Part shown: positions 1 through 64,000 of the stretch, piece by piece
Position numbering within the stretch: the stretch's first letter is position 1
Layout of the letters: every line of letters begins with the position of its first letter
Assembly: GCF_004331685.1 (NCBI RefSeq)
Contig: NZ_SJSM01000010.1
Span: 1-64,000 of the forward strand
Reading direction: 5' to 3'
Length of the DNA stretch: 64,000 bases
Source: Pedobacter hiemivivus
Lineage (GTDB): Bacteria; Bacteroidota; Bacteroidia; Sphingobacteriales; Sphingobacteriaceae
The notes under the pieces: generated by a model
Database searches by the model: none
What the model saw: the letters and a program-made list of their open reading frames with translations, nothing else
Told to the model about the DNA's origin: nothing
Program-made: the position numbers and the translations under genes

Positions 1-249
1 GGGATCTTAAAAGCAGAGTTTGACCTGTATGGAGCCCAAACTGGCTTAAGGGAAACGACAAGAAAGATCAGGGACAATATACAAACCTATAATCAGATAA
101 GGCCGCATGCCAGTTGTGATTATCTGACCCCGGAACAAGCGCATCTTAAACATGGTGAACTGAAAAAAAGATGGAAACCAAAAAAATATAAATCAGAGCA
201 AAATTCAACTTGTATAACCGAATCAGGAATTACAAATTTGCATGTATAG
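1..249 (+). CDS. IS3-type transposase, C-terminal fragment (cut by window edge)
   Basis: The first 249 bases are open in frame 1 and end at TAG. The translation carries the typical end of an IS3-family DDE integrase core: a YNQIRPHAS stretch followed by LTPEQAHL, matching the family pattern of a short YN..RPH loop and a TP.. helix near the C-terminus. A basic tail follows (KKRWKPKKYK). The start lies left of the window, so it cannot be judged whether the insertion sequence is intact. I see no clear terminal inverted repeat in the 230 bases downstream. Confidence 0.7.
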   Translation, partial: GILKAEFDLYGAQTGLRETTRKIRDNIQTYNQIRPHASCDYLTPEQAHLKHGELKKRWKPKKYKSEQNSTCITESGITNLHV

Positions 250-322
250 TCAATTCAAAATTAATTCAACAACCTGTATAGCTATATACGGATAAGACAT
301 GGCTCGTGTATTCTTTTATCAA

Positions 323-363
323 AGTCCATGGTGAGTCCATGTATAGTCCATGCTAAGTCCATG
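323..363 (+). repeat. Four AGTCCATG copies at exact 11-bp spacing
   Basis: AGTCCATG occurs at 323, 334, 345 and 356, each separated by three variable bases, giving an 11-bp period close to one helical turn. It lies about 115 bases upstream of the next gene. No other copies were noticed in the window. The array could be an operator bound by a protein on one DNA face, a slippage-derived repeat, or a trace of the adjacent IS3-type insertion. The rest of 250-477 is AT-rich and shows nothing else clear. Confidence 0.6.
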
Positions 364-477
364 TAATTTATATAAATACTTGGACTTGTTCCATACTTTA
401 GGTATATTTAGCTTGGAGTTTGGTAAAGGAGTACCTTAACCGTTTAACTCGTTAACCTTTCAACCAAATAGAATAGT

Positions 478-1275
478 ATGGGAAAATTAGATGGTAAATT
501 CATCCGTGGAGCCGTAGGAGACATCACATTCAAAAAAGTAGGCAAAAAACAGTATGTGCAAAAGAAGTCCAAAATGACTGTAAAGGACCAAACTGAAGCA
601 ACAAAAAAATCAGCACAGGTCTTTGGTCAAGCTAGTAGTTTGGCCAGCAGCATCAGGGTTTCATTAGATTCAATCATTGGATTTTACGACACCTTTATGG
701 TCTCTCGCTTTACTGGCGACACCGGCTATGTGCTAAACACAGCCTTAGTGGCGGAAACACAAAAATTTGTCTTTAATCCAAACTCATTCAACAGGTTTAA
801 CGGCTTTGAATTTAATCTCAACTCACCTGTAAAAAACTACCTGTTTGCCCAGCCAGAAGTAACCACTTCCGGGAACACACTTGAATTAACCTTGCCTGAA
901 ATGAATATCCCTCAGGACTTAAGGTTTCCTCAGCCAGGGAGAAATTGTATAATAGCCCTCCAAATAGCTCAGTTTGACCTTAAGCATGGCTATCACATGG
1001 AGTCTAATATACAAAGTGCAGAAATTAATTATGCATATAAACCCGCTATAATTCCGGCCAGCAAATTTACGTTTGAGATAGCGCCAGGCTGCCTATGCAT
1101 AATAGGGATTGCATTGAAGTATTACGAAAAGACATTTGCTGGAAATGACACCGTCAATAATAAAATTTTTAACCCTTCAGCCATTTTAAAAGCTTTTATG
1201 ACTGAAGGGGAACCCAATATGGAGATTACCGGAGCATGGCTCGAAATGGATTTTAAAAACCAACCGAACCCTTAA
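478..1275 (+). CDS. Conserved-looking Bacteroidota protein of unknown function
   Basis: A 265-residue protein that I cannot assign firmly. It has no signal peptide or membrane segment. The first 45 residues are very lysine-rich (KKVGKKQYVQKKSK), and the rest alternates polar and aromatic stretches that look like a beta-rich globular fold. The layout, a basic MGKL... start followed by beta structure, loosely resembles small multicopy Bacteroidota proteins such as the DUF6266 group, but this is a guess. It ends two bases before the stop codon of convergent metG, so no terminator separates them. Its origin may be tied to the insertion sequence at its left. Confidence 0.55.
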   Translation: MGKLDGKFIRGAVGDITFKKVGKKQYVQKKSKMTVKDQTEATKKSAQVFGQASSLASSIRVSLDSIIGFYDTFMVSRFTGDTGYVLNTALVAETQKFVFNPNSFNRFNGFEFNLNSPVKNYLFAQPEVTTSGNTLELTLPEMNIPQDLRFPQPGRNCIIALQIAQFDLKHGYHMESNIQSAEINYAYKPAIIPASKFTFEIAPGCLCIIGIALKYYEKTFAGNDTVNNKIFNPSAILKAFMTEGEPNMEITGAWLEMDFKNQPNP

Positions 1276-1276
1276 A

Positions 1277-3385
1277 TTACTTGATCACGCTACCGTTCTG
1301 ATGTTTAACCGTTGGAGCTACAAAAGCTAGCTTTCCATCTGTATCCTCAGACATTAAAATCATACCTTGCGACACGATCCCTTTGATTTCTCGTGGCGCA
1401 AGGTTTACCACAAGGCTCACCTGTTGACCGATAATATCTTCTGGCTTGTAATACTCAGCGATACCAGAAACTACCGTACGTTGATCTATTCCTGTATTCA
1501 GCGTTAATTTTAATAACTTCTTGGTCTTCTCTACCTTTTCTGCTGCAATAATCGTGGCTACACGAATATCAACCGAAGTAAAATCTTCAAACTGAATATT
1601 TTCTTTCGCTGGCGCTATAACTACCGAAGCCGCATCATTATCCGCTTTACTTCTGTTCAGTTTATCAATTTGAGCTTGCACCGCGTCATCTTCGATTTTC
1701 TCGAATAACAAAACCGGTTCATTCAATTGGTGACCTCTGTGTAGTAAATCTATCTGGCCTGCAGCTTCCCAGGTGTGTCCGCCATAATTCAACATCTTCA
1801 TCAGCTTATCTGCTGTGAATGGCAAAAATGGCTCAATTAATATCTCCAGATTGGCAGCAATTTGCAGACTGATAAATAAGATGGTACGCACTCTGTCTTC
1901 ATCCGTTTTAATCACCTTCCAAGGCTCTGTATCTGCCAGGTATTTATTTCCTAAACGAGCAACATTCATCACCTCACCAAGCGCCTCTCTAAAGCGATAA
2001 TTTTCGATAGAAGCACTTATTTTTGCAGGGAAAGTAGCCAATTCATCTATTACTGCCTGATCCTCTGGTAGGATGGTCATACAGGTAGGAACCTTACCCG
2101 CAAAATACTTGTGCGTTAATACCACTACCCTATTGATGAAGTTACCAAATACGGCAACCAGCTCATTGTTATTTCTAGCCTGAAAGTCTTTCCAGGTAAA
2201 ATCGTTATCCTTTGTCTCAGGTGCCGTTGCCGTTAATACATAACGCAACACATCCTGTTTATCTTTAAACTCTTCTAAATACTCATTTAACCAAACAGCC
2301 CAGTTTTTAGAGGTAGAGATCTTCTGCCCTTCAAGATTCAGGAACTCATTGGCTGGAACATTATCCGCCAGGATATAATCGCCATGAGCCATTAACATCG
2401 CCGGGAAAATAATACAGTGGAAAACGATATTGTCTTTTCCGATGAAATGCACCAACTTGGTTTCATCGTCTTTCCAATACTCCTCCCAACTGCCCTTCTC
2501 CATGTGAGTCTGATTGATATAATACTCTTCAGCTTTAGGATTCCAAACATCCAAACGAGCATAATCAAAAAGCTCTTTAGTTGCCGAAATGTAACCAATA
2601 GGCGCATCAAACCAAACATAAAGCACTTTGCCTTCTGCATCCTTTACAGGTACTTTAACGCCCCAATCAAGATCGCGGGTCATAGCACGAGGCTGTAAGC
2701 CTGAATTTAACCAGGACTGACATTGTCCAGAAACATTTGGTTTCCATTCTTTATGGCTTTCAATATATGTTCTAAGCTGATCTTCGTATTTATCCAATGG
2801 CAAAAACCAGTTCTTAGTCTCTTTTCTTACAGGAGGCTCTCCAGATAAGGTCGACTTCGGATTAATGAGGTCTGTAGCATTTAATGTACTGCCACAGCTC
2901 TCGCACTGATCGCCATAAGCGTTCTCATTTCCACACTTCGGACAAGTTCCAGTAATGTAACGATCGGCCAAAAACGTTTGAGCCTTTTCATCAAAATACT
3001 GCTCCGTAATTTCTTCCGTAAAAACCCCTTTTTTGTATAAGGTTTCAAAAAAATCAGAAGCCGTTTGGTGATGCATCAAGGATGAGGTTCTGTGATAGAT
3101 ATCAAAAGAAACGCCAAATTCCTTAAATGAATCCCCTATAATTTTGTGGTATTTATCAACAACAACTTGAGGTGACACCCCCTCCTTTTTCGCCTTTAGC
3201 GTAATAGGAACACCGTTTTCATCAGATCCACAAATAAACTTAACATCTCTTTTATTAGAGCGCAGGTATCTTACATAAGTATCCGCAGGTAAATAAACGC
3301 CTGCCAAATGTCCTATGTGTACCGGTCCGTTTGTATAGGGCAATGCCGCTGTAACGGTATATCTTTTTATTTTACTGTTATCCAA
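1277..3385 (-). CDS. metG: Methionyl-tRNA synthetase with C-terminal tRNA-binding domain
   Basis: Charges tRNA-Met with methionine in the cytosol. About 702 residues. The class I HIGH motif appears as HIGH in the [14 protein letters not shown] segment near the N-terminus, and the KMSKS signature as KISTS. A zinc knuckle with four cysteines (CPKCG...CESCG) lies in the connective domain, and a C-terminal EMAP/Trbp-like domain starts near [15 protein letters not shown] longer frame stays open to 3655, but it has no family similarity and runs into the divergent gene. I chose the TTG at 3385, immediately before [10 protein letters not shown], because a TATCTTTG promoter box lies at 3413-3406. The unusual TTG start is an inference. 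Confidence 0.95.
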
Positions 3386-3405
3386 AACTATTTTTATTAT
3401 TTTGT

Positions 3406-3413
3406 CAAAGATA
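3406..3413 (-). promoter_or_regulatory. -7 promoter box (TATCTTTG) of metG
   Basis: Read on the minus strand this is TATCTTTG, a full match to the Bacteroidota -7 consensus TAnnTTTG. It ends about 20 bases before the proposed TTG start of metG. It lies in the short gap between metG and the divergent carboxypeptidase gene and argues against the longer metG frame. No convincing -33 TTTG was found at the usual spacing. Confidence 0.55.
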
Positions 3414-3425
3414 AGTGTTTTACCT

Positions 3426-4325
3426 ATGATTAAACAGCCAGCATATTTAAAAAAAGGCGACAAAATTGCAATAGTTTGTCCGGCAAAGAAATTACCGGGG
3501 AGTATTGCCCCTGCCATTGCGATCCTTGAAAGCTGGGGCTTGCAGGTTGTAATAGGCAAAACCGTCACTGCCGAGCACAACCAGTTTGCCGGCGACGATG
3601 CTTTAAGAGCGGCAGACATACAAGGATTCCTTGACGATCCCGAAATTAAAGCCATTATTGCCGGAAGGGGCGGCTATGGCACCGTACGGATCATTGATGA
3701 GCTTAATTACGACAAATTTAAAGTTAATCCTAAATGGATCATTGGATTTAGCGACATCACAGTATTACTGTGTGATTTATTTGCGAGGTTAAACATCCAA
3801 AGCATCCATGGACAAATGCCCTATACATTTGAGAAAGCAACGCCTGAATCATTGGATTCATTAAAAAAGGCTTTGTTTGGAGAGGCCATTAAATACGAAT
3901 ATACAAATTCGTTTCCTGGGCGCTCGGGAACCGCTGAAGGCATCCTTATTGGTGGTAATTTAACCCTTATGGTGATGTTAGAGGGCTCAGCTTCGGAAAT
4001 AGATTATACGAATAAGATCCTTTTTCTGGAAGATGTTGGTGAGCACGAATATTCCATCGACAGAATGATGCGTATGCTAAAAAGAGCCGGCAAGCTAGCC
4101 AAGTTGAAAGGCCTCATTGTAGGTGCCTTTAATGACGTTGAGGTAGAATCGATTCCTTTTGGAGCCAGTCCGGAGCAGGTGATCTGGGATATTGTGAAAG
4201 AATATGATTACCCGATATGTTTTAACTTCCCTGTAGGGCATATTGATGACAATAGAGCTTTGGTTGTTGGCAAATCTGCTAAATTGATTGTTAAGAATCA
4301 ACAAGCGACCTTATCTTTTGAATAA
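3426..4325 (+). CDS. LD-carboxypeptidase (peptidase S66 family)
   Basis: A 299-residue LdcA-type serine peptidase that removes the terminal D-alanine from peptidoglycan tetrapeptides during cell-wall recycling. The S66 layout is visible: an N-terminal [11 protein letters not shown] strand, a GGYGTVRI motif, the nucleophile serine in IIGFSD, the catalytic glutamate in LFLEDVGE, and the C-terminal histidine in FPVGHIDDN. The ATG at 3426 gives MIKQPAYL. An upstream in-frame TTG at 3402 is possible, but it would start inside the metG promoter box region. There is no signal peptide, consistent with a cytosolic recycling enzyme. Divergent from metG with only about 40 bases between the starts. Confidence 0.92.
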
Positions 4326-4426
4326 ACACTAACCATAGCAAATCTCATACAGATCTATGATAACCCGATCATCTTTTGATGATTTTTTGGAACGACTATT
4401 TGTTGCAAATTAATTATCTTAGAACT

Positions 4427-7003
4427 ATGGTAAAATGCTCTTTCCTATTATATTTCTTTATTTTTCTTTTTACAAACCAAACAAAAGCTCAAAATTTAAA
4501 TATAGCAAAGGGCAAGGTGATTGATTACACCTCAAAATCCCCGATCCCAAATGCTATAATTCAAATTTATAATGACTCTAAGGTCGTATATAAAACCAGC
4601 ACAGATAGTTTGGGTTTTTTTTCTATTCCCTTGAATACACTAGTAGAATACACCAATTTAAAAATACAAAATATAAATTATCAGCCATTAAATATCCCCA
4701 AGCCAACGATTGATTCTAAAAAACGCTCTTCACAAGCCTTAGGCATATTCGAGTTACTGACAAGCTCCATTCAATTAAAAGAAGTCGTTATAAGAAAGAA
4801 TAAACGATATCGTGATACCACGGTTATTGACCTGAGTAAAAAAAAATTTGAGCGAACGATCATGATTAGCGACATACTTTCTGGAAATAATGGATTTTAT
4901 ATCGATGGGGCGGGACAATTATTTTATAAGGGAAAACAAGTGACAGATGTAACCGTCGATGGAGGAACCTTCTTTGGGAGAAACAATTTAAATATTTATG
5001 AAAACCTTCCGGCGCTTGTTTTAAAAGACATACAGATCGTAGAAACCGACATTGATAGTCTAACTAACATTACCATGATTAGACCTTTAGTCAAGGTTAA
5101 TCTAAGCTTTAAAGGAGATTATAAAAAAGGGATGTTCGGAAGCGCAAACCTAGGTCTCGGAACACTAACAAGGTACATAGTAAGTACAAATTTATACCGT
5201 TACAAAAAAAGCGAACAGATTTCTTTTGCAATAAACTCTAATAACATTAATGTTAACACTAGTCAACCTTCCGAGCCTTCGGTTATGTTTTCTGCCGGTG
5301 GGAATAATACGATTAAGACCATTCCAAAAATAGAATACAGGAATGTTTTTCTCAAAAAGCTTGAAGTCATGACATCCATAAACGCTGCCATCGAGAATAA
5401 AACTTCGATATCTGAATTGGAAAGGAAAGAAGAAATCTTAAATCAGCAAACAAGGTTATATAATTCATCGAAAATGAGGTCATTAAATATTGATCAAAGC
5501 TCTGCAAATCTAATTTATCGTATTAATTCACAAAATACTATAAAAGCAAATTTTAATATAGAATACTATAAGACGAATCAATCCGACACATTAGATTATA
5601 ACATTAGGCTTGATTCATTAAATACGATCTCTAACATACTTAAAAATAGAATAAATACAACAAAGATGATGTCCTATGAGGCTTTATTCAACAAATCATT
5701 TTTGTCAAAAAAAGGCCGAAGCTTATCTATTGGAATAAAAAACCAGAAAAGAATATTTCGAATATCTGAAAACAATAATGTCTACACACTTGATCTGCAA
5801 AAACCAATTCGTTTTTTTTTAAATGGAACAAATTATGCTTCCGAGAACGAAGCGTCTATTAATCTTAATTTCATAAATTCTCTCAGTGAATCGAGCGTTC
5901 TTTTTTTTGGATTAAACTATAAAAGATCCTCAATTAATTACAATGAAACTATAAACAGCGACACCTTAAAAAACAATGGAGACATCGTCAATAAAGTCAT
6001 AAATGATTACTTAAATCCATCCCTTAAAATGCAAAAAAATTTCGACAATATCTCGGTTACAGGATATCTAGGCGGAATAATCAATTTTAGAAATACAGGG
6101 GGAATTTATGATGTCTTTTTTAGACCCGATATTGACCTAAATAGCGATTTCAAAATTAATAAAAAGACTAATTTCAATATTAAATATGCAGCAAAATCCA
6201 ACTATCCAATTATTGATCAACTAACAAATATTAATAATTCTTTCAATCTTATTTCTCAGAATTCTGGAAATCCAAGTTTAAAGCCTGAGTTAAAACAAAG
6301 ATTAGGATTTGCTTACGAATTTAAACGATCAGACTCTCTAATGGTTTCCTTTCTTGCCGGAGCAGAACTTATATCCTCAAAATTCGGTTTTAACATTATA
6401 AGTAGCCCCAATAATCTTCAACAAACCCAAATTGCAAATGTTGGCAGAGCTATAGCTGCTGATGCGGCATTTTCTCTTTCTTTTTTGGCAAAAAAAGGAA
6501 AAAATATAAATTTTAGAAGCGCCTTGGCCTATCAGCAAATGCCTTCAATAGTAAACACAGAAAAAACCTCGAATAATGGAATAACTTTTAATCAGGTTTT
6601 ATCCACAAAAATAGCATTGATCAAAGGCTTATTGACAATATCTCCATCATTGTCAATCTCCAATAGCATCTATAAATACGGCACTAGCAAATCTAGCTTT
6701 GCGTCTTTTACCTATTCGGACAGACTCTCAATCCAAATACAAACGATTCAAATTATTCTTTTTCCATTTATTAATTACAGCACCGGTATTCGCAAAAATT
6801 CTTCTTGGGCAATGAACGCAGAAATAAAAAAAAATATCTTTAAAAATAGTGGATCGATATGGTTAAAAAGCTACGATGTATTCAACTCCTTCAGATACGT
6901 CAATAACATTATTGGCCCATCCTACATTGAAACATTAAAATACGTGAATCTTCAACGCTATAGTTTATTAGGAATAAGCGTGAAATTTAATACCATTAAA
7001 TAA
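4427..7003 (+). CDS. TonB-receptor-like outer-membrane beta-barrel protein
   Basis: About 858 residues when started at the ATG before KCSFLLYFFIFLF, which gives a clean signal peptide ending at TKAQ. A carboxypeptidase-regulatory-like domain (about residues 20-100) is followed by a plug-like region (SDILSGNNGFYIDGAG) and then many alternating amphipathic strands ending in a short C-terminal strand. This is the layout of Bacteroidota outer-membrane proteins related to TonB-dependent receptors. No SusD partner follows, so the substrate is unknown. The gene is noticeably richer in A and T, lysine and asparagine than its neighbours, which may indicate transfer. An upstream in-frame start at 4376 exists but spoils the signal peptide. 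Confidence 0.8.
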   Translation: MVKCSFLLYFFIFLFTNQTKAQNLNIAKGKVIDYTSKSPIPNAIIQIYNDSKVVYKTSTDSLGFFSIPLNTLVEYTNLKIQNINYQPLNIPKPTIDSKKRSSQALGIFELLTSSIQLKEVVIRKNKRYRDTTVIDLSKKKFERTIMISDILSGNNGFYIDGAGQLFYKGKQVTDVTVDGGTFFGRNNLNIYENLPALVLKDIQIVETDIDSLTNITMIRPLVKVNLSFKGDYKKGMFGSANLGLGTLTRYIVSTNLYRYKKSEQISFAINSNNINVNTSQPSEPSVMFSAGGNNTIKTIPKIEYRNVFLKKLEVMTSINAAIENKTSISELERKEEILNQQTRLYNSSKMRSLNIDQSSANLIYRINSQNTIKANFNIEYYKTNQSDTLDYNIRLDSLNTISNILKNRINTTKMMSYEALFNKSFLSKKGRSLSIGIKNQKRIFRISENNNVYTLDLQKPIRFFLNGTNYASENEASINLNFINSLSESSVLFFGLNYKRSSINYNETINSDTLKNNGDIVNKVINDYLNPSLKMQKNFDNISVTGYLGGIINFRNTGGIYDVFFRPDIDLNSDFKINKKTNFNIKYAAKSNYPIIDQLTNINNSFNLISQNSGNPSLKPELKQRLGFAYEFKRSDSLMVSFLAGAELISSKFGFNIISSPNNLQQTQIANVGRAIAADAAFSLSFLAKKGKNINFRSALAYQQMPSIVNTEKTSNNGITFNQVLSTKIALIKGLLTISPSLSISNSIYKYGTSKSSFASFTYSDRLSIQIQTIQIILFPFINYSTGIRKNSSWAMNAEIKKNIFKNSGSIWLKSYDVFNSFRYVNNIIGPSYIETLKYVNLQRYSLLGISVKFNTIK

Positions 7004-7161
7004 TTTGGTTATACAAATTAATTGCATAAATTCAATTCACGAAACACTCTCAATATGAACAAATTAATCTCTCCCAACCATCTTAGTACTTTTCGTTACT
7101 ACCCGCTCTTACACACAAACAACAAGTCAATTATAAAATTTTCACAATTAACCCCTTCACT

Positions 7162-8244
7162 ATGAAAAAGATTTTTCTTTTCTTTAGCGCTATTCTGTGC
7201 TTTTTATCTGGCTACGGCCAGACCTTACAAACCACTGCGACAGTAACAAGTGGCAACGAGGTAATACTAACCGCCAGCGGAGAAAGTAGCTCCGGGTATA
7301 TAAGCAGCATCCAGATAATGCTCCCTCAGAGCGTCATTACACCTGTAGGAACAAATGTAAGCACATCTAGTCCCAACTACGCCGGCGATCCGTATCCCGT
7401 AGGCTCTGCTTCTAAATTCAAGTTTACAATAACGGGGTATTTTAATTCGCCAGCAACACCAATAACAGCTAAACTAACAATTAAATGTACTATTTTAAAT
7501 CAAAATGGCAACCCATCAAGAAATGAGGACCAAATAGTGACAGTTACAGTTAATCCAGTAGTACAGACCTCTTTCCCAAATCAACCAAGATCTCGAACTT
7601 TTTACAAGAACGATTGTGGGCCTGGATTTGAGTCTGATCCATATACCTACTCAGTACCTGCTGGCCAGTACACAGCTAGCACTCAAGCAGCAGCTAATGC
7701 CCTCGCCGACGCAGAAATTACAGCTAATGGCCAAAATGCCGCTAACGCGAATCGTACCTGCAAACAGGTCTATTACAACACTATTACGTCTGCTAGTTAT
7801 ACTAAAAATACTTGTGGATCAGGCTATATTGCATCTACTGAAGTGTACACCGTACTCGCAAACACTTATAAAGCATTCTCTCAAGCAGAGGCCGATTTGA
7901 AAGCTACAAACGATTTAAATGCTAATGGGCAAAACTTTGCAAATACGCATGGAACATGCACCGAAGACAGAAGAAGATACCGAGTAAACCTCCGCCCTAC
8001 TAGCCCTTGTACCTCTTCAGATGAAATATCGGGCTTTGTTTGGATTAGAAGAGATCTCGACTTAAACAATATTTACTCCCAAGGGGCAATCATTGCATAT
8101 ACTTCTGCGACTGGAAGTACCACTGCTGCAGAAGGAAGTTATAAAATCCTTTATGAAATAACGGACAATGGAGAACAAGGAGTTCGCATATTTAACGTTA
8201 ATAGCTCGGGATATATTAATAATTACACGCTATGCTCGAACTAG
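7162..8244 (+). CDS. Secreted protein with two DUF5977 repeats
   Basis: 360 residues with a signal peptide (MKKIFLFFSAILCFLSGYGQ). After a beta-rich N-terminal half, two tandem copies of the DUF5977 type are visible, at about residues 142-200 and 205-263. Each has a YKNDCGPG or YTKNTCGSG start, a central YTVLA or YSVPAGQY strand, and an alanine-rich stretch ending in ANGQN.AN...TC. Paired cysteines in each copy suggest disulfides. The C-terminus (about residues 264-360) is a further small beta domain with two cysteines. Function is not known for the family. It follows the barrel gene after about 160 bases and could be co-expressed with it. Confidence 0.75.
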   Translation: MKKIFLFFSAILCFLSGYGQTLQTTATVTSGNEVILTASGESSSGYISSIQIMLPQSVITPVGTNVSTSSPNYAGDPYPVGSASKFKFTITGYFNSPATPITAKLTIKCTILNQNGNPSRNEDQIVTVTVNPVVQTSFPNQPRSRTFYKNDCGPGFESDPYTYSVPAGQYTASTQAAANALADAEITANGQNAANANRTCKQVYYNTITSASYTKNTCGSGYIASTEVYTVLANTYKAFSQAEADLKATNDLNANGQNFANTHGTCTEDRRRYRVNLRPTSPCTSSDEISGFVWIRRDLDLNNIYSQGAIIAYTSATGSTTAAEGSYKILYEITDNGEQGVRIFNVNSSGYINNYTLCSN

Positions 8245-8630
8245 ATTTAGCTAGTATAATATAACGCGGTGTACAATTAACATCATGAAGTAAATTCTTA
8301 TTTACCTTAACTTTCATTTTCTGGAACGAAAAAAAACATGCTTTAGCACTTGCCGGCAATGTTATATACTGAGCAGGAATAGCTGTCCTCATACCATCAT
8401 CAAATTCGCCATGGATACCATCCCTTACAATGGCCACATTTCTACACTTCAGGTCAGAAAAAAGATGCCTTTCAAAGGCTAGTTCCAGACAGTGTTCTTT
8501 ATAATAGTAGCAGGCAAGATAGTTCTGATTTCAGTTCCGGCAACAAAGCCCAGTCCCACTAAGTTGACCATTGATCAACAAAAAGTAGTACTAGAGCTCA
8601 ATTGACCATTATTACCGATACGGGCAAATA
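8245..8630. other. Gene-free stretch with a possible minus-strand gene remnant
   Basis: No convincing gene fills this stretch. On the minus strand a frame of roughly 105 codons is open from about 8530 to 8216. It reads like ordinary protein (for example VAIVRDGIHGEFDD), but it lacks a good ATG start and overlaps the end of the DUF5977 gene. It may be a decayed gene or chance. Nothing else is evident. Confidence 0.25.
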
Positions 8631-8667
8631 AAAAGGGGCAATTTTCGTTATGAAAATTACCCCTTTT
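8631..8667 (-). terminator. Strong hairpin terminator of the SusC1-SusD1-lipoprotein operon
   Basis: Arms 8631-8646 and 8652-8667 form a 16-bp stem with one mismatch and a 5-base loop. On the minus strand the stem runs into a TTTTTA tract, as expected for an intrinsic terminator of the leftward operon ending at 8684. It may also stop rightward transcripts. Confidence 0.8.
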
Positions 8668-8683
8668 ACTATTAAATATTTGC

Positions 8684-9211
8684 TTAAGCAGTCACAACAT
8701 AAGTTAAAGTGATTGCGTAAGGCGCAGTGGTTAATAAAGCCCCCTGACCCGAAATAACAGTTCCACTGTTTAACGTAATCACAACGCGATAAACAAACCT
8801 ATCACCTACAGCTAGGTTCGCCAAGGTTAAACCATTGGAACTAAACAATGCAACTAGATCATTTATACTAGCACTATAAGTTTGCGGCCAAGTGCTGATG
8901 TTTTTAAACTCCTTAGTATAAGTAGTTACAGTCGCAGTTTTTCTATAATCGACCAATACACTTACTGACTTTACGTTTCCACTTTCTACTAATTTTAGCA
9001 CGAAATCGTCCGTAACAGCAGGAGTCGCCTTACTTAATAGACCATTGTTATAATCAGACGCAACTATCGCTGTCGCAGGAGGTTTCGGTTTCGGATTAAC
9101 GATTGTAAACTGTGCATTCGCGGAGTTTTCAAATTCTGGATATCGGTTTTTCTTACAAGAAACAGTGCTTGTAATGATACCTATGATGAGTAAAAATTTA
9201 AGATATTTCAT
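8684..9211 (-). CDS. Small outer-membrane lipoprotein, third gene of a Sus operon
   Basis: About 175 residues, starting at the ATG before KYLKFLLI. It has a lipoprotein signal with cysteine after STVS and a KK pair right behind it, as is usual for exported Bacteroidota lipoproteins. The mature part is beta-rich and resembles the immunoglobulin-like accessory lipoproteins (SusE/SusF-like position) encoded after SusD homologues; it has no recognisable catalytic motif. The start lies inside the end of the SusD1 gene, so translation is probably coupled. Likely role: surface binding of the substrate imported by SusC1-SusD1. The substrate cannot be read from the sequence. Confidence 0.7.
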   Translation of the reverse strand: MKYLKFLLIIGIITSTVSCKKNRYPEFENSANAQFTIVNPKPKPPATAIVASDYNNGLLSKATPAVTDDFVLKLVESGNVKSVSVLVDYRKTATVTTYTKEFKNISTWPQTYSASINDLVALFSSNGLTLANLAVGDRFVYRVVITLNSGTVISGQGALLTTAPYAITLTYVVTA

Positions 9212-9222
9212 ATGAATGATAT

Positions 9223-10830
9223 TTATTGGGCCCAAAATATTTTTGATGTGTATGGATCAGGTTGACCTGGAAAACTAGAGTTAGAAGTAACCTCAGAGTT
9301 TGGATACGGTAATCTGAAAGGAAAAGTTCTAGTGGCAATAACCTCAGGATCTCCAGCCCCCGTTGTATTTGGGATAACAGGATATCCAGTACGACGGTAA
9401 TCTGTGTAAGCATCGATACCAAAGCCAAAAGTTGAGATCCATTTTTGAGTCATGATAATATTTAATTTCCCAACAGGTGAAGCAGCCTGATAATCAGTAT
9501 AGACTTTAGTTATATAGTTCTCAATAGATGGCATTTGAGGAACACTCTGAACAGATCCTGGCACAGAAGCAGCCACCGCGTTTACTTTACGCAAATTCGC
9601 TCTGATCCCCCGTTTAAGTAAAGTATCGGCAGACAATCCAGTAGTACCAATAGTCAAGGCTGCTTCAGCTTGTATAAATAGAACTTGGTAACTAGTTAAA
9701 AGACGTAAGGCCCCGCTAGCAAGTCCATTATCAAGTTTTCCTACCCCCCCTGCTCCGTCATCATAACGGCCTCCCACTGGAAACAAGCCAAGAAGAGATT
9801 GAGAATTAAGTTGACTTCTATTAGCATTAGGCCCTTTAGACGAAAACCTAAAGGAAACAAAACGTCCATCTTTAAAGTCGGGAGCATTATCCGTAGGACT
9901 ACCTGCGGTAGCAAGCTGGTTATAAATAAAATATGGCATCCTAGGGTCCCCTAAAGTTTTTAAAGTATTATAAAAATACGGACTTACAGAACTTTCACGA
10001 GAACCTGCTGAATTATAGTTAGCAACAAAACCTGGATTTCTATTTTCTGGTGCCGACGATGTTCCAAATTGAATTTGAAAATCATCCGCTGGTGTCAAAA
10101 TCAAATTGCCCGCGGTTATTAAGGCATTCATTTGAGCCGACACATCTTGCTTAAGTCGAATTTGATTATACAATTTCAATTTTATGCTGTTGGCTAATTT
10201 TATCCATTTCAGACGGTCTCCACCATAAATAAAATCTGTTGTTTTGTCTGGAGAAATAGATGATGATGCCGCACTTAAATTGGCGATGGCAATGTCAAGA
10301 GATTTAAACAAATCGTCATAAATTGCTGAACTTCCATCAAACTTAGGATTTAGTGCATCATTTCCCTTTAACGCATCAAAGTAAGGAACATCACCAAAAA
10401 GGTCAACTAGAAGACTGAATATATAAGCCTTTTGAACTTGTGCGACCCCAACAAAATGCGGCGCATTCTGTGCAGTCCCCTTATTAATTACAGTTTGAAA
10501 ATCTTGTAGGGCTCCTGAATATAAGCCATAGGTAGCTCCTCCACCACTCCAAGGTGTTTGGAAAGTAAACCGGTCTACGATATAATCGTTCACCCTAAAA
10601 TTTACAATCTGATGAGAGAATGTAGAGGCAGCAGAGTTAAGCCCTCCAACATTCATACTTAAATTAAATGCTAGCCCACCTTCTGCTATTGGCAAAATTT
10701 GAGTCAAAGGTAAGTCCGTCGGATTTTTAGGATCATTATTGATATCTAAAAAATTCTTTTGGCAACTCCCCAAAATCGCAGAAAAGCAAACTAGGGCTAT
10801 TCCTGCTAAGTATTTATATCTTTTTTCCAT
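9223..10830 (-). CDS. SusD/RagB-family nutrient-binding lipoprotein (SusD1)
   Basis: 535 residues. The lipobox ILGSC at about residue 23 is followed by QKNFLDINNDPKNPTD, the typical start of SusD-like_2 proteins. TPR-like helices follow (AYIFSLLVDLFGDVPYFDAL), then a C-terminal conserved region (MTQKWISTFGFGIDAYTDYRRTGYP). SusD proteins sit on the outer leaflet of the outer membrane and form a lid over the SusC barrel to capture oligomeric nutrients. It lies 36 bases downstream of SusC1, which confirms the pair. A glycan or peptide substrate cannot be distinguished here, and no carbohydrate-active enzyme is adjacent. Confidence 0.9.
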   Translation of the reverse strand: MEKRYKYLAGIALVCFSAILGSCQKNFLDINNDPKNPTDLPLTQILPIAEGGLAFNLSMNVGGLNSAASTFSHQIVNFRVNDYIVDRFTFQTPWSGGGATYGLYSGALQDFQTVINKGTAQNAPHFVGVAQVQKAYIFSLLVDLFGDVPYFDALKGNDALNPKFDGSSAIYDDLFKSLDIAIANLSAASSSISPDKTTDFIYGGDRLKWIKLANSIKLKLYNQIRLKQDVSAQMNALITAGNLILTPADDFQIQFGTSSAPENRNPGFVANYNSAGSRESSVSPYFYNTLKTLGDPRMPYFIYNQLATAGSPTDNAPDFKDGRFVSFRFSSKGPNANRSQLNSQSLLGLFPVGGRYDDGAGGVGKLDNGLASGALRLLTSYQVLFIQAEAALTIGTTGLSADTLLKRGIRANLRKVNAVAASVPGSVQSVPQMPSIENYITKVYTDYQAASPVGKLNIIMTQKWISTFGFGIDAYTDYRRTGYPVIPNTTGAGDPEVIATRTFPFRLPYPNSEVTSNSSFPGQPDPYTSKIFWAQ

Positions 10831-10865
10831 TTTGGATAAATTTAAATCGATTAATATATTTCTAA

Positions 10866-13800
10866 TTAGAATGTTGCTCTTATGTTAAATCCGTATCTCT
10901 TAGTACTTGGTGCATTTGTATATTCAATTCCTTGCACATTTCTTGTATCTGAAGCCCCATAAGTACTGGTTTCAGGATCAAAATTTGTTCCTTTAGGGAA
11001 ATTCGGTGCGTAGAAAAACAAATTACGAGCTGTAAAAGACACATTTATAGAACCTACTGGTGAGTTTCCAAGCCACTTTTTAGGAATTGCATATCCTAAT
11101 GAAATTTCTCTCAATCTAAAAACACTTGCATCAAAGATTAAAAGATCAGAAACTCCGGTTAAACCCCCGTTTCCATTAAAGTATAGGTCATTCGTCGTCG
11201 CCTGAATCTCGTTTGGTATTTTATTCCCATTACCATCCAGAATCGGTTGAAATGTAGTCGCATCTCCATAATATCCTTTGATAATTTTCGGTGTTAAACG
11301 ATCTTCTGTATCTGTAGTTACCCCTCTACCCAAAAGTTGTGAGACTGTATTGGAATATAGATCACCCCCGTGTTTATAATCAATCAACACAGAAAGGCTT
11401 AAACCTTTATATCTAAATGTATTGGTTAATGCAGTAGTGAACTTTGGATTCGGATCACCAATTTCCTCTCCCGGCTTTCTTATTAAAAGTCCAGTAGTCT
11501 TATTTATTAGGAAATTACCATCCGCATCTTTAGCCGCTTTAGTTCCAACCATAATACCATAAGGCCTACCTGGTCTTAATACAACCGCTGGATCACCAAA
11601 ACCTGGAATAAGTGACAATTCAGTTAAACCTTGGGTAAGACTAACCACTTTATTTCTATTTTGTGAGAATATACCATAAATGTTCCAGCTAAATCCATTT
11701 GGATTTTTAAACGGATTTAAATCCAGTCCGATTTCTATACCTCTATTTCTCATTTCACCAAAATTGGTCAATTTAGACGTAAAACCAGACGAGCTAGCTA
11801 TTGTAACAGGAGCAATCTGATCGGTTGATTTTTTGTCGTAATAAGTGAAATCAAGCCCAATAAGGTCATTTAAAAATCTAAGTTCAGCACCAATTTCACG
11901 TTCTGTCGTAAACTCAGGTGTAAGATTTGGATCAGCTAATCCATTCCCTACAGATCCTCCTGAAAACCCTACGAATGGGAAAGTAATGTTACTTGCGTTA
12001 TTTCCAAAAGTAGGATTTACCAAATAAGTAGGATTTAACAAATATGGAGGCGCATCATTACCAACTTTCGCCCAGTTTAAGCGAAGTTTTCCAAAAGAAA
12101 GCCAAGGCGTATTATCTTTAGTCAACTCAGAGAACACGAAAGATCCACTAACTCCTGAATAAAAAAAGCTTCTGTTCGACTTAGGCAATGTAGAAGACCA
12201 ATCATTCCGACCTGTCACATTTAAAAATAAATAAGACTTATAATCAAATTGTAAATCAGCAAAAATACCATACAACCTCTTTTTAATATCCTGAGCTCCA
12301 TTAGGTATCACATTCGCTGTATTGCTAATATCGTCTATATCAAAAACAACCATATTACTTCCCACAACAGATTCGCGTTGATTTCTCGCCTGATTTACGT
12401 TATGCCCTAAAATACCTCTAAAATTAAGATCTGGAGTAATTGATTTAGTTACGGTTGCTAAGAAAGTAGATTCAATTTCTTGATTACTAATCTGATCATA
12501 AGTTACTTCCCCAATACCATTAGCTCCCACAGAACCTCTTCTAATAGTCCTAAAACGACTATCTGTATACTGGTTTACCCCGATCTTATAATTTAGGTTT
12601 AACCAACTATTTACATCATATGATAAACCAACGTTACCATAAACCCTATTTACATCACTTTTGTAAGTATTATTTTTTACTGACCAGTATGGATTATCAA
12701 CACTTGGCACGAAAAACAGCTGACCTAAAGTAACCGGATCCTGGAAAGGAACTACATTAAAATCAGACAGATTCCAGTTTCTTCCTAAGTACAAAGTACG
12801 TGCAAAAGCAGACGCTTGTCCAACACCATTTTGGGCACCTAAAATCGGTCCCGCTTGATTTGACTCAACATAAGATAACGTACCTGAAACTGTAACCTTA
12901 TTGTCCAATTTCATATTTCCACCAACGTTAAAAGTTGTACGTGTAAAATCAGAGTTCTCAATAATCCCTAAGTTTTTACTTTTAGACGCCGAGGCTGAAA
13001 AGTTACCCTTTTCACCACCAGTACTTACCTGAACAGCATTTTCAAATACAGATCCAGTTTTAAAGAAATCTGCTACGTTGTCAGGATAAGCTTGAAATGG
13101 CGTCCTGGCAGTTGCAGGAAACTGAGGAAGTGATGCTCTACCTGCAAACCAATGCGGGATCGTACCATCAGCAGCAATACCATTACCTTGAGGATATCTA
13201 ATGGTGTTAGGTTGACCGAACTCCGGACCCCAGCTACCATTTGCATTAGAATAGTTAAACTCACTGCCTGCTCCAAATCTATTTTGATAATCAGGTAGAC
13301 TTGCAACTTTTTCAATAGCATAAGAGCTGGATAATGTAATTTCAAACCCTTTTTTGTTCGCTCCGCTTTTACCAGATTTTGTGGTAATCAAAATAACACC
13401 ATTTGCAGCCCTTGAACCATATAAGGCAGCAGCAGCAGCACTTTTGATTACCGTCATACTCTCAATGTTATTCGGATCCAAATCAACAGCCCTATTAGAT
13501 ACGGCATTACCGTTTACCAGGGTAGAGGCTCCAGATTGAGTGGATTGATTATCAAAAGGAATACCATCGACAACGATTAAAGGCTTATTGCTGTAAAGGA
13601 ATGAAGTATTACCACGAATGGAAATGTTTGTCGCACTCCCCGGTACACCATTTGAAGCAATGATATTAACACCCGCCACTTTTCCACTCATAGCTCTTAG
13701 CGGATCTGGTTCAGATTTCTGAGCTAAATCACTGTTATTTAATGTAGAAGCCGTATAACCAATTGCCCTGGTCTTTCTCTGTATACCAAAAGCCGTAACA

Positions 13801-14123
13801 ACAACTTCACCCAACTGTTTAGCATCAGTAGATAAAGCCGCATTCACAACATCTGAAGAGCCTAGAGGAATAAGTTGTTTTAAATAGCCAATAGAAGAAA
13901 ATTCGATTGAGATTAGATTTTGCCCCGATGCAACCTTAAGGGCGTATTTTCCATTTGCATCTGTTGATGTACCGTTTGCAGTACCACCAATTTTTACAGA
14001 AACGCCCGGAATTGGTAGTCCGTCGTCCTTTCCTGTAACCGTACCAGTAACTGTTCTATCTTGTGCCATCGCAGCTCCCGCTACGAACATCAAAATGAAC
14101 AAACTTTGTAGAAGTTTTTTCAT
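10866..14123 (-). CDS. SusC/RagA TonB-linked outer-membrane transporter (SusC1)
   Basis: 1085 residues with signal peptide ending in AMAQ. An N-terminal carboxypeptidase-regulatory-like domain (about 22-105; VTGTVTGKDDGLPIPGVSV) is followed by the SusC plug signature (LGEVVVTAFGIQRK, later ALYGSRAANGVILITTKSG), then a 22-strand barrel ending in an aromatic FNIRATF. It imports bulky nutrients with TonB-ExbBD energy. The first 70 residues and the upstream leader are close to those of SusC2 further right, while the barrels differ, indicating paralogues with retained or converted 5' ends. Confidence 0.93.
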   Translation of the reverse strand: MKKLLQSLFILMFVAGAAMAQDRTVTGTVTGKDDGLPIPGVSVKIGGTANGTSTDANGKYALKVASGQNLISIEFSSIGYLKQLIPLGSSDVVNAALSTDAKQLGEVVVTAFGIQRKTRAIGYTASTLNNSDLAQKSEPDPLRAMSGKVAGVNIIASNGVPGSATNISIRGNTSFLYSNKPLIVVDGIPFDNQSTQSGASTLVNGNAVSNRAVDLDPNNIESMTVIKSAAAAALYGSRAANGVILITTKSGKSGANKKGFEITLSSSYAIEKVASLPDYQNRFGAGSEFNYSNANGSWGPEFGQPNTIRYPQGNGIAADGTIPHWFAGRASLPQFPATARTPFQAYPDNVADFFKTGSVFENAVQVSTGGEKGNFSASASKSKNLGIIENSDFTRTTFNVGGNMKLDNKVTVSGTLSYVESNQAGPILGAQNGVGQASAFARTLYLGRNWNLSDFNVVPFQDPVTLGQLFFVPSVDNPYWSVKNNTYKSDVNRVYGNVGLSYDVNSWLNLNYKIGVNQYTDSRFRTIRRGSVGANGIGEVTYDQISNQEIESTFLATVTKSITPDLNFRGILGHNVNQARNQRESVVGSNMVVFDIDDISNTANVIPNGAQDIKKRLYGIFADLQFDYKSYLFLNVTGRNDWSSTLPKSNRSFFYSGVSGSFVFSELTKDNTPWLSFGKLRLNWAKVGNDAPPYLLNPTYLVNPTFGNNASNITFPFVGFSGGSVGNGLADPNLTPEFTTEREIGAELRFLNDLIGLDFTYYDKKSTDQIAPVTIASSSGFTSKLTNFGEMRNRGIEIGLDLNPFKNPNGFSWNIYGIFSQNRNKVVSLTQGLTELSLIPGFGDPAVVLRPGRPYGIMVGTKAAKDADGNFLINKTTGLLIRKPGEEIGDPNPKFTTALTNTFRYKGLSLSVLIDYKHGGDLYSNTVSQLLGRGVTTDTEDRLTPKIIKGYYGDATTFQPILDGNGNKIPNEIQATTNDLYFNGNGGLTGVSDLLIFDASVFRLREISLGYAIPKKWLGNSPVGSINVSFTARNLFFYAPNFPKGTNFDPETSTYGASDTRNVQGIEYTNAPSTKRYGFNIRATF

Positions 14124-14133
14124 AAAAAAGTAA

Positions 14134-14186
14134 AATTTAGGTTAGTTAATAATATTCCAAATATACCAAAATTGATATGCGAGCAT
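14134..14186 (-). promoter_or_regulatory. SusC1 leader and promoter region, shared with SusC2
   Basis: On the minus strand a TATATTTG box (14165-14158) matches the Bacteroidota -7 consensus and lies about 35 bases before the SusC1 start. On the plus strand, AAAATTTAGGTTAGTTAATAAT next to the gene is repeated almost exactly upstream of SusC2. Upstream of the box is ATGC-GA-GCAT (14177-14186), an inverted-repeat element whose exact reverse complement occurs upstream of SusC2. This suggests a shared regulator. Confidence 0.5.
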
Positions 14187-14494
14187 AATTTTACACAAGC
14201 ACAAGCCTAATTTATGACGATGCAATGACACAACAAGACGACATCATAAACTTTGAAAACTCAATTAAACAGCATATCATACTTGCATTTGTCCTTATTA
14301 CAGAATTAAATTTCAATCAAACTAAAAACCAGCACATGTAACAAAACATTTAACATTAATTAACACCTACTATTATTCATTATTACATAGCAAAATCCAC
14401 CTAATAAAAAACCCAGTAAAACCCTAGGACTTGCATATTTAACAGCAAGATTAGCAAAAATGCCAATCCCCTTAAAGTAGAAATTTAGCAAAGC

Positions 14495-14525
14495 AATAAA
14501 AAAGGCAGAATTAACATCCTGCCTT
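14495..14525 (-). terminator. Hairpin terminator after SusD2
   Basis: On the minus strand AAGGCAG (14525-14519) and CTGCCTT (14508-14502) form a 7-bp stem followed by a TTTTTTATT tract. It lies about 25 bases beyond the SusD2 stop codon and separates the two Sus operons. The rest of the gap between 14186 and 14495 is AT-rich with no gene that I can support. Confidence 0.75.
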
Positions 14526-14550
14526 AAATATAATTTGAAATTTTTAATCA

Positions 14551-15918
14551 CTAAGGAACATCCCATCCAACCCGTCTCAACATTGACGTGTTTTTAGGCG
14601 CATTCGAATTATACCTTTGCTCTCCTGAAGGGTAAAGCAACGACCTTGGTAAAGCACCGCCTAGTGAACTTCCAGCTGGAGCAGTCAACACAGGTAATCC
14701 TGTTCTTCTCCAGTCGGTCCATACCTCTGGATTAAGAAACAAAGCAAAATACTTCTGCGTCATAATGTCATTTAGCGTAATAGTCACAGCCGTTTTAGCC
14801 ACGATTACGGCATAGGAAGCATCATCCACCGTTCTTGTTAAATTTGCCGCAACTCCTGCATTATAAGCTGCTGCTGCAGCAATTCTATCCTGGCCCGGTT
14901 TCTGAAAATGAGCTTCAGCCTCTACAAATTTAAGCTCATCATAACTCATTAAGACAACCGGAGAGTTAGAGCTTCCATAAAGAGGGCCTAAAAAGATATC
15001 AGGCCCGTCTACAGTTTGATAAGCCTCTAACCTAGGGTCAGCTGCAGCTGCAAGTTTATTATAAATAGTGCCAGTAAAAGCAATATCACCACGTTGTTCG
15101 TTAAATTGGGCCCATGGATTTTGCGTCCCCACACTTGTACCCGTAAAATTAACAGCGGCCATTTCTCCTGGCTGAAAACCTAATGCAGCTTCAGCAATTG
15201 CTTTAGCATAATTTGTATTGTCCTTTTTTGCCTGGTGCAAATAAAATTTAGCCCTTAGCGAATGAGCAAACCTACTCCAGCGCTGAAGATTACCTCCAAA
15301 GAGCATATCATCTCCTTTATCCCCAGGTTGAAATGGACTACCATCAGGTGTACTTAGTGCAGTTATTGCATTTGCCAATAAATTATCAAGACTGGTATAA
15401 ATACTTGCCTGACTATCGTATTTTGGTTGCAAATTTGCCTTACCTAAAAATGCCTCAGTATAAGGCACGTCACCCCATAAATCTGTAGTCAAGCCCAAAT
15501 TATACGCCATTAAGATCTGCCCAACAGCAGCGTAATGCTTTTGATTTTTCGTTTCAGCAACCTTAATTAAAGCATTTGCATTAGCCATTATACTAGGATA
15601 CAAACCAGCAGTCCACATATTATCCACGTCATCAGCAGACACCTCATAATTATTTGCCAAAAGAGATTGATTTGCAGATCCTGTTACCTGCTGCATAAAA
15701 TTTGAAGTAAACCTGGATGCATCTCCCCCGACAAGATAACCTGTAGATTGAATTACTCCAGCTAACAAATTTGATGGAACCGGATCTTTTAACTGAGATG
15801 GGTCATCATTAATCCCATCATAAAAATAACTCTTTTTACAAGAAGAAACGACCAACACCGCCAACAGCAGTACAAGTATCTGGTTTCTCTTAATTCTATT
15901 TATTAATATTCGTTTCAT
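14551..15918 (-). CDS. SusD-like nutrient-binding lipoprotein (SusD2)
   Basis: 455 residues, shorter than SusD1. The lipobox VLVVSSC at about residue 27 is followed by KKSYFYDGINDDPSQLKDP. The SusD-like_2 pattern is visible: GLTTDLWGDVPYTEAF in the first half and LNDIMTQKYFALFLNPEVWTDWRRTGLP in the second. It is exported to the outer-membrane surface and works as the substrate-capturing lid of SusC2, whose stop lies 20 bases upstream. The C-terminus carries the NTSMLRRVGWDVP ending typical of this subgroup. Substrate unknown. Confidence 0.9.
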   Translation of the reverse strand: MKRILINRIKRNQILVLLLAVLVVSSCKKSYFYDGINDDPSQLKDPVPSNLLAGVIQSTGYLVGGDASRFTSNFMQQVTGSANQSLLANNYEVSADDVDNMWTAGLYPSIMANANALIKVAETKNQKHYAAVGQILMAYNLGLTTDLWGDVPYTEAFLGKANLQPKYDSQASIYTSLDNLLANAITALSTPDGSPFQPGDKGDDMLFGGNLQRWSRFAHSLRAKFYLHQAKKDNTNYAKAIAEAALGFQPGEMAAVNFTGTSVGTQNPWAQFNEQRGDIAFTGTIYNKLAAAADPRLEAYQTVDGPDIFLGPLYGSSNSPVVLMSYDELKFVEAEAHFQKPGQDRIAAAAAYNAGVAANLTRTVDDASYAVIVAKTAVTITLNDIMTQKYFALFLNPEVWTDWRRTGLPVLTAPAGSSLGGALPRSLLYPSGEQRYNSNAPKNTSMLRRVGWDVP

Positions 15919-15938
15919 GTCTTAATGTTTTAGATAGA

Positions 15939-18900
15939 TTAAAATTTAAATCTAAGATTCAAACCATAGCTTGCAGTCCCTGGGGTATTAAAATAATCAA
16001 TACCCTGCGCACTTGTAGAACCTGTTAGACTGGTTTCTGGGTCAATGCCATGGTAAGGTGTCCAAATTATAATATTCCTTGCGAACAAACCAGCAGTCAG
16101 CCCTTTAACAAAAGGATTTTGCATTTTGCCGAAGACATTTTTAAAATCATACGACAACGCAACTTCTCTTAATTTGATGTAAGATCCATCTTCAATAAAA
16201 GCTTCATTTAAATTACCAAAACCACCGCCATTACCAGTATACCAAGCCTCATCTAAAGGCACTCCAACTGAGTTTACACTTCCTGCTCCAGGCGCTTCCA
16301 CACCAGGAGAGATGAAGTGAACCAAATCGCCATTTTCATTTAAATGTCCTAACACTCCAGGGAATACCTTCGTAGTGTTTCTATCGTTAGTTAAATCTGA
16401 AGTCCCGATTGCCGCAAGTGAACCGCGTGTTCCATTCCAGATATCACCCTTAAATTTCCAATCTAACAAAGTATATAACGATAGCCCCTTATAAGTAAAT
16501 GTATTCCCCAAACCCATTAAAAACTTAGGATTAGGATTCCCTATTTGTTTTTGAACACCCGTATTTACAACCGGATAGCCTCCTCCATCTGCTACCGCAT
16601 TATCGTCTATCACAATATTTCCTGCGTCATCCCTGGTATACCCGTACCCATAAATGATACCCGTTGGCATATTCGGCACCTGAGCGATTACGGTTCCGGT
16701 AAACCCATTCAACGTAATCTGCTGAACCCCATCCGCCAGTGAAAGAACTTTACTTCTCGTCATACTAAAGTTCAGAAAAGCAGACCATTCGAAATTTGTA
16801 TTCTTCACAGGTGTGCCGGTAACTTGAATTTCCAAACCTCTATTTCTAACAGAGCCAGAATTCAACGTAAGAAATTGATAGCCTGACGCTCCGGAAACAG
16901 GCGCCTCCAAAATGAGATCTTTACCCTTACTGTAATATCCAGTAATATCAAATCCTAAACGATTTTGAAAAAATTGCAATTGTGCACCAATCTCATAAGC
17001 CGTCGTTTTTTCCGGTTTCAAATCAGGATTTCCAAGTACATTAAACAATCCGTAACCTGCTACACCATCACTTGGGAAAGAAATACCACTGGTATAACCA
17101 TCAGGGAAGGTAGTTGGCGCATAAAAAGACTTTGTTTTAAACTCTTCTGCATCCTTACCTACTTGAGCTATAGATGCACGAATTTTAGCAAAACTCAAAA
17201 CATCTCCTCCTTTTAGCCCATCAAGCTCTGAAAGCACAAAGCTTACATTAGCAGAAGGATAAAAGAAGGAATTACTTCCCTTAGGCAAAGTTGAAGTCCA
17301 GTCGTTTCTTCCAGTCGTTTCGAAATACAACATTGATTTATAAGATAAATTCAACGTATAATAAAGACCAGATTTTCTGTATGGGGTAATAAAGTTGGCA
17401 GATTTTACAGCACTTGCATTATAGATGTTATCAAAACCAGGAGCAGTAAGATTATCCCCTTGAGTATACAATTCATCCATTTTTCTGCCATATAAGTTAC
17501 CACCTACCTTTCCATCAAACCTAAGGTTCTCTGAAATATCCTTACTGTATCCAATGATTAAATCCGTATTTAAACTTCTATAAGTATACCGATCATCGAA
17601 AATTCGTCCATCAGGGAATGCACCCGATTGAATCTCATAATACTGATGTCTATTATCCTGGTAAGTATCCATACCCGCACGATACATTGCTGTAAAGCCA
17701 TGACCAATATCATAATCCGCTTGAATATTTGCTAATAAACGTCCCAGGTTTGTAGAGTACGGATTCTTATTAATTGTCCAGTATGGGTTATCATAAACCG
17801 CATTCCGATAGGAACGAACCAATCCATCTGATAATAAAAATGCTTTTGGATCATCCGCCTTACTGGCACCATTCGAGTTATCAAATGAAATAGGTGTTCT
17901 GGTTAATCCCAGCATAATACCGGAAACATTACTTCCTTGTTGAGGCATATTTCCATCGCTTGCGATATAGTTTATATTACTGGAGATTTTTAATTTTTCA
18001 GAGATTTTTAAATCTCCTGCAAAAGAAACAGATGTGCGTTGAAAACTTTGTAATGGAACAATTGAATTAGAGTAAGCATTACTCACAGCAGCTCTATATG
18101 TTGCTATATCATTACCTCCACTTATAGCCACAGAATTTGTAAAAGTAGACCCTGTTCTAAAAAAGCTCTTCAAATTATCATAAGGAACAAACGGCATTTT
18201 AGCAGAAGGATCTGTTTTCAAAACAACATCACCATGAGAATCAAACTCATTAGGAATTCCATTCCAAGCTACATCATTTACATGCGGCCCCCATGAATAA
18301 CGATTAGATGAAGAAAAGGGAGAAATAACACCCCCCGAGCCTTTAACCCATTGATTTTGAAGGCCGGGGTAACGATTTATCGCATCAAAGGATACTCCTG
18401 TATTAAAATCAACCTGCACCTTACCAGCTTTACCCCTCTTAGTTGTAATTACAATAGCACCATTTGCAGCTTCAATACCGTAAATCGCCGCAGCTGCCGG
18501 CCCCTTTAAAACCGTAATACTTTCGATGTCATTAGGATCAATATCCGCTCCTCTATTCGAATTTGTAGCTCCCTGCAGTAAATTATTTTCGGCATCCGAA
18601 GGATCTCCAGAATAATTTTGCGAATTATTAATTGGGTTTCCATCCACCACAAATAAAGGCTGATTATTCCCGGTTAATGAATTTGACCCCCTTAGTTGAA
18701 TATAAGTAGAGGCCCCTGGAGTACCCGAGGAAGAGGTGATCTGTACACCGGCAATCTTACCGGAAAGAGATTTTAAAACATCCCCCTGATCAGTTTTTGT
18801 CAAATCTTCCCCTTTAACACTTTGAGCAGAATAGCCAAGAGCTCTTACTTCCCGCTTAATACCTAGCGCAGTAACAACCACCTCGCCCAGCTGCTTCGAA

Positions 18901-19193
18901 TCAGTAGACATAGTGACATTCACAACACTTGATGGACCTATAGCCACCACCTGTCGTACATATCCAATAGAAGAAAATTCAAGTGAAGATGATCCAGCTG
19001 CCATCTTAACCGTGTATTTGCCACTTGCATCTGTTGAGGTACCAATTGTAGTTCCAATCACTTTTACAGAGACTCCCGGAACTGGGAGGCCATCATCTTT
19101 CCCTGTAACTGTACCCGTAATTGTTCGATCTTGTGCCATAGCAGTTCCTGCTATAAACACTAAAATGAACAAACTTTGTAGAAGTTTTTTCAT
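15939..19193 (-). CDS. SusC/RagA TonB-linked outer-membrane transporter (SusC2)
   Basis: 1084 residues with the same signal peptide type as SusC1 (MKKLLQSLFIL), a regulatory-like domain (about 22-100), the plug with LGEVVVTALGIKRE and AAIYGIEAANGAIVITTKRG, and a long barrel ending LNLRFKF. It forms a transport pair with SusD2. The M14 metallopeptidase gene lies 280 bases upstream on the same strand, which makes a peptide substrate conceivable, but separate regulation is equally possible. Confidence 0.93.
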   Translation of the reverse strand: MKKLLQSLFILVFIAGTAMAQDRTITGTVTGKDDGLPVPGVSVKVIGTTIGTSTDASGKYTVKMAAGSSSLEFSSIGYVRQVVAIGPSSVVNVTMSTDSKQLGEVVVTALGIKREVRALGYSAQSVKGEDLTKTDQGDVLKSLSGKIAGVQITSSSGTPGASTYIQLRGSNSLTGNNQPLFVVDGNPINNSQNYSGDPSDAENNLLQGATNSNRGADIDPNDIESITVLKGPAAAAIYGIEAANGAIVITTKRGKAGKVQVDFNTGVSFDAINRYPGLQNQWVKGSGGVISPFSSSNRYSWGPHVNDVAWNGIPNEFDSHGDVVLKTDPSAKMPFVPYDNLKSFFRTGSTFTNSVAISGGNDIATYRAAVSNAYSNSIVPLQSFQRTSVSFAGDLKISEKLKISSNINYIASDGNMPQQGSNVSGIMLGLTRTPISFDNSNGASKADDPKAFLLSDGLVRSYRNAVYDNPYWTINKNPYSTNLGRLLANIQADYDIGHGFTAMYRAGMDTYQDNRHQYYEIQSGAFPDGRIFDDRYTYRSLNTDLIIGYSKDISENLRFDGKVGGNLYGRKMDELYTQGDNLTAPGFDNIYNASAVKSANFITPYRKSGLYYTLNLSYKSMLYFETTGRNDWTSTLPKGSNSFFYPSANVSFVLSELDGLKGGDVLSFAKIRASIAQVGKDAEEFKTKSFYAPTTFPDGYTSGISFPSDGVAGYGLFNVLGNPDLKPEKTTAYEIGAQLQFFQNRLGFDITGYYSKGKDLILEAPVSGASGYQFLTLNSGSVRNRGLEIQVTGTPVKNTNFEWSAFLNFSMTRSKVLSLADGVQQITLNGFTGTVIAQVPNMPTGIIYGYGYTRDDAGNIVIDDNAVADGGGYPVVNTGVQKQIGNPNPKFLMGLGNTFTYKGLSLYTLLDWKFKGDIWNGTRGSLAAIGTSDLTNDRNTTKVFPGVLGHLNENGDLVHFISPGVEAPGAGSVNSVGVPLDEAWYTGNGGGFGNLNEAFIEDGSYIKLREVALSYDFKNVFGKMQNPFVKGLTAGLFARNIIIWTPYHGIDPETSLTGSTSAQGIDYFNTPGTASYGLNLRFKF

Positions 19194-19199
19194 GACGTA

Positions 19200-19265
19200 T
19201 TAAAATTTAGGTTAGTTAATAATAATTAAATCTACTAAAAAATTGATATGCTCGCATAGCATATC
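19200..19265 (-). promoter_or_regulatory. SusC2 leader and palindromic element
   Basis: The segment next to the start repeats the SusC1 leader (TAAAATTTAGGTTAGTTAATAAT). Beyond it lies the inverted repeat GATATGC (19245-19251) and GCATATC (19259-19265) with a 7-base spacer, overlapping ATGCTCGCAT, the reverse complement of the element before SusC1. It is a candidate operator or sigma-factor site. The remaining stretch to 19473 is AT-rich, with no gene and no clear terminator for the peptidase gene. Confidence 0.45.
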
Positions 19266-19473
19266 GAAAAAGCAAAATGTATTTGTGACACCAAAATGAC
19301 ACTATTGAAGAACTATATTATCTTAAAAAACAATAAAAAACAAAACATTATATCAACAAACAAATTTTATTCAGAATTTAATTACAAAAATCAGAGAATG
19401 ACATTATGGCAACAGCATTTTTATAAAGAGTAACGATTGGTGTTAGATCTATTTATCATCCTACATTCGCATG

Positions 19474-21960
19474 TTAATTCACTAAGAAAACAGCATTGGC
19501 AAACATTTGTTTTCCATTTTCCCAAAAAGAACGAAAAAGGACACTTGCTCCGAGATATATGATCACTCCTTTACCCTCAGGTTGTACACCAAACAACATC
19601 CCGCCCCCAAGTTTTTTAAGCACACCTTCACCGGCAATCCCCGCAACATAACTATCCGATTTTAAAATTCCGGTATTCCAACCTCGGCTAAGAAACTCAT
19701 ACAACCTTTCGTCGGTCTTCAGTGTATAATAATAATTGCCTAATCCTGCAGAAATCGGATGGCTCCGATCCAACTCCACTTTAAAAATCGCTCCCGGAAT
19801 AGCATTCGATAAATTAGTCTGCCGCCTACTCTGGTATTTCGCGGCAACTTCAACAGAGAGTTCATCCTTAAAGTATGCTTTCCTTTGAATGTCAAAAGGC
19901 TTCTTCCCTACAACGCTCAAGATAGCATCTTCCATCAAAATCAGTTTTCCACCAGCCTTAACCCAATCCTGAGTTTTTTCGTTAATGTTGTCACCATATG
20001 CGCCATCAGGCAAGATTAACGTATTTATCTTATTAATATCCAATACCCCAACGTCATCCAAACTGATCATCGTTATAGGATAACCTAACTCTTGTTCAAA
20101 AAAGTGCCATACCTCCCCCAAATTTTGAGCATTAGCTTCAGCACTGGCAACCACGGCCACTTTTGGCACCGGCAATACCGGGTATACCGAAGAGCCAAAA
20201 TCTTTACCCTTATCGACTGAGCCACCATTAACCGTATAAAAAAACACCATTAAACGCTTCTGTATCTCCACGATTTTAGCTGATAATTCCTTAACAGACT
20301 TTTCATTTTCGGATCGATAAACCAATAACGATCCAATTGGATAGCTAATTCCACCAACAGCAAAGCCTTCTTCTGCCATCCGAACCTTTATCCCGACCTT
20401 CTGCAACGCGATCAATACCTTTGCATCCTCAACAGAGCCCCAAGGCAAAAGCCAGGCGTACGGCTTCTGCACGTTACTCAAAGCAGGGTTTGGATCTTCC
20501 AAAGATGGGTATTTCCCTTTAATTAACGATTTAACGGCATAAGCATTTAAACCATAAGCATAAGGCAAGGCCCAGGCCGTAATGTCATAAGTATTGGAGT
20601 CGCTTACTTTGGTTTGCGGTTCAAAAAGCACATTTGCCAATACGGCCGCTGGCTGATCCAGGTTAACAATTAAATCATTTCGCTCTATCTTAAAAGGCTC
20701 TACTTTTCCCGTTTCATAATGATAACCTTCTGTAGCAGCGTCCCCACCAAAAGCAAAGTCTACATTATTCCGCTTTAACAATACAGCCAAACGCTTTAGT
20801 TTACCCAAATTTTGTCCTTTCATCACATAGCTCTTAAAAACTTCAGGAGATGTAACCCTGGCATTCTCAAAGTACTTTCTAAATTCATCCACCAAGCGGT
20901 CTGCATTTTTCGATACCGTCTCCAAGGTGGCCATTCCTGCTACAAAATGATGATCTATCCGGTCCTTTAAGGTCAGCGTATCTCCATCAATCGTAATCAC
21001 CGCTAGCCCGGCACCTATCCCACCCTGCTCGTACGTCATCCCTATAGCCCCATTATACAATGGGTAGGTATCTCCATAAGAAGGGTACAACAGATCAAAC
21101 TGCTCCTTTGTAAAATATTTCCAACCCTTCTGATCAAAGTATTTCGCATTGTTTTTCCCAACCGTAACCTGAAACGCTCTTTGCCACGCTGTAATATCTT
21201 GATGAATAGGTTCAGCAGCTGGCGCAAAATAATATGGCTCATTGTAGTTTTGCTCATGAAAATCAACATGAACCTCAGGCATCCATTCGTGATACAAAAC
21301 CAATCGCTGCTGCGTTTCAATTTGTGATTGCCAAGCCCAGTCGCGGTTCAAATCGAAATAATAATGATTAGATCGACCTCCCGGCCATAGCTCCAAATGC
21401 TCTCTGGCCAATGGGTTAGGATTAGGCTTTATACCCGCAACACTATTAAAATAACTTAAATATCGCTCCCTGCCATCTGGATTTAAACACGGGTCGATAA
21501 TAACCACCGTATTCCTTAGCCAGTCCTGAATATTCGAACTTTTAGCTTCTACAAGCGCATACATCATTTTTATAGCTGTTTCAGTGGAACTAGCCTCATT
21601 ACCATGCACATTATAGCTGAGCCACAATATGGCCGGTTGCTTAATCAACTTCCCAGATATCTTTTGCCCAATGCTTAGGCTCAGATTATTTAGCCTAATC
21701 TGCTCCAGTTTATCCATGTTTTCTTTGGCAGACACAATGCCTACCATTAATTCACGCCCCTCATAGCTTTTACCGTAACTAACAACCTTTACGTTCCGCG
21801 CTGTTTTACCCAGATATTTATAGTAATCCAATACCTTATCCAAAGGCGTAAATCGACTTCCTAAAGCATAACCCAAAAACTCATCGGGCGACTTTACCTG
21901 AGGTTTTACAACCCCAAACTCCAACGTTAAAAACAGAAATGGAAGCAGAAAGTATTTCAT
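19474..21960 (-). CDS. Secreted M14-family zinc carboxypeptidase
   Basis: 828 residues with a short N-terminal hydrophobic signal. The peptidase domain occupies about residues 30-350. The first zinc ligands are in WLSYNVHGNEASSTET (H and E); DPCLNPDGRERY follows; the third ligand is probably the histidine in VHVDFHEQ. The C-terminal half contains a glutamine-amidotransferase-like stretch (LILPDGAYGD...WVKAGGKLILMEDA), known in large Bacteroidota M14 proteins. It probably degrades extracellular or periplasmic peptides. It is upstream of SusC2-SusD2 on the same strand, divergent from murF, and shows no frame damage. Confidence 0.88.
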   Translation of the reverse strand: MKYFLLPFLFLTLEFGVVKPQVKSPDEFLGYALGSRFTPLDKVLDYYKYLGKTARNVKVVSYGKSYEGRELMVGIVSAKENMDKLEQIRLNNLSLSIGQKISGKLIKQPAILWLSYNVHGNEASSTETAIKMMYALVEAKSSNIQDWLRNTVVIIDPCLNPDGRERYLSYFNSVAGIKPNPNPLAREHLELWPGGRSNHYYFDLNRDWAWQSQIETQQRLVLYHEWMPEVHVDFHEQNYNEPYYFAPAAEPIHQDITAWQRAFQVTVGKNNAKYFDQKGWKYFTKEQFDLLYPSYGDTYPLYNGAIGMTYEQGGIGAGLAVITIDGDTLTLKDRIDHHFVAGMATLETVSKNADRLVDEFRKYFENARVTSPEVFKSYVMKGQNLGKLKRLAVLLKRNNVDFAFGGDAATEGYHYETGKVEPFKIERNDLIVNLDQPAAVLANVLFEPQTKVSDSNTYDITAWALPYAYGLNAYAVKSLIKGKYPSLEDPNPALSNVQKPYAWLLPWGSVEDAKVLIALQKVGIKVRMAEEGFAVGGISYPIGSLLVYRSENEKSVKELSAKIVEIQKRLMVFFYTVNGGSVDKGKDFGSSVYPVLPVPKVAVVASAEANAQNLGEVWHFFEQELGYPITMISLDDVGVLDINKINTLILPDGAYGDNINEKTQDWVKAGGKLILMEDAILSVVGKKPFDIQRKAYFKDELSVEVAAKYQSRRQTNLSNAIPGAIFKVELDRSHPISAGLGNYYYTLKTDERLYEFLSRGWNTGILKSDSYVAGIAGEGVLKKLGGGMLFGVQPEGKGVIIYLGASVLFRSFWENGKQMFANAVFLVN

Positions 21961-22051
21961 CTGAGGAATTTATATACCTAAAGTACTAAAGAATCTTTTT
22001 TGTTTCTCTTTCATAGTGTAATTTTACAGCTTCATTTCATCAATTTAACAT

Positions 22052-23353
22052 ATGGCCACCATCAATTCCTTATATCAGCACTTCCTTCAACATCCAACGA
22101 TATGTACAGATACGAGGAACATTACCGATGGCTGCCTATTTTTTGCCCTTAACGGCGATAAATTTGATGCGAATACATTTGCTACACAAGCCATAAGTCA
22201 GGGTGCTGCTTATGCCATTATTGACAATGAAAATTACCAAACAGATGAACGCTGTATATTAGTACCTGATGTTTTAACCGCCTTGCAGGATTTGGCCAAA
22301 CACCATCGTAATCAGCTAAACATCCCTGTAATTGGCTTAACAGGAAGCAACGGAAAAACCACCACCAAAGAGTTGATCAATGCCGTGCTTGCTCAGAAAT
22401 ACACAAGTTTTGCGACCAAAGGAAACTTAAACAACCATATCGGCGTACCACTTTCTATCCTTTCCCTTACTTCGAAAACAGAGATAGCGGTTATAGAGAT
22501 GGGCGCTAACCATCAAAAGGAAATTGAGTTTTTATGCGATATCGCACAACCTACCCATGGTTTGATCACCAACATAGGCATGGCCCATTTGGATGGATTT
22601 GGAGGCTTTGAAGGTGTGAAAAAGGGAAAAGCAGAGTTGTTTGCTTATCTAAAAAGTCAGGATGGCACGGCTTTCATCAACAGGGATAATCCTTATATAA
22701 TGGAGATGAGTGAAAAGGCTATGCTAAACAAAGTAATCTATTATGGCACAGAAGCTAATAACACCGTATCAGGAAAACTACTCAAATCAGATCCATTTAT
22801 TGAACTTTCCTGGACCAACAATGCCGGATCATTTAATACTGAAGTACATTTAACCGGTGCCTATAACTTTGAAAACATACTGGCCGCAATCGTTATTGGT
22901 CAATTTTTCGAGGTCAGTCCCGATCAAATTAATGCTGGCTTATCGGGATACCTTCCGAACAATAACCGCTCCCAGATCACTAAAACAGCCACCAATACGG
23001 TTATCTGCGACTTTTACAATGCCAATCCAAGCAGTATGGCCGCAGCACTTAAAAATATAGAACTTTTAAGTAGCGACAATAAAACGATCATTATAGGTGA
23101 TATGTTTGAGTTGGGACAAGAGTCTCCAGCACAACATCAACTCATCATTGAACAAGCAGAAAAACTATCAATAAACACCTTAATCTTTATTGGTCATCAT
23201 TTTTCAGAAGCAAAACAAGCCAATAAAGGACATTTCTTTAGCACGCCTGCAGAAGCTCAAGCTTTTTTAAAGGAGAATCCAATAAACAATAGCCTTGTCC
23301 TGTTAAAAGGATCACGAGGAATGGCTTTAGAGCAGCTATTACCGCTGCTTTAA
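22052..23353 (+). CDS. murF: UDP-MurNAc-tripeptide--D-Ala-D-Ala ligase
   Basis: 433 residues. Adds D-Ala-D-Ala to the UDP-MurNAc tripeptide, the last cytosolic step of peptidoglycan precursor synthesis. Three Mur-ligase domains are recognisable: an N-terminal substrate domain (TDTRNITDGCLFFAL), the ATP-binding P-loop GLTGSNGKTTTKE near residue 98, the EMGANHQKEI segment, and the C-terminal domain with DFYNANPSSM and IIGDMFELG. The length fits the family. The stop abuts the convergent gldH gene with no terminator between. A weak TAATTTTA box at 22019 lies upstream. Confidence 0.95.
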   Translation: MATINSLYQHFLQHPTICTDTRNITDGCLFFALNGDKFDANTFATQAISQGAAYAIIDNENYQTDERCILVPDVLTALQDLAKHHRNQLNIPVIGLTGSNGKTTTKELINAVLAQKYTSFATKGNLNNHIGVPLSILSLTSKTEIAVIEMGANHQKEIEFLCDIAQPTHGLITNIGMAHLDGFGGFEGVKKGKAELFAYLKSQDGTAFINRDNPYIMEMSEKAMLNKVIYYGTEANNTVSGKLLKSDPFIELSWTNNAGSFNTEVHLTGAYNFENILAAIVIGQFFEVSPDQINAGLSGYLPNNNRSQITKTATNTVICDFYNANPSSMAAALKNIELLSSDNKTIIIGDMFELGQESPAQHQLIIEQAEKLSINTLIFIGHHFSEAKQANKGHFFSTPAEAQAFLKENPINNSLVLLKGSRGMALEQLLPLL

Positions 23354-23824
23354 CTAATTTGCCTGCGACACCTTTATTCCGACGTCGCTTACCTCTTTAA
23401 GGGGATTATCACGCATATTCTGCTCTAGTTCCAGTTCGTATCTTCCCGGAGCCGGGAATTTAAACTGGGTTAGCAGCGGAAAAACGTACGTATATAGGTT
23501 TCCTGAACCAGATCCATTCCACTGCCCATCGGGTTGAGCTAACTTAAACTCATAACGTCTACTTCGCTTTTTTTGCCCGCCCTTTACATTCAGCAGGACA
23601 AAAATATTTGAATATCTATAGTCAGCAGTATGCCTTAATTTAAAGTATATATTATAAGGCTTACTACTGTCTGTAATATCAACCACGATCTTCACCTTAT
23701 CGGCATAACTCCAGTTACGTGAAGGCATGGCATGATTACTATCTTCAATAATATTGGTATCACAACCGCTAAACAACAAGGTCAAAACGGTCGAAAACAA
23801 AAGTAAAAATCTACGATTATTCAT
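23354..23824 (-). CDS. gldH: Gliding-motility-type lipoprotein GldH
   Basis: About 156 residues from the ATG at 23824. The lipobox LFSGC at about residue 20 is followed by DTN. The pattern YADKVKIVVDITDSSKPYNIYFKLRHTADYRYSNIFVLL is characteristic of GldH, a lipoprotein linked to gliding motility and the type IX secretion apparatus in Bacteroidota. GldH-like proteins also occur in non-gliding species, so motility is not implied. The ATG overlaps the TAA of the upstream ricT gene (ATGAATAA), suggesting translational coupling. Confidence 0.85.
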   Translation of the reverse strand: MNNRRFLLLFSTVLTLLFSGCDTNIIEDSNHAMPSRNWSYADKVKIVVDITDSSKPYNIYFKLRHTADYRYSNIFVLLNVKGGQKKRSRRYEFKLAQPDGQWNGSGSGNLYTYVFPLLTQFKFPAPGRYELELEQNMRDNPLKEVSDVGIKVSQAN

Positions 23825-25286
23825 CTTTAGGCTTATCCGTTGGCTTCTTTCTGCGGTTACTGTTCCTATTTCGATTGTTCTTTTTAGCCGCAGGTTGTCC
23901 TTCTGTAGGTTGCGCAGCATTAGGTTGCCCTTCCTGTACAGCAGCTACTTTAGCCTTTGGTTGCGGGGCTTTAGATGGAACCTGTCCTGGGACATTTTCT
24001 TTCTTAGCTACATCAGGCTTATTTTTTGCCTGTTGCGGAGCTTTCTGTCCCTGCTGTGCCTGCTTCTGTGCCTGTTGTGGTTGTTTTACTGCCTTATCAG
24101 GCCTATCCGAACGCTCTGCGTTGTTTTTACTACGGTTCTGATTGTTATTTCGGTTATTGTTGTTTTTGTTGCCTTTATTTCTCGGCTTATCATCCAAACG
24201 TGTCAAACTATCCTGTCCAACTACATTTTCATAATCCGGAATCTTATCAATTACAGCCGTAGAAACCAATTCAACAGCCTCTTCTTTAAGGTTATTAGGT
24301 TTCTGCCCCTTTTTGTTCATCGCCATGATCTCTTTCACACGGTCAACTTTTAAAGGAATCCAGTCTTCCATATTCGGATAACTAAACCACATTAACTTCT
24401 TAAAAATATCCGTTTTTTGGTGTCTGGCCACCCCAACTTCAGTCTGCAAACTATCCACACGGTCAGGAATATCCTTAAGCGCATCCAAATAAGTATCCAG
24501 CTCATAGTTTAAGCAGCATTTCAGCTTACCACATTGTCCGGCCAGTTTTAATGTATTTAAGGATAAGTTCTGATATCTTGCGGCAGCTGTAGACACAGTT
24601 TTAAAGTTCGTTAACCAGGTAGAGCAGCACAATTCCCTTCCACAAGATCCAATTCCACCCAATCTACCAGCTTCCTGACGCATACCAATCTGGCGCATTT
24701 CAATTCTGATCCGGAAAGTTTCGGCCATTTTTTTAATCAACTCTCTAAAATCTACTCTGCCCTCGGCAGTGTAAAAGAAGGTTGCTTTGGTCTTATCACC
24801 TTGGTAATCTACATCGCTAATTTTCATAGACAAGCGTAAATCTAATGCGAGTGTGCGGGCTTTATGCATGGTTTCCCATTCCATTCCTTTAGCGATTTTC
24901 CACTTCTCTACATCAGCCTCTGTAGCTTTCCTGTAAATTTTCCGAGTCACCTGATCTATCGCAGTTTTCCTGCGTTTCATCTGCATTCTTACCAGTTCAC
25001 CGGTAAGTGATACGTGACCGATATCGTAGCCGCCAGTTGGTCCTTCAACCGCCACCAGCTCGCCAATTTCAAGATAAATGTTATCATTATTTACAAAGAA
25101 CTCTTTCCTTGCACCTTTAAATTTAACTTCTATTACCTGAAAAGGCTTATAATTTGAGGGCATGTCCAAATTCGACAGCCAATCGTAAACTTCCATTTTT
25201 CCGCATCCGCCAGTAAGGCAAGAGCCATTACTTTTGCAGCCTGCGGGGGCGCAACCGCCACCTGTAGAACAACTTCCACATCCCAT
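23817..25286 (-). CDS. ricT: RicT/YaaT-like PSP1-domain protein
   Basis: 489 residues. The cysteine-rich start (MGCGSCSTGGGC...GCGK) precedes the PSP1 core, which carries the conserved segment GGIGSCGRELCCSTWL and the following GQCGKLKCCLNYE. In Firmicutes the RicT partner in the RicAFT complex carries Fe-S clusters and affects RNA processing; in Bacteroidota the role is less clear. Residues after about 370 are low-complexity, rich in N, K, Q and P, and probably disordered. It sits two bases after holB, the common Bacteroidota neighbour. The long cysteine-rich N-terminus may bind metal. Confidence 0.88.
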   Translation of the reverse strand: MGCGSCSTGGGCAPAGCKSNGSCLTGGCGKMEVYDWLSNLDMPSNYKPFQVIEVKFKGARKEFFVNNDNIYLEIGELVAVEGPTGGYDIGHVSLTGELVRMQMKRRKTAIDQVTRKIYRKATEADVEKWKIAKGMEWETMHKARTLALDLRLSMKISDVDYQGDKTKATFFYTAEGRVDFRELIKKMAETFRIRIEMRQIGMRQEAGRLGGIGSCGRELCCSTWLTNFKTVSTAAARYQNLSLNTLKLAGQCGKLKCCLNYELDTYLDALKDIPDRVDSLQTEVGVARHQKTDIFKKLMWFSYPNMEDWIPLKVDRVKEIMAMNKKGQKPNNLKEEAVELVSTAVIDKIPDYENVVGQDSLTRLDDKPRNKGNKNNNNRNNNQNRSKNNAERSDRPDKAVKQPQQAQKQAQQGQKAPQQAKNKPDVAKKENVPGQVPSKAPQPKAKVAAVQEGQPNAAQPTEGQPAAKKNNRNRNSNRRKKPTDKPKDE

Positions 25287-25288
25287 AA

Positions 25289-26437
25289 TTAATTGTATAT
25301 ATGTTGAGTCCCTTTCGGGAACGTTTTAAACTTAATTATTTTTACCAATTGTAAAGATACATCTAAAAACAGAATTTTAGGGTTCGCATTTCGTTCTATG
25401 TGATAATGAGCCTTTTCCAATTCCGAGATAATGGCATCCGCCATGTTCAGATCTAATACATGCGTTGATAATTTTTTAGCGGTTTCTAGTGCCCTGACAG
25501 GCAATTTCACCAAATCATCAGCCCCGCTAAGCAACAAACTGCACTCACGTAAAAAGCTGATTCCATATTTTAAAAAGTTCTTTTGATTCTCTCTTCCCCA
25601 AGTTGCAGCCTGCTCTACAAAAGCGGTTAAGTCGAGCACCCGATTTCCATAGCCCATCCGCAACCACTCGGCAAACTTATCCGCATTGTCGTTGTGTGTA
25701 TTGGCCACCAGCGATTTCGCCTCAATTAAATTCCCATCTGCCAGAAAGCTATACTCTGTCGCCTGATTTTCTGACAAACCATGTCCATCCATCAAATAAT
25801 GCTCAACCGTTGCATGAGAAAGCTTTGGTATTTTGACAATTTGCGTACGCGACAAAAGGGTGGAAAGGATTTGTTCCTGATTATTGGCAACCAGAATAAA
25901 CAAAGTATTTTGAGGCGGTTCTTCGATAATTTTAAGTAGCGAATTGCCTTCTTTATCCAGGTACTCTGGCAACCACATAATCAGCACCTTTGTCTCTGCC
26001 TCAAAAGCTTTATAGCTTAATTTTTTTATGATGTCATGACACTCGGCAATGTTAATATTTGCCTGTTTGTTCTCTGCACTTAGCTTAGATCGCCAAATGT
26101 CCATATCAAAATAGGCATCTGCCAGCAACATACTTCTCCACTCTTCCAACACATCAACTGCTGTTTTTACATCTTTTGAAGCAAAGAATGGATAAGAAAA
26201 ATGCAAATCGGGATGAATATATCTTTCGTATTTACGGCATGAGGAACATACACCACAACTATCATCGGCCTGCTTATCTAAACAGTTGATGTATTGGGCA
26301 TAAGCAATGGCCAAAGCCAAAGCGCCACTACCATCGCTTGATAGAAACAACTGGGCATGACTAATCCTGTTCTCTGCAACTGTTTGTATCAATTGCTGCT
26401 TTATATTCTCCTGACCTACGATCTCTTTAAATTGCAT
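25289..26437 (-). CDS. holB: DNA polymerase III delta' subunit
   Basis: About 382 residues from the ATG giving MQFKEIVGQENIKQQL. It is a clamp-loader AAA+ subunit. The family zinc module is visible as C...CGVCSSC near residues 55-70. The sensor region DKEGNSLLKIIEEPPQNTLFILVANN and the SRTQIVKIP arginine-finger segment match delta'. The P-loop position reads SSDGSGALALA and lacks the GKT lysine, as expected for a non-hydrolysing delta' subunit. It is followed two bases later by ricT. Confidence 0.88.
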   Translation of the reverse strand: MQFKEIVGQENIKQQLIQTVAENRISHAQLFLSSDGSGALALAIAYAQYINCLDKQADDSCGVCSSCRKYERYIHPDLHFSYPFFASKDVKTAVDVLEEWRSMLLADAYFDMDIWRSKLSAENKQANINIAECHDIIKKLSYKAFEAETKVLIMWLPEYLDKEGNSLLKIIEEPPQNTLFILVANNQEQILSTLLSRTQIVKIPKLSHATVEHYLMDGHGLSENQATEYSFLADGNLIEAKSLVANTHNDNADKFAEWLRMGYGNRVLDLTAFVEQAATWGRENQKNFLKYGISFLRECSLLLSGADDLVKLPVRALETAKKLSTHVLDLNMADAIISELEKAHYHIERNANPKILFLDVSLQLVKIIKFKTFPKGTQHIYN

Positions 26438-26518
26438 TTGGTGCAAAATAACAATTTTTTAAGACTTGGATATAAAGCCACTCTAATTTGACATTTCATG
26501 ACCCTTTAGGATTTTCCT

Positions 26519-26526
26519 TATCTTTG
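26519..26526 (+). promoter_or_regulatory. -7 box (TATCTTTG) very close to the ruvX start
   Basis: TATCTTTG fully matches TAnnTTTG and ends five bases before the ATG of ruvX. If functional, the transcript would be nearly leaderless. No -33 TTTG lies at normal spacing. Confidence 0.45.
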
Positions 26527-26531
26527 CCCAC

Positions 26532-26948
26532 ATGCCCAGAATTATTGCTTTTGATTATGGAACCAAGCGTATCGGTATAGCCGTTACCGACCCTTTGCAA
26601 ATTATTGCAACCGGACTGGACACCATACATCCTAAAGATATTATAGAATATTTGAAAAAATACATGTTAACCGAACAGGTAGAGGCCTTTGTTTTGGGTG
26701 ATCCGAAACAAATGGATGGCTCTCCCTCAGATTCAGCACAGCATGTGAAGGGTTTTTCTACAACATTAAAAAAGACCTTTCCAAATATCCCCCAACACTG
26801 GATTGATGAGCGATTTACCTCTAAACTTGCCCATCAAACCATTATGCAAAGCGGGTTAAAAAAGCAAGATCGACGGAACAAAGAAAGAGTAGACACCATA
26901 TCAGCAACCATAATTTTGCAATATTTTATGGAAACCCAACGTTTATGA
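26532..26948 (+). CDS. ruvX: Holliday-junction resolvase-like / pre-16S rRNA nuclease
   Basis: 138 residues, the normal YqgF/RuvX length. The RNase-H-fold motif IIAFDYGTKRIGIAVTDP begins the protein, with the active-site aspartate at residue 7. The GDPKQMDG segment, the DERFTSKLA glutamate motif and the DTISATIILQYF end carry the remaining conserved positions. YqgF processes the 5' end of 16S rRNA. The start is fixed by MPRIIAFD. The stop overlaps the next gene (ATGA). Confidence 0.92.
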   Translation: MPRIIAFDYGTKRIGIAVTDPLQIIATGLDTIHPKDIIEYLKKYMLTEQVEAFVLGDPKQMDGSPSDSAQHVKGFSTTLKKTFPNIPQHWIDERFTSKLAHQTIMQSGLKKQDRRNKERVDTISATIILQYFMETQRL

Positions 26949-27580
26949 GCTTAATTAATGACGACATGCAGCAACTGCTGCTCAACTTTTGTGACCCTGA
27001 AACTGAACTACTGCAAAAGATAGATCGGGAAACGAATCTGAAGGTTTTGATGCCTAGAATGCTTTCCGGACATTATCAGGGTCGTGTATTGAGCATGCTG
27101 AGCAAAATGGTTAGCCCAAACAGAATCCTCGAGATTGGTACTTTTACCGGCTATGCTACACTTTGTTTGGCCGAAGGGCTAACTGAGAATGGACTCATTT
27201 ACACACTAGACAAAAACGAAGAACTGGAAGAAATGGTCCTTAATAATTTTGCTCAATCAACATACAATGATAAAATAAAATACATCCTGGGTGATGCCAA
27301 TGAAACCATCAATGCGCTAAACGAAACCTTTGACCTGGTTTTTATTGATGCAGACAAAAAGAACAATGGCACTTACTACGACCTGATTTTCGACAGGGTA
27401 AGACCTGGTGGACTGATCATTGTGGATAATGTACTGTGGAGTGGAAAAGTATTGAACAGCAACCCAGACAAGGACACTAAAAATATTACGACATTTAACG
27501 ATAAGGTTTTGGCAGACAGAAGGGTAGAAAAACTCATCCTCCCGGTTAGGGATGGCTTGTTTGTCATCAGAAAAAAATAA
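26945..27580 (+). CDS. SAM-dependent O-methyltransferase (class I, CCoAOMT-like)
   Basis: 211 residues. The glycine-rich SAM site ILEIGTFTGYATLCLAEGL is near residue 60, and the metal-dependent catechol/caffeoyl-CoA methyltransferase signature FVFIDADKKN-like segment (DLVFIDADKKNNGTYYD) follows, then VDNVLWSGKV. It is a cytosolic methyltransferase of the catechol-O-methyltransferase-like family; the substrate in Bacteroidota is not known. It overlaps ruvX by four bases and runs directly into the glucosaminidase genes, so the four are probably one transcript. Confidence 0.88.
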   Translation: MSLINDDMQQLLLNFCDPETELLQKIDRETNLKVLMPRMLSGHYQGRVLSMLSKMVSPNRILEIGTFTGYATLCLAEGLTENGLIYTLDKNEELEEMVLNNFAQSTYNDKIKYILGDANETINALNETFDLVFIDADKKNNGTYYDLIFDRVRPGGLIIVDNVLWSGKVLNSNPDKDTKNITTFNDKVLADRRVEKLILPVRDGLFVIRKK

Positions 27581-27583
27581 AGT

Positions 27584-28264
27584 ATGATTAAAAAGGCATT
27601 ATATATCTGGCTATTCCTAACCTGCTTTACTTTTAGCGCCAATGCGCAAACCATCGAAGATTACATCAATAACTATGCAGCGCATGCGCAAGAGTTGATG
27701 CGTGAGTATAAAATTCCTGCAAGCGTTATTCTGGCTGTTGCCATTCATGAATCGGCTGCCGGAACTAGCAAAATCGCCCGATACCTAAACAACCATTTCG
27801 GAATTAAGGGCCCAAATAGCAATACCGAAATCCGATCTTCATATCGCGATTACCCCGCTGTAAGTGAATCTTATGACCATTTTTTAGATTTTCTGAAAAG
27901 TAGAGGTTCCTTTAGCGGCCTGTTTGACAAATATGACCAATACGATTATCGGAACTGGGCCAAAGGGATTCAGCGTGGTGGATATGCCAGAAGCCGCACC
28001 TGGGCTTCACAAATTATTGGCATCATTAAAAAGAACAACCTGGTGCAATACGATGAGCGGCCGGACGACTACATAGAGCCTATTACCGCAAAACCTACCC
28101 CATCAAGCAAACGCAAGACTTCTTCCTCAAAAATATATACGGTTAAGCGTGGAGACAACCTGCACAACATTGCAAAAGCACGCCGTACAACTCCAGCAGC
28201 AATTATGAAAAAGAACGGTTTAAAAAGCCACGCCATTAAACCCGGACAAAAACTTAAATTATAA
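27584..28264 (+). CDS. Exported glucosaminidase with C-terminal LysM domain
   Basis: 226 residues. Signal peptide ends at ANAQ. A glucosaminidase (GH73-like) domain spans about 25-150 with a catalytic glutamate in VAIHESAAGTSKIA and the NNHFGIKG motif. A single LysM (YTVKRGDNLHNIAKA...KPGQKLKL) ends the protein. It likely cleaves peptidoglycan glycan strands in the periplasm. It is followed immediately by a second glucosaminidase-LysM gene whose ATG overlaps its stop (TAATG), suggesting tandem duplication. Confidence 0.88.
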   Translation: MIKKALYIWLFLTCFTFSANAQTIEDYINNYAAHAQELMREYKIPASVILAVAIHESAAGTSKIARYLNNHFGIKGPNSNTEIRSSYRDYPAVSESYDHFLDFLKSRGSFSGLFDKYDQYDYRNWAKGIQRGGYARSRTWASQIIGIIKKNNLVQYDERPDDYIEPITAKPTPSSKRKTSSSKIYTVKRGDNLHNIAKARRTTPAAIMKKNGLKSHAIKPGQKLKL

Positions 28265-29175
28265 TGAACAATAAAATATTATTAGCATTACTAGCCCTTG
28301 CATTTTTTAGCGCCTGTAAATCCAGAAAATACAGTCACAACAATAAACAAATAGAAAAAGCCGCCAACAAGGCCAATCCTGATGCTAAATCATATACTAC
28401 CCTCAATTATATTGAGTCTTTTAAAACTGTTGCCATTGAGGAAATGAACAAGAATGGCATCCCGGCAAGTATTACCCTGGCTCAGGGCATTATAGAATCT
28501 GGAAGCGGCAACAGCAGTCTGGCCAAATATGCCAACAACCATTTTGGTATTAAATGTACCTCTGATTGGAAAGGTAAGGGTTATTATAAGGATGATGACA
28601 AAGTTGATGATTGCTTTAGAGTTTATAAAGATGCCCGGGAATCCTACAAAGATCATTCTGAATTTTTAAAAAGAAAGCGTTACAGTGCTTTATTTGAGCT
28701 GGACAAGAATGATTATAAAAACTGGGCTTTGGGCTTAAAACAGGCTGGTTATGCGACTAATCCTAAATATCCGGCTATGCTGATTAGTGTGATTGATAGA
28801 TACCAGCTATACCAATACGATTCCCCAGAATCTGAAAAGGACAAAATTAAAAGAGAAGACAAGGTCTTTTCTGAGATCAATGCCAACATCCCTAACGAGA
28901 AAAAGAAATTTACGCCCGTGGTTACTCCACCTTCAAAACAGGTGATGAAAACTCCTGATACCTTAAGGATTTCTACCCCCATAGTCACAGATAGCGCCCA
29001 TGCCGAAAGCAATACCGCACCTATATTTAAGCCGGGGTCCTACACCGTTAAACAAGGCGATACGCTTTACGGAATTTCCAAAAGATTTAATGTAAGCATT
29101 GATACTTTAAAAACGCTAAATGATCTTAGCGACGTGGGAATTAAAATAGGCCAAAAACTCATCTTAGTTAAATAA
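28264..29175 (+). CDS. Lipoprotein glucosaminidase with LysM domain
   Basis: 303 residues. A lipobox (FFSAC) at about residue 18 suggests membrane anchoring. The glucosaminidase domain (about 50-190) carries ITLAQGIIESGSGNSSLA with the presumed catalytic glutamate and NNHFGIKC. A linker rich in P, T and K precedes one LysM (YTVKQGDTLYGISKR...GQKLILVK). It is paralogous to the preceding gene but lipid-anchored, so one hydrolase may be free in the periplasm and the other fixed. Confidence 0.88.
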   Translation: MNNKILLALLALAFFSACKSRKYSHNNKQIEKAANKANPDAKSYTTLNYIESFKTVAIEEMNKNGIPASITLAQGIIESGSGNSSLAKYANNHFGIKCTSDWKGKGYYKDDDKVDDCFRVYKDARESYKDHSEFLKRKRYSALFELDKNDYKNWALGLKQAGYATNPKYPAMLISVIDRYQLYQYDSPESEKDKIKREDKVFSEINANIPNEKKKFTPVVTPPSKQVMKTPDTLRISTPIVTDSAHAESNTAPIFKPGSYTVKQGDTLYGISKRFNVSIDTLKTLNDLSDVGIKIGQKLILVK

Positions 29176-29209
29176 TGTTAATGATTATTTAACCGCTATC
29201 ATTATCTTG

Positions 29210-29217
29210 TATTTTTG
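29210..29217 (+). promoter_or_regulatory. -7 box (TATTTTTG) just before the next start
   Basis: TATTTTTG matches TAnnTTTG and ends six bases before the ATG at 29224, again implying a very short 5' leader if it is the promoter used. Confidence 0.4.
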
Positions 29218-29223
29218 TATTAA

Positions 29224-29976
29224 ATGAAGTTTTATAGCCTTGTGCTCCTTTTTTACTGTTTAACATTTAAAGCTTTTGCCCAACAAACGTCGGTGCAGGG
29301 CTTTGTGATAGACAAGGATTCCAAGCTTAGGCTGGCAAAAGTTTACATCTACAATTCTGCCAATGATGAAGGCATTTACAATACTCCGAAAGGAGAATTT
29401 ACCATTAAAGCTAAACCCGGCGATACACTATTCGCTGTTTTACAGGGATACGCTTTAGATACCGTTGTCATAAACACTCAAAAGGCCTTTTATTTCCAAT
29501 TGAAACCTTTGGGTATTTCACTTCGCGAAGTCTCGATTGTAGGCAATAAGTACACCCCAAAGGAACTTCATGAGAAATCCTTAAAGGAATATAAATACGC
29601 GCTGGACAAAGGGAAGGCAAAAGATCTGCTTAATCTGGGCCTTGGTGGTGCCGGATTGGGTATAGATGCCATTTATAACCTACTTAGCCGTCAAGGAAAG
29701 AATGCCCGACACCTGCAAAAAATATTGGAAAGAGACTATCGGGAGGCTATTGTTGACTATAGGTTTAAACCCGACTACGTAAAGCGTGTTTTACAAATTG
29801 GTGATTACGAAGCAGAAGATTTTATGTTGCAATACCGCCCGTCCTATGATTTTGTTTTAACAGCTTCAGATTATGCTTTTGTAGTTTATCTAAAGAACAA
29901 TTATGCAAATTACAAACGTAATCCTGCGGCATTCCGACTACCCACACTGCCCAAAATAACCATTGAAACGTTTTGA
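29224..29976 (+). CDS. Exported protein with carboxypeptidase-regulatory-like domain
   Basis: 250 residues with signal peptide ending KAFAQ. Residues about 21-100 form a CarboxypepD_reg-like beta-sandwich (VQGFVIDKDSKLRLAKVYIYN...PKGEFTIKAKPGDTL). The rest (from SLREVSIVGNKYTPKEL) is helical and resembles uncharacterised Bacteroidota envelope proteins. No barrel follows the domain, unlike SusC proteins. It overlaps the next gene by four bases, so the two proteins may act together. Function unknown. Confidence 0.75.
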   Translation: MKFYSLVLLFYCLTFKAFAQQTSVQGFVIDKDSKLRLAKVYIYNSANDEGIYNTPKGEFTIKAKPGDTLFAVLQGYALDTVVINTQKAFYFQLKPLGISLREVSIVGNKYTPKELHEKSLKEYKYALDKGKAKDLLNLGLGGAGLGIDAIYNLLSRQGKNARHLQKILERDYREAIVDYRFKPDYVKRVLQIGDYEAEDFMLQYRPSYDFVLTASDYAFVVYLKNNYANYKRNPAAFRLPTLPKITIETF

Positions 29977-30296
29977 AACCGCTCTTCCTAGTTGTTGCAA
30001 AAATTCCCGCCCATGCCATGGCAATCTTCCCTTTTATTCTGTTAAAGAACAAGGGGCAAAAAAACGACGCTGTTCTGATAAACCATGAGCGAATACACTT
30101 ACGGCAGCAACTGGAACTCCTGATATTCCCTTTTTATTTATTATACCTGCTGAACTACCTTGTTTTGCTCATCAAGTACAAAAACCATTATCAAGCCTAT
30201 TTCAATATCATTTTTGAAAAGGAAGCTTATGCTGCCCAGCAGGACTTAAATTATTTGAAGCAAAGAAAGTTTTTCTCCTGGCTCAGATATCTCTGA
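29973..30296 (+). CDS. Small membrane protein with an HExxH zinc motif
   Basis: 107 residues starting at a TTG that overlaps the TGA of the previous gene; no better start is available. It contains INHERIHLRQQ, an HExxH motif at residues 38-42, directly before a long hydrophobic segment (about 49-68), and a later glutamate in FEKEAYAAQ near residue 84. This order (HExxH, membrane helix, ExxA) resembles M56-like minimal metallopeptidases. The protein has no known name to me. Activity is unproven; a membrane protease partnered with the upstream protein is a reasonable hypothesis. Confidence 0.6.
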   Translation: MKPLFLVVAKIPAHAMAIFPFILLKNKGQKNDAVLINHERIHLRQQLELLIFPFYLLYLLNYLVLLIKYKNHYQAYFNIIFEKEAYAAQQDLNYLKQRKFFSWLRYL

Positions 30297-30379
30297 AAGA
30301 CCAGCATTTTTGCCGGATTTATCCAATTAGTTTACTATTAAACTTTTAATCCGTCACTTTTTTGTTTTTCTTTGTAACA

Positions 30380-31417
30380 ATGAAGATTTTTTATGCCTCC
30401 CTACTTCTTGTTTTTAGCGGTACTGCAAACCTGTATGCTCAGGAGATCGACACCATCCCAATTAACACCAAAGGGCTTGATATTAAATTAAAGCGCAGTC
30501 CACTGCCGTCGAGAACCGGAACAATCCCTTTTAAGCCTGTAGAGTTAAACCCTATCGTGGTAGATGCCCGGGTAAATTACTGGAAAACTAAAACTTCTGT
30601 AGGTATTAACGTGAACCAGGCTACATTTTCCAACAACTGGAAAGGTGGGGGTGTAAATTCCCTTGCTGTGGGCGGTATTGTAAATTATAAAGCGGAATAC
30701 AGCAAAGAAAGCTATAGTTACGTAAGTGAGGTAATTTTGGAATATGGGAAGGTTAAAAACAAAGATCAGTTGCAAAAGAAAACCCGAGATCGGATTTTCT
30801 GGGACAATAAAGCCGCATTGCAGTTGTCTAAAAACTGGTACTTCTTCGGTTCGATCAACTTTGAGTCACAGTTCGATTCGGGCTTTTCTTATAGCAAGAA
30901 TTCTGATGGGAACGAGTTTCCAAACCTGATTTCAAAATTCATGGCACCGGGTTACCTGACTGAATCTTTCGGTTTTGAGTACAAACCCAATAAATATTTC
31001 TCCACCAGGATTGGTACAGGTAGTGCGCGACAAACATTTGTATTAGATACAGGCGTTTACATCACAAAGGATCCGAATGATCCAAATAACAGGGCGAAAG
31101 ATAAAAAGGCGGCTACAAAATATGGCGTTGACTTTGGTAAGAAATTTAAAAATGAACTGGCCTTCCAGATCGTAAGTAATTTCGAAAAAGAAGTAATTAC
31201 CAATACCGTGCTTAAAGCAAGGTATCAGATGTTTATTCCTTACGACAGGGCTTTAAATCAAATTGACCACCGTTTGGATGCCTCCATAACCTCCAAATTA
31301 AACCGGCTGATGAACGTTTCATTAACCTGCGTGGGTTTATTTGACAAAGACAACGATAAGAATATACAATGGAGCCAGGCACTCTCACTTGGTGTATCAT
31401 TCTACTTCCCTCGTTAA
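30380..31417 (+). CDS. DUF3078 outer-membrane beta-barrel protein
   Basis: 345 residues from the ATG at 30380, which gives a clean signal peptide ending LYAQ; the in-frame start six codons earlier worsens it. The body has many short amphipathic strands (WKTKTSVGINVNQATFSNNWKGGG is the DUF3078 hallmark region) and ends in an aromatic strand, SLGVSFYFPR. The family is Bacteroidota-specific and uncharacterised, probably a small outer-membrane barrel. Confidence 0.8.
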   Translation: MKIFYASLLLVFSGTANLYAQEIDTIPINTKGLDIKLKRSPLPSRTGTIPFKPVELNPIVVDARVNYWKTKTSVGINVNQATFSNNWKGGGVNSLAVGGIVNYKAEYSKESYSYVSEVILEYGKVKNKDQLQKKTRDRIFWDNKAALQLSKNWYFFGSINFESQFDSGFSYSKNSDGNEFPNLISKFMAPGYLTESFGFEYKPNKYFSTRIGTGSARQTFVLDTGVYITKDPNDPNNRAKDKKAATKYGVDFGKKFKNELAFQIVSNFEKEVITNTVLKARYQMFIPYDRALNQIDHRLDASITSKLNRLMNVSLTCVGLFDKDNDKNIQWSQALSLGVSFYFPR

Positions 31418-31456
31418 TACTTTTTAATTAACCATTACTCTTTCCTTCAAAATTAA

Positions 31457-31464
31457 TACCTTTG
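31457..31464 (+). promoter_or_regulatory. -7 box (TACCTTTG) of ffh
   Basis: TACCTTTG matches TAnnTTTG and leaves a leader of about 30 bases before the ATG at 31501. A TTTCC run at 31441 lies near the -33 position but is not an exact TTTG. Confidence 0.5.
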
Positions 31465-31500
31465 AGGCTACAAAAAATTGAACACTAAGCATTAAAGACA

Positions 31501-32835
31501 ATGTTTGAAAATTTACAGGATAAGCTAGATCGTGCGTTTAAGGTCTTAAAAGGACAGGGAAGCATTACAGAAATCAACGTGGCCGAAACCATGAAAGAGA
31601 TCCGTAAGGCTTTATTAGATGCCGACGTAAACTATAAAACGGCAAAAACCTTTACCGATGAGGTAAAAGAAAAAGCTTTAGGCTTAAATGTACTTACAGC
31701 TGTTTCTCCTGGTCAGTTGCTGACCAAGGTAATGAATGATGAACTGACTGCCTTAATGGGTGGTGAGGTTACTGAATTAGACTTAAAAGCAAACCCTACC
31801 ATTATATTAATTGCAGGTTTAAACGGTGCGGGTAAAACTACTTTTACCGGAAAACTAGCCAACTACCTTAAAAGCAAAGGCAAAAAACCTTTATTGGTAG
31901 CGGGTGACGTTTACAGACCGGCAGCGGTAGATCAGCTACAAATACTAGGTGAGCAGATCGGCGTTCCAGTATATGCAAATACGGCATCTAAAGATCCGGT
32001 TGCGATTGCCTTGGAAGGTATTGCTGAAGGTAAAAAACAGCAAAATAATGTAATCATTATAGATACAGCAGGCCGTTTAGCAATAGACGAGCAGATGATG
32101 GACGAGATCGCTGCTGTAAAAGAAAATACGAAACCCCACGAAATCCTATTTGTTGTGGATGCCATGACCGGACAGGATGCGGTTAACACAGCAAAAGCAT
32201 TTAACGATAGGCTAGACTTTACCGGTGTTGTATTAACCAAATTAGATGGCGATACACGTGGTGGTGCGGCCCTTTCCATTAAATCTGTAGTCAACAAACC
32301 GATCAAATTTATCGGTACTGGCGAAAAGATGGAAGCCCTTGATGTGTTCTATCCAGAAAGGATGGCTTCACGTATTTTAGGGATGGGTGACGTGGTTTCA
32401 TTGGTTGAACGTGCACAAGAGCAGTTTGACGAAAAAGAAGCCGCAGAACTTCAGAAAAAGATCCGTAAGAACAAGTTTGATTTTAACGACTTCTACAATC
32501 AGATCCAGCAGATTAAAAAAATGGGTAACATGAAAGACCTGATGGGCATGATACCTGGTGTTGGAAAAATGATGAAGAACGTTGAAATTGAGGATGATGC
32601 CTTTAAAAATGTAGAGGCCATTATTCAATCCATGACCAAATTTGAGCGTGAAAACCCAGATAGTATCCAACAAAGCAGACGCTTGCGCATCGCTAAAGGT
32701 TCTGGAAATAAAATTGAAGAGGTTACCAAACTCATCAAGCAGTTTGAAGATATGCGTAAGGTAATGAAGCAGTTCTCTAACCCGGCTACAGCTGCCAGGA
32801 TGATGAAGAATATGCCTAAAATGCCGCAGAGATAA
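31501..32835 (+). CDS. ffh: Signal recognition particle protein Ffh
   Basis: 444 residues. It targets nascent membrane and secreted proteins by binding 4.5S RNA and the signal sequence. It shows the N-terminal four-helix domain, G1 GLNGAGKTTFTGKLA near residue 107, G3 DTAGRL, G4 TKLDGDTRGG, and the methionine-rich M domain from about 300 on (MGNMKDLMGMIPGVGKMMKN and the RRLRIAKGSG helix-turn). Intact. A weak hairpin (32840-32846 with 32857-32863) follows the stop. Confidence 0.96.
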   Translation: MFENLQDKLDRAFKVLKGQGSITEINVAETMKEIRKALLDADVNYKTAKTFTDEVKEKALGLNVLTAVSPGQLLTKVMNDELTALMGGEVTELDLKANPTIILIAGLNGAGKTTFTGKLANYLKSKGKKPLLVAGDVYRPAAVDQLQILGEQIGVPVYANTASKDPVAIALEGIAEGKKQQNNVIIIDTAGRLAIDEQMMDEIAAVKENTKPHEILFVVDAMTGQDAVNTAKAFNDRLDFTGVVLTKLDGDTRGGAALSIKSVVNKPIKFIGTGEKMEALDVFYPERMASRILGMGDVVSLVERAQEQFDEKEAAELQKKIRKNKFDFNDFYNQIQQIKKMGNMKDLMGMIPGVGKMMKNVEIEDDAFKNVEAIIQSMTKFERENPDSIQQSRRLRIAKGSGNKIEEVTKLIKQFEDMRKVMKQFSNPATAARMMKNMPKMPQR

Positions 32836-32875
32836 AAAATTCGGTTTTTCTTAACCAACCGAACATCTAATCAGT

Positions 32876-32912
32876 ATAGATTCACACTTAGGACATCTAA
32901 GTGTGAATCTAT
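32876..32912 (+). promoter_or_regulatory. 16-bp perfect hairpin ending in the comM start codon
   Basis: Arms 32876-32891 and 32897-32912 are perfectly complementary with a 5-base loop (GACAT). The last two paired bases are the AT of the comM ATG at 32911. In RNA the ribosome-entry region of comM would be folded into this stem. It has no T tract, so it is not a classical terminator of ffh. It could be a translational switch or a small palindromic repeat. Confidence 0.75.
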
Positions 32913-33965
32913 GCTGATAAAAACATATGGCAGCGCCGTCTTTGGCGTAAATGCTTTAACCATTACCATCGAAGTAAGTATAGGCGGGGGCAACAGATAC
33001 CACATTGTTGGTTTGCCCGATAACGCCATCAAAGAAAGCCTGAGAAGGATTGAAAGTGCCATCCAATCGGCTGGACTTAAAATGCCCCGACAAAAGATTG
33101 TCATTAATCTGGCCCCAGCCGACATTCGCAAAGAAGGCTCTGCTTACGACCTTCCAATTGCCATGGGCATTTTGGCGGCCTCAGGGCAAATAGAAAGCGC
33201 AGCGTTAGATAAATACTTTATTATGGGTGAACTGTCCTTAGACGGCGGCTTACAACCTATAAAAGGCGCATTACCCATATCCATCCAGGCCCGAACTGCA
33301 GGCTTTAAAGGTTTTATACTCCCAAAAGACAATTCCAGAGAGGCTGCAATCGTAACTGAACTCCTGGTATATGGCATGTGCAACCTAAGCGAAGTTGTCG
33401 CTTTTTTTAACGGCACAGCACAGCCTGAACCTGTTATTGTCAATACCAGAGATGAATTTTACAATAATGTAAGCAATTACGAGCAGGATTTTTCGGACGT
33501 AAAGGGTCAGGAAAATATAAAAAGAGCATTGGAAATTGCTGCTGCAGGCGGACACAACCTGATCCTTATTGGCCCACCTGGAGCCGGAAAAACCATGCTA
33601 GCTAAGCGCCTGCCCACCATTTTACCACCCTTAAACCTTCAGGAAGCTTTAGAGACCACCAAAATACATTCGGTAGCCGGAAAGCTGAATGCTGCCGAAT
33701 CACTAATGACAGAGCGCCCCTATCGTAGCCCCCATCACACCATTTCGGACATGGCTTTGGTAGGAGGCGGTGCAAACCCACAACCTGGCGAAATCTCCCT
33801 TGCGCACAATGGTGTGTTATTTTTAGATGAATTACCAGAGTTTAAGCGCAGCGTGCTCGAAGTAATGCGCCAACCGCTCGAAGATCGTTCAGTAACCATT
33901 TCACGATCACGTTTGAGCGTTGAGTATCCAGCTAGCTTTATGCTAATTGCCTCAATGAACCCTTG
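32911..33965 (+). pseudogene. comM: comM (yifB) Mg-chelatase-like ATPase, 3' end cut off by element insertion
   Basis: About 351 of an expected 510 or so residues remain. The N-terminal Lon-protease-like fold domain ([22 protein letters not shown]) and the AAA+ part with Walker [23 protein letters not shown] and the arginine-containing [13 protein letters not shown] are present. The frame then reaches FMLIASMNP and stops at TGA. In intact homologues MNP is followed by a CPCG zinc-like segment and the lid domain. ComM is a hexameric branch-migration helicase used in natural transformation; loss of the lid should abolish function. The missing half should lie at the far end of the element. Confidence 0.92.
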
Positions 33966-35428
33966 AAGTCGTGTTGACTTGTTTGCGGAGTGGTGGTAGG
34001 AAGGTAAGCAAGACCCACATTGACAGAGTCCTGCCCGATAGTAATATATTCGGTAACCGTTTCGACTATAGCTCGTTTCTGTGGGAACAACATATTGTGC
34101 CATTCTTCATATAGAGCCTTTGCTTCAGTTAAAACAAATTCACTTGAAGTCATTTGTGCCCGTTTAAGGTCTATTTCAGATTGTAGCTCTGGAACCGATT
34201 TATCAAGTTGATGCACCTGTGTTTCATATGGCTTGTACAGCTCTGCGAGGTGATCCTTGTCTAATTCACCATTCAATCTAAGCGTAACCAGATCATCCAT
34301 TTTCTTACGTAGTTGTGCACGTTTTTTTATAGTTGAGGAAAGCAGCTGCTCCTTTTCTTTTAGTTGGGTGTCTATTTCATCAATGTACATCTCAGGACGC
34401 ATATCATTAAGATACCCTTTTAAAAGTCCTTGGTAAATATCATCCATGTCTTCAACGCTGATATTATTCTTACACACTTTACATGTGAATTTTTTAGCCG
34501 TGCTTGTCACGTACATCGACTTTCCACATGAACATTTCACAAAACCAGCAAGAAGATATTCTGATTTTCTACCAATTTTGGTTCTCTTTGTGGTTTGTTC
34601 ATCGAGAATTGAATTACATTGCTGCCATAAGTGTTCGTCAATGATAGCTGGGCACGGAAGCACGACCCACTCATGTTCTGGTTTTGTTATCCACTGCTTC
34701 CCGTCACCCAGGCTCTTCGTATGGTTTGCAAGACGCTGGCCTTTAGCAGTTGTATCGCGCAACAACCGATCCACTGTAGTATCTGAAAACCGAGCGCCAT
34801 TTCTAGTACGATACCCTAATGAGTTTAACCGGTCGGATGTCGTTTTCTTACGTTGACATTCAAGGAATATCTCGTACATCAATTTGCGAACAGGCGCTTC
34901 TTTCTGATCAATCATCAAAATTTTATCCTGCCACTTATAGCCAAAGCTCGCCTGTCCACCTAACGGCTTACCCATTCTCGCTCGTATTGGTACTGATGCC
35001 AGGACTCTACTTGAAATCTCCTCACGTTCCCACTCAGACAAAGCAGCTAAAATAGTAAACAACAATCTACCTGCTGGAGAACTGGTATCTATCTGTTCTG
35101 CTAACGACACCATGTCTGCATTCGCTTTTCTAAAAATATCCCCGAACTCTAGTAGTTCTTTGGTATTACGCGCTAAACGGGCAAGTTTTGAAAATATTAA
35201 GCCAGTAATACGTCCGCTTCTCAAGTCCTTAAGCATACGTTGTGCTTCGGGATGATCCATAACACTTTTCCCCGATACGGCCTCCAGACGGTATACTTCT
35301 TCAATATGCCAATCCCTGGATTGTACATAGTATCTCGCACGCTGTTCGTGATGTTCTGGACTATCGTCTTTAACTTGCATTTCCGTGGAAACCCTTATCC
35401 ATATACCAACTCGCTTTTTTTCTTCCAT
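33938..35428 (-). CDS. Large serine recombinase (site-specific integrase)
   Basis: 496 residues. The resolvase domain starts at once with [12 protein letters not shown], the catalytic serine being residue 14, followed by the [10 protein letters not shown] and ERxxISSRV segments. A recombinase domain (about 165-290), a zinc ribbon (CSCGK...CKVCK, about 310-335) and a coiled coil (about 345-450) follow, the standard large-serine-integrase order. It probably integrated and excises the element. Its last eight codons and stop are read from the comM side, so its C-terminus is created by integration. No excisionase gene is evident next to it. Confidence 0.92.
33941..33966. other. Left attachment-site junction inside comM
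   Basis: The comM frame follows the family up to the MNP codons (AACCCT) and plausibly TTG, then diverges at 33966 where a Cys codon (TGY) is expected. The crossover must therefore lie at or before 33965 if TTG is shared by both ends. The exact core cannot be set without the right junction, which is outside the window. Confidence 0.7.
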
Positions 35429-35592
35429 ATTTCGTTGATTATTTGTTATATAAATATAACCAAAATTCCAGTTAATTTCTAATAAAAAACAGCTTTATTT
35501 ACTAATAGAGATAGATATTTGCGATTAAAATGCAAAAAATTCAACCAATTAAAAGAACACATTTATATTTTGTAACCGAGGAACCTTTCTAA

Positions 35593-35814
35593 TTATTTCA
35601 GCCCCTTTTTCATAATACTTTCGATTATTGCTCGCTTAATTTTGGCCTCTTCACTGGTAACAGTTATGTATCGCACAGTAACTTTATATCTCTTTGCCGA
35701 TTTTTTAGAAAGTATGGCTTTGTTCCCCTGAATAGTTCTGTTACATTCTGGATGCTCAATAAATATAATCTTCTCAACTTCCTTTATTTGCGGTGATTTT
35801 TCTTTGTCTTTCAT
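35593..35814 (-). CDS. Small basic protein of unknown function
   Basis: 73 residues, lysine-rich, with no signal or membrane segment. It contains a possible strand VTVRYITVTSEEAKIKRAIIESIMKKG. A GGAG stretch lies about ten bases before the ATG on the minus strand. It sits 160 bases behind the recombinase gene on the same strand and might be a recombination directionality factor or a small DNA-binding protein, but no family is recognised. Confidence 0.45.
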   Translation of the reverse strand: MKDKEKSPQIKEVEKIIFIEHPECNRTIQGNKAILSKKSAKRYKVTVRYITVTSEEAKIKRAIIESIMKKGLK

Positions 35815-35865
35815 TTGGCAGGCTCCTTTATTAAAAGAATAGATTACACAATAATTTGACTTAAA

Positions 35866-35898
35866 AAAGGAGGCAACTCATCTGTGGACTGCCTCTTT
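35866..35898 (-). terminator. Hairpin terminator in the gap left of the accessory operon
   Basis: GAGGCA (35870-35875) and TGCCTC (35890-35895), extended by A-T and G-T pairs, form a stem that on the minus strand is followed by CTTTTTTAAG. It fits termination of leftward transcripts coming from the genes at 36390 and beyond. Apart from this, 35815-36127 shows nothing I can name. Confidence 0.55.
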
Positions 35899-36127
35899 AC
35901 AAATGTTATTAAATCTTGCATTGGGTAATAGATACACGCAAAGAATAAAACCTTCGTAATTGCTGAAAGAAGAATTACAAGATCTAAGTGTCTGCTAAGA
36001 CCATAACCACACAAATACGTATTTAACTAAAGATGAACGAATTGCTTCTTTATTCTAGGTTAATTTTGTAAATTTGAATAAGTAGGATATTGTCTTGGTT
36101 GAATCTATTAACGAAAAATGATAAATT

Positions 36128-36298
36128 ATGAAAACGTTCGTTTATCTCTGCATCACAAGCATCATCGGAACCGGGGCATTCCTTTCGGCGCTGTCGCTAT
36201 CAAATCCTTATCCAGCCTATGCTGTCGGCTTTGGTATATGGATCCTTTTCTTTTGGGGAGTTTCCAAAAGGTCACAGGGGGCAACCCGGCGGAGATAA
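36128..36298 (+). CDS. Small two-helix membrane protein
   Basis: 56 residues, starting MKTFVYLCITSIIGTGAF. Two hydrophobic helices (about residues 4-22 and 28-45) are followed by a basic end (SKRSQGATRRR). It is the only plus-strand gene I support in the element's left part. The same frame remains open after the TAA for about 40 codons of protein-like sequence (RERIQDVWLYQQNG), so the original gene may have been longer and cut by a nonsense change. Function unknown. Confidence 0.6.
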   Translation: MKTFVYLCITSIIGTGAFLSALSLSNPYPAYAVGFGIWILFFWGVSKRSQGATRRR

Positions 36299-36389
36299 CG
36301 GGAACGAATTCAGGATGTATGGCTGTATCAGCAAAATGGAATAACCGTTGAAGATAAAATTAAACAAACTGAAACTCTGAACTTGGCTG

Positions 36390-37049
36390 CTATCTTCTTG
36401 GCGTTAAATTCTCCTTATTTGAATGCTCATGCAATCTTTCGGCACCATATAGCTGCTCAAAGCTTTTTATTTTGCCGGTATCGTATATAACAACGGTATC
36501 AGGGGGATCAAATTTATAGTTTTGATAGAATTGTTCCCAATCCACACCAATGTTCCGGGGATAGTAATCCCAATTGTCCCATGATTTTTCCAATATCTTT
36601 AACCCGTCAAAGCCCAGGCAACGAACCAGGTGCTCATATGGATTACAGTTATAATTTTCCCCATAAGCGAGTATATTTATAACCGGCGCCATTTTAGAAA
36701 GGTTGCTATCGGAATGTTTCGCAATGGCGTTTTCCCGAATGCCTGACAGCAACAAAATTTCCCGAATCTGACGTGGATCAAGAGGCATCTGTGCATCAAG
36801 GAGGTTGACTTCATCTTTCAAGTGGATCTGATAAATCTTTCCTATAGTTATTTTCCCAGGTTCCTGCCCCTGCCTGAGCAGATGGGTCTGCATAGCAATA
36901 TGACTGAACAATCGTGCAGCTCCTTCATTGACCGAGGTGTAAAAACCATTGCCCAGGGTAAAGGCATTCCACCCCACTCCAGTATTAGGCTTTAGGTTGA
37001 TGGTATCTCCCATGATTCCAGGAGAGCCATGATATAAAATAGGCATCAT
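36390..37049 (-). CDS. ADP-ribosyltransferase-like protein (DUF3990-type)
   Basis: 219 residues. The start ILYHGSPGIM, the GNGFYTSVNEGAARLFS segment and the C-terminal TVVIYDTGKIKSFEQL are arranged like the H, Y and E elements of H-Y-E ADP-ribosyltransferases and resemble DUF3990 proteins, which often start with a YHGS motif. If active it would transfer ADP-ribose from NAD to a protein or nucleic acid. The ATG overlaps the stop of the upstream DNA methylase (ATGATG/TGA), so the two are translationally coupled. No immunity gene was recognised next to it. The assignment rests on motifs only. Confidence 0.6.
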   Translation of the reverse strand: MMPILYHGSPGIMGDTINLKPNTGVGWNAFTLGNGFYTSVNEGAARLFSHIAMQTHLLRQGQEPGKITIGKIYQIHLKDEVNLLDAQMPLDPRQIREILLLSGIRENAIAKHSDSNLSKMAPVINILAYGENYNCNPYEHLVRCLGFDGLKILEKSWDNWDYYPRNIGVDWEQFYQNYKFDPPDTVVIYDTGKIKSFEQLYGAERLHEHSNKENLTPRR

Positions 37050-37867
37050 ACGGCTTTAAGTTGCTCAGAGATGGGATAATTGGCAGTCAGCATTTCGGTC
37101 TTGGACTTTTGGTTGCCTGATTTGGCATTCACAGATACTTTTTGATTAATTGACCATGTGTGCCACCTATGTTCCTTGGTGTATTTAGACAATATGGGTG
37201 AGGGATAGGAAGAAAGCAAAAACTTACCTTTAATCTTACTAAGCAGAAAAAGCAGGCTTTCAAAATCATGTTCACTATATCCATCATAGTGTCCGCAATC
37301 GGAATTATAGTATGGTGGGTCGCAATAAAAAAAACTATTTACAGTATCTCTGCTGCCGATGATGTAAAGCGCATCCGCGGATTCAATCTGACAATTCTGC
37401 AAACGGATGGCGAGTTCTTCTGTGAACGATTCCTTTTTATGGTTAATCTTTTGGCTAGTTGTATTACTGGTTTTATCATAGCCCCAATTGCCATCAAGCA
37501 TAGCACTGAAACTTTGGCTACTAAGTAACCATACAGCCCAAGCCCTTTTTAAATCTGTGAACATATCCGAATTATTATAAATAACAGAAGCCTTACGATA
37601 CAAATCGCGACTGTGCAAACTGATCCTGATTTCTTTTTCAAGACTGACAAAATCCTCCTTAACCATACGGTAAAAGTTCATCAACTCTCGATTTGTATCG
37701 TTGATGACCTCTATCTCTGAGGCTTTCTTTGCGAAGAACACCGCTGCCCCCCCTAAAAAGGGTTCACAATACAAGGTATGCTTGGGAATAAGGGAAACTA
37801 TTTTGGGTGCAAGCTTCTGTTTGCCACCATAGTAACTAATAGGTGTTTTTAATCTTATTTTGCTCAT
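37046..37867 (-). CDS. Dam-type (D12 class) adenine-N6 DNA methyltransferase
   Basis: 273 residues. The SAM motif YYGGKQKLAPKI lies at about residues 12-23, EPFLGGAAVFF follows, and the catalytic DPPY box is at residues 183-186. This is the D12 class, related to Dam and M.DpnII. No restriction endonuclease gene is adjacent, so it is an orphan methylase, probably masking element DNA from host restriction during transfer. Its stop overlaps the ADP-ribosyltransferase-like gene. Recognition sequence cannot be inferred. Confidence 0.9.
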   Translation of the reverse strand: MSKIRLKTPISYYGGKQKLAPKIVSLIPKHTLYCEPFLGGAAVFFAKKASEIEVINDTNRELMNFYRMVKEDFVSLEKEIRISLHSRDLYRKASVIYNNSDMFTDLKRAWAVWLLSSQSFSAMLDGNWGYDKTSNTTSQKINHKKESFTEELAIRLQNCQIESADALYIIGSRDTVNSFFYCDPPYYNSDCGHYDGYSEHDFESLLFLLSKIKGKFLLSSYPSPILSKYTKEHRWHTWSINQKVSVNAKSGNQKSKTEMLTANYPISEQLKAV

Positions 37868-37901
37868 GCTTAAATAATTGATGGGTTTAGGATTAAAGTG
37901 A

Positions 37902-38180
37902 TCACATCACGTCATGGATCGTAAAATCGATTGATTTTCCTTTGATGAGTAGGGTAATCGGGCATTTAAGCCCAGGTATACCCATGCTTTGAACAGGAAA
38001 CCTTTTTCCATTCTCGCGGTAATAGGGAGTTCCAGACTCCACGTCAAGTACGGCGGTGCCGGATGCTCTGATCCGGTCAATCCGGTCGAATATTTTTTTC
38101 ATACTTTTTCTAATTGGTTTATCCGATGTCTGAATAGCCTGTTTTGGAATTGACACAGAAAGATTCAACGGTTTACTCAA
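37902..38180 (-). CDS. Small protein of unknown function
   Basis: 92 residues, no signal or membrane segment. The C-terminal half alternates strands (YYRENGKRFPVQSMGIPGLKC) and the N-terminal part is basic. It lies 35 bases upstream of the methylase on the same strand, hence is probably co-transcribed with it. No family recognised. Confidence 0.5.
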   Translation of the reverse strand: MSKPLNLSVSIPKQAIQTSDKPIRKSMKKIFDRIDRIRASGTAVLDVESGTPYYRENGKRFPVQSMGIPGLKCPITLLIKGKSIDFTIHDVM

Positions 38181-38250
38181 ACCATCGATTGAACCTATTC
38201 CAGTGTATTTATCAACTTATGAACCAGTTGAATGGATTAATATAGAGGTA

Positions 38251-38571
38251 TCAAAATAGGCTCATCTGATGGCCTGGCGCTGGAGGTTTGTATCCGTTTT
38301 CAATAGCCAAGCATTCACCTATGCCGATGACGAGTTCCTCTATGGAACTGTAAGCAGTGTCCTTTAATAATTCCGTATGAAAGAAATGAGACCGGTAACC
38401 TGTTTCACTAATGATATGGAAGTCAGAGCAGTATTCTATATGGCTGACCAGTGGATCTGCCTGATCCTTGCCCTTATATTCAGGCCAGTAAAAGGTATAG
38501 TTCACCTGTACTGGCAGCCCGAATACTTTTATATCCAGACTGGTAGTTTGTTTAAAATGTTCCGGGATCAT
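38251..38571 (-). CDS. Hypothetical accessory protein
   Basis: 106 residues. A beta-rich start (LDIKVFGLPVQVNYTFYW) and a helical end (SSIEELVIGIGECLAIENGYKP). It ends in QMSLF, close to the QLSLF-type clamp-binding peptide of DNA-replication proteins; this is suggestive only. It is nine bases downstream of the next gene in a leftward operon. No known family. Confidence 0.5.
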   Translation of the reverse strand: MIPEHFKQTTSLDIKVFGLPVQVNYTFYWPEYKGKDQADPLVSHIEYCSDFHIISETGYRSHFFHTELLKDTAYSSIEELVIGIGECLAIENGYKPPAPGHQMSLF

Positions 38572-38580
38572 GATATCGTT

Positions 38581-39228
38581 TTAAAAGTTTAGTTCATGCC
38601 TATGCAATTCCAAAAAGGAATTAAATCCCACTCTCGGCTTAAAGGTTCGGATCCCCGAACGCAGGCCACTAAATTGCTGGAAACGATGCAAGGAAAATTC
38701 CTTTTCAGGGATCCAGAATACCTTATCAAAATAATTACACATCATATTGTCGCTTCGCAAATAGAAACTCGCATCCCTATTTTTAGACCATAAGGCTAGT
38801 TTACAATCCAGAGTACGCCCAATAAGGTCATTGTCCAAAACGGTGAATATTCTTGCATTTGGAAAGCATAGCTGCAATTGTTTTATCTGCCCAGCGGAGG
38901 GAAATAATCCCAGGGGAGTAAAGGCACTACTGCCCGGCCTCTCTAGCCAGTTTGTGTGCAGATTACAAAAACAAAGGACTTCCATAGCCGAATAAAAAAG
39001 AAAATGATGCTTAACCATTACCGGATCAGACACACCTGCAGGGCATAGCCCTGCGGGTGTGTGGAAATCAGGAGAAGTAAAATGTAATTCTCCTTCAGTT
39101 ATTCCGTTTAGCCAGGGAGCAAAAAAATCTTGCACCTGCGGATTTAGGCTTTTTATATCCAGTAATGCCACCTTATCGGGAGCCACTTCGACCATAGCCG
39201 CGCTTATAGTCATTTTTGCGCTCATCAT
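38581..39228 (-). CDS. Toprim-like hypothetical protein
   Basis: 215 residues. The middle segment ARIFTVLDNDLIGRTLDCKLALW has a DxD-like pair followed by glycine, the spacing seen in Toprim domains of element-encoded primase-like proteins, but the first glutamate motif is not obvious. Methionine and aromatic content is high. It overlaps the end of the upstream DUF4099-like gene by 56 bases, and a later in-frame ATG at 39195 would shorten that overlap. Function unproven. Confidence 0.5.
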   Translation of the reverse strand: MMSAKMTISAAMVEVAPDKVALLDIKSLNPQVQDFFAPWLNGITEGELHFTSPDFHTPAGLCPAGVSDPVMVKHHFLFYSAMEVLCFCNLHTNWLERPGSSAFTPLGLFPSAGQIKQLQLCFPNARIFTVLDNDLIGRTLDCKLALWSKNRDASFYLRSDNMMCNYFDKVFWIPEKEFSLHRFQQFSGLRSGIRTFKPRVGFNSFLELHRHELNF

Positions 39229-39976
39229 CTGGTGCCTGTGTCAATTTTATTTCGTCCTTAGCACGGGTGCTATCCTTCATTTCTTTAAGCGCCTGCTCAT
39301 AACCCTTCGTGTATTGACTTTTTTGTTCCTCTCTATTAGCTACAAGATTACGGATGCCTGTAATTAGCAAGTAAGAAATCCCACCGTCCAACAATACAGA
39401 TAAGATCAATACTTGCCTATCGGACAGCATCCCATTACGCTCGGATGCCCGATGTTGCACCCTTGTGCCGTCCTCTAGTTGAACAACATTTCCAGATTTG
39501 TAATTTTGCTTATCTTCTGGAGTCAACTGCTGTCCATTTATTTTTTCGGGTGGCTCTACACCGTTTGGATCGTAGCTTATGAATTCCCTAGTCTGCGCAT
39601 CATACTCGATAATTAAGGTTTTCTTTTTCACAGGCTCTAAATCAACCTGCTTGGACACATTAGCAATTTTCCCACTGGTCAAAAGTTCAACCTCACTTTT
39701 ATCTAACAACTCATGTCCAACGGCTTGTTTATAGATGGGATGGAGATTTAGAGAAACGCTCCCATCAGGGTGACGTTGGAGTGAAAGTTTGGCATCCAGC
39801 TGCTGAATATGGAATGCTTCTGTCCTGAGATTCTGTATACTGACCAAATCAGTACGGCGACCAGCCAACAGTGCGGAAAGATCTTCGGCACCGAGAGCGA
39901 GTTTTCCGTCATTGTACAGTCCGATTTTCTGCAAATCGTTGATCGGCAGTTCTTTTTCTTCAAATAATGGTTTCAT
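39173..39976 (-). CDS. DUF4099/DUF3945-like mobile-element protein
   Basis: 267 residues from the ATG giving MKPLFEEKELP; the frame is open further upstream, but that part overlaps ardC and is not protein-like. The N-terminal LPINDLQKIGLYNDGKL..LLAGRRTDLV segment resembles the DUF4099 type, and a helical, charged C-terminus (from about 215) includes one hydrophobic stretch (ILSVLLDGGISYLLITGI). Such proteins accompany ArdC-like and primase genes in Bacteroidota elements; biochemical role unknown. Start is inferred. Confidence 0.65.
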   Translation of the reverse strand: MKPLFEEKELPINDLQKIGLYNDGKLALGAEDLSALLAGRRTDLVSIQNLRTEAFHIQQLDAKLSLQRHPDGSVSLNLHPIYKQAVGHELLDKSEVELLTSGKIANVSKQVDLEPVKKKTLIIEYDAQTREFISYDPNGVEPPEKINGQQLTPEDKQNYKSGNVVQLEDGTRVQHRASERNGMLSDRQVLILSVLLDGGISYLLITGIRNLVANREEQKSQYTKGYEQALKEMKDSTRAKDEIKLTQAPDDERKNDYKRGYGRSGSR

Positions 39977-39992
39977 AAAATTGGAGTTAATG

Positions 39993-41225
39993 TTAACGTT
40001 TAGTACCATAAGCCGCGACTGTTTCTGCTTCTTGCAGCAGTTGTTGAGGTTCTGGCCGGACCTGAGCAGGTACAACTGGTGTCCTTAGTGTTTCTTGTTT
40101 GGCAGAAATAAGTGAATTGTACAAACCATCCGACTTAGATAGCACGAAAGTATTGCCCGACATCATGTCCTCCATACGCATTCTACCTTGTTTGATGTGG
40201 CCTAATACCTTGTACACTGTATCCTTATAGGGTATTTCGTCACCCATAGAAAGCGATTTCGCCTGTGTAACGCTTTTTTCACTTAAAGGATCTGTAAGAA
40301 CTTGCTCTGTTTTAAGTTCTCTCTTACGCTCCAGTTCCATGAGGTAGCCGAATATTTTTTCTGCATCAGCCGCTGCTGCATGAATTTCAAAGGGAGTATC
40401 CGTCAACATCTTAATCCAACTTTCAACGTAAGCTGTATGCTGGCCAGGATCATGACCAATACGCAATTCCTGACCAATCAATAGTGAAGCGATTTCCGCC
40501 CTTAATTCCTCTCTTGCATAATCTTCTGTACCGAATCGATTCATTATCGAACGATCCAGTCTGCTGGTGTGGCCAGTCCAATGACCAAGTTCATGAAGCA
40601 AAGTGGCGTAGTATTTATCTGGTGCATCAAACTGTTCCCTTATTGGCATAGTTATCTGATCACGGACAGGACTGTAAAATGCGCGATCACCTGCTTTGTG
40701 TTCTATTGCAGCACCAGAGCTTGTAATCAACTGTTCTGCTCGATCAAGCGGATCCCAACCCAGGCTTGTAATCTCTGGTTGCTTTAACGGCACCAATCCA
40801 TCTACTTGTGCAGCATTAAATACCCATGCACTGGTAATGATTGGTTTGGAAAGTTTAACCTGAACCTTTAAGGGCTTTCCTTGCCCGTCAAGCATGGGCT
40901 TACCTTGTTCATCTCTTTTGGTTAAAAGGTCTGTCAGTTTCACAAACTGGATCAAAGATCCTTTCTCTCCTTTTTTTACTTTCCAATCCTGCGATGCAGC
41001 CTGATTAAAGGTCATCCATCGCGGATCCTCATATTTGGCCATCAATAAAGACATCGTATTGATGCCTTTATAACGGTTGCCGGTAACAGCATTATAAGGT
41101 AATTCAAATGAAGGCAGGTTACTACTATTCCAAGGTTTTTGCCAGGGAGCAGTTCCCTCCTTCAACTGTTCAATTAATTTTTCTGCTACTTGAACGTGTA
41201 GAGGTTTAGTCTTTTCAATTGCCAT
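39993..41225 (-). CDS. ArdC-like antirestriction / zincin-like protein
   Basis: 410 residues from the ATG giving MAIEKTKPLHVQ. The N-terminal domain (about 1-145) is the ArdC single-strand-DNA-binding type (WQKPWNSSNLPSFELPYNAVTGNRYKGIN). The second domain is a zincin with HELGHWTGH, the HExxH starting at residue 211, and a later glutamate in REELRAEIAS. ArdC-type proteins protect incoming conjugative DNA against restriction. A C-terminal regulatory-like strand region (about 330-385) follows. It overlaps the small acidic gene upstream by 11 bases. Confidence 0.88.
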   Translation of the reverse strand: MAIEKTKPLHVQVAEKLIEQLKEGTAPWQKPWNSSNLPSFELPYNAVTGNRYKGINTMSLLMAKYEDPRWMTFNQAASQDWKVKKGEKGSLIQFVKLTDLLTKRDEQGKPMLDGQGKPLKVQVKLSKPIITSAWVFNAAQVDGLVPLKQPEITSLGWDPLDRAEQLITSSGAAIEHKAGDRAFYSPVRDQITMPIREQFDAPDKYYATLLHELGHWTGHTSRLDRSIMNRFGTEDYAREELRAEIASLLIGQELRIGHDPGQHTAYVESWIKMLTDTPFEIHAAAADAEKIFGYLMELERKRELKTEQVLTDPLSEKSVTQAKSLSMGDEIPYKDTVYKVLGHIKQGRMRMEDMMSGNTFVLSKSDGLYNSLISAKQETLRTPVVPAQVRPEPQQLLQEAETVAAYGTKR

Positions 41226-41385
41226 GATCGTCCTCCTCTCTGATTTCATCCTCGGGAAATTCATCGGCGTAATCCGCCCCATATACTGCAGCTTCCGCAG
41301 CAGTCAGTTCCTGATCTTCACCATCGGCGAGAAGCTGGAGTTTATACGCCAGCGAACGCTTTGTCCGGTTTAAATTCTGATTCAT
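41215..41385 (-). CDS. Small acidic protein
   Basis: 56 residues, starting MNQNLNRTKRSLAY. It has a basic head and a very acidic tail (EFPEDEIREEDDHGN). Its stop overlaps the start of the ArdC-like gene (ATGGCAATTGA), so it is probably translationally coupled and may be a small partner of that protein. No family recognised. Confidence 0.5.
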   Translation of the reverse strand: MNQNLNRTKRSLAYKLQLLADGEDQELTAAEAAVYGADYADEFPEDEIREEDDHGN

Positions 41386-41416
41386 AATGATCTTTTTTGT
41401 GATTGCTTGGCACCGC

Positions 41417-42046
41417 CTAATCGGCAAGCCTTTTTAAAAAATGTAATGGATGGATATAAGTTCCATCCGTTTTAATGCTGAAATGCAAGTGTTCTCCGGT
41501 GGCCCGGCCTGTAGATCCGCTTATGCCTATTACCTGGGCAGCATCAACTGCCTGTCCGGCTCTAACTATGATAAGGGATAGATGCCCATAGATACTTTCT
41601 ACCACTCCGTGTTCGATGCGGATAAAATTTCCAAGTATGGGATTAAATCCGGTTTCATTGACAATGCCCTTTAGGACAGAATAAATGGGTTCTGATCTCG
41701 CAGACAAGTCAACTCCTTTATGAAAATCTGCTTTTCCGGTTACGGGGTGCCTGCGCCAGCCAAATGAAGAAGTCAGTTGCAAATTTTTCAATGGCATACA
41801 GAACAGGAAATCCTTAGCTATTTTAACCGAAGTGTCCCTGGGTTGTGTCGATAAGAGAATCAAGGTTGCATCTTTTGTGGCAAGGGTAGTAAACGGCTTT
41901 AAAGCTTTAGAATGATAAAGATTTACACTTTTACTGCGGGCGGAGATTCCAGCTGTGTTGAATACTTGTGTATTTCCACTTAGAGGAATCAATCCTGTAA
42001 AGGAAAATATGCAAATCGCACACTTAACGATGTAATGCAGAAACAT
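41417..42046 (-). CDS. Exported M23-family peptidoglycan endopeptidase
   Basis: 209 residues. An N-terminal hydrophobic segment serves as a signal. The M23/LytM fold covers about residues 85-205, with metal ligands in HKGVDLSAR and GEHLHFSI (HxH) and SIYGHLS. It probably opens the cell wall locally for the conjugation apparatus, as such hydrolases do in other transfer systems. It is closely followed by the transfer genes on the same strand. Confidence 0.88.
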   Translation of the reverse strand: MFLHYIVKCAICIFSFTGLIPLSGNTQVFNTAGISARSKSVNLYHSKALKPFTTLATKDATLILLSTQPRDTSVKIAKDFLFCMPLKNLQLTSSFGWRRHPVTGKADFHKGVDLSARSEPIYSVLKGIVNETGFNPILGNFIRIEHGVVESIYGHLSLIIVRAGQAVDAAQVIGISGSTGRATGEHLHFSIKTDGTYIHPLHFLKRLAD

Positions 42047-42048
42047 CG

Positions 42049-42477
42049 CTAACGTCCTATGCCAACCTGCTGTTGGACTTCAATTTCCTTTTCCATGACC
42101 AGTGCCATTTTATCTTGTAGGGAAACCGTCCCATACTCCAGGGTCTGTTTATTGGCTATAACCATTTCCAAGGCCTCTTTTAATTGATTTGGACTGCCAT
42201 TTTCAAGAAGCATACTTACCCGAAGCAGGGTCTTGAAATCCTGGACTTCCATTTGTTTAACATCAGTCAGCAAATCCCTATAAAGATCATTATGGGGTCT
42301 AAGCACTAACAACGCTTCTGTAGCGTAAAGGGCAACAGGAGTATTGCCAAAGCCCACACGGATAACATTATTGTTTAAGTCAGCACTAGTAATCATGCCG
42401 ATTTGACCCTGCCGTTTTGCAGGATCCGTGGTTAGTTCTGGATGTACCAGAACCAGTGTACCAGTTAAATCTTCCAT
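42049..42477 (-). CDS. Hypothetical protein with SH3-like start
   Basis: 142 residues. The first half (LTGTLVLVHPELTTDPAKRQGQIGMITSAD...VGFGNTPVALY) resembles a small SH3-like or KOW-like barrel; the second half is helical. No membrane segment. It lies just left of the coupling protein gene and two bases right of the endopeptidase gene. Function unknown. Confidence 0.5.
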   Translation of the reverse strand: MEDLTGTLVLVHPELTTDPAKRQGQIGMITSADLNNNVIRVGFGNTPVALYATEALLVLRPHNDLYRDLLTDVKQMEVQDFKTLLRVSMLLENGSPNQLKEALEMVIANKQTLEYGTVSLQDKMALVMEKEIEVQQQVGIGR

Positions 42478-42530
42478 ACGATTTTGGATTTTTATGAATA
42501 AGAAATTGGGTTAAGGCTGAAGCTTGCCTG

Positions 42531-44567
42531 TTATTTGGAGCTAGGTTTCATTGAACCTTTGGCGGGGGGCACTACTGCAGGAGCCGCGGTAGACTTAAAC
42601 TTTAGAATAATGTTTTGCACTTCTGTATTGATCCGATAATAATTCTGGAGCAGCACTTCATCCTTTCGACCTTTGAAATCATAGAATGTCGGTAATTCAC
42701 GATAGGCTTCTTCCTCCTTCTTAATCGCTTGGAGATCCAGATTTATCCGGCAGTGGACGGCAGAAGTTTCAAACTGCCCGGTATATTTTTCAACTGCGTC
42801 CGCCGCGAGCAGACCTACCATTTCACCAGCTTTGAGAGAAGCGATTTTTCCTGCGGGAATAAGTGGTTCTAGTTTCTCGTTGATGGAAATAGAGGTTTTT
42901 GTCCGATCAATTGACAAGCTTTCACTTACCTGTTTTACTTTGCCGAATAAACGCTCCAGCCATTCGAGTGTATCCTTGTTTTGCACAGACCCTGACAACA
43001 CATTGCCTACAACTGAGGTAAGGGTAGCGGCTGTTTCCTTCCCATATTGTTGTTGCAGTTGCTGAATTGATTGAATTCCTAACAATAATGCCACAAGATT
43101 GGATCTCGCCTGGGCTATCAATACTTCGGCCTTATGGATATACAAACTTGGAGCTTCGTCAATAATGATTCCCAATGGCAAATTGCCTTTAGTGTTAACT
43201 AGTTTAGTAATCCTGTTCAGTACAACCGAATAGCATGAGGAATTGATGCTCTGCGTACTGGGATCATTTGCTAAAACTAATACAGCAGGATGTTTTGGGT
43301 CACTGACCTTAAGTTCAAAATCATCACCTGAGAACACCCAAAAGGTTTCTTTAGTTGCTATGCGACTAATGAAAATCTTTAGCGTGCCTACCTGCCCTTC
43401 GAGCTGATCAAATGCTTTTGCCTTGAACGCAGTAACAAAGGGTGATAAAAGCGAGGTTAGTTCCTTGTTACTGAAAAGTGTGTTGAAGATCTCTTCATAG
43501 GAGCAGTTCAAAAAGGCCAGAACATGAGGGAGGCTGGAATACTTCCCCCCCTCATGTCTACTAAAGAAATAGATACAGGCAGCCAAGAAGTTAATGGCCG
43601 ATTGTGTAAAAAACTGATCACTCCCACCAGATTTATCACCTTTTTTCATCGATTCAACCAATGCCTCGGCTGTTTCGGAGGCATCCGCCAGAGTTCGCAG
43701 GTAAACACTTTTCCAGGGATTGAGACGTCGGCTTTTCTCAGGTTCATTAAGATTGATCACATGAAACTGGTAGTTACTGCACTTACCTTTTTGTTTGGCA
43801 AGCAGGTAATGATAATAAGCGACCCTGCTCAGATCAGGAAATTTTATATCGTATATACAAAGCGTAAATTGATTAGCTATCATTTGCTTAATGACCGGAA
43901 TCACGACCCCGAAGCTCTTTCCAGATCCCGGAACGCCGACCAAAATCATTCCCCTGAATAAATTCTGCAGCACTATATAACCTTTGCGAACTTTCTTCTT
44001 GTAATAAAAAAGCATGGGAATATTGACAGAGTAGGGTGTAATTTTAGGCTTAGTGGTCTGCATGAAGGATTCACCCTCAACATTCCATTTATCCTTGCCC
44101 AAGTTGGAGCTTATGATCTTTGACACATTATCCATTGCGATGTGGATGAGTATAGTTCCGGCGATACTGCAAAAGATATATCCCAGGTCATACCAACTTG
44201 TATAGTGGAATAGGTAGCTTCCAGATTTATCATAAAATCCTAAGCACCCAAACAGGAATAGCAGTCCCATCGCAAGTGGGTAAACAATGGCGTTCTTAGG
44301 GTTGAGATCTTTCTTCTTACGACTCAGCGTTCCCACCGACACCAAACAGATCAGGATCAGGGTAAACAGCTTACTGTTCAGCGGATACTGATAAATTACT
44401 ACTCTTGCCATACGTTCCATAAAATGGGAAAGACCATAATGCTGGCTTGCGGGCTGAGCGATGATCTTCGCAGCGTAAACAAAAAGAAGGATATCGAGGG
44501 CAACCGAAAGATAAATACCGAATTGCAGGAAACGATGCAGCCCCTGCTGTTCTTTGGTTTCTTCCAT
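42531..44567 (-). CDS. Type IV coupling protein (VirD4/TraD family)
   Basis: 678 residues. Four N-terminal hydrophobic segments (about 15-145) anchor it in the inner membrane. The ATPase domain carries Walker A GVPGSGKSFG at about 211-220 and Walker B GIIIDEAPSLYI near 475. It delivers the relaxase-DNA complex to the secretion channel. It lies downstream of the traN terminator, with its own likely promoter in the gap. It corresponds to the coupling protein of Bacteroidota mobilisation modules (often named MobC or TraG in those elements). Confidence 0.9.
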   Translation of the reverse strand: MEETKEQQGLHRFLQFGIYLSVALDILLFVYAAKIIAQPASQHYGLSHFMERMARVVIYQYPLNSKLFTLILICLVSVGTLSRKKKDLNPKNAIVYPLAMGLLFLFGCLGFYDKSGSYLFHYTSWYDLGYIFCSIAGTILIHIAMDNVSKIISSNLGKDKWNVEGESFMQTTKPKITPYSVNIPMLFYYKKKVRKGYIVLQNLFRGMILVGVPGSGKSFGVVIPVIKQMIANQFTLCIYDIKFPDLSRVAYYHYLLAKQKGKCSNYQFHVINLNEPEKSRRLNPWKSVYLRTLADASETAEALVESMKKGDKSGGSDQFFTQSAINFLAACIYFFSRHEGGKYSSLPHVLAFLNCSYEEIFNTLFSNKELTSLLSPFVTAFKAKAFDQLEGQVGTLKIFISRIATKETFWVFSGDDFELKVSDPKHPAVLVLANDPSTQSINSSCYSVVLNRITKLVNTKGNLPLGIIIDEAPSLYIHKAEVLIAQARSNLVALLLGIQSIQQLQQQYGKETAATLTSVVGNVLSGSVQNKDTLEWLERLFGKVKQVSESLSIDRTKTSISINEKLEPLIPAGKIASLKAGEMVGLLAADAVEKYTGQFETSAVHCRINLDLQAIKKEEEAYRELPTFYDFKGRKDEVLLQNYYRINTEVQNIILKFKSTAAPAVVPPAKGSMKPSSK

Positions 44568-44673
44568 AGGTTATATGTTTTTTAAAGACTGGAAGGGACT
44601 TCGCGATTCTTCCATGATTGGAGAGTGAATTTTGACGGAATGGCTTTGAAATCAGAGAATTTTGGGCATAAAA

Positions 44674-44697
44674 AAACCGCTACGGGTTTAGCGGTTT
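44674..44697 (-). terminator. Terminator after traN
   Basis: AAACCGCTA and TAGCGGTTT form a 9-bp stem with a 6-base loop, followed on the minus strand by TTTTTTATG. It ends the leftward transfer operon after traN. Confidence 0.75.
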
Positions 44698-44717
44698 ATT
44701 GAGATATTTATTAATTG

Positions 44718-44748
44718 TTAGTTTTCGGCGATGATCGCCGAAAACTAA
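44718..44748 (-). repeat. 31-base near-perfect palindrome between traN and the coupling-protein gene
   Basis: TTAGTTTTCGGCGAT and its exact reverse complement flank a single central G. It lies between the traN stop and the terminator at 44674. It may stabilise the 3' end of the transfer transcript, be an operator, or be a dispersed palindromic unit. A true hairpin in RNA would have a loop of three or more bases. Confidence 0.7.
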
Positions 44749-44764
44749 GCATCAAGTAAACAAC

Positions 44765-45598
44765 TTAAAACGTATCTGCTTTTAATATATCCTTATATTT
44801 TATCTGTAAGGTGATGGCTCGCCCTGAGATCTGCTTTTCAGTGAGCTCTACATTTAAGATCTTATTCTCTGGAAATGTCACCTTTTTAAGTACATATATA
44901 TTACGGTATGTTTTCTTAAATCCAGTCAGCGGATAAAGTTGCCACACGGGCTTGATCTCAATTGATTGTACGTTGGTTGCTTTGTTTATTTTCTTGTCCT
45001 CAATCTTAAAACGCATTTCATCAATATCATAAGCAAGGTTGGTTTCATTGCGGTACGTAATGTCCAGAAATACCTGATCTCCGATTGTATATACCTGATT
45101 CAGCGCTACGCTAATCCCGTATTCGTCCGACTTCCGAATTCTGTGTGAAGACCTGTTTTTTAACATGGAAAGCGCATGTACCCTCAGCTCGGGGCTAGTC
45201 AAGCTAGTAGCTGCTACGTCCAAGGGACGTATATGCTCAGGCAAGATATTGACCAGGGATGATACTGCTGTTCCCGGCAGATAGACCAACCTGTACTGGG
45301 CGATAAAGCTTTCGCCGACAATCGTAACAATGGGAGTGTTGCTGGAAAAATTATTTAAACGGGATGCTGAATCAGGTAAAATTTTTAACCTCAGTATATT
45401 GTCTACCGGGAAATCCCCTGCGATGGAGTTCGTGGAAATGTCTGCGTAACGGATCGGTTCAGGAGAAATAATGTGCAGGGAAACCTCTCTATTAATCACA
45501 ATAGAAGGCAGGTCACTGACCTGAATGGCAGCAGTCACTTGTGCGCTGAGCCTGAAGCCTGCAAACAGCAGGAAAAAAATAATAAGCATTTGTTTCAT
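44765..45598 (-). CDS. traN: Conjugative transposon protein TraN (VirB9-like)
   Basis: 277 residues with signal peptide ending LSAQ (ATG at 45598). A beta-rich periplasmic protein matching the TraN (DUF4138) layout: an early SLHIISPEPIRYADIS segment, then the YGISVALNQVYTIGDQVFLDITYRN region and KKTYRNIYVLKK. It forms part of the outer-membrane core of the conjugation channel. It overlaps none of its neighbours and follows traM directly. Confidence 0.85.
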   Translation of the reverse strand: MKQMLIIFFLLFAGFRLSAQVTAAIQVSDLPSIVINREVSLHIISPEPIRYADISTNSIAGDFPVDNILRLKILPDSASRLNNFSSNTPIVTIVGESFIAQYRLVYLPGTAVSSLVNILPEHIRPLDVAATSLTSPELRVHALSMLKNRSSHRIRKSDEYGISVALNQVYTIGDQVFLDITYRNETNLAYDIDEMRFKIEDKKINKATNVQSIEIKPVWQLYPLTGFKKTYRNIYVLKKVTFPENKILNVELTEKQISGRAITLQIKYKDILKADTF

Positions 45599-45608
45599 AT
45601 CGATAGGA

Positions 45609-46829
45609 TTAATAACTGTTTTGGTTGTTTTTGAGTTCATCCGGGTCAATCAGATAGACCAGGGAATTGTATTTGAGCTTGGCTTTATTCTGGCGTATCA
45701 TTTTACTGACTGCTGTTGTGGTGGACTGGAACATTTTCTGGATCATGCTCATGACCAACTGATTGTTATTCTCTGCTTGTTGTTGCAGAGTAATCCCCTG
45801 GCTACTATTACTTCCCAGCTCCCTGGTAAACTCTCTGAAGGCAGATGCCGGAACGTACAGTCCGGGAAGCCCATCGTGGTCATAGACTTCTAGTTTTACC
45901 GGCAGAATATTTTTACCGTTCATAATGGAGCTGACAGTCAGGCTGACCCTTTGCCCTGAGAACCCGGAAATCTGTGCATATATATAAGTACCCCTTTTGA
46001 TTAGAAAACGACCAGCCATCATATCTTCAAGCAACCGGATTCTTAATCGGGAACCAGCATACCCCGTAATGTCCTGATCAATGATGGCTGTGATCAAGGT
46101 TTCCTCCTCGCTGGCTGTAATGGTATTGAAGATTCCGGCAGAAACAGCAGATTTACTGACGGTCAGTTTCTTGCGGCCTTTGAGTTCTTTTTCCAGAAGC
46201 TCAGCATTTTTTTTCTGCTGTTGATCCGACTTATAATCCGGATCATTGGCCTTACCTATACTGTCTACAAGGGCCATCTGCTGTCGAAATAGTTGCATAG
46301 GATCCGTCTGTGCAGGACTCTGCTGACGGGGAACCGATGCAGGTGGTGGCTGATTCATTTTTGAAAGAGCAGCGGCAAGTGCCTTGTCCTGCTGGTCGTA
46401 ATTTTTTGTTCTCTTTACCACAGGTACGGCATCTGGAAAACCGCCGTAAGCTCCCGTTCGTGTCACGGGTGCTGCTACGCCATATTTCGCTTTCATCACT
46501 TTATCTATGGAATCCAGCATACGCTTTTCATGCTCATTGTATAAAGTGCCCGGAGCCTGGCCGGCGATCTGTTCTTCCTGGATCTGGCCGACCGCAGTAT
46601 AACCGTCAGACTCTTTGTATTGATTGCGATAAGCATCCAGCTTATCTGCCAGCGCTCTATTTTTGACCAGATCAGATACCCCGGCAAGGTTGACCTGCAG
46701 AGAATCCTTTCCAGCCTGTTTTGGTGTTTCCTTCCCGAAACTGCTTTTATACACATAAAAGAAAATGCACAAAAAAGGCAGCATGATTATCGGGATGACA
46801 TACTTTGGTTTTTTAAGGTCTATCTTCAT
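45609..46829 (-). CDS. traM: Conjugative transposon protein TraM (VirB10-like)
   Basis: 406 residues. A single N-terminal transmembrane helix (VIPIIMLPFLCIFFYVY) precedes a long periplasmic part with a glutamine- and proline-rich linker (about 150-215) and a C-terminal VirB10-like domain (SAGIFNTITASEEETLITAIIDQDITGYAGSRLRIRL). It spans the envelope and links the inner and outer membrane parts of the type IV secretion channel. It overlaps the small membrane protein gene upstream by 17 bases. Confidence 0.85.
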   Translation of the reverse strand: MKIDLKKPKYVIPIIMLPFLCIFFYVYKSSFGKETPKQAGKDSLQVNLAGVSDLVKNRALADKLDAYRNQYKESDGYTAVGQIQEEQIAGQAPGTLYNEHEKRMLDSIDKVMKAKYGVAAPVTRTGAYGGFPDAVPVVKRTKNYDQQDKALAAALSKMNQPPPASVPRQQSPAQTDPMQLFRQQMALVDSIGKANDPDYKSDQQQKKNAELLEKELKGRKKLTVSKSAVSAGIFNTITASEEETLITAIIDQDITGYAGSRLRIRLLEDMMAGRFLIKRGTYIYAQISGFSGQRVSLTVSSIMNGKNILPVKLEVYDHDGLPGLYVPASAFREFTRELGSNSSQGITLQQQAENNNQLVMSMIQKMFQSTTTAVSKMIRQNKAKLKYNSLVYLIDPDELKNNQNSY

Positions 46830-47262
46830 TGCTTTGTTTTTTTTGAGATTTTGCGGTATTGCGGAGGTAGTCGATGCGCTTCAGTATATGGATAACCTCA
46901 ATACTGTCCCCAGCGTTAAGTGAATCCTTGCGAGCAAGGATTCCAATTCGGTTTTGCAGAGCCGTTACCTCATTCAGCGCGCTGTAGGCACCGATCATTT
47001 CGGCGAGTCCACTTGAGCCGCCTATTGCCGTTTTGGAAAACACAGGAAGTGTCCCCGGCTTTTCACTACGCATAACAGTAAATGAAAGAATACACGATAA
47101 TAAAATCGAAATCACCATTACGGAGAAAAAAGTAAGCGGGTATTTATTCAATACATAGTGGCAGTAGAAACCGGGACGCACAAAGTACTTTCCAAGCTCC
47201 CTTTTCAGCTCAGCGCCAAGCGTGGCACCTGTGTCTTTATTGGAATGAATTTTTCTGAACAT
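46813..47262 (-). CDS. Single-helix transfer protein between TraK and TraM
   Basis: 149 residues with one transmembrane helix (about residues 45-65, LTFFSVMVISILLSCILSF) and a coiled periplasmic tail. It occupies the TraL position of CTnDOT-type operons but its sequence does not allow a firm name. It overlaps traK by 26 bases and traM by 17. Confidence 0.6.
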   Translation of the reverse strand: MFRKIHSNKDTGATLGAELKRELGKYFVRPGFYCHYVLNKYPLTFFSVMVISILLSCILSFTVMRSEKPGTLPVFSKTAIGGSSGLAEMIGAYSALNEVTALQNRIGILARKDSLNAGDSIEVIHILKRIDYLRNTAKSQKKQSNEDRP

Positions 47263-47860
47263 TTTCTAAATCTTTATTTTCTAGTGTTTTCCATCGGGTG
47301 ATTAGCACAGCATGGGGATTGTTGTCTGAACGAATTTCCAAATCACTGAGATAACCTTCGGTAACCAGAGATCGAACGATGGCAGAACTCCTCCGGTCAA
47401 TTTTTTGCGTACCATAATAGCGGAAGTATTTCCTTCCTTCATCCAGAAAAACGCTGTCGGTACGGATGGTGAGTACAGCACTGGAAGATAGGATCGAGTT
47501 AAAAAATCCTTTCTCTTTTAGATTATTATACTGCAGCGCACCGCTCTCATCAACGAGATACATGGCCTGTTTCATCTGGTATTCGATAAATTTATCGTCG
47601 GGGGTCAGCGAAAAGAACAAGGAATGAAAACGGGCGATGTGTGATCGATATTCCGCTGCCCGGTTCATCTGTACATCTGTCTGTCTCGCTAACAAAGGCA
47701 CATTACTGGCATCCATTATATAGATACTCTTTCTGGCATCCGAAACCTGCCGATAGGCAAAGAAAGAAACAGTCATTACCATTATAATCGCCGCTATAAA
47801 ACTACCCCCAGAAAGGAAGGTGGCCAAGCGGACTTTTGATTCTATATTTTTTATGATCAT
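47237..47860 (-). CDS. traK: Conjugative transposon protein TraK (VirB8-like)
   Basis: 207 residues. An N-terminal helix (ATFLSGGSFIAAIIMVMTVSFFAY) anchors a periplasmic NTF2-like domain of the VirB8 kind. The RQTDVQMNRAAEYRSHIARFHSLFFSLTPDDKFI segment is the family hallmark. It nucleates channel assembly. It follows traJ with a 5-base gap and overlaps the next gene. Confidence 0.88.
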   Translation of the reverse strand: MIIKNIESKVRLATFLSGGSFIAAIIMVMTVSFFAYRQVSDARKSIYIMDASNVPLLARQTDVQMNRAAEYRSHIARFHSLFFSLTPDDKFIEYQMKQAMYLVDESGALQYNNLKEKGFFNSILSSSAVLTIRTDSVFLDEGRKYFRYYGTQKIDRRSSAIVRSLVTEGYLSDLEIRSDNNPHAVLITRWKTLENKDLENVQKNSFQ

Positions 47861-47864
47861 CTGC

Positions 47865-49004
47865 TTACCCCTTCATCATTTTGGTCATCATCCTGGACAT
47901 ATTGGAAGCGCCCCGACCCATTGTAGATGCAGCAGAGCTGATCCCCGAGGTGGATACGATCCATGTGGAAATACTTGGTACAGTAAGCATGGTCAGGGCA
48001 CCAATCACAAACGTGCCGATTACCATCCCAAAAGACAGGATTCCGTTACTTGCGAAAGCTGCCAGTTTAGCCATAGTTATTCCCGTCGTACCAGCAAGCT
48101 CCTGATATCGGGTGATCTCTGCTTCCATCGCATACTGCTGAAACAGCGACGCGACATACATGACCAGGTAGGCGATACCGGAATATAGGTTGACCGAAAC
48201 AAACCGGGCGATCCAGGTACTAAAGGAGTCACGGAAGGCGGGTAGGATACTGACAGCAACCGAAAACGGCCCCAGTATGATCAGTATCGTGGAAAATATG
48301 ATTTGAATGATAAATATGATATATACACAAATCCGCAGTAGCCATATCGCCAGGGTTTCCAACAGAGATGTAGCAAGCAATTGCAAACTGACCTGTAAGC
48401 GGTTACGCAATTCAACTATCGGGTTCCAGACTTCGGAAAAACCTTCAACAACCGATGATTTGACGCTTTCCCATGCGTTTTCATACCAGGTATCAGCCTC
48501 GGTCTTGGCTGTTTCCGTCTGCGCCTGTATGGTGAACAGCTGATCGGAAATGTCCACCATTAATTTTGCCCGCTGTAAACGCAAGCTATTGACCTCGGTC
48601 TGGCTGGCATCAAACATAGCCTCGGTCTTATTGGCGATTACCTGTGTCGGATAGGCAACAACTTTGGTAAAAACCGACCACCACAAAATGACCATTACTA
48701 AACCGAACGGCCTGAGCAGTGGCATGATCTCCAGCTTTTTGTCTCCTGCCATCATCTCATAGGTCTTGATCGCAAAAAAGATGAGCATAAAAATTGCTGC
48801 CAGTGCCTGGGCATCAGCGATAAAAAAATCGTAATGTGACCAGATGGTGTTTTTCATTTTTTTTAAAAAATGCATCGTGCCCTCTTCATATACCCCATTA
48901 CCCTGCAGATAATTAAAAGTATCCTTAAAGGATTCAGGGACATTGACGGGTTTATGTTGCACAAAAAAACCGGCGGTGCCGGTTAGTAAATTGAGAATGG
49001 TCAT
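47865..49004 (-). CDS. traJ: Conjugative transposon protein TraJ (VirB6-like)
   Basis: 379 residues with several hydrophobic helices (about residues 65-85, 210-260, 290-320 and 330-355). The FAIKTYEMMAGDKKLEIMPLLRPFGLVMVILWW segment matches TraJ of Bacteroidota conjugative transposons, an inner-membrane channel component. A coiled stretch between about 120 and 200 faces the periplasm. It lies ten bases from the preceding gene. Confidence 0.88.
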   Translation of the reverse strand: MTILNLLTGTAGFFVQHKPVNVPESFKDTFNYLQGNGVYEEGTMHFLKKMKNTIWSHYDFFIADAQALAAIFMLIFFAIKTYEMMAGDKKLEIMPLLRPFGLVMVILWWSVFTKVVAYPTQVIANKTEAMFDASQTEVNSLRLQRAKLMVDISDQLFTIQAQTETAKTEADTWYENAWESVKSSVVEGFSEVWNPIVELRNRLQVSLQLLATSLLETLAIWLLRICVYIIFIIQIIFSTILIILGPFSVAVSILPAFRDSFSTWIARFVSVNLYSGIAYLVMYVASLFQQYAMEAEITRYQELAGTTGITMAKLAAFASNGILSFGMVIGTFVIGALTMLTVPSISTWIVSTSGISSAASTMGRGASNMSRMMTKMMKG

Positions 49005-49014
49005 AATTTTAGTT

Positions 49015-49791
49015 TTAGAGTTTGGTTTTGCTCAGCACATCTTCAGCGATTTGCCTGTCGGATCTGCCGGCTTTTGGTGCCAGAACTTCGTCCCTGGTCT
49101 TGATTTTCTCCTGAGTTTCTTTAAGGGACAGGTATAGTTTTGCACGCTGTTTTTTATTCTCCCAGGTTGAGTTCAGCTTACGGTATTCTTCGAGCATACG
49201 GTGATATGCCAATATCCTGGAACCCCGGTCAAGCGTGGTTGTCCTTGTCGCTTCCAGCCGCTGCGCCAGCGCATGACCTTCTTCCAGGTACCAACTTTTA
49301 ATCCCTGTTTGTATGAGGTAATCTTTCACCTTCTGCTCTATACCAATCATGATCATGGCATCATCCAGTTCAAGGAGCGGATCAAACTCGTGCCTGTAGT
49401 ACAACAGCCATAAAGGATCTGTTATCGAAAGATCACCGGAATAACTTACAGCTTCGCTAAGGGCAGTATTGCGCAGCGTATCGGCTTGTTGTTTATAGGC
49501 ATTTTCGGTATTGCTCATAGCCGCTACCAAAAGCAGTCTTTGGCTTTGCGGCCCTGAAGGGGATAGTGGTCGTAGGTCTTTCTTCGGATAGTCCGGATGC
49601 CAGGCCCATGTGAGCCAATATTCCGGGTTCAAACCTAAAAAGCCGCTGGTGGGCGTGAACTTACTTTTGCTCCACTGCTTAAAGACCATACGCTCCTGCT
49701 GGTTGGTGATGTGTTTGTCCCGGATGGTTTTCTGGGCATAGCCCTGCAAATACCCAGCTGCCGCAAGGATAAAAATTAGAAATGCTTTCAT
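49015..49791 (-). CDS. Exported transfer-region protein (TraI position)
   Basis: 258 residues, signal peptide ending YLQGYAQ. The mature protein is helical with a W-rich region (EYWLTWAWHPDYPKKDLRPL) typical of proteins encoded just before traJ in such elements, sometimes assigned to DUF5045. Function unknown, presumably a periplasmic channel or assembly factor. Confidence 0.65.
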   Translation of the reverse strand: MKAFLIFILAAAGYLQGYAQKTIRDKHITNQQERMVFKQWSKSKFTPTSGFLGLNPEYWLTWAWHPDYPKKDLRPLSPSGPQSQRLLLVAAMSNTENAYKQQADTLRNTALSEAVSYSGDLSITDPLWLLYYRHEFDPLLELDDAMIMIGIEQKVKDYLIQTGIKSWYLEEGHALAQRLEATRTTTLDRGSRILAYHRMLEEYRKLNSTWENKKQRAKLYLSLKETQEKIKTRDEVLAPKAGRSDRQIAEDVLSKTKL

Positions 49792-49794
49792 GTG

Positions 49795-50460
49795 CTATTG
49801 CTTAATGATGTTATACTTAGAAAGGATGTCATTTACCAGCCGGGTGTCCTGGTTGATAAAATGCTTATAGGGATTGACCGTCTTCAATACTCCATTGATT
49901 TTCGCCCAGTGCATAGATCGCTGCATACTATAGACTAACGCACGCATGACCCGCAGCTCCAGAATTATCTTGCGCAGCAAAGCATCCCGTTTTTCATAAT
50001 CCATCAACACGTTTTCCCCTTCTTTTAAAACAAAGACGGAAACCTCATTAACCAGCCTTATTCCCCTGTTCTTCATTTGCCTGGCTATATCCTCGGCAAA
50101 AAGCAAAAGATAAGGAGCATCCGATGCGGTCTGTATCATGAGGTTACTTTCATAAATAATCTCATTACTTAGCTGTCCGATCTGCCGTAGTGCGATCCCG
50201 CTCCGGAGTGCCTGGTTAACCTCGGTAAGTGAATTATGGATCAGGGTTTGCACCATAACAACGGAACTGACATTCAGATTAATGTCACTTAACCGGTTAT
50301 TGATGGAACTTAAATAATTATTGTTCGTATTTTCGGTGGCCGCGCGGACGGCCCCGTTTTCATTGACAATATTAAAATGATTCCGGTCAAAAACAAGCCT
50401 TTGCGCCACACTGTTTAAAGCAGCAAGCAGTAAACAGCAACATAAAATGATCCTGTACAT
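49795..50460 (-). CDS. Exported transfer-region protein, paralogue 3 of 3
   Basis: 221 residues from the ATG at 50460, with signal peptide ending LNSVAQ. Helical; its C-terminal half (KNRGIRLVNEVSVFVLKEGENVLMD...SMQRSMHWAKINGVLKTVNPYKHFINQDTRLV) is clearly related to the two neighbouring genes upstream. It lies close to the next gene on both sides. Role unknown. Confidence 0.65.
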   Translation of the reverse strand: MYRIILCCCLLLAALNSVAQRLVFDRNHFNIVNENGAVRAATENTNNNYLSSINNRLSDINLNVSSVVMVQTLIHNSLTEVNQALRSGIALRQIGQLSNEIIYESNLMIQTASDAPYLLLFAEDIARQMKNRGIRLVNEVSVFVLKEGENVLMDYEKRDALLRKIILELRVMRALVYSMQRSMHWAKINGVLKTVNPYKHFINQDTRLVNDILSKYNIIKQ

Positions 50461-50464
50461 GATC

Positions 50465-51124
50465 TCAATTTTTAAGGATATCAGCATTGCGCAGAATATT
50501 GTCAATCAGCTGCTTGTCCTGGTTCACAAATTCCGAGAAAGGATTCATAGAATTCATAATATGCTTTCGGTTTGCATACTGAAGATTTGCTGCCAGCCCC
50601 CTGGTGGCTCCTTCGATCCGGCGCAGCTCAGTCAACACATGGTTGAACAGGATCTTTCTATCGGAGCCTTTCATCTGGTTTAGGTCACCTATGCTAATCA
50701 TCAGCGCATACAAATACTGGCTGAGCCGGTATGCCTGGTCTGCCAGATCTTTTTCAGTCTGGTAAGCCAGGGCGATCAATAGTGGATCTTGTCCAGCAAG
50801 CTGAAATATAATGCCTTGCTGCCGGATGATCTCTGTAACAATGGGCGTGGCCTGTAGCCCGATCTGTGCGGCATCAATGACAAGCCCAAGTGTCTTAAAC
50901 CTACTTTGAAGTTCCCGGTATTTGGTTTTCAATTTGCCCATTTCCGAACGGTTGACTTCTTCATTTGTTGATGTGACCGCTTGCTTGTTTTTGGCTTCGT
51001 TCTGCTTGTTGTATTCTGATTTACTTTCGGATACCAGCTGGTGTAAAAGTTGTACATTAAGCTGGGCATGGCCTTTAGGCAAATAAGCAAAGAAACAGAT
51101 GATTATATATAAGTATGTTTTCAT
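50465..51124 (-). CDS. Exported transfer-region protein, paralogue 2 of 3
   Basis: 219 residues with signal peptide ending GHAQ. A charged, glutamine-rich N-terminal part and a helical C-terminal part ending SMNPFSEFVNQDKQLIDNIL, the same ending pattern as the flanking paralogues but more diverged elsewhere. Four-base overlap with paralogue 1. Confidence 0.65.
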   Translation of the reverse strand: MKTYLYIIICFFAYLPKGHAQLNVQLLHQLVSESKSEYNKQNEAKNKQAVTSTNEEVNRSEMGKLKTKYRELQSRFKTLGLVIDAAQIGLQATPIVTEIIRQQGIIFQLAGQDPLLIALAYQTEKDLADQAYRLSQYLYALMISIGDLNQMKGSDRKILFNHVLTELRRIEGATRGLAANLQYANRKHIMNSMNPFSEFVNQDKQLIDNILRNADILKN

Positions 51125-51783
51125 TCTTTTAGGTATTTAGCATTTCTGATGATGTCGTCGGCAATGCGTTTGTCGATGTTTATAAAACCTGCATAAGGAT
51201 TCAGGGAGTTAAGGATTCCCCTTTGTTTCGCCCAATACATACTGCGATACATACCATAGGCTACGCCCCGCAGGATCGTAAGCTCCGTTACAATCCTGTT
51301 TAACAGCTTCGCTCGCTCACCGGAATCCATAAGGTTATTTTTTCCGCCCTGCAACACAAAGGCGCTAACCTCCACAGCCAGATTTGTTGCACGGGTCTTA
51401 AACTCTCTGGCACCGCTTTCTGCAAAAAGCAGCAGTACTGGATTGCTTCCGGCGATGTTCATCGCTTTGTTCACATCTTGGACGATGTCGGCGCTTATCT
51501 CAGTAATATCCTTTACAGCCAGCAGGTTCCTTACCACTGCGGACACCTCACTTAATCCTTTATAGATTTGATTTTGTAGATCGTTAACAATAACCAGCTG
51601 GCCTGTAACAGCCAGCTGTCCGCGTTGGATCAGCGTCAGATTATCATTCGTTCGGTTCAATTGGCCGTTGATGATACCCGAATGAACAGCCGTCGCACCG
51701 GCTGTTGCCGGATCGACATAGATCTGGGCTTTCAGGCTTACCCCACAAAGGAGCAGGCTGGCAAAAAAACATAAGGTTTTCAT
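51121..51783 (-). CDS. Exported transfer-region protein, paralogue 1 of 3
   Basis: 220 residues, signal peptide ending SLKAQ. Helical; the end NSLNPYAGFINIDKRIADDIIRNAKYLKE aligns with paralogues 2 and 3. It is the first gene after the TraG ATPase, 24 bases downstream. Such tandem secreted proteins are common beside traG but uncharacterised. Confidence 0.65.
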   Translation of the reverse strand: MKTLCFFASLLLCGVSLKAQIYVDPATAGATAVHSGIINGQLNRTNDNLTLIQRGQLAVTGQLVIVNDLQNQIYKGLSEVSAVVRNLLAVKDITEISADIVQDVNKAMNIAGSNPVLLLFAESGAREFKTRATNLAVEVSAFVLQGGKNNLMDSGERAKLLNRIVTELTILRGVAYGMYRSMYWAKQRGILNSLNPYAGFINIDKRIADDIIRNAKYLKE

Positions 51784-51806
51784 AATTGGGCTTAATTAAA
51801 TAGTGA

Positions 51807-53009
51807 TTAAAAATCTGGTTTGAAATATTCAGTTTTTCCGGAAACCGGATGGCCGGCATTGTTGATCTTGCTGACAAATGCCCCAAGGGAAAGGCCACTA
51901 GCCAACATATCGGTAACAAAAGCTTCCAGCCCCTGCTGATATGACCCGCTCGCATGAACATAGATTTCCACAGCGCTTTTTTCCGGCTTTTCAGTAGTGT
52001 AGGCCAAATACTGGAAGATGGAGACTTCTACGCCATACACTTCACCTACGGATCCCCTACGTATATAGACCTCCTTAAATCGTCCCCGGTTTTCGGTATT
52101 GTCTAGCTGATTAATGGTAAAGATTTTTTTCTGTTCAGTATCGGTAATGGCAAGTAGTTTGGCGATCTCCTTGTAATTCTCTTTGAACTTGCTTTGATCT
52201 AACAGACATACCGTATCCGAGTTGTTCAGTATGCTGTCCTTAACCACCGTATTACCCAATATATCACCCAATTCTTGGGTGACCACAATCGCCTCTCCCC
52301 AGAATTTGCGTACGGTCTTATATAAATAAAGAATGTAGGAGGCCATTAAAGGTGAGGCTATCGCTTTCCATGCTTCCTCTATAATCAAGGCTTTACGTTG
52401 AGCGGTACGGTGACGCATTTTTTGTAAAAACACGTCCATTATTATCATTGTGACAATTGGAAAAATTTTACTTTCTTTAATCGAATCTATTTCAAAGACA
52501 ATGAAACGTTCGGTTAACAATGAAGTATCAACCTTTTCATTAAGAATTGTTCCATGCTCACCTCCCCTATAAAACTTCTTTAACACGTAACGGTACTCAT
52601 CAAGATCAAAGCTGACCTTTTCGTTCTCTTTGATTTCCCTGATCTTCTCCACTGAAAAGTCATAGAAGGAATCGAAGCTCAGGCTTTTAACACAACCGGC
52701 CTGGCCCTGCATAAAATGCTCGGAATAATATGCGGAGATTACATTGGAAAAAATGGTGTCCTCGACCTGAGAAATTATCCCTTCGGCTCCTTTGAGCAGT
52801 AGTCCGATCAAAGTCTTCAAAAAATCCTTTTTCTCAATATTGTATTCACTTTCACTGATAGCGAAAGGATTCATAGTTATTGGGGTCTGTTCGGTATAAG
52901 TAATGTACTTTCCGCCGAAATAGGTACATAGGCCACTATAGGAATGACCCGTATCAACGATGACCACATCCATATTATACCTCATATATTGCTCAATGAG
53001 CGCATTCAT
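51807..53009 (-). CDS. traG: TraG conjugation ATPase (VirB4-like), C-terminal part
   Basis: 400 residues from the ATG giving MNALIEQYMRYN. It carries the VirB4-type Walker B and downstream ATPase motifs (RKALIIEEAWKAIASPLMASYI; later AIVVTQELGD) but no Walker A, because the codons for SGKSFF lie just upstream of this ATG in the same frame. On its own it cannot hydrolyse ATP. Continuous translation from the upstream half across the 50-nt element would give the whole enzyme. It powers substrate export and pilus assembly in the channel. An independent start is not supported by a recognisable ribosome-binding site. Confidence 0.88.
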   Translation of the reverse strand: MNALIEQYMRYNMDVVIVDTGHSYSGLCTYFGGKYITYTEQTPITMNPFAISESEYNIEKKDFLKTLIGLLLKGAEGIISQVEDTIFSNVISAYYSEHFMQGQAGCVKSLSFDSFYDFSVEKIREIKENEKVSFDLDEYRYVLKKFYRGGEHGTILNEKVDTSLLTERFIVFEIDSIKESKIFPIVTMIIMDVFLQKMRHRTAQRKALIIEEAWKAIASPLMASYILYLYKTVRKFWGEAIVVTQELGDILGNTVVKDSILNNSDTVCLLDQSKFKENYKEIAKLLAITDTEQKKIFTINQLDNTENRGRFKEVYIRRGSVGEVYGVEVSIFQYLAYTTEKPEKSAVEIYVHASGSYQQGLEAFVTDMLASGLSLGAFVSKINNAGHPVSGKTEYFKPDF

Positions 53010-53027
53010 AAAAAAACTTTTTCCTGA

Positions 53028-53077
53028 TCCAATTTGGAGGGTGACCGGGTCATTTAATTAAAAATGACCCGGTCACC
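53028..53077 (-). other. 50-nt hairpin element splitting the traG Walker A motif; candidate translational bypass
   Basis: Read on the minus strand, the glycine codon GGG (53080-53078) is followed by 50 nt ending with the glycine codon GGA (53030-53028). Arms 53062-53078 and 53039-53055 form a perfect 17-bp stem with a 6-base loop. The upstream frame meets TAA (53056-53054) inside the element; the downstream frame resumes with SGKSFF. Removing or skipping exactly 50 nt yields GPSGSGKS. Phage T4 gene 60 also skips 50 nt between two GGA codons with a stem-loop behind take-off. Whether ribosomes bypass, or the element is a simple disruptive insertion, is not shown by sequence. Confidence 0.8.
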
Positions 53078-54340
53078 CCCGGATGGCCCAAGTACAAACT
53101 TGTTGCGATTATTCAGACGTCCTGTGCTCAGATCTGCCGGATCAAAACTTACAGGAATGCCTTGGCGATCAGTGAAACGGATCAAAAAATCCGACTTTTC
53201 ATCTGCCTGCATGGATTCCTTAAAGAAAAAGCATAAGGCGGCATCCGAAGTGGTGAGAAACCAATCATATTTTTTGAGTTCCACCCCATTCCCGGGAAGT
53301 GCAGTTCGGAACAGTTCCATTTGGTTATAGGCATTTTTAGATGAGATGATACCTTGCTGGAAAAGTGCGGCCTCAATAAAATTGGTCGCCCGACTGATCT
53401 TTTCATTGTCTGCACAGACTACAATGTTATAATGGGCGTTGACCAACAATTGATTTTCCCTAGCAACATCAACTAACAACTGATCGATATCTTCCACGCA
53501 TATCATATTGGCTGGATCAGGCACCCCGGAATGCCTCTTGCGTTTCAGCTCCAGTTTGTTCAGGGTTAGCTGCTGTCCAGGTATTTCAATGACTTGATTA
53601 TAAACAATGCAGCAATAGTCAGGTACATGGTGCAGAAACGATAGATTGTCAACAGGGAATTGCCGCAGCTGCTTGCCATCCTGCTTCTCGGTATAGGTGC
53701 CTACCTTCTCGGGTAAGTCAATATCATCGATATTGATCAGGCTGATGCTCTTTATTGCCCTGGAACCGATGCGCAACTGCTGATCCCCGGAGCTTAGGTT
53801 ATTCAGGGTAATATGGGGAGAGGTAAATTCCATACCCAGTATTCGTGATACATAGCGGCGTATTTCTACCTCATTTAGAATATGCGGGCTTAGCCCCGCG
53901 CCACTCAGGAGATCATAAATCTTAGTGGTAAGCTGGTTGAAATCATGGAGTGCCTTTTTATCATAGACATAGAATGCGCCTTTTTTGACCTGCCGGGTAA
54001 TCATCAGACAAGTGTTAATGTCTGTATACTCCCGGTCGTTGAAGTGTTCGTTGTATTTTTGTTGCAGGAATTCATTAGCCGGATCCCCCCGCCAGCTTTT
54101 CCTTGAAAAAACATCCTGTTTCTGGATGATGTGACCTTCGCCTAGAATCTTAATCATGTTCTGCAGCAGATGGTGATATGCTCCATAAGGTTCGGGGTCA
54201 GCTCCGTATTGCATGACCGGGTTGCGGATTTGGAAAAGCATGGAAAAGTCACCTTTGTCGCCATACAATAGGGCTTGGCCTTCATAGGTATCAATACCCG
54301 CATAAGGCATTTTAAATGCCGTCTTTTGATGTGTTTGCAT
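53054..54340 (-). CDS. traG: TraG conjugation ATPase (VirB4-like), N-terminal part
   Basis: 428 residues. The TraG N-terminal domain begins KMPYAGIDTYEGQALLYGDKGDFSMLFQIRNPV and continues through the LNNLSSGDQQLRIG and VYNQVIEIPGQQ segments. It ends NRNKFVLGPSG, the first half of Walker A, then GDRVIFN and stop, the latter residues coming from the inserted element. With the downstream part it would make about 827 residues, the usual TraG length. Codon use does not change at the split. Its start overlaps the DUF4133 gene by 29 bases. Confidence 0.88.
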   Translation of the reverse strand: MQTHQKTAFKMPYAGIDTYEGQALLYGDKGDFSMLFQIRNPVMQYGADPEPYGAYHHLLQNMIKILGEGHIIQKQDVFSRKSWRGDPANEFLQQKYNEHFNDREYTDINTCLMITRQVKKGAFYVYDKKALHDFNQLTTKIYDLLSGAGLSPHILNEVEIRRYVSRILGMEFTSPHITLNNLSSGDQQLRIGSRAIKSISLINIDDIDLPEKVGTYTEKQDGKQLRQFPVDNLSFLHHVPDYCCIVYNQVIEIPGQQLTLNKLELKRKRHSGVPDPANMICVEDIDQLLVDVARENQLLVNAHYNIVVCADNEKISRATNFIEAALFQQGIISSKNAYNQMELFRTALPGNGVELKKYDWFLTTSDAALCFFFKESMQADEKSDFLIRFTDRQGIPVSFDPADLSTGRLNNRNKFVLGPSGGDRVIFN

Positions 54341-54620
54341 AACTCTGTTTTAAGTGGGTGGAATGAATGAATACTCCCCTGGAACGGGTCTTAGAATGCA
54401 GTCCGCTTTTTTGCCGGTAAAAGGTATAGGTTAGCCCTCCCGCAATGGCGGCAATTGTGGCCAATCCGCCGAGGTACATATTGGTAAGCGTACCCAGCAG
54501 ACCGCCTCCCACAAGTCCTAACACTAGTGAACCAATGCCCCAGCCGATAAACTTTCCTTTAAAGCCTTTATATACAAGGGGCTTTTGAAGCCCCTTGTAT
54601 ATGGAAAATTTGCGGATCAT
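54312..54620 (-). CDS. traF: Conjugative transposon protein TraF (DUF4133)
   Basis: 102 residues with two hydrophobic helices (FIGWGIGSLVLGLVGGGLLG and YLGGLATIAAIAGGLTYTFY). The start MIRKFSIYKGLQKPLVYKGFKGKF corresponds to the family pattern INKG..KP..FKG. VirB3-like position before the ATPase. A perfect 15-bp palindrome lies in codons 7-17 of this gene. Overlaps traG by 29 bases. Confidence 0.85.
   Translation of the reverse strand: MIRKFSIYKGLQKPLVYKGFKGKFIGWGIGSLVLGLVGGGLLGTLTNMYLGGLATIAAIAGGLTYTFYRQKSGLHSKTRSRGVFIHSTHLKQSYANTSKDGI
54570..54602 (-). promoter_or_regulatory. 15-bp palindrome inside the 5' coding end of traF
   Basis: ATATACAAGGGGCTT (54570-54584) and its exact complement (54588-54602) surround a 3-base loop, covering the codons for IYKGLQKPLVY. 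The frame is intact and the residues fit the family, so it is not an inserted element. In mRNA a stem this close to the start could slow initiation or regulate traF and traG. Confidence 0.65.
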
Positions 54621-54928
54621 TATACGCCGAAGAAGGCTTTAATCACAACGGACACCAGCACAAGGAAGAGACAGGAACCTCCCCAACCCATCAACTCTTT
54701 ATTGATATCCTGGTCACCACTGTTCCATTTAATATAGACTCGTACCCCTCCGATGATGCCGACTACGGCTCCAATGGCAAGGGTCAAACTAGATACCGGA
54801 TCAACATAGCTCGTTAGCGAAGACGTCGCTGCATTGATTCCGGTTGTACCGCCTTGGGCTTTAACGGTCTGGGCTGCGGCCATAGAAATTGCCACAAATG
54901 CATACAGTTTTTTGTTTTTTACTGTCAT
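54620..54928 (-). CDS. traE: DUF4134 membrane protein (TraE type), copy 2
   Basis: 102 residues from the ATG at 54928. Signal-like start ending VKAQ, then two helices (TLAIGAVVGIIGGVRVYI and WGGSCLFLVLVSVVIKAFFG). The pattern G.R.Y.KW..GD.DI...MGWGGSCLF is the DUF4134 signature; VirB2-like pilin position. It is a paralogue of the next gene upstream. Confidence 0.85.
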   Translation of the reverse strand: MTVKNKKLYAFVAISMAAAQTVKAQGGTTGINAATSSLTSYVDPVSSLTLAIGAVVGIIGGVRVYIKWNSGDQDINKELMGWGGSCLFLVLVSVVIKAFFGV

Positions 54929-54956
54929 TTGATAATGGATAAAATGAAAAAAAGGG

Positions 54957-55277
54957 TTAATTGACCCCGTAGAGGGTTTTGAGGAAGGCACCGATAAGTA
55001 CCAGGAAGAGGCAGGAAAAGAACCATCCCATCACCTGGGCATCGATGTGATGTTTGCCCGATTGCCAATTAGAATAGATGCGCAAGCCGCCAAGGATTCC
55101 GCTAATAGTGCCGATGACCATCACCAGGTCGTAAAAATTGAAATACCAGCGGTGCATTTCACGTGTGGCACTATAGAATTCAGGGATACCTGGCGGCCCG
55201 GCCTGTGCCGTAGCGAAAAAAGGAAGGGCAAAAAAAAAGACAGCCGGGGCTGTCTTTAAAATAGAATAGAATTTCAT
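54957..55277 (-). CDS. traE: DUF4134 membrane protein (TraE type), copy 1
   Basis: 106 residues with a signal-like segment ending ATAQ, followed by MHRWYFNFYDLVMVIGTISGILGGLRIYSNWQSGKHHIDAQVMGWFFSCLFL-type architecture: two helices with the G.R.Y..W..G and MGW signature. Tandem duplicates of this gene are common in Bacteroidota elements. Pilin-like role in the channel is inferred from position. Confidence 0.85.
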   Translation of the reverse strand: MKFYSILKTAPAVFFFALPFFATAQAGPPGIPEFYSATREMHRWYFNFYDLVMVIGTISGILGGLRIYSNWQSGKHHIDAQVMGWFFSCLFLVLIGAFLKTLYGVN

Positions 55278-55280
55278 TGG

Positions 55281-55622
55281 TCAATAAGGGATTGCCTTGG
55301 TATACTCGATAAGGTCATCTTTGGCGAGGTTGAACAACTGCTTTAGTCCTACAGCACCAGTTGCATCAAGCAGGCCGGAGGCGATGCTCCGCACAGTATT
55401 TCCGACGCTATCGGATTCCGCAGACTGGGTAACAGGTTCAGGCTCGGTTTCCTGTTTATAACTCATGGCTTCAGGAGCGTTATTTTCCTCAAAAAACAGT
55501 ACCTCATTTTCGGATTCCGAAGTAGCCGATTTCCTGCCGATCAAAAGGTCAAGGAAGAGATTGAGGCCATAATAGACCAGATACGCCAGTATCAGGGTAA
55601 CAATAAAACTTGTCCATGTCAT
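55281..55622 (-). CDS. Transfer-region protein with N-terminal helix (TraC position)
   Basis: 113 residues. One N-terminal transmembrane helix (FIVTLILAYLVYYGLNLFLDLLIG) and an acidic soluble part. No family recognised with certainty. It overlaps the DUF3408-like gene by four bases, within the ParA-to-TraG operon. Confidence 0.55.
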   Translation of the reverse strand: MTWTSFIVTLILAYLVYYGLNLFLDLLIGRKSATSESENEVLFFEENNAPEAMSYKQETEPEPVTQSAESDSVGNTVRSIASGLLDATGAVGLKQLFNLAKDDLIEYTKAIPY

Positions 55623-55996
55623 AATTCTGAGTTTTTAAGTGTTTCTTGGATGTAAGCTGACAGCCAGGGGTGCTGCGCTATATATTGGTGAAGGCTATAG
55701 ACTATAAATCTGTTCATATCGATGCCTTTGGCGAGTTTGATACGTTTAAGCAGGTTCATAGTTTTGCTGTCCAGACGGATCAGGCTTTTTTCTGTTCCTT
55801 CCAGGCGGAAGGCTTCCAGTGCGGTAAAGAAAGCGATAGCTTGAGTATCGCTTATAACTGGTTTGGGCGGTTTTTTAGGCTTTGTCAATGGGATGGATTC
55901 AGTAAGGGGGCTTTTCTTTTCAGGAAGTATGTCTTCGCTCTCCCCACTGCGGATCTTCTCACGCAGCTGATCCGCTAATGTTTTTATTTCATTCAT
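55619..55996 (-). CDS. DUF3408-like DNA-binding protein (TraB position)
   Basis: 125 residues. A proline- and lysine-rich first half and a C-terminal helix-rich part (LIRLDSKTMNLLKRIKLAKGIDMNRFIVYSLHQYIAQHPWL) resembling the ribbon-helix-helix-type end of DUF3408 proteins. Encoded right after ParA, overlapping it by four bases, so it may be the ParB-like partner. Confidence 0.65.
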   Translation of the reverse strand: MNEIKTLADQLREKIRSGESEDILPEKKSPLTESIPLTKPKKPPKPVISDTQAIAFFTALEAFRLEGTEKSLIRLDSKTMNLLKRIKLAKGIDMNRFIVYSLHQYIAQHPWLSAYIQETLKNSEL

Positions 55997-56628
55997 TTCG
56001 CTTCCTCCTTTAACAGGTAAGATTCATAGATCAGATCCAGTACCGGCAAAACTACCGGCAGTATAATGGCGGGAATATGCAGGGTATTGACCCGTTGAAA
56101 ATCAACCCTGTCAGCGATGCCTGGAGTCACTACACCAAACCTCTGTAACACCTTATCCACTTCCAATCGGGTATCATATTTTACTGTGGTCTTAATGCGG
56201 TTGGGCACAAAAATAAACGGTGCTTTGTTGTTGATCTTTTGGGTGACTAAAGCAAACAGCAGCGTAGAATCCACAGAAAACTCATCGTAATTGAAGGGAC
56301 AGAGGATTACATCGCCTGCAAGAAATACCGGAATAAGTCCGTCATCATCCATTTTTCCGGGAAGATCAATCAGCACAATCTCTCCCTGATTGTTGCCCAG
56401 CACTTTAAGCAACATGGGAAAATGTTTGAGATCGGAAGGGATGATCTCATAAAGTGGCTCATTCTCCAGAATTTTTGCCTTCACAGCCTTTGTGGCTATG
56501 GACTGCTGGTAATCCATATCCAGCACAGTTACCCTGCGGCCACGAAGGGCAGTTAAATAATTGGCCAGCAACAGGGTGAGCGTACTCTTTCCTGCGCCGC
56601 CTTTCTGATTTCCTATCAGTATGACCAT
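55993..56628 (-). CDS. parA: ParA-family ATPase (TraA of conjugative transposons)
   Basis: 211 residues. It carries a deviant Walker A (NQKGGAGKSTL), VLDMDYQQS as the A' motif, and VLIDLPGKMDDD at the Walker B position. It is the first gene of the traA-to-traN operon and may position the element or the transfer apparatus. It is 18 bases after the relaxase gene. Confidence 0.9.
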   Translation of the reverse strand: MVILIGNQKGGAGKSTLTLLLANYLTALRGRRVTVLDMDYQQSIATKAVKAKILENEPLYEIIPSDLKHFPMLLKVLGNNQGEIVLIDLPGKMDDDGLIPVFLAGDVILCPFNYDEFSVDSTLLFALVTQKINNKAPFIFVPNRIKTTVKYDTRLEVDKVLQRFGVVTPGIADRVDFQRVNTLHIPAIILPVVLPVLDLIYESYLLKEEAK

Positions 56629-56646
56629 AATGAAGGGTTTAAAAGG

Positions 56647-57885
56647 TTAACGGGAATTTGTCCTGGCTTTGCGCTGACGGCGACGGTTGCGTCCTAGTAT
56701 AGCCTCGTCATCTATGTCATCAGCGATATCCAGGTTGATTTCAGGTAGGCTTAAGCCCGAGTCCTGGGAAGCCAACGGATCGAATGGCTGGTCAAAAACA
56801 GCTTCAGTAAGTGTCGGTGAATTTTCATCATAAGGATGATCAGTTTGCTCCTGTATCTCCTGTAGCATTACTTCCTGACTTTCACCTTCCATTGTATGAT
56901 CCTGGCTAACAGAAACAATTTCAGACTGATCGTAGTTAACGCCATCTTCCGGTAAAATAAATTCGGCCAGTTTCATGACTTCAGTGCTACCTTTAAAAAC
57001 ACATTTACGGTTATGATCGATCAGGGTATAGCCATAGGGTGGCTTATTATCCTTTGAATGAAAAAGGACTTGTATTCCGAATTTCTCTCTCAATACCTCC
57101 GCTAGTTTGGAAGAATAACCATTCTGGATCTTTGCTCCGCCCCCAGGCTGTTCCTGGGTATGAGTGTAAATAGTGGGATCATGTTTCAATCTATATTTGC
57201 CAATGATGGCACGGAGCTGTTTTACCCGGTCTAAGTTTTTATTATAGATGGTAATTTTAGCATCTACTTTTTCTAAAGAGATTTGCGCAAGTTCCTTCCC
57301 ATATTTGCAGATGCCGTAGTGGTCGTCGGATAAAACAAGCGAATAGCCCTGAGCTTCCAGTAGCATCATAAACTGGGGACGGGTTGAGAAGTTATAGGAT
57401 AATGCTTTTTCCAGCAGAACCAATACTTCCTTTTTTTCGTCTATACCCATAATCCGGTTCAGCACCTGATACGCCCTGAGTTTCTCAAAGCTGTCCGATA
57501 TTTTTTTACCGTCCATTCCCACTCGGGTGGATACCAGATGGACGTGGTTGTTATCAGTGTCTTTATGAAAAATCAGGAGATAGGGCTGCTCACCGTAGCC
57601 CATCCCTTTCAACCATTGCTCGGCGATACTGGTCAGCTCTTCCTTAGTATGGGATTTCCCTTTCGCGGAAATGACCACATGAAGCTGCGGGTATTTGGTG
57701 CGGCTACTTCGGGCGGAGACAGCTTTCAGGTAATTTATATAATCCGTTGGTCGCAGCTGATCCAGCGCCTGCAAAGCACCAAAATTTTTAACAACCATTA
57801 ACTCACCTTTATCCAATTCAACCTTATCTGTGTTGTAACTTACCCCTTTAAACGTTTCCGATTTTTTAAGGAATTTTACAATCAT
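56647..57885 (-). CDS. mobB: Conjugative relaxase (MobB-type)
   Basis: 412 residues. Relaxase/mobilisation nuclease domain in the first half: three histidines H107, H114 and H116 (IFHKDTDNNHVHLVSTRV) form the metal site, and the catalytic tyrosine is probably in the N-terminal region (for example SYNTDKVE). It nicks at oriT and pilots the single strand into the recipient. The C-terminal third is acidic and probably disordered. It follows the relaxosome accessory gene by ten bases. Confidence 0.9.
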   Translation of the reverse strand: MIVKFLKKSETFKGVSYNTDKVELDKGELMVVKNFGALQALDQLRPTDYINYLKAVSARSSRTKYPQLHVVISAKGKSHTKEELTSIAEQWLKGMGYGEQPYLLIFHKDTDNNHVHLVSTRVGMDGKKISDSFEKLRAYQVLNRIMGIDEKKEVLVLLEKALSYNFSTRPQFMMLLEAQGYSLVLSDDHYGICKYGKELAQISLEKVDAKITIYNKNLDRVKQLRAIIGKYRLKHDPTIYTHTQEQPGGGAKIQNGYSSKLAEVLREKFGIQVLFHSKDNKPPYGYTLIDHNRKCVFKGSTEVMKLAEFILPEDGVNYDQSEIVSVSQDHTMEGESQEVMLQEIQEQTDHPYDENSPTLTEAVFDQPFDPLASQDSGLSLPEINLDIADDIDDEAILGRNRRRQRKARTNSR

Positions 57886-57895
57886 AAAGTTCAGT

Positions 57896-58306
57896 TTAGG
57901 TTTTCATTAATCTGATAATTTGCCGGATGGCTTTTTCGAGTTCCTGCTGGATTTGGATATAACCAGAAAAAAGTTCATTAAACTGACTTGCCACATTTGC
58001 ATTCAGCATCCCCTGTTTGTTCAGGACATTGGCGTGCCTAGCCAGCTGGTTGATGTTGTTTCCTGACCTTCCCAATTCTGCACCGATGGAATCCAATAGC
58101 TTTAGCAGTTCCTGGGCATTAACCAGAATACTACCTGTATGATACAGCACCCTTTGCCGGATCAGTTCCATCCGGGTTATGCCGACGGCATTTTCGATAA
58201 TTAAAAGAGCTTTGAATTCTTCCTCCGTTAGTCTGGCTTTAATGACTTTTGTTCTCTTTCCGGATGTCATTTCTGGCCTGCCTACTTTTTTTGTTGTTTT
58301 CTTCAT
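57896..58306 (-). CDS. mobA: Relaxosome accessory protein (MobA/MobC-like)
   Basis: About 136 residues from the ATG giving MKKTTKKVGRPEMT; the longer upstream frame runs into the hairpin region and is not protein-like. A basic, arginine- and lysine-rich start is followed by a ribbon-helix-helix-type segment (IKARLTEEEFKALLIIENAVGITRMELIRQRVL) and the LGRSGNNINQLARHANV motif of mobilisation proteins. It binds near oriT and helps the relaxase. Confidence 0.85.
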   Translation of the reverse strand: MKKTTKKVGRPEMTSGKRTKVIKARLTEEEFKALLIIENAVGITRMELIRQRVLYHTGSILVNAQELLKLLDSIGAELGRSGNNINQLARHANVLNKQGMLNANVASQFNELFSGYIQIQQELEKAIRQIIRLMKT

Positions 58307-58367
58307 AGGGCTTTGGAGGGGCTTTAGGGCGCTTTGCAGAAAAACCGAGTTGCGCGGGTTTTTCCCC

Positions 58368-58447
58368 CCTTTATTTAGCCTTCCCCCGTCGGGAGGAAGG
58401 CTAAATAAAGGCAAGTGAGTTTTTGGGCCCCCAAAAACACAACTTGC
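58368..58447 (+). promoter_or_regulatory. Two adjacent hairpins, candidate oriT region
   Basis: Arms 58368-58384 and 58395-58411 make a 17-bp stem, and a second nested hairpin occupies 58410-58448 (GGCAAGT with ACTTGCC outside, GTTTTTGGG with CCCAAAAAC inside). They sit directly upstream of mobA and mobB, where oriT of Bacteroidota conjugative elements is usually found. The nick site cannot be determined by sight. The stretch from 58448 to 58590 contains no gene. Confidence 0.5.
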
Positions 58448-58590
58448 CGCTTACAAAACAAGAGAGGTTTTGTAATGCGGATAACCGAAATCGCAATCAA
58501 AAAGATAGTTTTGTTTGGCGGGAAGGCAGGAGGTTCCGCTGTAGAGTTTGGTTTTTAGGGTTATGCAAGGAATGATCTGTTGTTTTTTTG

Positions 58591-58857
58591 TTTAGTCAGC
58601 CTATTGCTTAGTTGCATAAAACTTAGGCACATAAGTAAATATGCATCTAAGCGTTTAGTCGCTTAGCCTGAAATGGTGTTTGTTTATTTTTTTAGCCAGC
58701 CTATTGCTTAGCTTCATAAACACTTAGGTACATAAGTAAATAAACATCTGAACATGTTACCATTTAGCTTTATAAGCGACTAAACGAATTAGTGTTTTGT
58801 TATTTATTCAGCCTATTGCTTATTCAATAGGCGGATAGGCTGCTTAGCTGACTAAAC
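58591..58857. repeat. Direct-repeat region, iteron-like
   Basis: A block (about 55 bases) starting TTTAGTCAGCCTATTGCTTAG at 58591 is repeated at 58691, 100 bases later, with few changes, and CAGCCTATTGCTTA recurs at 58809, with a diverged copy at 59228 (CAGCCTATTGATTA). ACTTAGGNACATAAGTAAAT occurs at 58621 and 58722. The region is AT-rich, without genes, and rich in CTTAG/CTAAG words. It may be an origin, a centromere for ParA, or part of oriT. Confidence 0.7.
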
Positions 58858-59145
58858 TTACTGTTGATTCTTGTTTTCTGTCCTGCACTTGTCCGCAGCA
58901 CCAGGATACATTTCTAATATTTCTTTATTTGCATCTGCAAGCATTTTTCTTAGGGTCTTTATAATGTCCCTTCGCCCACGGTTATAGCCTTTTCGCCATG
59001 TGGGATAATCCTGATAACTATACAGAGGATTAAAAGGATCCTGACAACCGGTCATTATTTTTTTTAATGAGTTCGACAGGTACTTTGTGATAAAATAAAA
59101 GGCAAAAATGAATATGATCATGTGCCAGGTAATGATAATTTGCAT
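58858..59145 (-). CDS. Small membrane protein of unknown function
   Basis: 95 residues with one N-terminal helix (IIITWHMIIFIFAFYFITKYL) and a charged C-terminal part. It lies between the repeat block and the primase-like gene, with repeat copies on both sides. No family recognised. Confidence 0.5.
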   Translation of the reverse strand: MQIIITWHMIIFIFAFYFITKYLSNSLKKIMTGCQDPFNPLYSYQDYPTWRKGYNRGRRDIIKTLRKMLADANKEILEMYPGAADKCRTENKNQQ

Positions 59146-59276
59146 AATGTGGATATTAAGTGAATGATGGATGAGTTATTTAAGAATGGAATATGCATTT
59201 TACTGAATAATCAATAGGCAACTTATCCAGCCTATTGATTAGCTATATAATCGGTTAACTACATAAGTACTTAGCT

Positions 59277-60278
59277 TTATATAGCAGTTATCGCCGATAG
59301 GTTGACATTATTTTCGTAGACACGATCTTCCTCCCAAGGCATCCGTTTAACCGGCTCGGCCATTAGTTTCGCGTTATAATCGTTGTAGCCCTCATATACA
59401 GCAGATTTATCTACAGCATGGGGCAATTCCTGTTTCAGTTTTTCTAGACCTGCTGTCCCCGCTGGGTCATGATCAAAATAAACACCTATATGAGAGAAAT
59501 CTCTTGCTTTAGCAATTCCAGCATTTAAAAGATTAATTGAATTCAGTACCAAAACACTATCAGTTGCTTCCGGATTATCTTTAATCCAGCTGAGATAGTC
59601 CATATATCCTTCAAATATGACCAAGTGTTGTGGATCTCCAGGAATGAAGCTAATTGCTTTTTTTCCCAGGCAGGCCTTGAATTCTTTATCTCCTATCTTA
59701 TTACGAAGTTCCCAGCTACCAGCCTCGTTCTGCCATCCGGCTGAAAAATAGGATTTCGAGCGACCATTACTTTCAACTGTATAGTAAACTTCTTTTAGCT
59801 TGCCTTGTGCAAGCTCCCAGATACCTCTACTCTGGAGATAGCGGCTAATGGCTGGGTGTGTTCCCAATTCTTTAGTCGTATTTATTTTATAACTGGGAGC
59901 TACAGGGATAGCATCCGCCACAGCCAAACGTGGGCGCTTGTTCCTTAACGTTTCGTCTAAAGCAGGCGCGAGAGAATCAACATTACAAAGGGTACTAATT
60001 TTTTCCAATACTTCTCTAAAGGATGCCGGGTGCCAATAGGCTAGTCCTAGGTCAATAACATTCCCACCTTTAATACCGGAACGGTTTTCTCCACCGTGAT
60101 CGTACCATACGCCTAGTTGTTCGTTGACGCAAAAAGATGCAGTGTTTTCTTCCCTGAGCATGCTCTTGTAAAAGAGTTCTTTGCCAGATCGATGTGTAGG
60201 AGCATGACCCAGCCGGGTCAGCATGTCAACCAGAGAAACCTGTTCTTTGATCTGGTTCGCATTTAAAAAAGCTGTCAT
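59277..60278 (-). CDS. Toprim primase-like protein with altered zinc-finger domain
   Basis: 333 residues. The N-terminal part follows the CHC2 primase zinc-finger layout (FYKSMLREENTASFCVNEQLGVWYDHG...GGNVIDL), but the expected cysteines are largely missing. A Toprim domain (about 205-300) has the E of VIFEGYMDYLSW and DHDPAGTAG (DxD..G). Proteins like this accompany Bacteroidota conjugative elements; DNA priming on the transferred strand is inferred. It stands apart from the rteC-like gene upstream, separated by two hairpins. Confidence 0.8.
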   Translation of the reverse strand: MTAFLNANQIKEQVSLVDMLTRLGHAPTHRSGKELFYKSMLREENTASFCVNEQLGVWYDHGGENRSGIKGGNVIDLGLAYWHPASFREVLEKISTLCNVDSLAPALDETLRNKRPRLAVADAIPVAPSYKINTTKELGTHPAISRYLQSRGIWELAQGKLKEVYYTVESNGRSKSYFSAGWQNEAGSWELRNKIGDKEFKACLGKKAISFIPGDPQHLVIFEGYMDYLSWIKDNPEATDSVLVLNSINLLNAGIAKARDFSHIGVYFDHDPAGTAGLEKLKQELPHAVDKSAVYEGYNDYNAKLMAEPVKRMPWEEDRVYENNVNLSAITAI

Positions 60279-60325
60279 ACGCTGTAGTTTTAGATGTTAG
60301 TTTCGGAGATTTCAGAAACGCAAAA

Positions 60326-60392
60326 GGGGGCAAAATGCCCCCTTCGCAGAGTTAGCTGCTCCGTATCGTTTTGATACGGAGCAGCTAACTCT
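60326..60392 (-). terminator. Tandem hairpins between rteC and the primase-like gene
   Basis: A 20-bp perfect stem with a 5-base loop (60348-60367 with 60373-60392) and a 7-bp GC stem (60326-60332 with 60336-60342), each complete. On the minus strand the GC stem is followed by TTTTGCG. They can end transcription from rteC or attenuate the primase-like gene, whose start is 48 bases further. Confidence 0.7.
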
Positions 60393-60517
60393 ATATATAA
60401 CCGGGAATACTCACGTGAGCAACTACATGCTCTGCCAAAACTGACTGCCTACGGCTCATTGATCCTCAACCTTTTTCATACACGTATGATTTAGGTTGGT
60501 GACAACTGCACTATAAT

Positions 60518-60664
60518 TTACGGCTCAGCACCGTAAACGCTTCTTCCCTCAATGTCAAAGATCTTGTTCGATATTGAGGTCAAAATTGGCCAGGGCAGAG
60601 ACGGGGCTTTCCCAAGTTGAAAATGTTGGTATTGATTTATTTTATCCAGGTTGTACTTATCCAT
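60518..60664 (-). CDS. Possible small protein overlapping the rteC stop
   Basis: 48 codons, starting ATGGATAAGTAC so that its ATG overlaps the TAA of rteC (ATGGATAA). It reads DKYNLDKINQYQHFQLGKAP and ends YGAEP. It is not similar to anything I know. Coupling by stop-start overlap is typical of real small genes, but chance cannot be excluded. The remaining stretch 60393-60517 holds a small TACGG..CCGTA hairpin only. Confidence 0.3.
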   Translation of the reverse strand: MDKYNLDKINQYQHFQLGKAPSLPWPILTSISNKIFDIEGRSVYGAEP

Positions 60665-61538
60665 TTGTCTGTGGTTTTTTCTTAGGTTTAAAACTGTTGG
60701 TTTCATCTATGTGCTGGTGGATAGCTTCCCGCATTTCGTCCAGATATTTAGTATAGCTAATAGTTTTACGTCTGCGAATGTCTAAAAACATTCGGTAGGC
60801 CTGGCTGAGATCAATGTTCAGGCTGTCTTCCAACCATTCAATTACGTGGCTTATCTCAGCTTTGCCACCATTGATCCGCTGAGTATAATAAATGCCATAG
60901 GCGATTTCGATCAGTTCCACTTTATCACCGGACCACCAACGGTTTTTTGAAGCGAGTAGTTCCGCAATAAAAACATTGTCAGGGTTCTGATAAAGCAACC
61001 TTAGACGGCGGATAATAAAATCCCGAAGCATCTCATATGCTCGGAATTTTGAAAACATATAATCCTGATTCGTGGAAAATTCTGGATCAGCAGTTAGATG
61101 TTCTTGGCCAATAGGAAATTCAATCCTATTCTTTCGAAGGAAAAATTCACTATCCTTTATCGTTTCATCCTGTAGGTAGTACTGGTAGCTGAAAGAATAG
61201 ACCTTAAAACATCGATTAATGATGCCTAATTCATCCATATAATAATCTCGGAGCATTTGGTCAGTGCCAACTGGAACGGTGGCAAGAATATTGTGCAGTT
61301 CAACGACATAAATGTACCAACAGTAAAATCTTGGTTTAGTATATTTAAAAAAGTAGATTTCTGCATCTGGGGTTTCAAAGGGGTGTTCCCGAATAAATGC
61401 TTTCAGTAGCTCCAAGGTGGAGGCAATGCAGACAAGGGAGGAAGTTAGGTTTTGAACGGATGCTTTAAGTGATCCATTGATGTGTTCCAGCTGCGTTTGC
61501 ATACCGGCATACAATAATTCCATGTGATTTACTGACAT
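60657..61538 (-). CDS. rteC: RteC-domain regulatory protein
   Basis: 293 residues. The pattern DSEFFLRKNRIEFPIG...DPEFSTNQDYMFSKFRAYEMLRDFII matches RteC, the protein that controls excision of CTnDOT-like elements. A C-terminal part (VELIEIAYGIYYTQRINGGKAEISHVIEWLEDSLNIDLSQAYRMFLDIRRRK) is a winged-helix-like or DNA-contact region. No RteA-RteB two-component pair is visible in the window. It is followed by a possible coupled small ORF and tandem hairpins. Confidence 0.85.
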   Translation of the reverse strand: MSVNHMELLYAGMQTQLEHINGSLKASVQNLTSSLVCIASTLELLKAFIREHPFETPDAEIYFFKYTKPRFYCWYIYVVELHNILATVPVGTDQMLRDYYMDELGIINRCFKVYSFSYQYYLQDETIKDSEFFLRKNRIEFPIGQEHLTADPEFSTNQDYMFSKFRAYEMLRDFIIRRLRLLYQNPDNVFIAELLASKNRWWSGDKVELIEIAYGIYYTQRINGGKAEISHVIEWLEDSLNIDLSQAYRMFLDIRRRKTISYTKYLDEMREAIHQHIDETNSFKPKKKPQTNG

Positions 61539-61783
61539 TTAGAAATGTTTAAGATGAAAACTGCGCTCCCCCTTAATTTTGAATATCAGATTATATAGAG
61601 CAGAAAAATGGGGATATTTCATAATCAAATAAAGACAAATAACATTGAAGAGAAATTATCCCGCCAGTGTCAATGGATTATTGCAACCCTCAAACAGTCT
61701 TAAAAGAATATGATTTTTTGGACTCAAGAGATAGAAATCCACAGATTATATTAATAAAAAACAAAAATTTGGTTCCTAGGCAA

Positions 61784-61984
61784 TTAATGACGGATTTTGC
61801 TTTTAACCTCAGTCCTATAACTTTTGAGGTCTTCTTCCACGCAATGAGATAGTCCAACTACCAATAGAATGTTCAATAAAATTCCAAGAAAAACCACTAA
61901 ACAGAAATCGAACATTGTAACTGGGTGTGAGGCTGGCACCTGTTCCATTAGAAATAATTGTGGGTTTAATAGAGCATCATTCAT
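61784..61984 (-). CDS. Small single-helix membrane protein
   Basis: 66 residues with one helix (FDFCLVVFLGILLNILLVVGL) and a short charged end. No family recognised. It lies alone between rteC and the next minus-strand gene. The stretch 61539-61783 shows nothing convincing. Confidence 0.4.
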   Translation of the reverse strand: MNDALLNPQLFLMEQVPASHPVTMFDFCLVVFLGILLNILLVVGLSHCVEEDLKSYRTEVKSKIRH

Positions 61985-62020
61985 ATTCTAATGATTTTTA
62001 AAATATACGTATTGAAAGTT

Positions 62021-62057
62021 TTCATTAGAAGCAGAATAGTATTCCGCTTCTAATGAA
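62021..62057 (-). terminator. Long hairpin after the 125-residue gene
   Basis: TTCATTAGAAGC (62021-62032) pairs with 62046-62057, and GAATA pairs with TATTC inside. It lies about 30 bases beyond the stop of the gene at 62085. The downstream T tract is weak, so termination is likely but not certain. Confidence 0.5.
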
Positions 62058-62084
62058 TTTTGTGATCTAAAGTCTTTGATTATC

Positions 62085-62462
62085 CTATTGCTCGTCATCT
62101 GATAAGACGTTTGATTGCACCCAATAATCTTTGCTCTTTCTATAGGACTCATTTATGATCTCGCTGTAATGACTGCAATTAAACGACGCATTTAATAAGT
62201 CCCCCACTCTCAAACCAAAAAACACTTCTAACATTCTAACGGTACAATAGGGAATGTCCATTTTAGAATCGATTGGGATTTTTGCGTAATTCCAGAAAGT
62301 GTTTATTGATTTTCCCAAATAATCTGGCATCGACCTAACCACAATTCTATATTCATAAACGGTCAGTCTTTCCAGACATTCTTGGATTTTGTACTTAAGC
62401 ATTTCGTTACCGGGCTTCCCAGAGAAATGCAATTCGGCAGGTTCATGGTTCATATTTCTCAT
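62085..62462 (-). CDS. Hypothetical protein
   Basis: 125 residues, no signal or membrane segment. A central helical part (ECLERLTVYEYRIVVRSMPDYLG) and a segment TFWNYAKIPIDSKMDIPYCTVRMLEVFF that could be a helix-turn-helix, but I do not recognise a family. It is divergent from a Cro/CI-like regulator, with a large inverted repeat in between, so it might be regulatory. Confidence 0.45.
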   Translation of the reverse strand: MRNMNHEPAELHFSGKPGNEMLKYKIQECLERLTVYEYRIVVRSMPDYLGKSINTFWNYAKIPIDSKMDIPYCTVRMLEVFFGLRVGDLLNASFNCSHYSEIINESYRKSKDYWVQSNVLSDDEQ

Positions 62463-62529
62463 TTAGTTAGTTAAAAACCTAAAATGAGTCCTGGAGAGTA
62501 GATTGATAAATTTGGGATCTGCCCGCCGT

Positions 62530-62665
62530 GGCAATAAAGTTTCTGAAGCCTTACGTTAACACAGCCGCAGCAGACCCCAAATCTATCGTGACATACAAAT
62601 ATAGTATATCTACATATAGATTGGGTTAACCTGCTGTCTTGCGTTAACGGCTTCAGAAAGTTTGC
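62530..62665. repeat. Large imperfect inverted repeat in a divergent promoter region
   Basis: The left arm GGCAATAAAGTTTCTGAAGCC (62530-62550) and following GTTAAC are matched in reverse by 62643-62665 (GTTAAC GGCTTCAGAAA..TTTGCC). Shorter inner matches (GCAGCAG, CCAAATCTAT) extend the arms toward a central AT-rich core near 62590-62625. Both divergent genes would read away from it. It may be an operator pair, an invertible segment, or a structured non-coding element. 62666-62834 holds no other clear feature. Confidence 0.6.
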
Positions 62666-62834
62666 CGCAAGACTCTTAATAATTGTTTTGTTTTATTTTG
62701 TCAAATCATTGATTTATTTATAAAATTTCATGCTCTAAGATATAAAATAATATATTATTCTCCTAATTAAGAGTGGGCTAATTAAGAGTAATAAATGAAT
62801 TGTATTTTTTCCAGTTTAGGGATAGATAAAAAAA

Positions 62835-63098
62835 ATGGCTGGGATTAAGAAAAAGGCGGAAATACCTCTAGATATTAAAAAGATTGGATTGCGATTGAGA
62901 CAACTGCGAAAAGAAAAAGGATTCAGCAACTCGGACGAGTTTGCTTACGAATATCAGTTAAATCGATCGCAATATGGGAAGTATGAGGCTGGTTCTGAAG
63001 ACTTAAGGCTAAGCTCGTTAGTTAAGATCTTAGAAAAATTAGAAATCGGGTTAAGCGATTTTTTTAATGAAGATTACGACAATATCAAATTACTATAG
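62835..63098 (+). CDS. Cro/CI-family helix-turn-helix regulator
   Basis: 87 residues with an XRE-type helix-turn-helix: IGLRLRQLRKEKGFSNSDEFAYEYQLNRSQYGKYEAGSED, then LSSLVKILEKL. It is probably a repressor of element functions. It is divergent from the gene at 62085, with the large inverted repeat between them. Confidence 0.85.
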   Translation: MAGIKKKAEIPLDIKKIGLRLRQLRKEKGFSNSDEFAYEYQLNRSQYGKYEAGSEDLRLSSLVKILEKLEIGLSDFFNEDYDNIKLL

Positions 63099-63163
63099 AA
63101 CATTAAGAACTGAGATTGTTTTTCGGATTTGTGTATTATTTTCATCGACCAGTTGATGCCAGG

Positions 63164-63856
63164 CTAAAAGTCTAGCCAGTCTTCGTCCATAAAATCATCG
63201 AATTCAAACGGATCAGGCTGCGCCCAGAAGGTGCGGGAAATAAAGATGCCATAGACGGAAACATCGGGGAATCTCTGCTTGATGGCATTCTTGCAAGCGA
63301 GGTAATGTCCACCGGAAGTGAGTACATCATCAAAAAGGATTACCGAATCCCTTATTCCTTCAGCTAGTTGCTCATCAATGGTCATATTCGCCTGGATTTC
63401 TGCTGGCGAAGGCCGATCATTTGGATTCTCATGTGCTGATCGTATATTTTCAATATTCAACAAAAGTTCGCGAATATCTGCACCCCCCTGAAAACTTTTA
63501 CTGAGTAGTTGCAGCATGCGATCATCATATTCTGAGTCTGCTCTACATTTTGATGGAGGAATTGGAACCAGAGTGACAGTGCCTACGGAAACTTGCGGAA
63601 CTATAGAGTTTATGAACAACTGTGTCAATTTCTGTATCGCCTCACCCTTATACTTCCACTGGTAGGTGGTTCTTGTGGACATTTTCTTTTTGAAGTTGAT
63701 GATCAGCTGCTTTTCTTGGTTTTCAAAGCCATCTTCCTTCTTATACTCCATCAGGTAGTAACAGTTGTCATCGGCATTCAGGTGATAATGCTTTTCGATG
63801 GTCAGTTCGTCGATTTTGATCAGACGATATTTATCCTGTAGCAACTTCTTTACCAC
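63164..63856 (-). CDS. Phosphoribosyltransferase-like protein
   Basis: 230 residues. A PRPP-binding loop SVILFDDVLTSGGHYLAC (aspartates 176-177) and an earlier VTLVPIPPSKCR strand match type I phosphoribosyltransferases and ComF. The acidic C-terminus (FDDFMDEDWLDF) is unusual. The start is MVKKLLQDKY. It is just downstream of another minus-strand frame that leaves the window. A salvage role is possible; element-borne versions may also have defence or DNA-uptake roles, which is inference. Confidence 0.75.
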   Translation of the reverse strand: MVKKLLQDKYRLIKIDELTIEKHYHLNADDNCYYLMEYKKEDGFENQEKQLIINFKKKMSTRTTYQWKYKGEAIQKLTQLFINSIVPQVSVGTVTLVPIPPSKCRADSEYDDRMLQLLSKSFQGGADIRELLLNIENIRSAHENPNDRPSPAEIQANMTIDEQLAEGIRDSVILFDDVLTSGGHYLACKNAIKQRFPDVSVYGIFISRTFWAQPDPFEFDDFMDEDWLDF

Positions 63857-63858
63857 GG

Positions 63859-64000
63859 TCAGTCCTTAACGTTTAACCTTCCAATTATGTCCTCATATTC
63901 CTTCACCCGGATAGCACCAAGTTGTTCAAATTTTGCAGGCCAGCTGATGTTTGGATTTTGAAAACAACTATCCAATATAAACAGTTTACGGTGTTGCTGG
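63859..64000 (-). CDS. C-terminal end of a protein continuing past the window
   Basis: A minus-strand frame, open from the right edge to TGA at 63861-63859, reads AKFEQLGAIRVKEYEDIIGRL near its end. Its stop lies three bases right of the phosphoribosyltransferase start, so they are probably one operon. Family not recognisable from about 46 residues. Confidence 0.55.
   Translation of the reverse strand, partial: QQHRKLFILDSCFQNPNISWPAKFEQLGAIRVKEYEDIIGRLNVKD

Follow-up and report, generated by a model that had tools for sequence, protein, structure and literature searches.

The window, a 64,000-nucleotide stretch of Pedobacter hiemivivus DNA (contig NZ_SJSM01000010.1, positions 1 to 64,000, forward strand), carries an integrative conjugative element that encodes a large serine recombinase, an ArdC-like protein, a coupling protein, TraM and a relaxase, together with a NikA-like protein and RteC; the names of its other tra genes are presumed. 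The element splits a Mg_chelatase/ChlI (Pfam) gene, which we take to be comM; its N-terminal half (32911–33966) ends at 33966 and its C-terminal half resumes at ~102020 of the contig, giving the element a length of ~68 kb. The large serine recombinase lies at its left end. In the transfer region (44.8–58.4 kb), 19 of 19 frames (traG halves apart) are matched in the nearest relatives, G109 and G124, three of them in part, one because the compared stretch ends there; within this comparison the region shows no other damage. The genome also encodes two further TraG genes with long open frames.

The interrupted traG gene and its hairpin

The traG gene lies on the minus strand and is broken at its ATP-binding motif (P-loop/Walker A), being open to GPSG and then running into a 50-nt insert and a TAA. 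The N-terminal half, which is VirB4-like (53057–54340; ORF 54340–53054 with stop, 428 aa), is 77–78% identical to uninterrupted relatives and gives a weak, below-cut-off match to Pfam CagE_TrbE_VirB. The minus-strand letters before the break are ...NNRNKFVLGPSG, after which seven further codons (GDRVIFN) are translated up to the TAA at 53056–53054, so that the terminus reads NKFVLGPSG-GDRVIFN*. The C-terminal half (minus strand, 51807–53030) holds the TraG P-loop ATPase domain. Its frame begins GSGKSFFMNALIEQY..., runs from 53030 to 51807 and resumes GSGKS with GGA TCA GGA AAA AGT; its first ATG, at 53009, is downstream of the P-loop. The match to Pfam P-loop_TraG is strong (E 1.1e-111), with an alignment that begins only at profile position 46. 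The sequence-only reading had described a frame open to NKFVLGPSG and closed by a TAA within a frame-shifting 50-nt hairpin segment, and re-reading of the ORFs and folding confirm this.

The insert consists of a perfect 17-bp palindrome with a short tail. As sequence, fold and pair comparison show, the 5′ arm occupies 53062–53078 and the 3′ arm 53039–53055, with the loop TTAATT at 53056–53061, the last base of which starts the N-frame TAA; the 8-nt tail on the 3′ side, TCCAAATT, fills 53031–53038 (all minus strand). The hairpin, with 17 perfect pairs and a 6-nt loop, folds at −32.9 kcal/mol (z −9.2), which 0 of 200 shuffles match, and in a 111-nt context the value is −48.6 kcal/mol (z −6.4). 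Past a 1-nt bulge, two extra pairs complete a 19-pair shape and bring into the stem, at its foot, the GGG codon at 53078–53080, the candidate take-off codon for a ribosomal jump. The candidate landing codon is the GGA at 53028–53030, from which the GSGKS frame continues. That moving from the one to the other skips 50 nt and restores GPSGSGKS had been claimed earlier and is borne out; of ten same-box codon pairs listed, no other brings back GxxxxGK[ST]. At its borders the insert has only GG in common with the flank, and it shows no similarity to the att sites of the conjugative element.

Ten hairpins with perfect arms of at least 13 bp, two of them overlapping, are listed in 144 kb of the contig, and among them the traG hairpin alone was seen to break a gene. 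Elsewhere in the window, a 17-bp hairpin at 58368–58411 lies at or just before the start of the NikA-like gene; in a relative (L095) both arms differ but still largely pair, by eye, so that a conserved structure of an oriT or a leader may be present. A 15-bp hairpin at 54570–54602, within the 5′ part of the coding sequence that precedes traG, is largely kept in two relatives (L095 and L096), and the longest perfect hairpin of the window (20 bp, 60348–60392) is intergenic.

A second member and the uninterrupted genes

A genome of the same class but another family, G723, has a 53-nt hairpin insert in the identical traG P-loop codon and on the same strand (locus L151, 2125–2180, contig C1, minus strand; also L216, 624–679). 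It came to light not by sequence similarity but by checking short traG frames in a survey of 395 genomes of the class, 26 of which gave a match (41 matches in all). Five of these frames are shorter than 700 aa, namely those of the window, G723, G082, G488 and G766, and in the last three the break is not caused by such a hairpin insert. In G723 the N frame closes with NRFILGPSG-GWRAILN* and the C frame picks up again at GSGKSFFTNH; GGG and GGA lie 53 nt apart, start to start, and skipping this gap again gives GPSGSGKS. The exact 50-nt likeness to T4 gene 60 on which the sequence-only reading had remarked thus carries little weight. Close to the C terminus of the G723 gene the frame changes once more, through decay or sequencing error (the genome is a single contig). 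No plasmid record spans the G723 insert.

The two genes are distant, their C halves being ~44% identical, and the inserts have diverged in a manner that keeps their structure. Of the first 42 bases 28 are identical, including the loop and the GGGGGT start, whereas the arms differ and the G723 tail is 11 nt long. The members fold at −37.4 and −39.0 kcal/mol into the same 19-pair shape. All 19 pairs form in both, 11 of them invariant, six changed on both sides and two on one side, and both one-sided changes are U-G on the mRNA strand. As controls, slid pairings give 0–1 double changes, and values as high as those observed arise in 11 of 500 shuffles, a limited comparison with just two sequences. 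In both members GG is repeated at the borders and no bases are lost. A mobile palindrome had been named earlier as an alternative to bypassing, and the G723 insert, which shares fold and codon although its traG is distant, supports the status of the window's insert as an element.

The string GGGCCATCYGG, present in the window as GGGCCATCCGG (53079–53089, minus strand), stands immediately before both insertion points. Of 53 distinct P-loop contexts that are uninterrupted, one has it (p ~0.002 by our own reckoning, for a simple motif chosen post hoc with the pattern already seen). The shared string and the alike borders point to recognition at the DNA level.

Uninterrupted homologues, with which an alignment had been proposed, show the insert to be a pure insertion relative to them. 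In related genomes 28 of 29 TraG loci are open through the P-loop, the exception being L040 (G378), which is frameshifted there; loci L060–L090 are open in 31 of 31 cases, eight of which repeat places of the first set and one of which (L075) is broken elsewhere. Ten traG loci were found on viral contigs, with the P-loop uninterrupted in eight and outside the examined stretch in two. Plasmid records matching the C half number 97. In seven records examined (five without an annotated gene, from among the best 60 of these 97, and two from a search with the G723 insert) the P-loop is uninterrupted in 7/7, and the gene is broken elsewhere in 5/7.

Other broken or unusual traG genes are of different kinds. 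Among at least 150 family matches listed (counted by eye), the window's frame and four others are shorter than 700 aa. Single-base P-loop frameshifts occur in G378 (L094) and G173 (L091), ~9 nt or less from the window's insertion point, and intact copies of the gene exist in many relatives; the G173 frameshift falls within a brief run of Gs, in a genome assembled as one contig, and is perhaps a sequencing error. The G325 gene is broken at about residue 270, and that of G334 has several breaks. In L152 (G766) and L186 (a viral contig), traG fragments start right after the P-loop and are preceded by unrelated sequence; these are not hairpin inserts. In loci L018–L021 and L041 the C half of TraG carries an in-frame insertion of ~80–110 residues. 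In two relatives the Walker B codons of traG are interrupted by group II introns (L025 2520–2666 and L026 2630–2776; Rfam RF02012, 100 and 103 bits); like the hairpins they sit in a conserved motif of the ATPase, but unlike them they match Rfam group II and contain a frame for a reverse transcriptase.

Searches for further copies and comparison with known elements

The palindrome is single-copy in the whole 6.58 Mb of its own genome, as are its arms. A search for the segment in other genomes had been suggested, and among 399 genomes of the family it found the palindrome in none but the window's own, although the diverged member in G723 does extend the insert to another traG. Searches with the window's arms are blind to members that have other arms. 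Within 145 genomes of the genus, a single arm with up to two mismatches matches 59 places outside the window, against ~90 for a reversed control (both counted by eye), and no two of these are less than 28 kb apart on one contig; the ten examined are each single within 1.6 kb and inside a stop-free frame of 116–430 codons. By sequence, no related copies or paired ends were seen elsewhere that would mark an IS end remnant, a MITE or a REP.

A covariance model built from both members (R1) recovers those two at 83 and 77 bits, as expected. Apart from weaker hairpins, two of them in loci that pattern scans had already picked out (L165 and L013), it found no third copy in 322,640 bases from 35 sources or in 800,000 bases made up of 400 kb each of the window's genome and G723; its coverage is ~544 kb of the window's own 6.58 Mb genome and 400 kb of G723. 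Eight palindromes from the genome collection and two from viral contigs have no traG match by tblastn. The L013 palindrome is intergenic, L157 (a viral contig carrying the shared-loop pattern) has its match inside a frame that by eye is terminase-like, and L165 (viral contig) holds a terminator-like hairpin just past the stop of a frame; 15 other viral-contig pattern matches show no such hairpin. Rfam gives nine weak matches in 52500–53600, none near its gathering score.

REP palindromes are described in PMC3733652 as 20–40 bp long, high-copy and extragenic; the traG hairpin shares the palindrome but is intragenic and unrepeated. A closer likeness is to the GC clusters of yeast mitochondria, for which PMC7216626 describes byp-like skipping in VAR1 and endonuclease genes that are often inactivated, and to the byp elements of Magnusiomyces, with 81 insert sites according to PMC5009743. 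These are likewise short GC-rich palindromes within genes, and the window and G723 show that related structured inserts occur in more than a single location; the traG inserts differ in being bacterial, in having a single target motif and in numbering two known members. Within the Bacteroidota, a 29-nt hop in an adhesin gene of Prevotella loescheii is mentioned in PMC5009743 as reported and not followed up; there too a gap is skipped in translation, a shorter one than here.

Silencing, bypassing and other explanations

These observations suggest that the insert is a site-specific, structured and probably mobile element, and not a one-off insertion or an artefact. As our leading account, which we hold tentatively and at a little under an even chance, we propose a small family, of two members, of site-specific structured insertions in traG P-loop codons that silence TraG. 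The hairpin element would enter the P-loop codon after the DNA string GGGCCATCYGG. Since it is too short to encode a protein of its own, it would be moved by a trans-acting protein or copied via gene conversion. No mobilizing protein was identified; an HNH_5 endonuclease-domain protein (E 1e-7) is encoded in the cargo of the conjugative element, beyond the window (contig C2 75671–76756, minus strand; L146), and is a candidate mover. Ku is encoded in the host genome. PMC2988022 notes that mobA is inserted in a functionally critical region. In analogy to mobA and to T4 gene 60, a nuclease that targets the P-loop of traG might account for the two hairpins as well as for the single-base breaks nearby in G378 and G173.

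In the window copy, and this is the least certain step, ribosomes would halt seven codons into the hairpin, so that no TraG is made and the transfer motor is off, although TraG of another element might substitute for the silenced copy. Silencing of this kind would parallel the gene-inactivating GC clusters of yeast mitochondria. We slightly favor it over bypassing because accessory features of T4 gene 60 are missing, the G723 gene has its C-terminal frame change and the genome has two other TraG genes. Against this account stand the count of two members, with no third copy in the stretches searched, and a transfer region that, as far as compared, is undamaged apart from the insert. Moreover, if a selfish element invariably destroyed a transfer gene it would have no future, a point in favor of bypassing over silencing.

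Bypassing, a possible but doubtful alternative, keeps the same site-specific element and makes it phenotypically silent: peptidyl-tRNA-Gly(UCC) would leave GGG and land at GGA, giving full-length TraG. The exact P-loop would be restored over 50 nt in the window and 53 nt in G723, from take-off and landing codons that are the same and in the same positions in both members, with the GGG at the stem foot in both folds. That one tRNA could read both codons, as had been supposed, agrees with the draft genome of the window, which has one Gly-UCC gene, two GCC and no CCC (52 tRNA matches; 17 of 18 extra stretches were scanned, and the 18th repeats a scanned cluster). Both gaps are within 56 nt, the processive range of T4 sliding given in PMC11194080. 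The two one-sided pair changes, being G-U on the mRNA strand, are a weak sign of selection at the RNA level, and the most conserved motif is a typical location of silent elements, as with the group II introns in traG Walker B. The codon match itself is cheap, because ~7% of random insertions offer a protein-restoring synonymous pair (7.5% of 20,000; 6.9% of 6,000), as do 42% with a 2-bp target duplication and 71% with 3 bp.

T4 gene 60 is like the window in having a short frame-breaking gap between Gly codons with the take-off codon in a stem-loop; there the jump is from GGA to GGA over 50 nt, whereas the candidate pair here is GGG/GGA. As accessory features of gene 60, PMC5009743 and PMC11194080 list a stop after take-off, KKYK, a 5′ stem-loop and a 3′ stem-loop. 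Of the likeness first proposed, the one-tRNA codons and the take-off within a stem stand; the stop, KKYK and the 5′ and 3′ structures of gene 60 are missing. Neither a stop nor a known slow codon follows take-off, GGT being next in both members. A 5′ stem-loop before take-off is absent at the window insert (z +0.46; 134 of 200 shuffles as good), the start of its C frame has no significant 3′ structure (z −0.38), and reading of the window sequence shows no SD-like site before the landing GGA. KKYK is absent 25–30 residues upstream, both before GPSG in the window ORF and in as much of the G723 frame as was read, although another nascent peptide could conceivably play its role. Also against bypassing, the insert is in no close relative among those searched, and the G723 gene has its extra frame change, real or a sequencing error. 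The wider proposal that bacterial byp-like hairpins home to traG Walker A codons and persist through GGG-to-GGA ribosome jumps is likewise possible but doubtful. For T4 gene 60 itself, PMC5009743 considers that the gap may be what is left of a decayed intron which gave protection from a homing nuclease.

Palindromes promote deletion, and precise loss would restore the frame in both members, so that occasional exact excision of the DNA, for example as a single strand, might switch TraG on again. The border repeats are just GG, the att ends of the conjugative element are not similar and no recombinase is linked to the insert; we regard such a reversible insertion as improbable. Two separately started polypeptides making up the ATPase are more improbable still: a frame of 15 codons that opens with the ATG at 53053 does end in a TGA overlapping the ATG at 53009 (ATGA), an overlap typical of coupled reinitiation, but GPSGSGKS would be in neither fragment. 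Equally slight is the prospect of a chance likeness between two independent one-off insertions, which the lack of a donor and of a third copy in the searched stretches would fit, given that codon, strand, fold, loop and borders are alike and 28 of the first 42 bases are common. An assembly or library artefact is the least probable of all, for although the genome is a 63-contig draft, the insert lies within a 187-kb contig, a diverged member exists in an independent genome and the insert is no commonly used adapter.

We found no printed description of such traG hairpins in open-licence papers. It is difficult to see what other than a site-specific element would leave two diverged hairpins, with compensatory changes, at one codon of one gene. 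If they are not bypassed, they would be targeted non-coding insertions of a new kind, which turn conjugation motors off. If they are bypassed, full-length TraG would contain the junction peptide NKFVLGPSGSGK, and bypassing of the T4 type would extend to bacterial mobile elements, its generality being directly testable; the hairpins would then represent selfish-element bypassing in bacterial conjugation genes, a counterpart of T4 gene 60 and of yeast byp.
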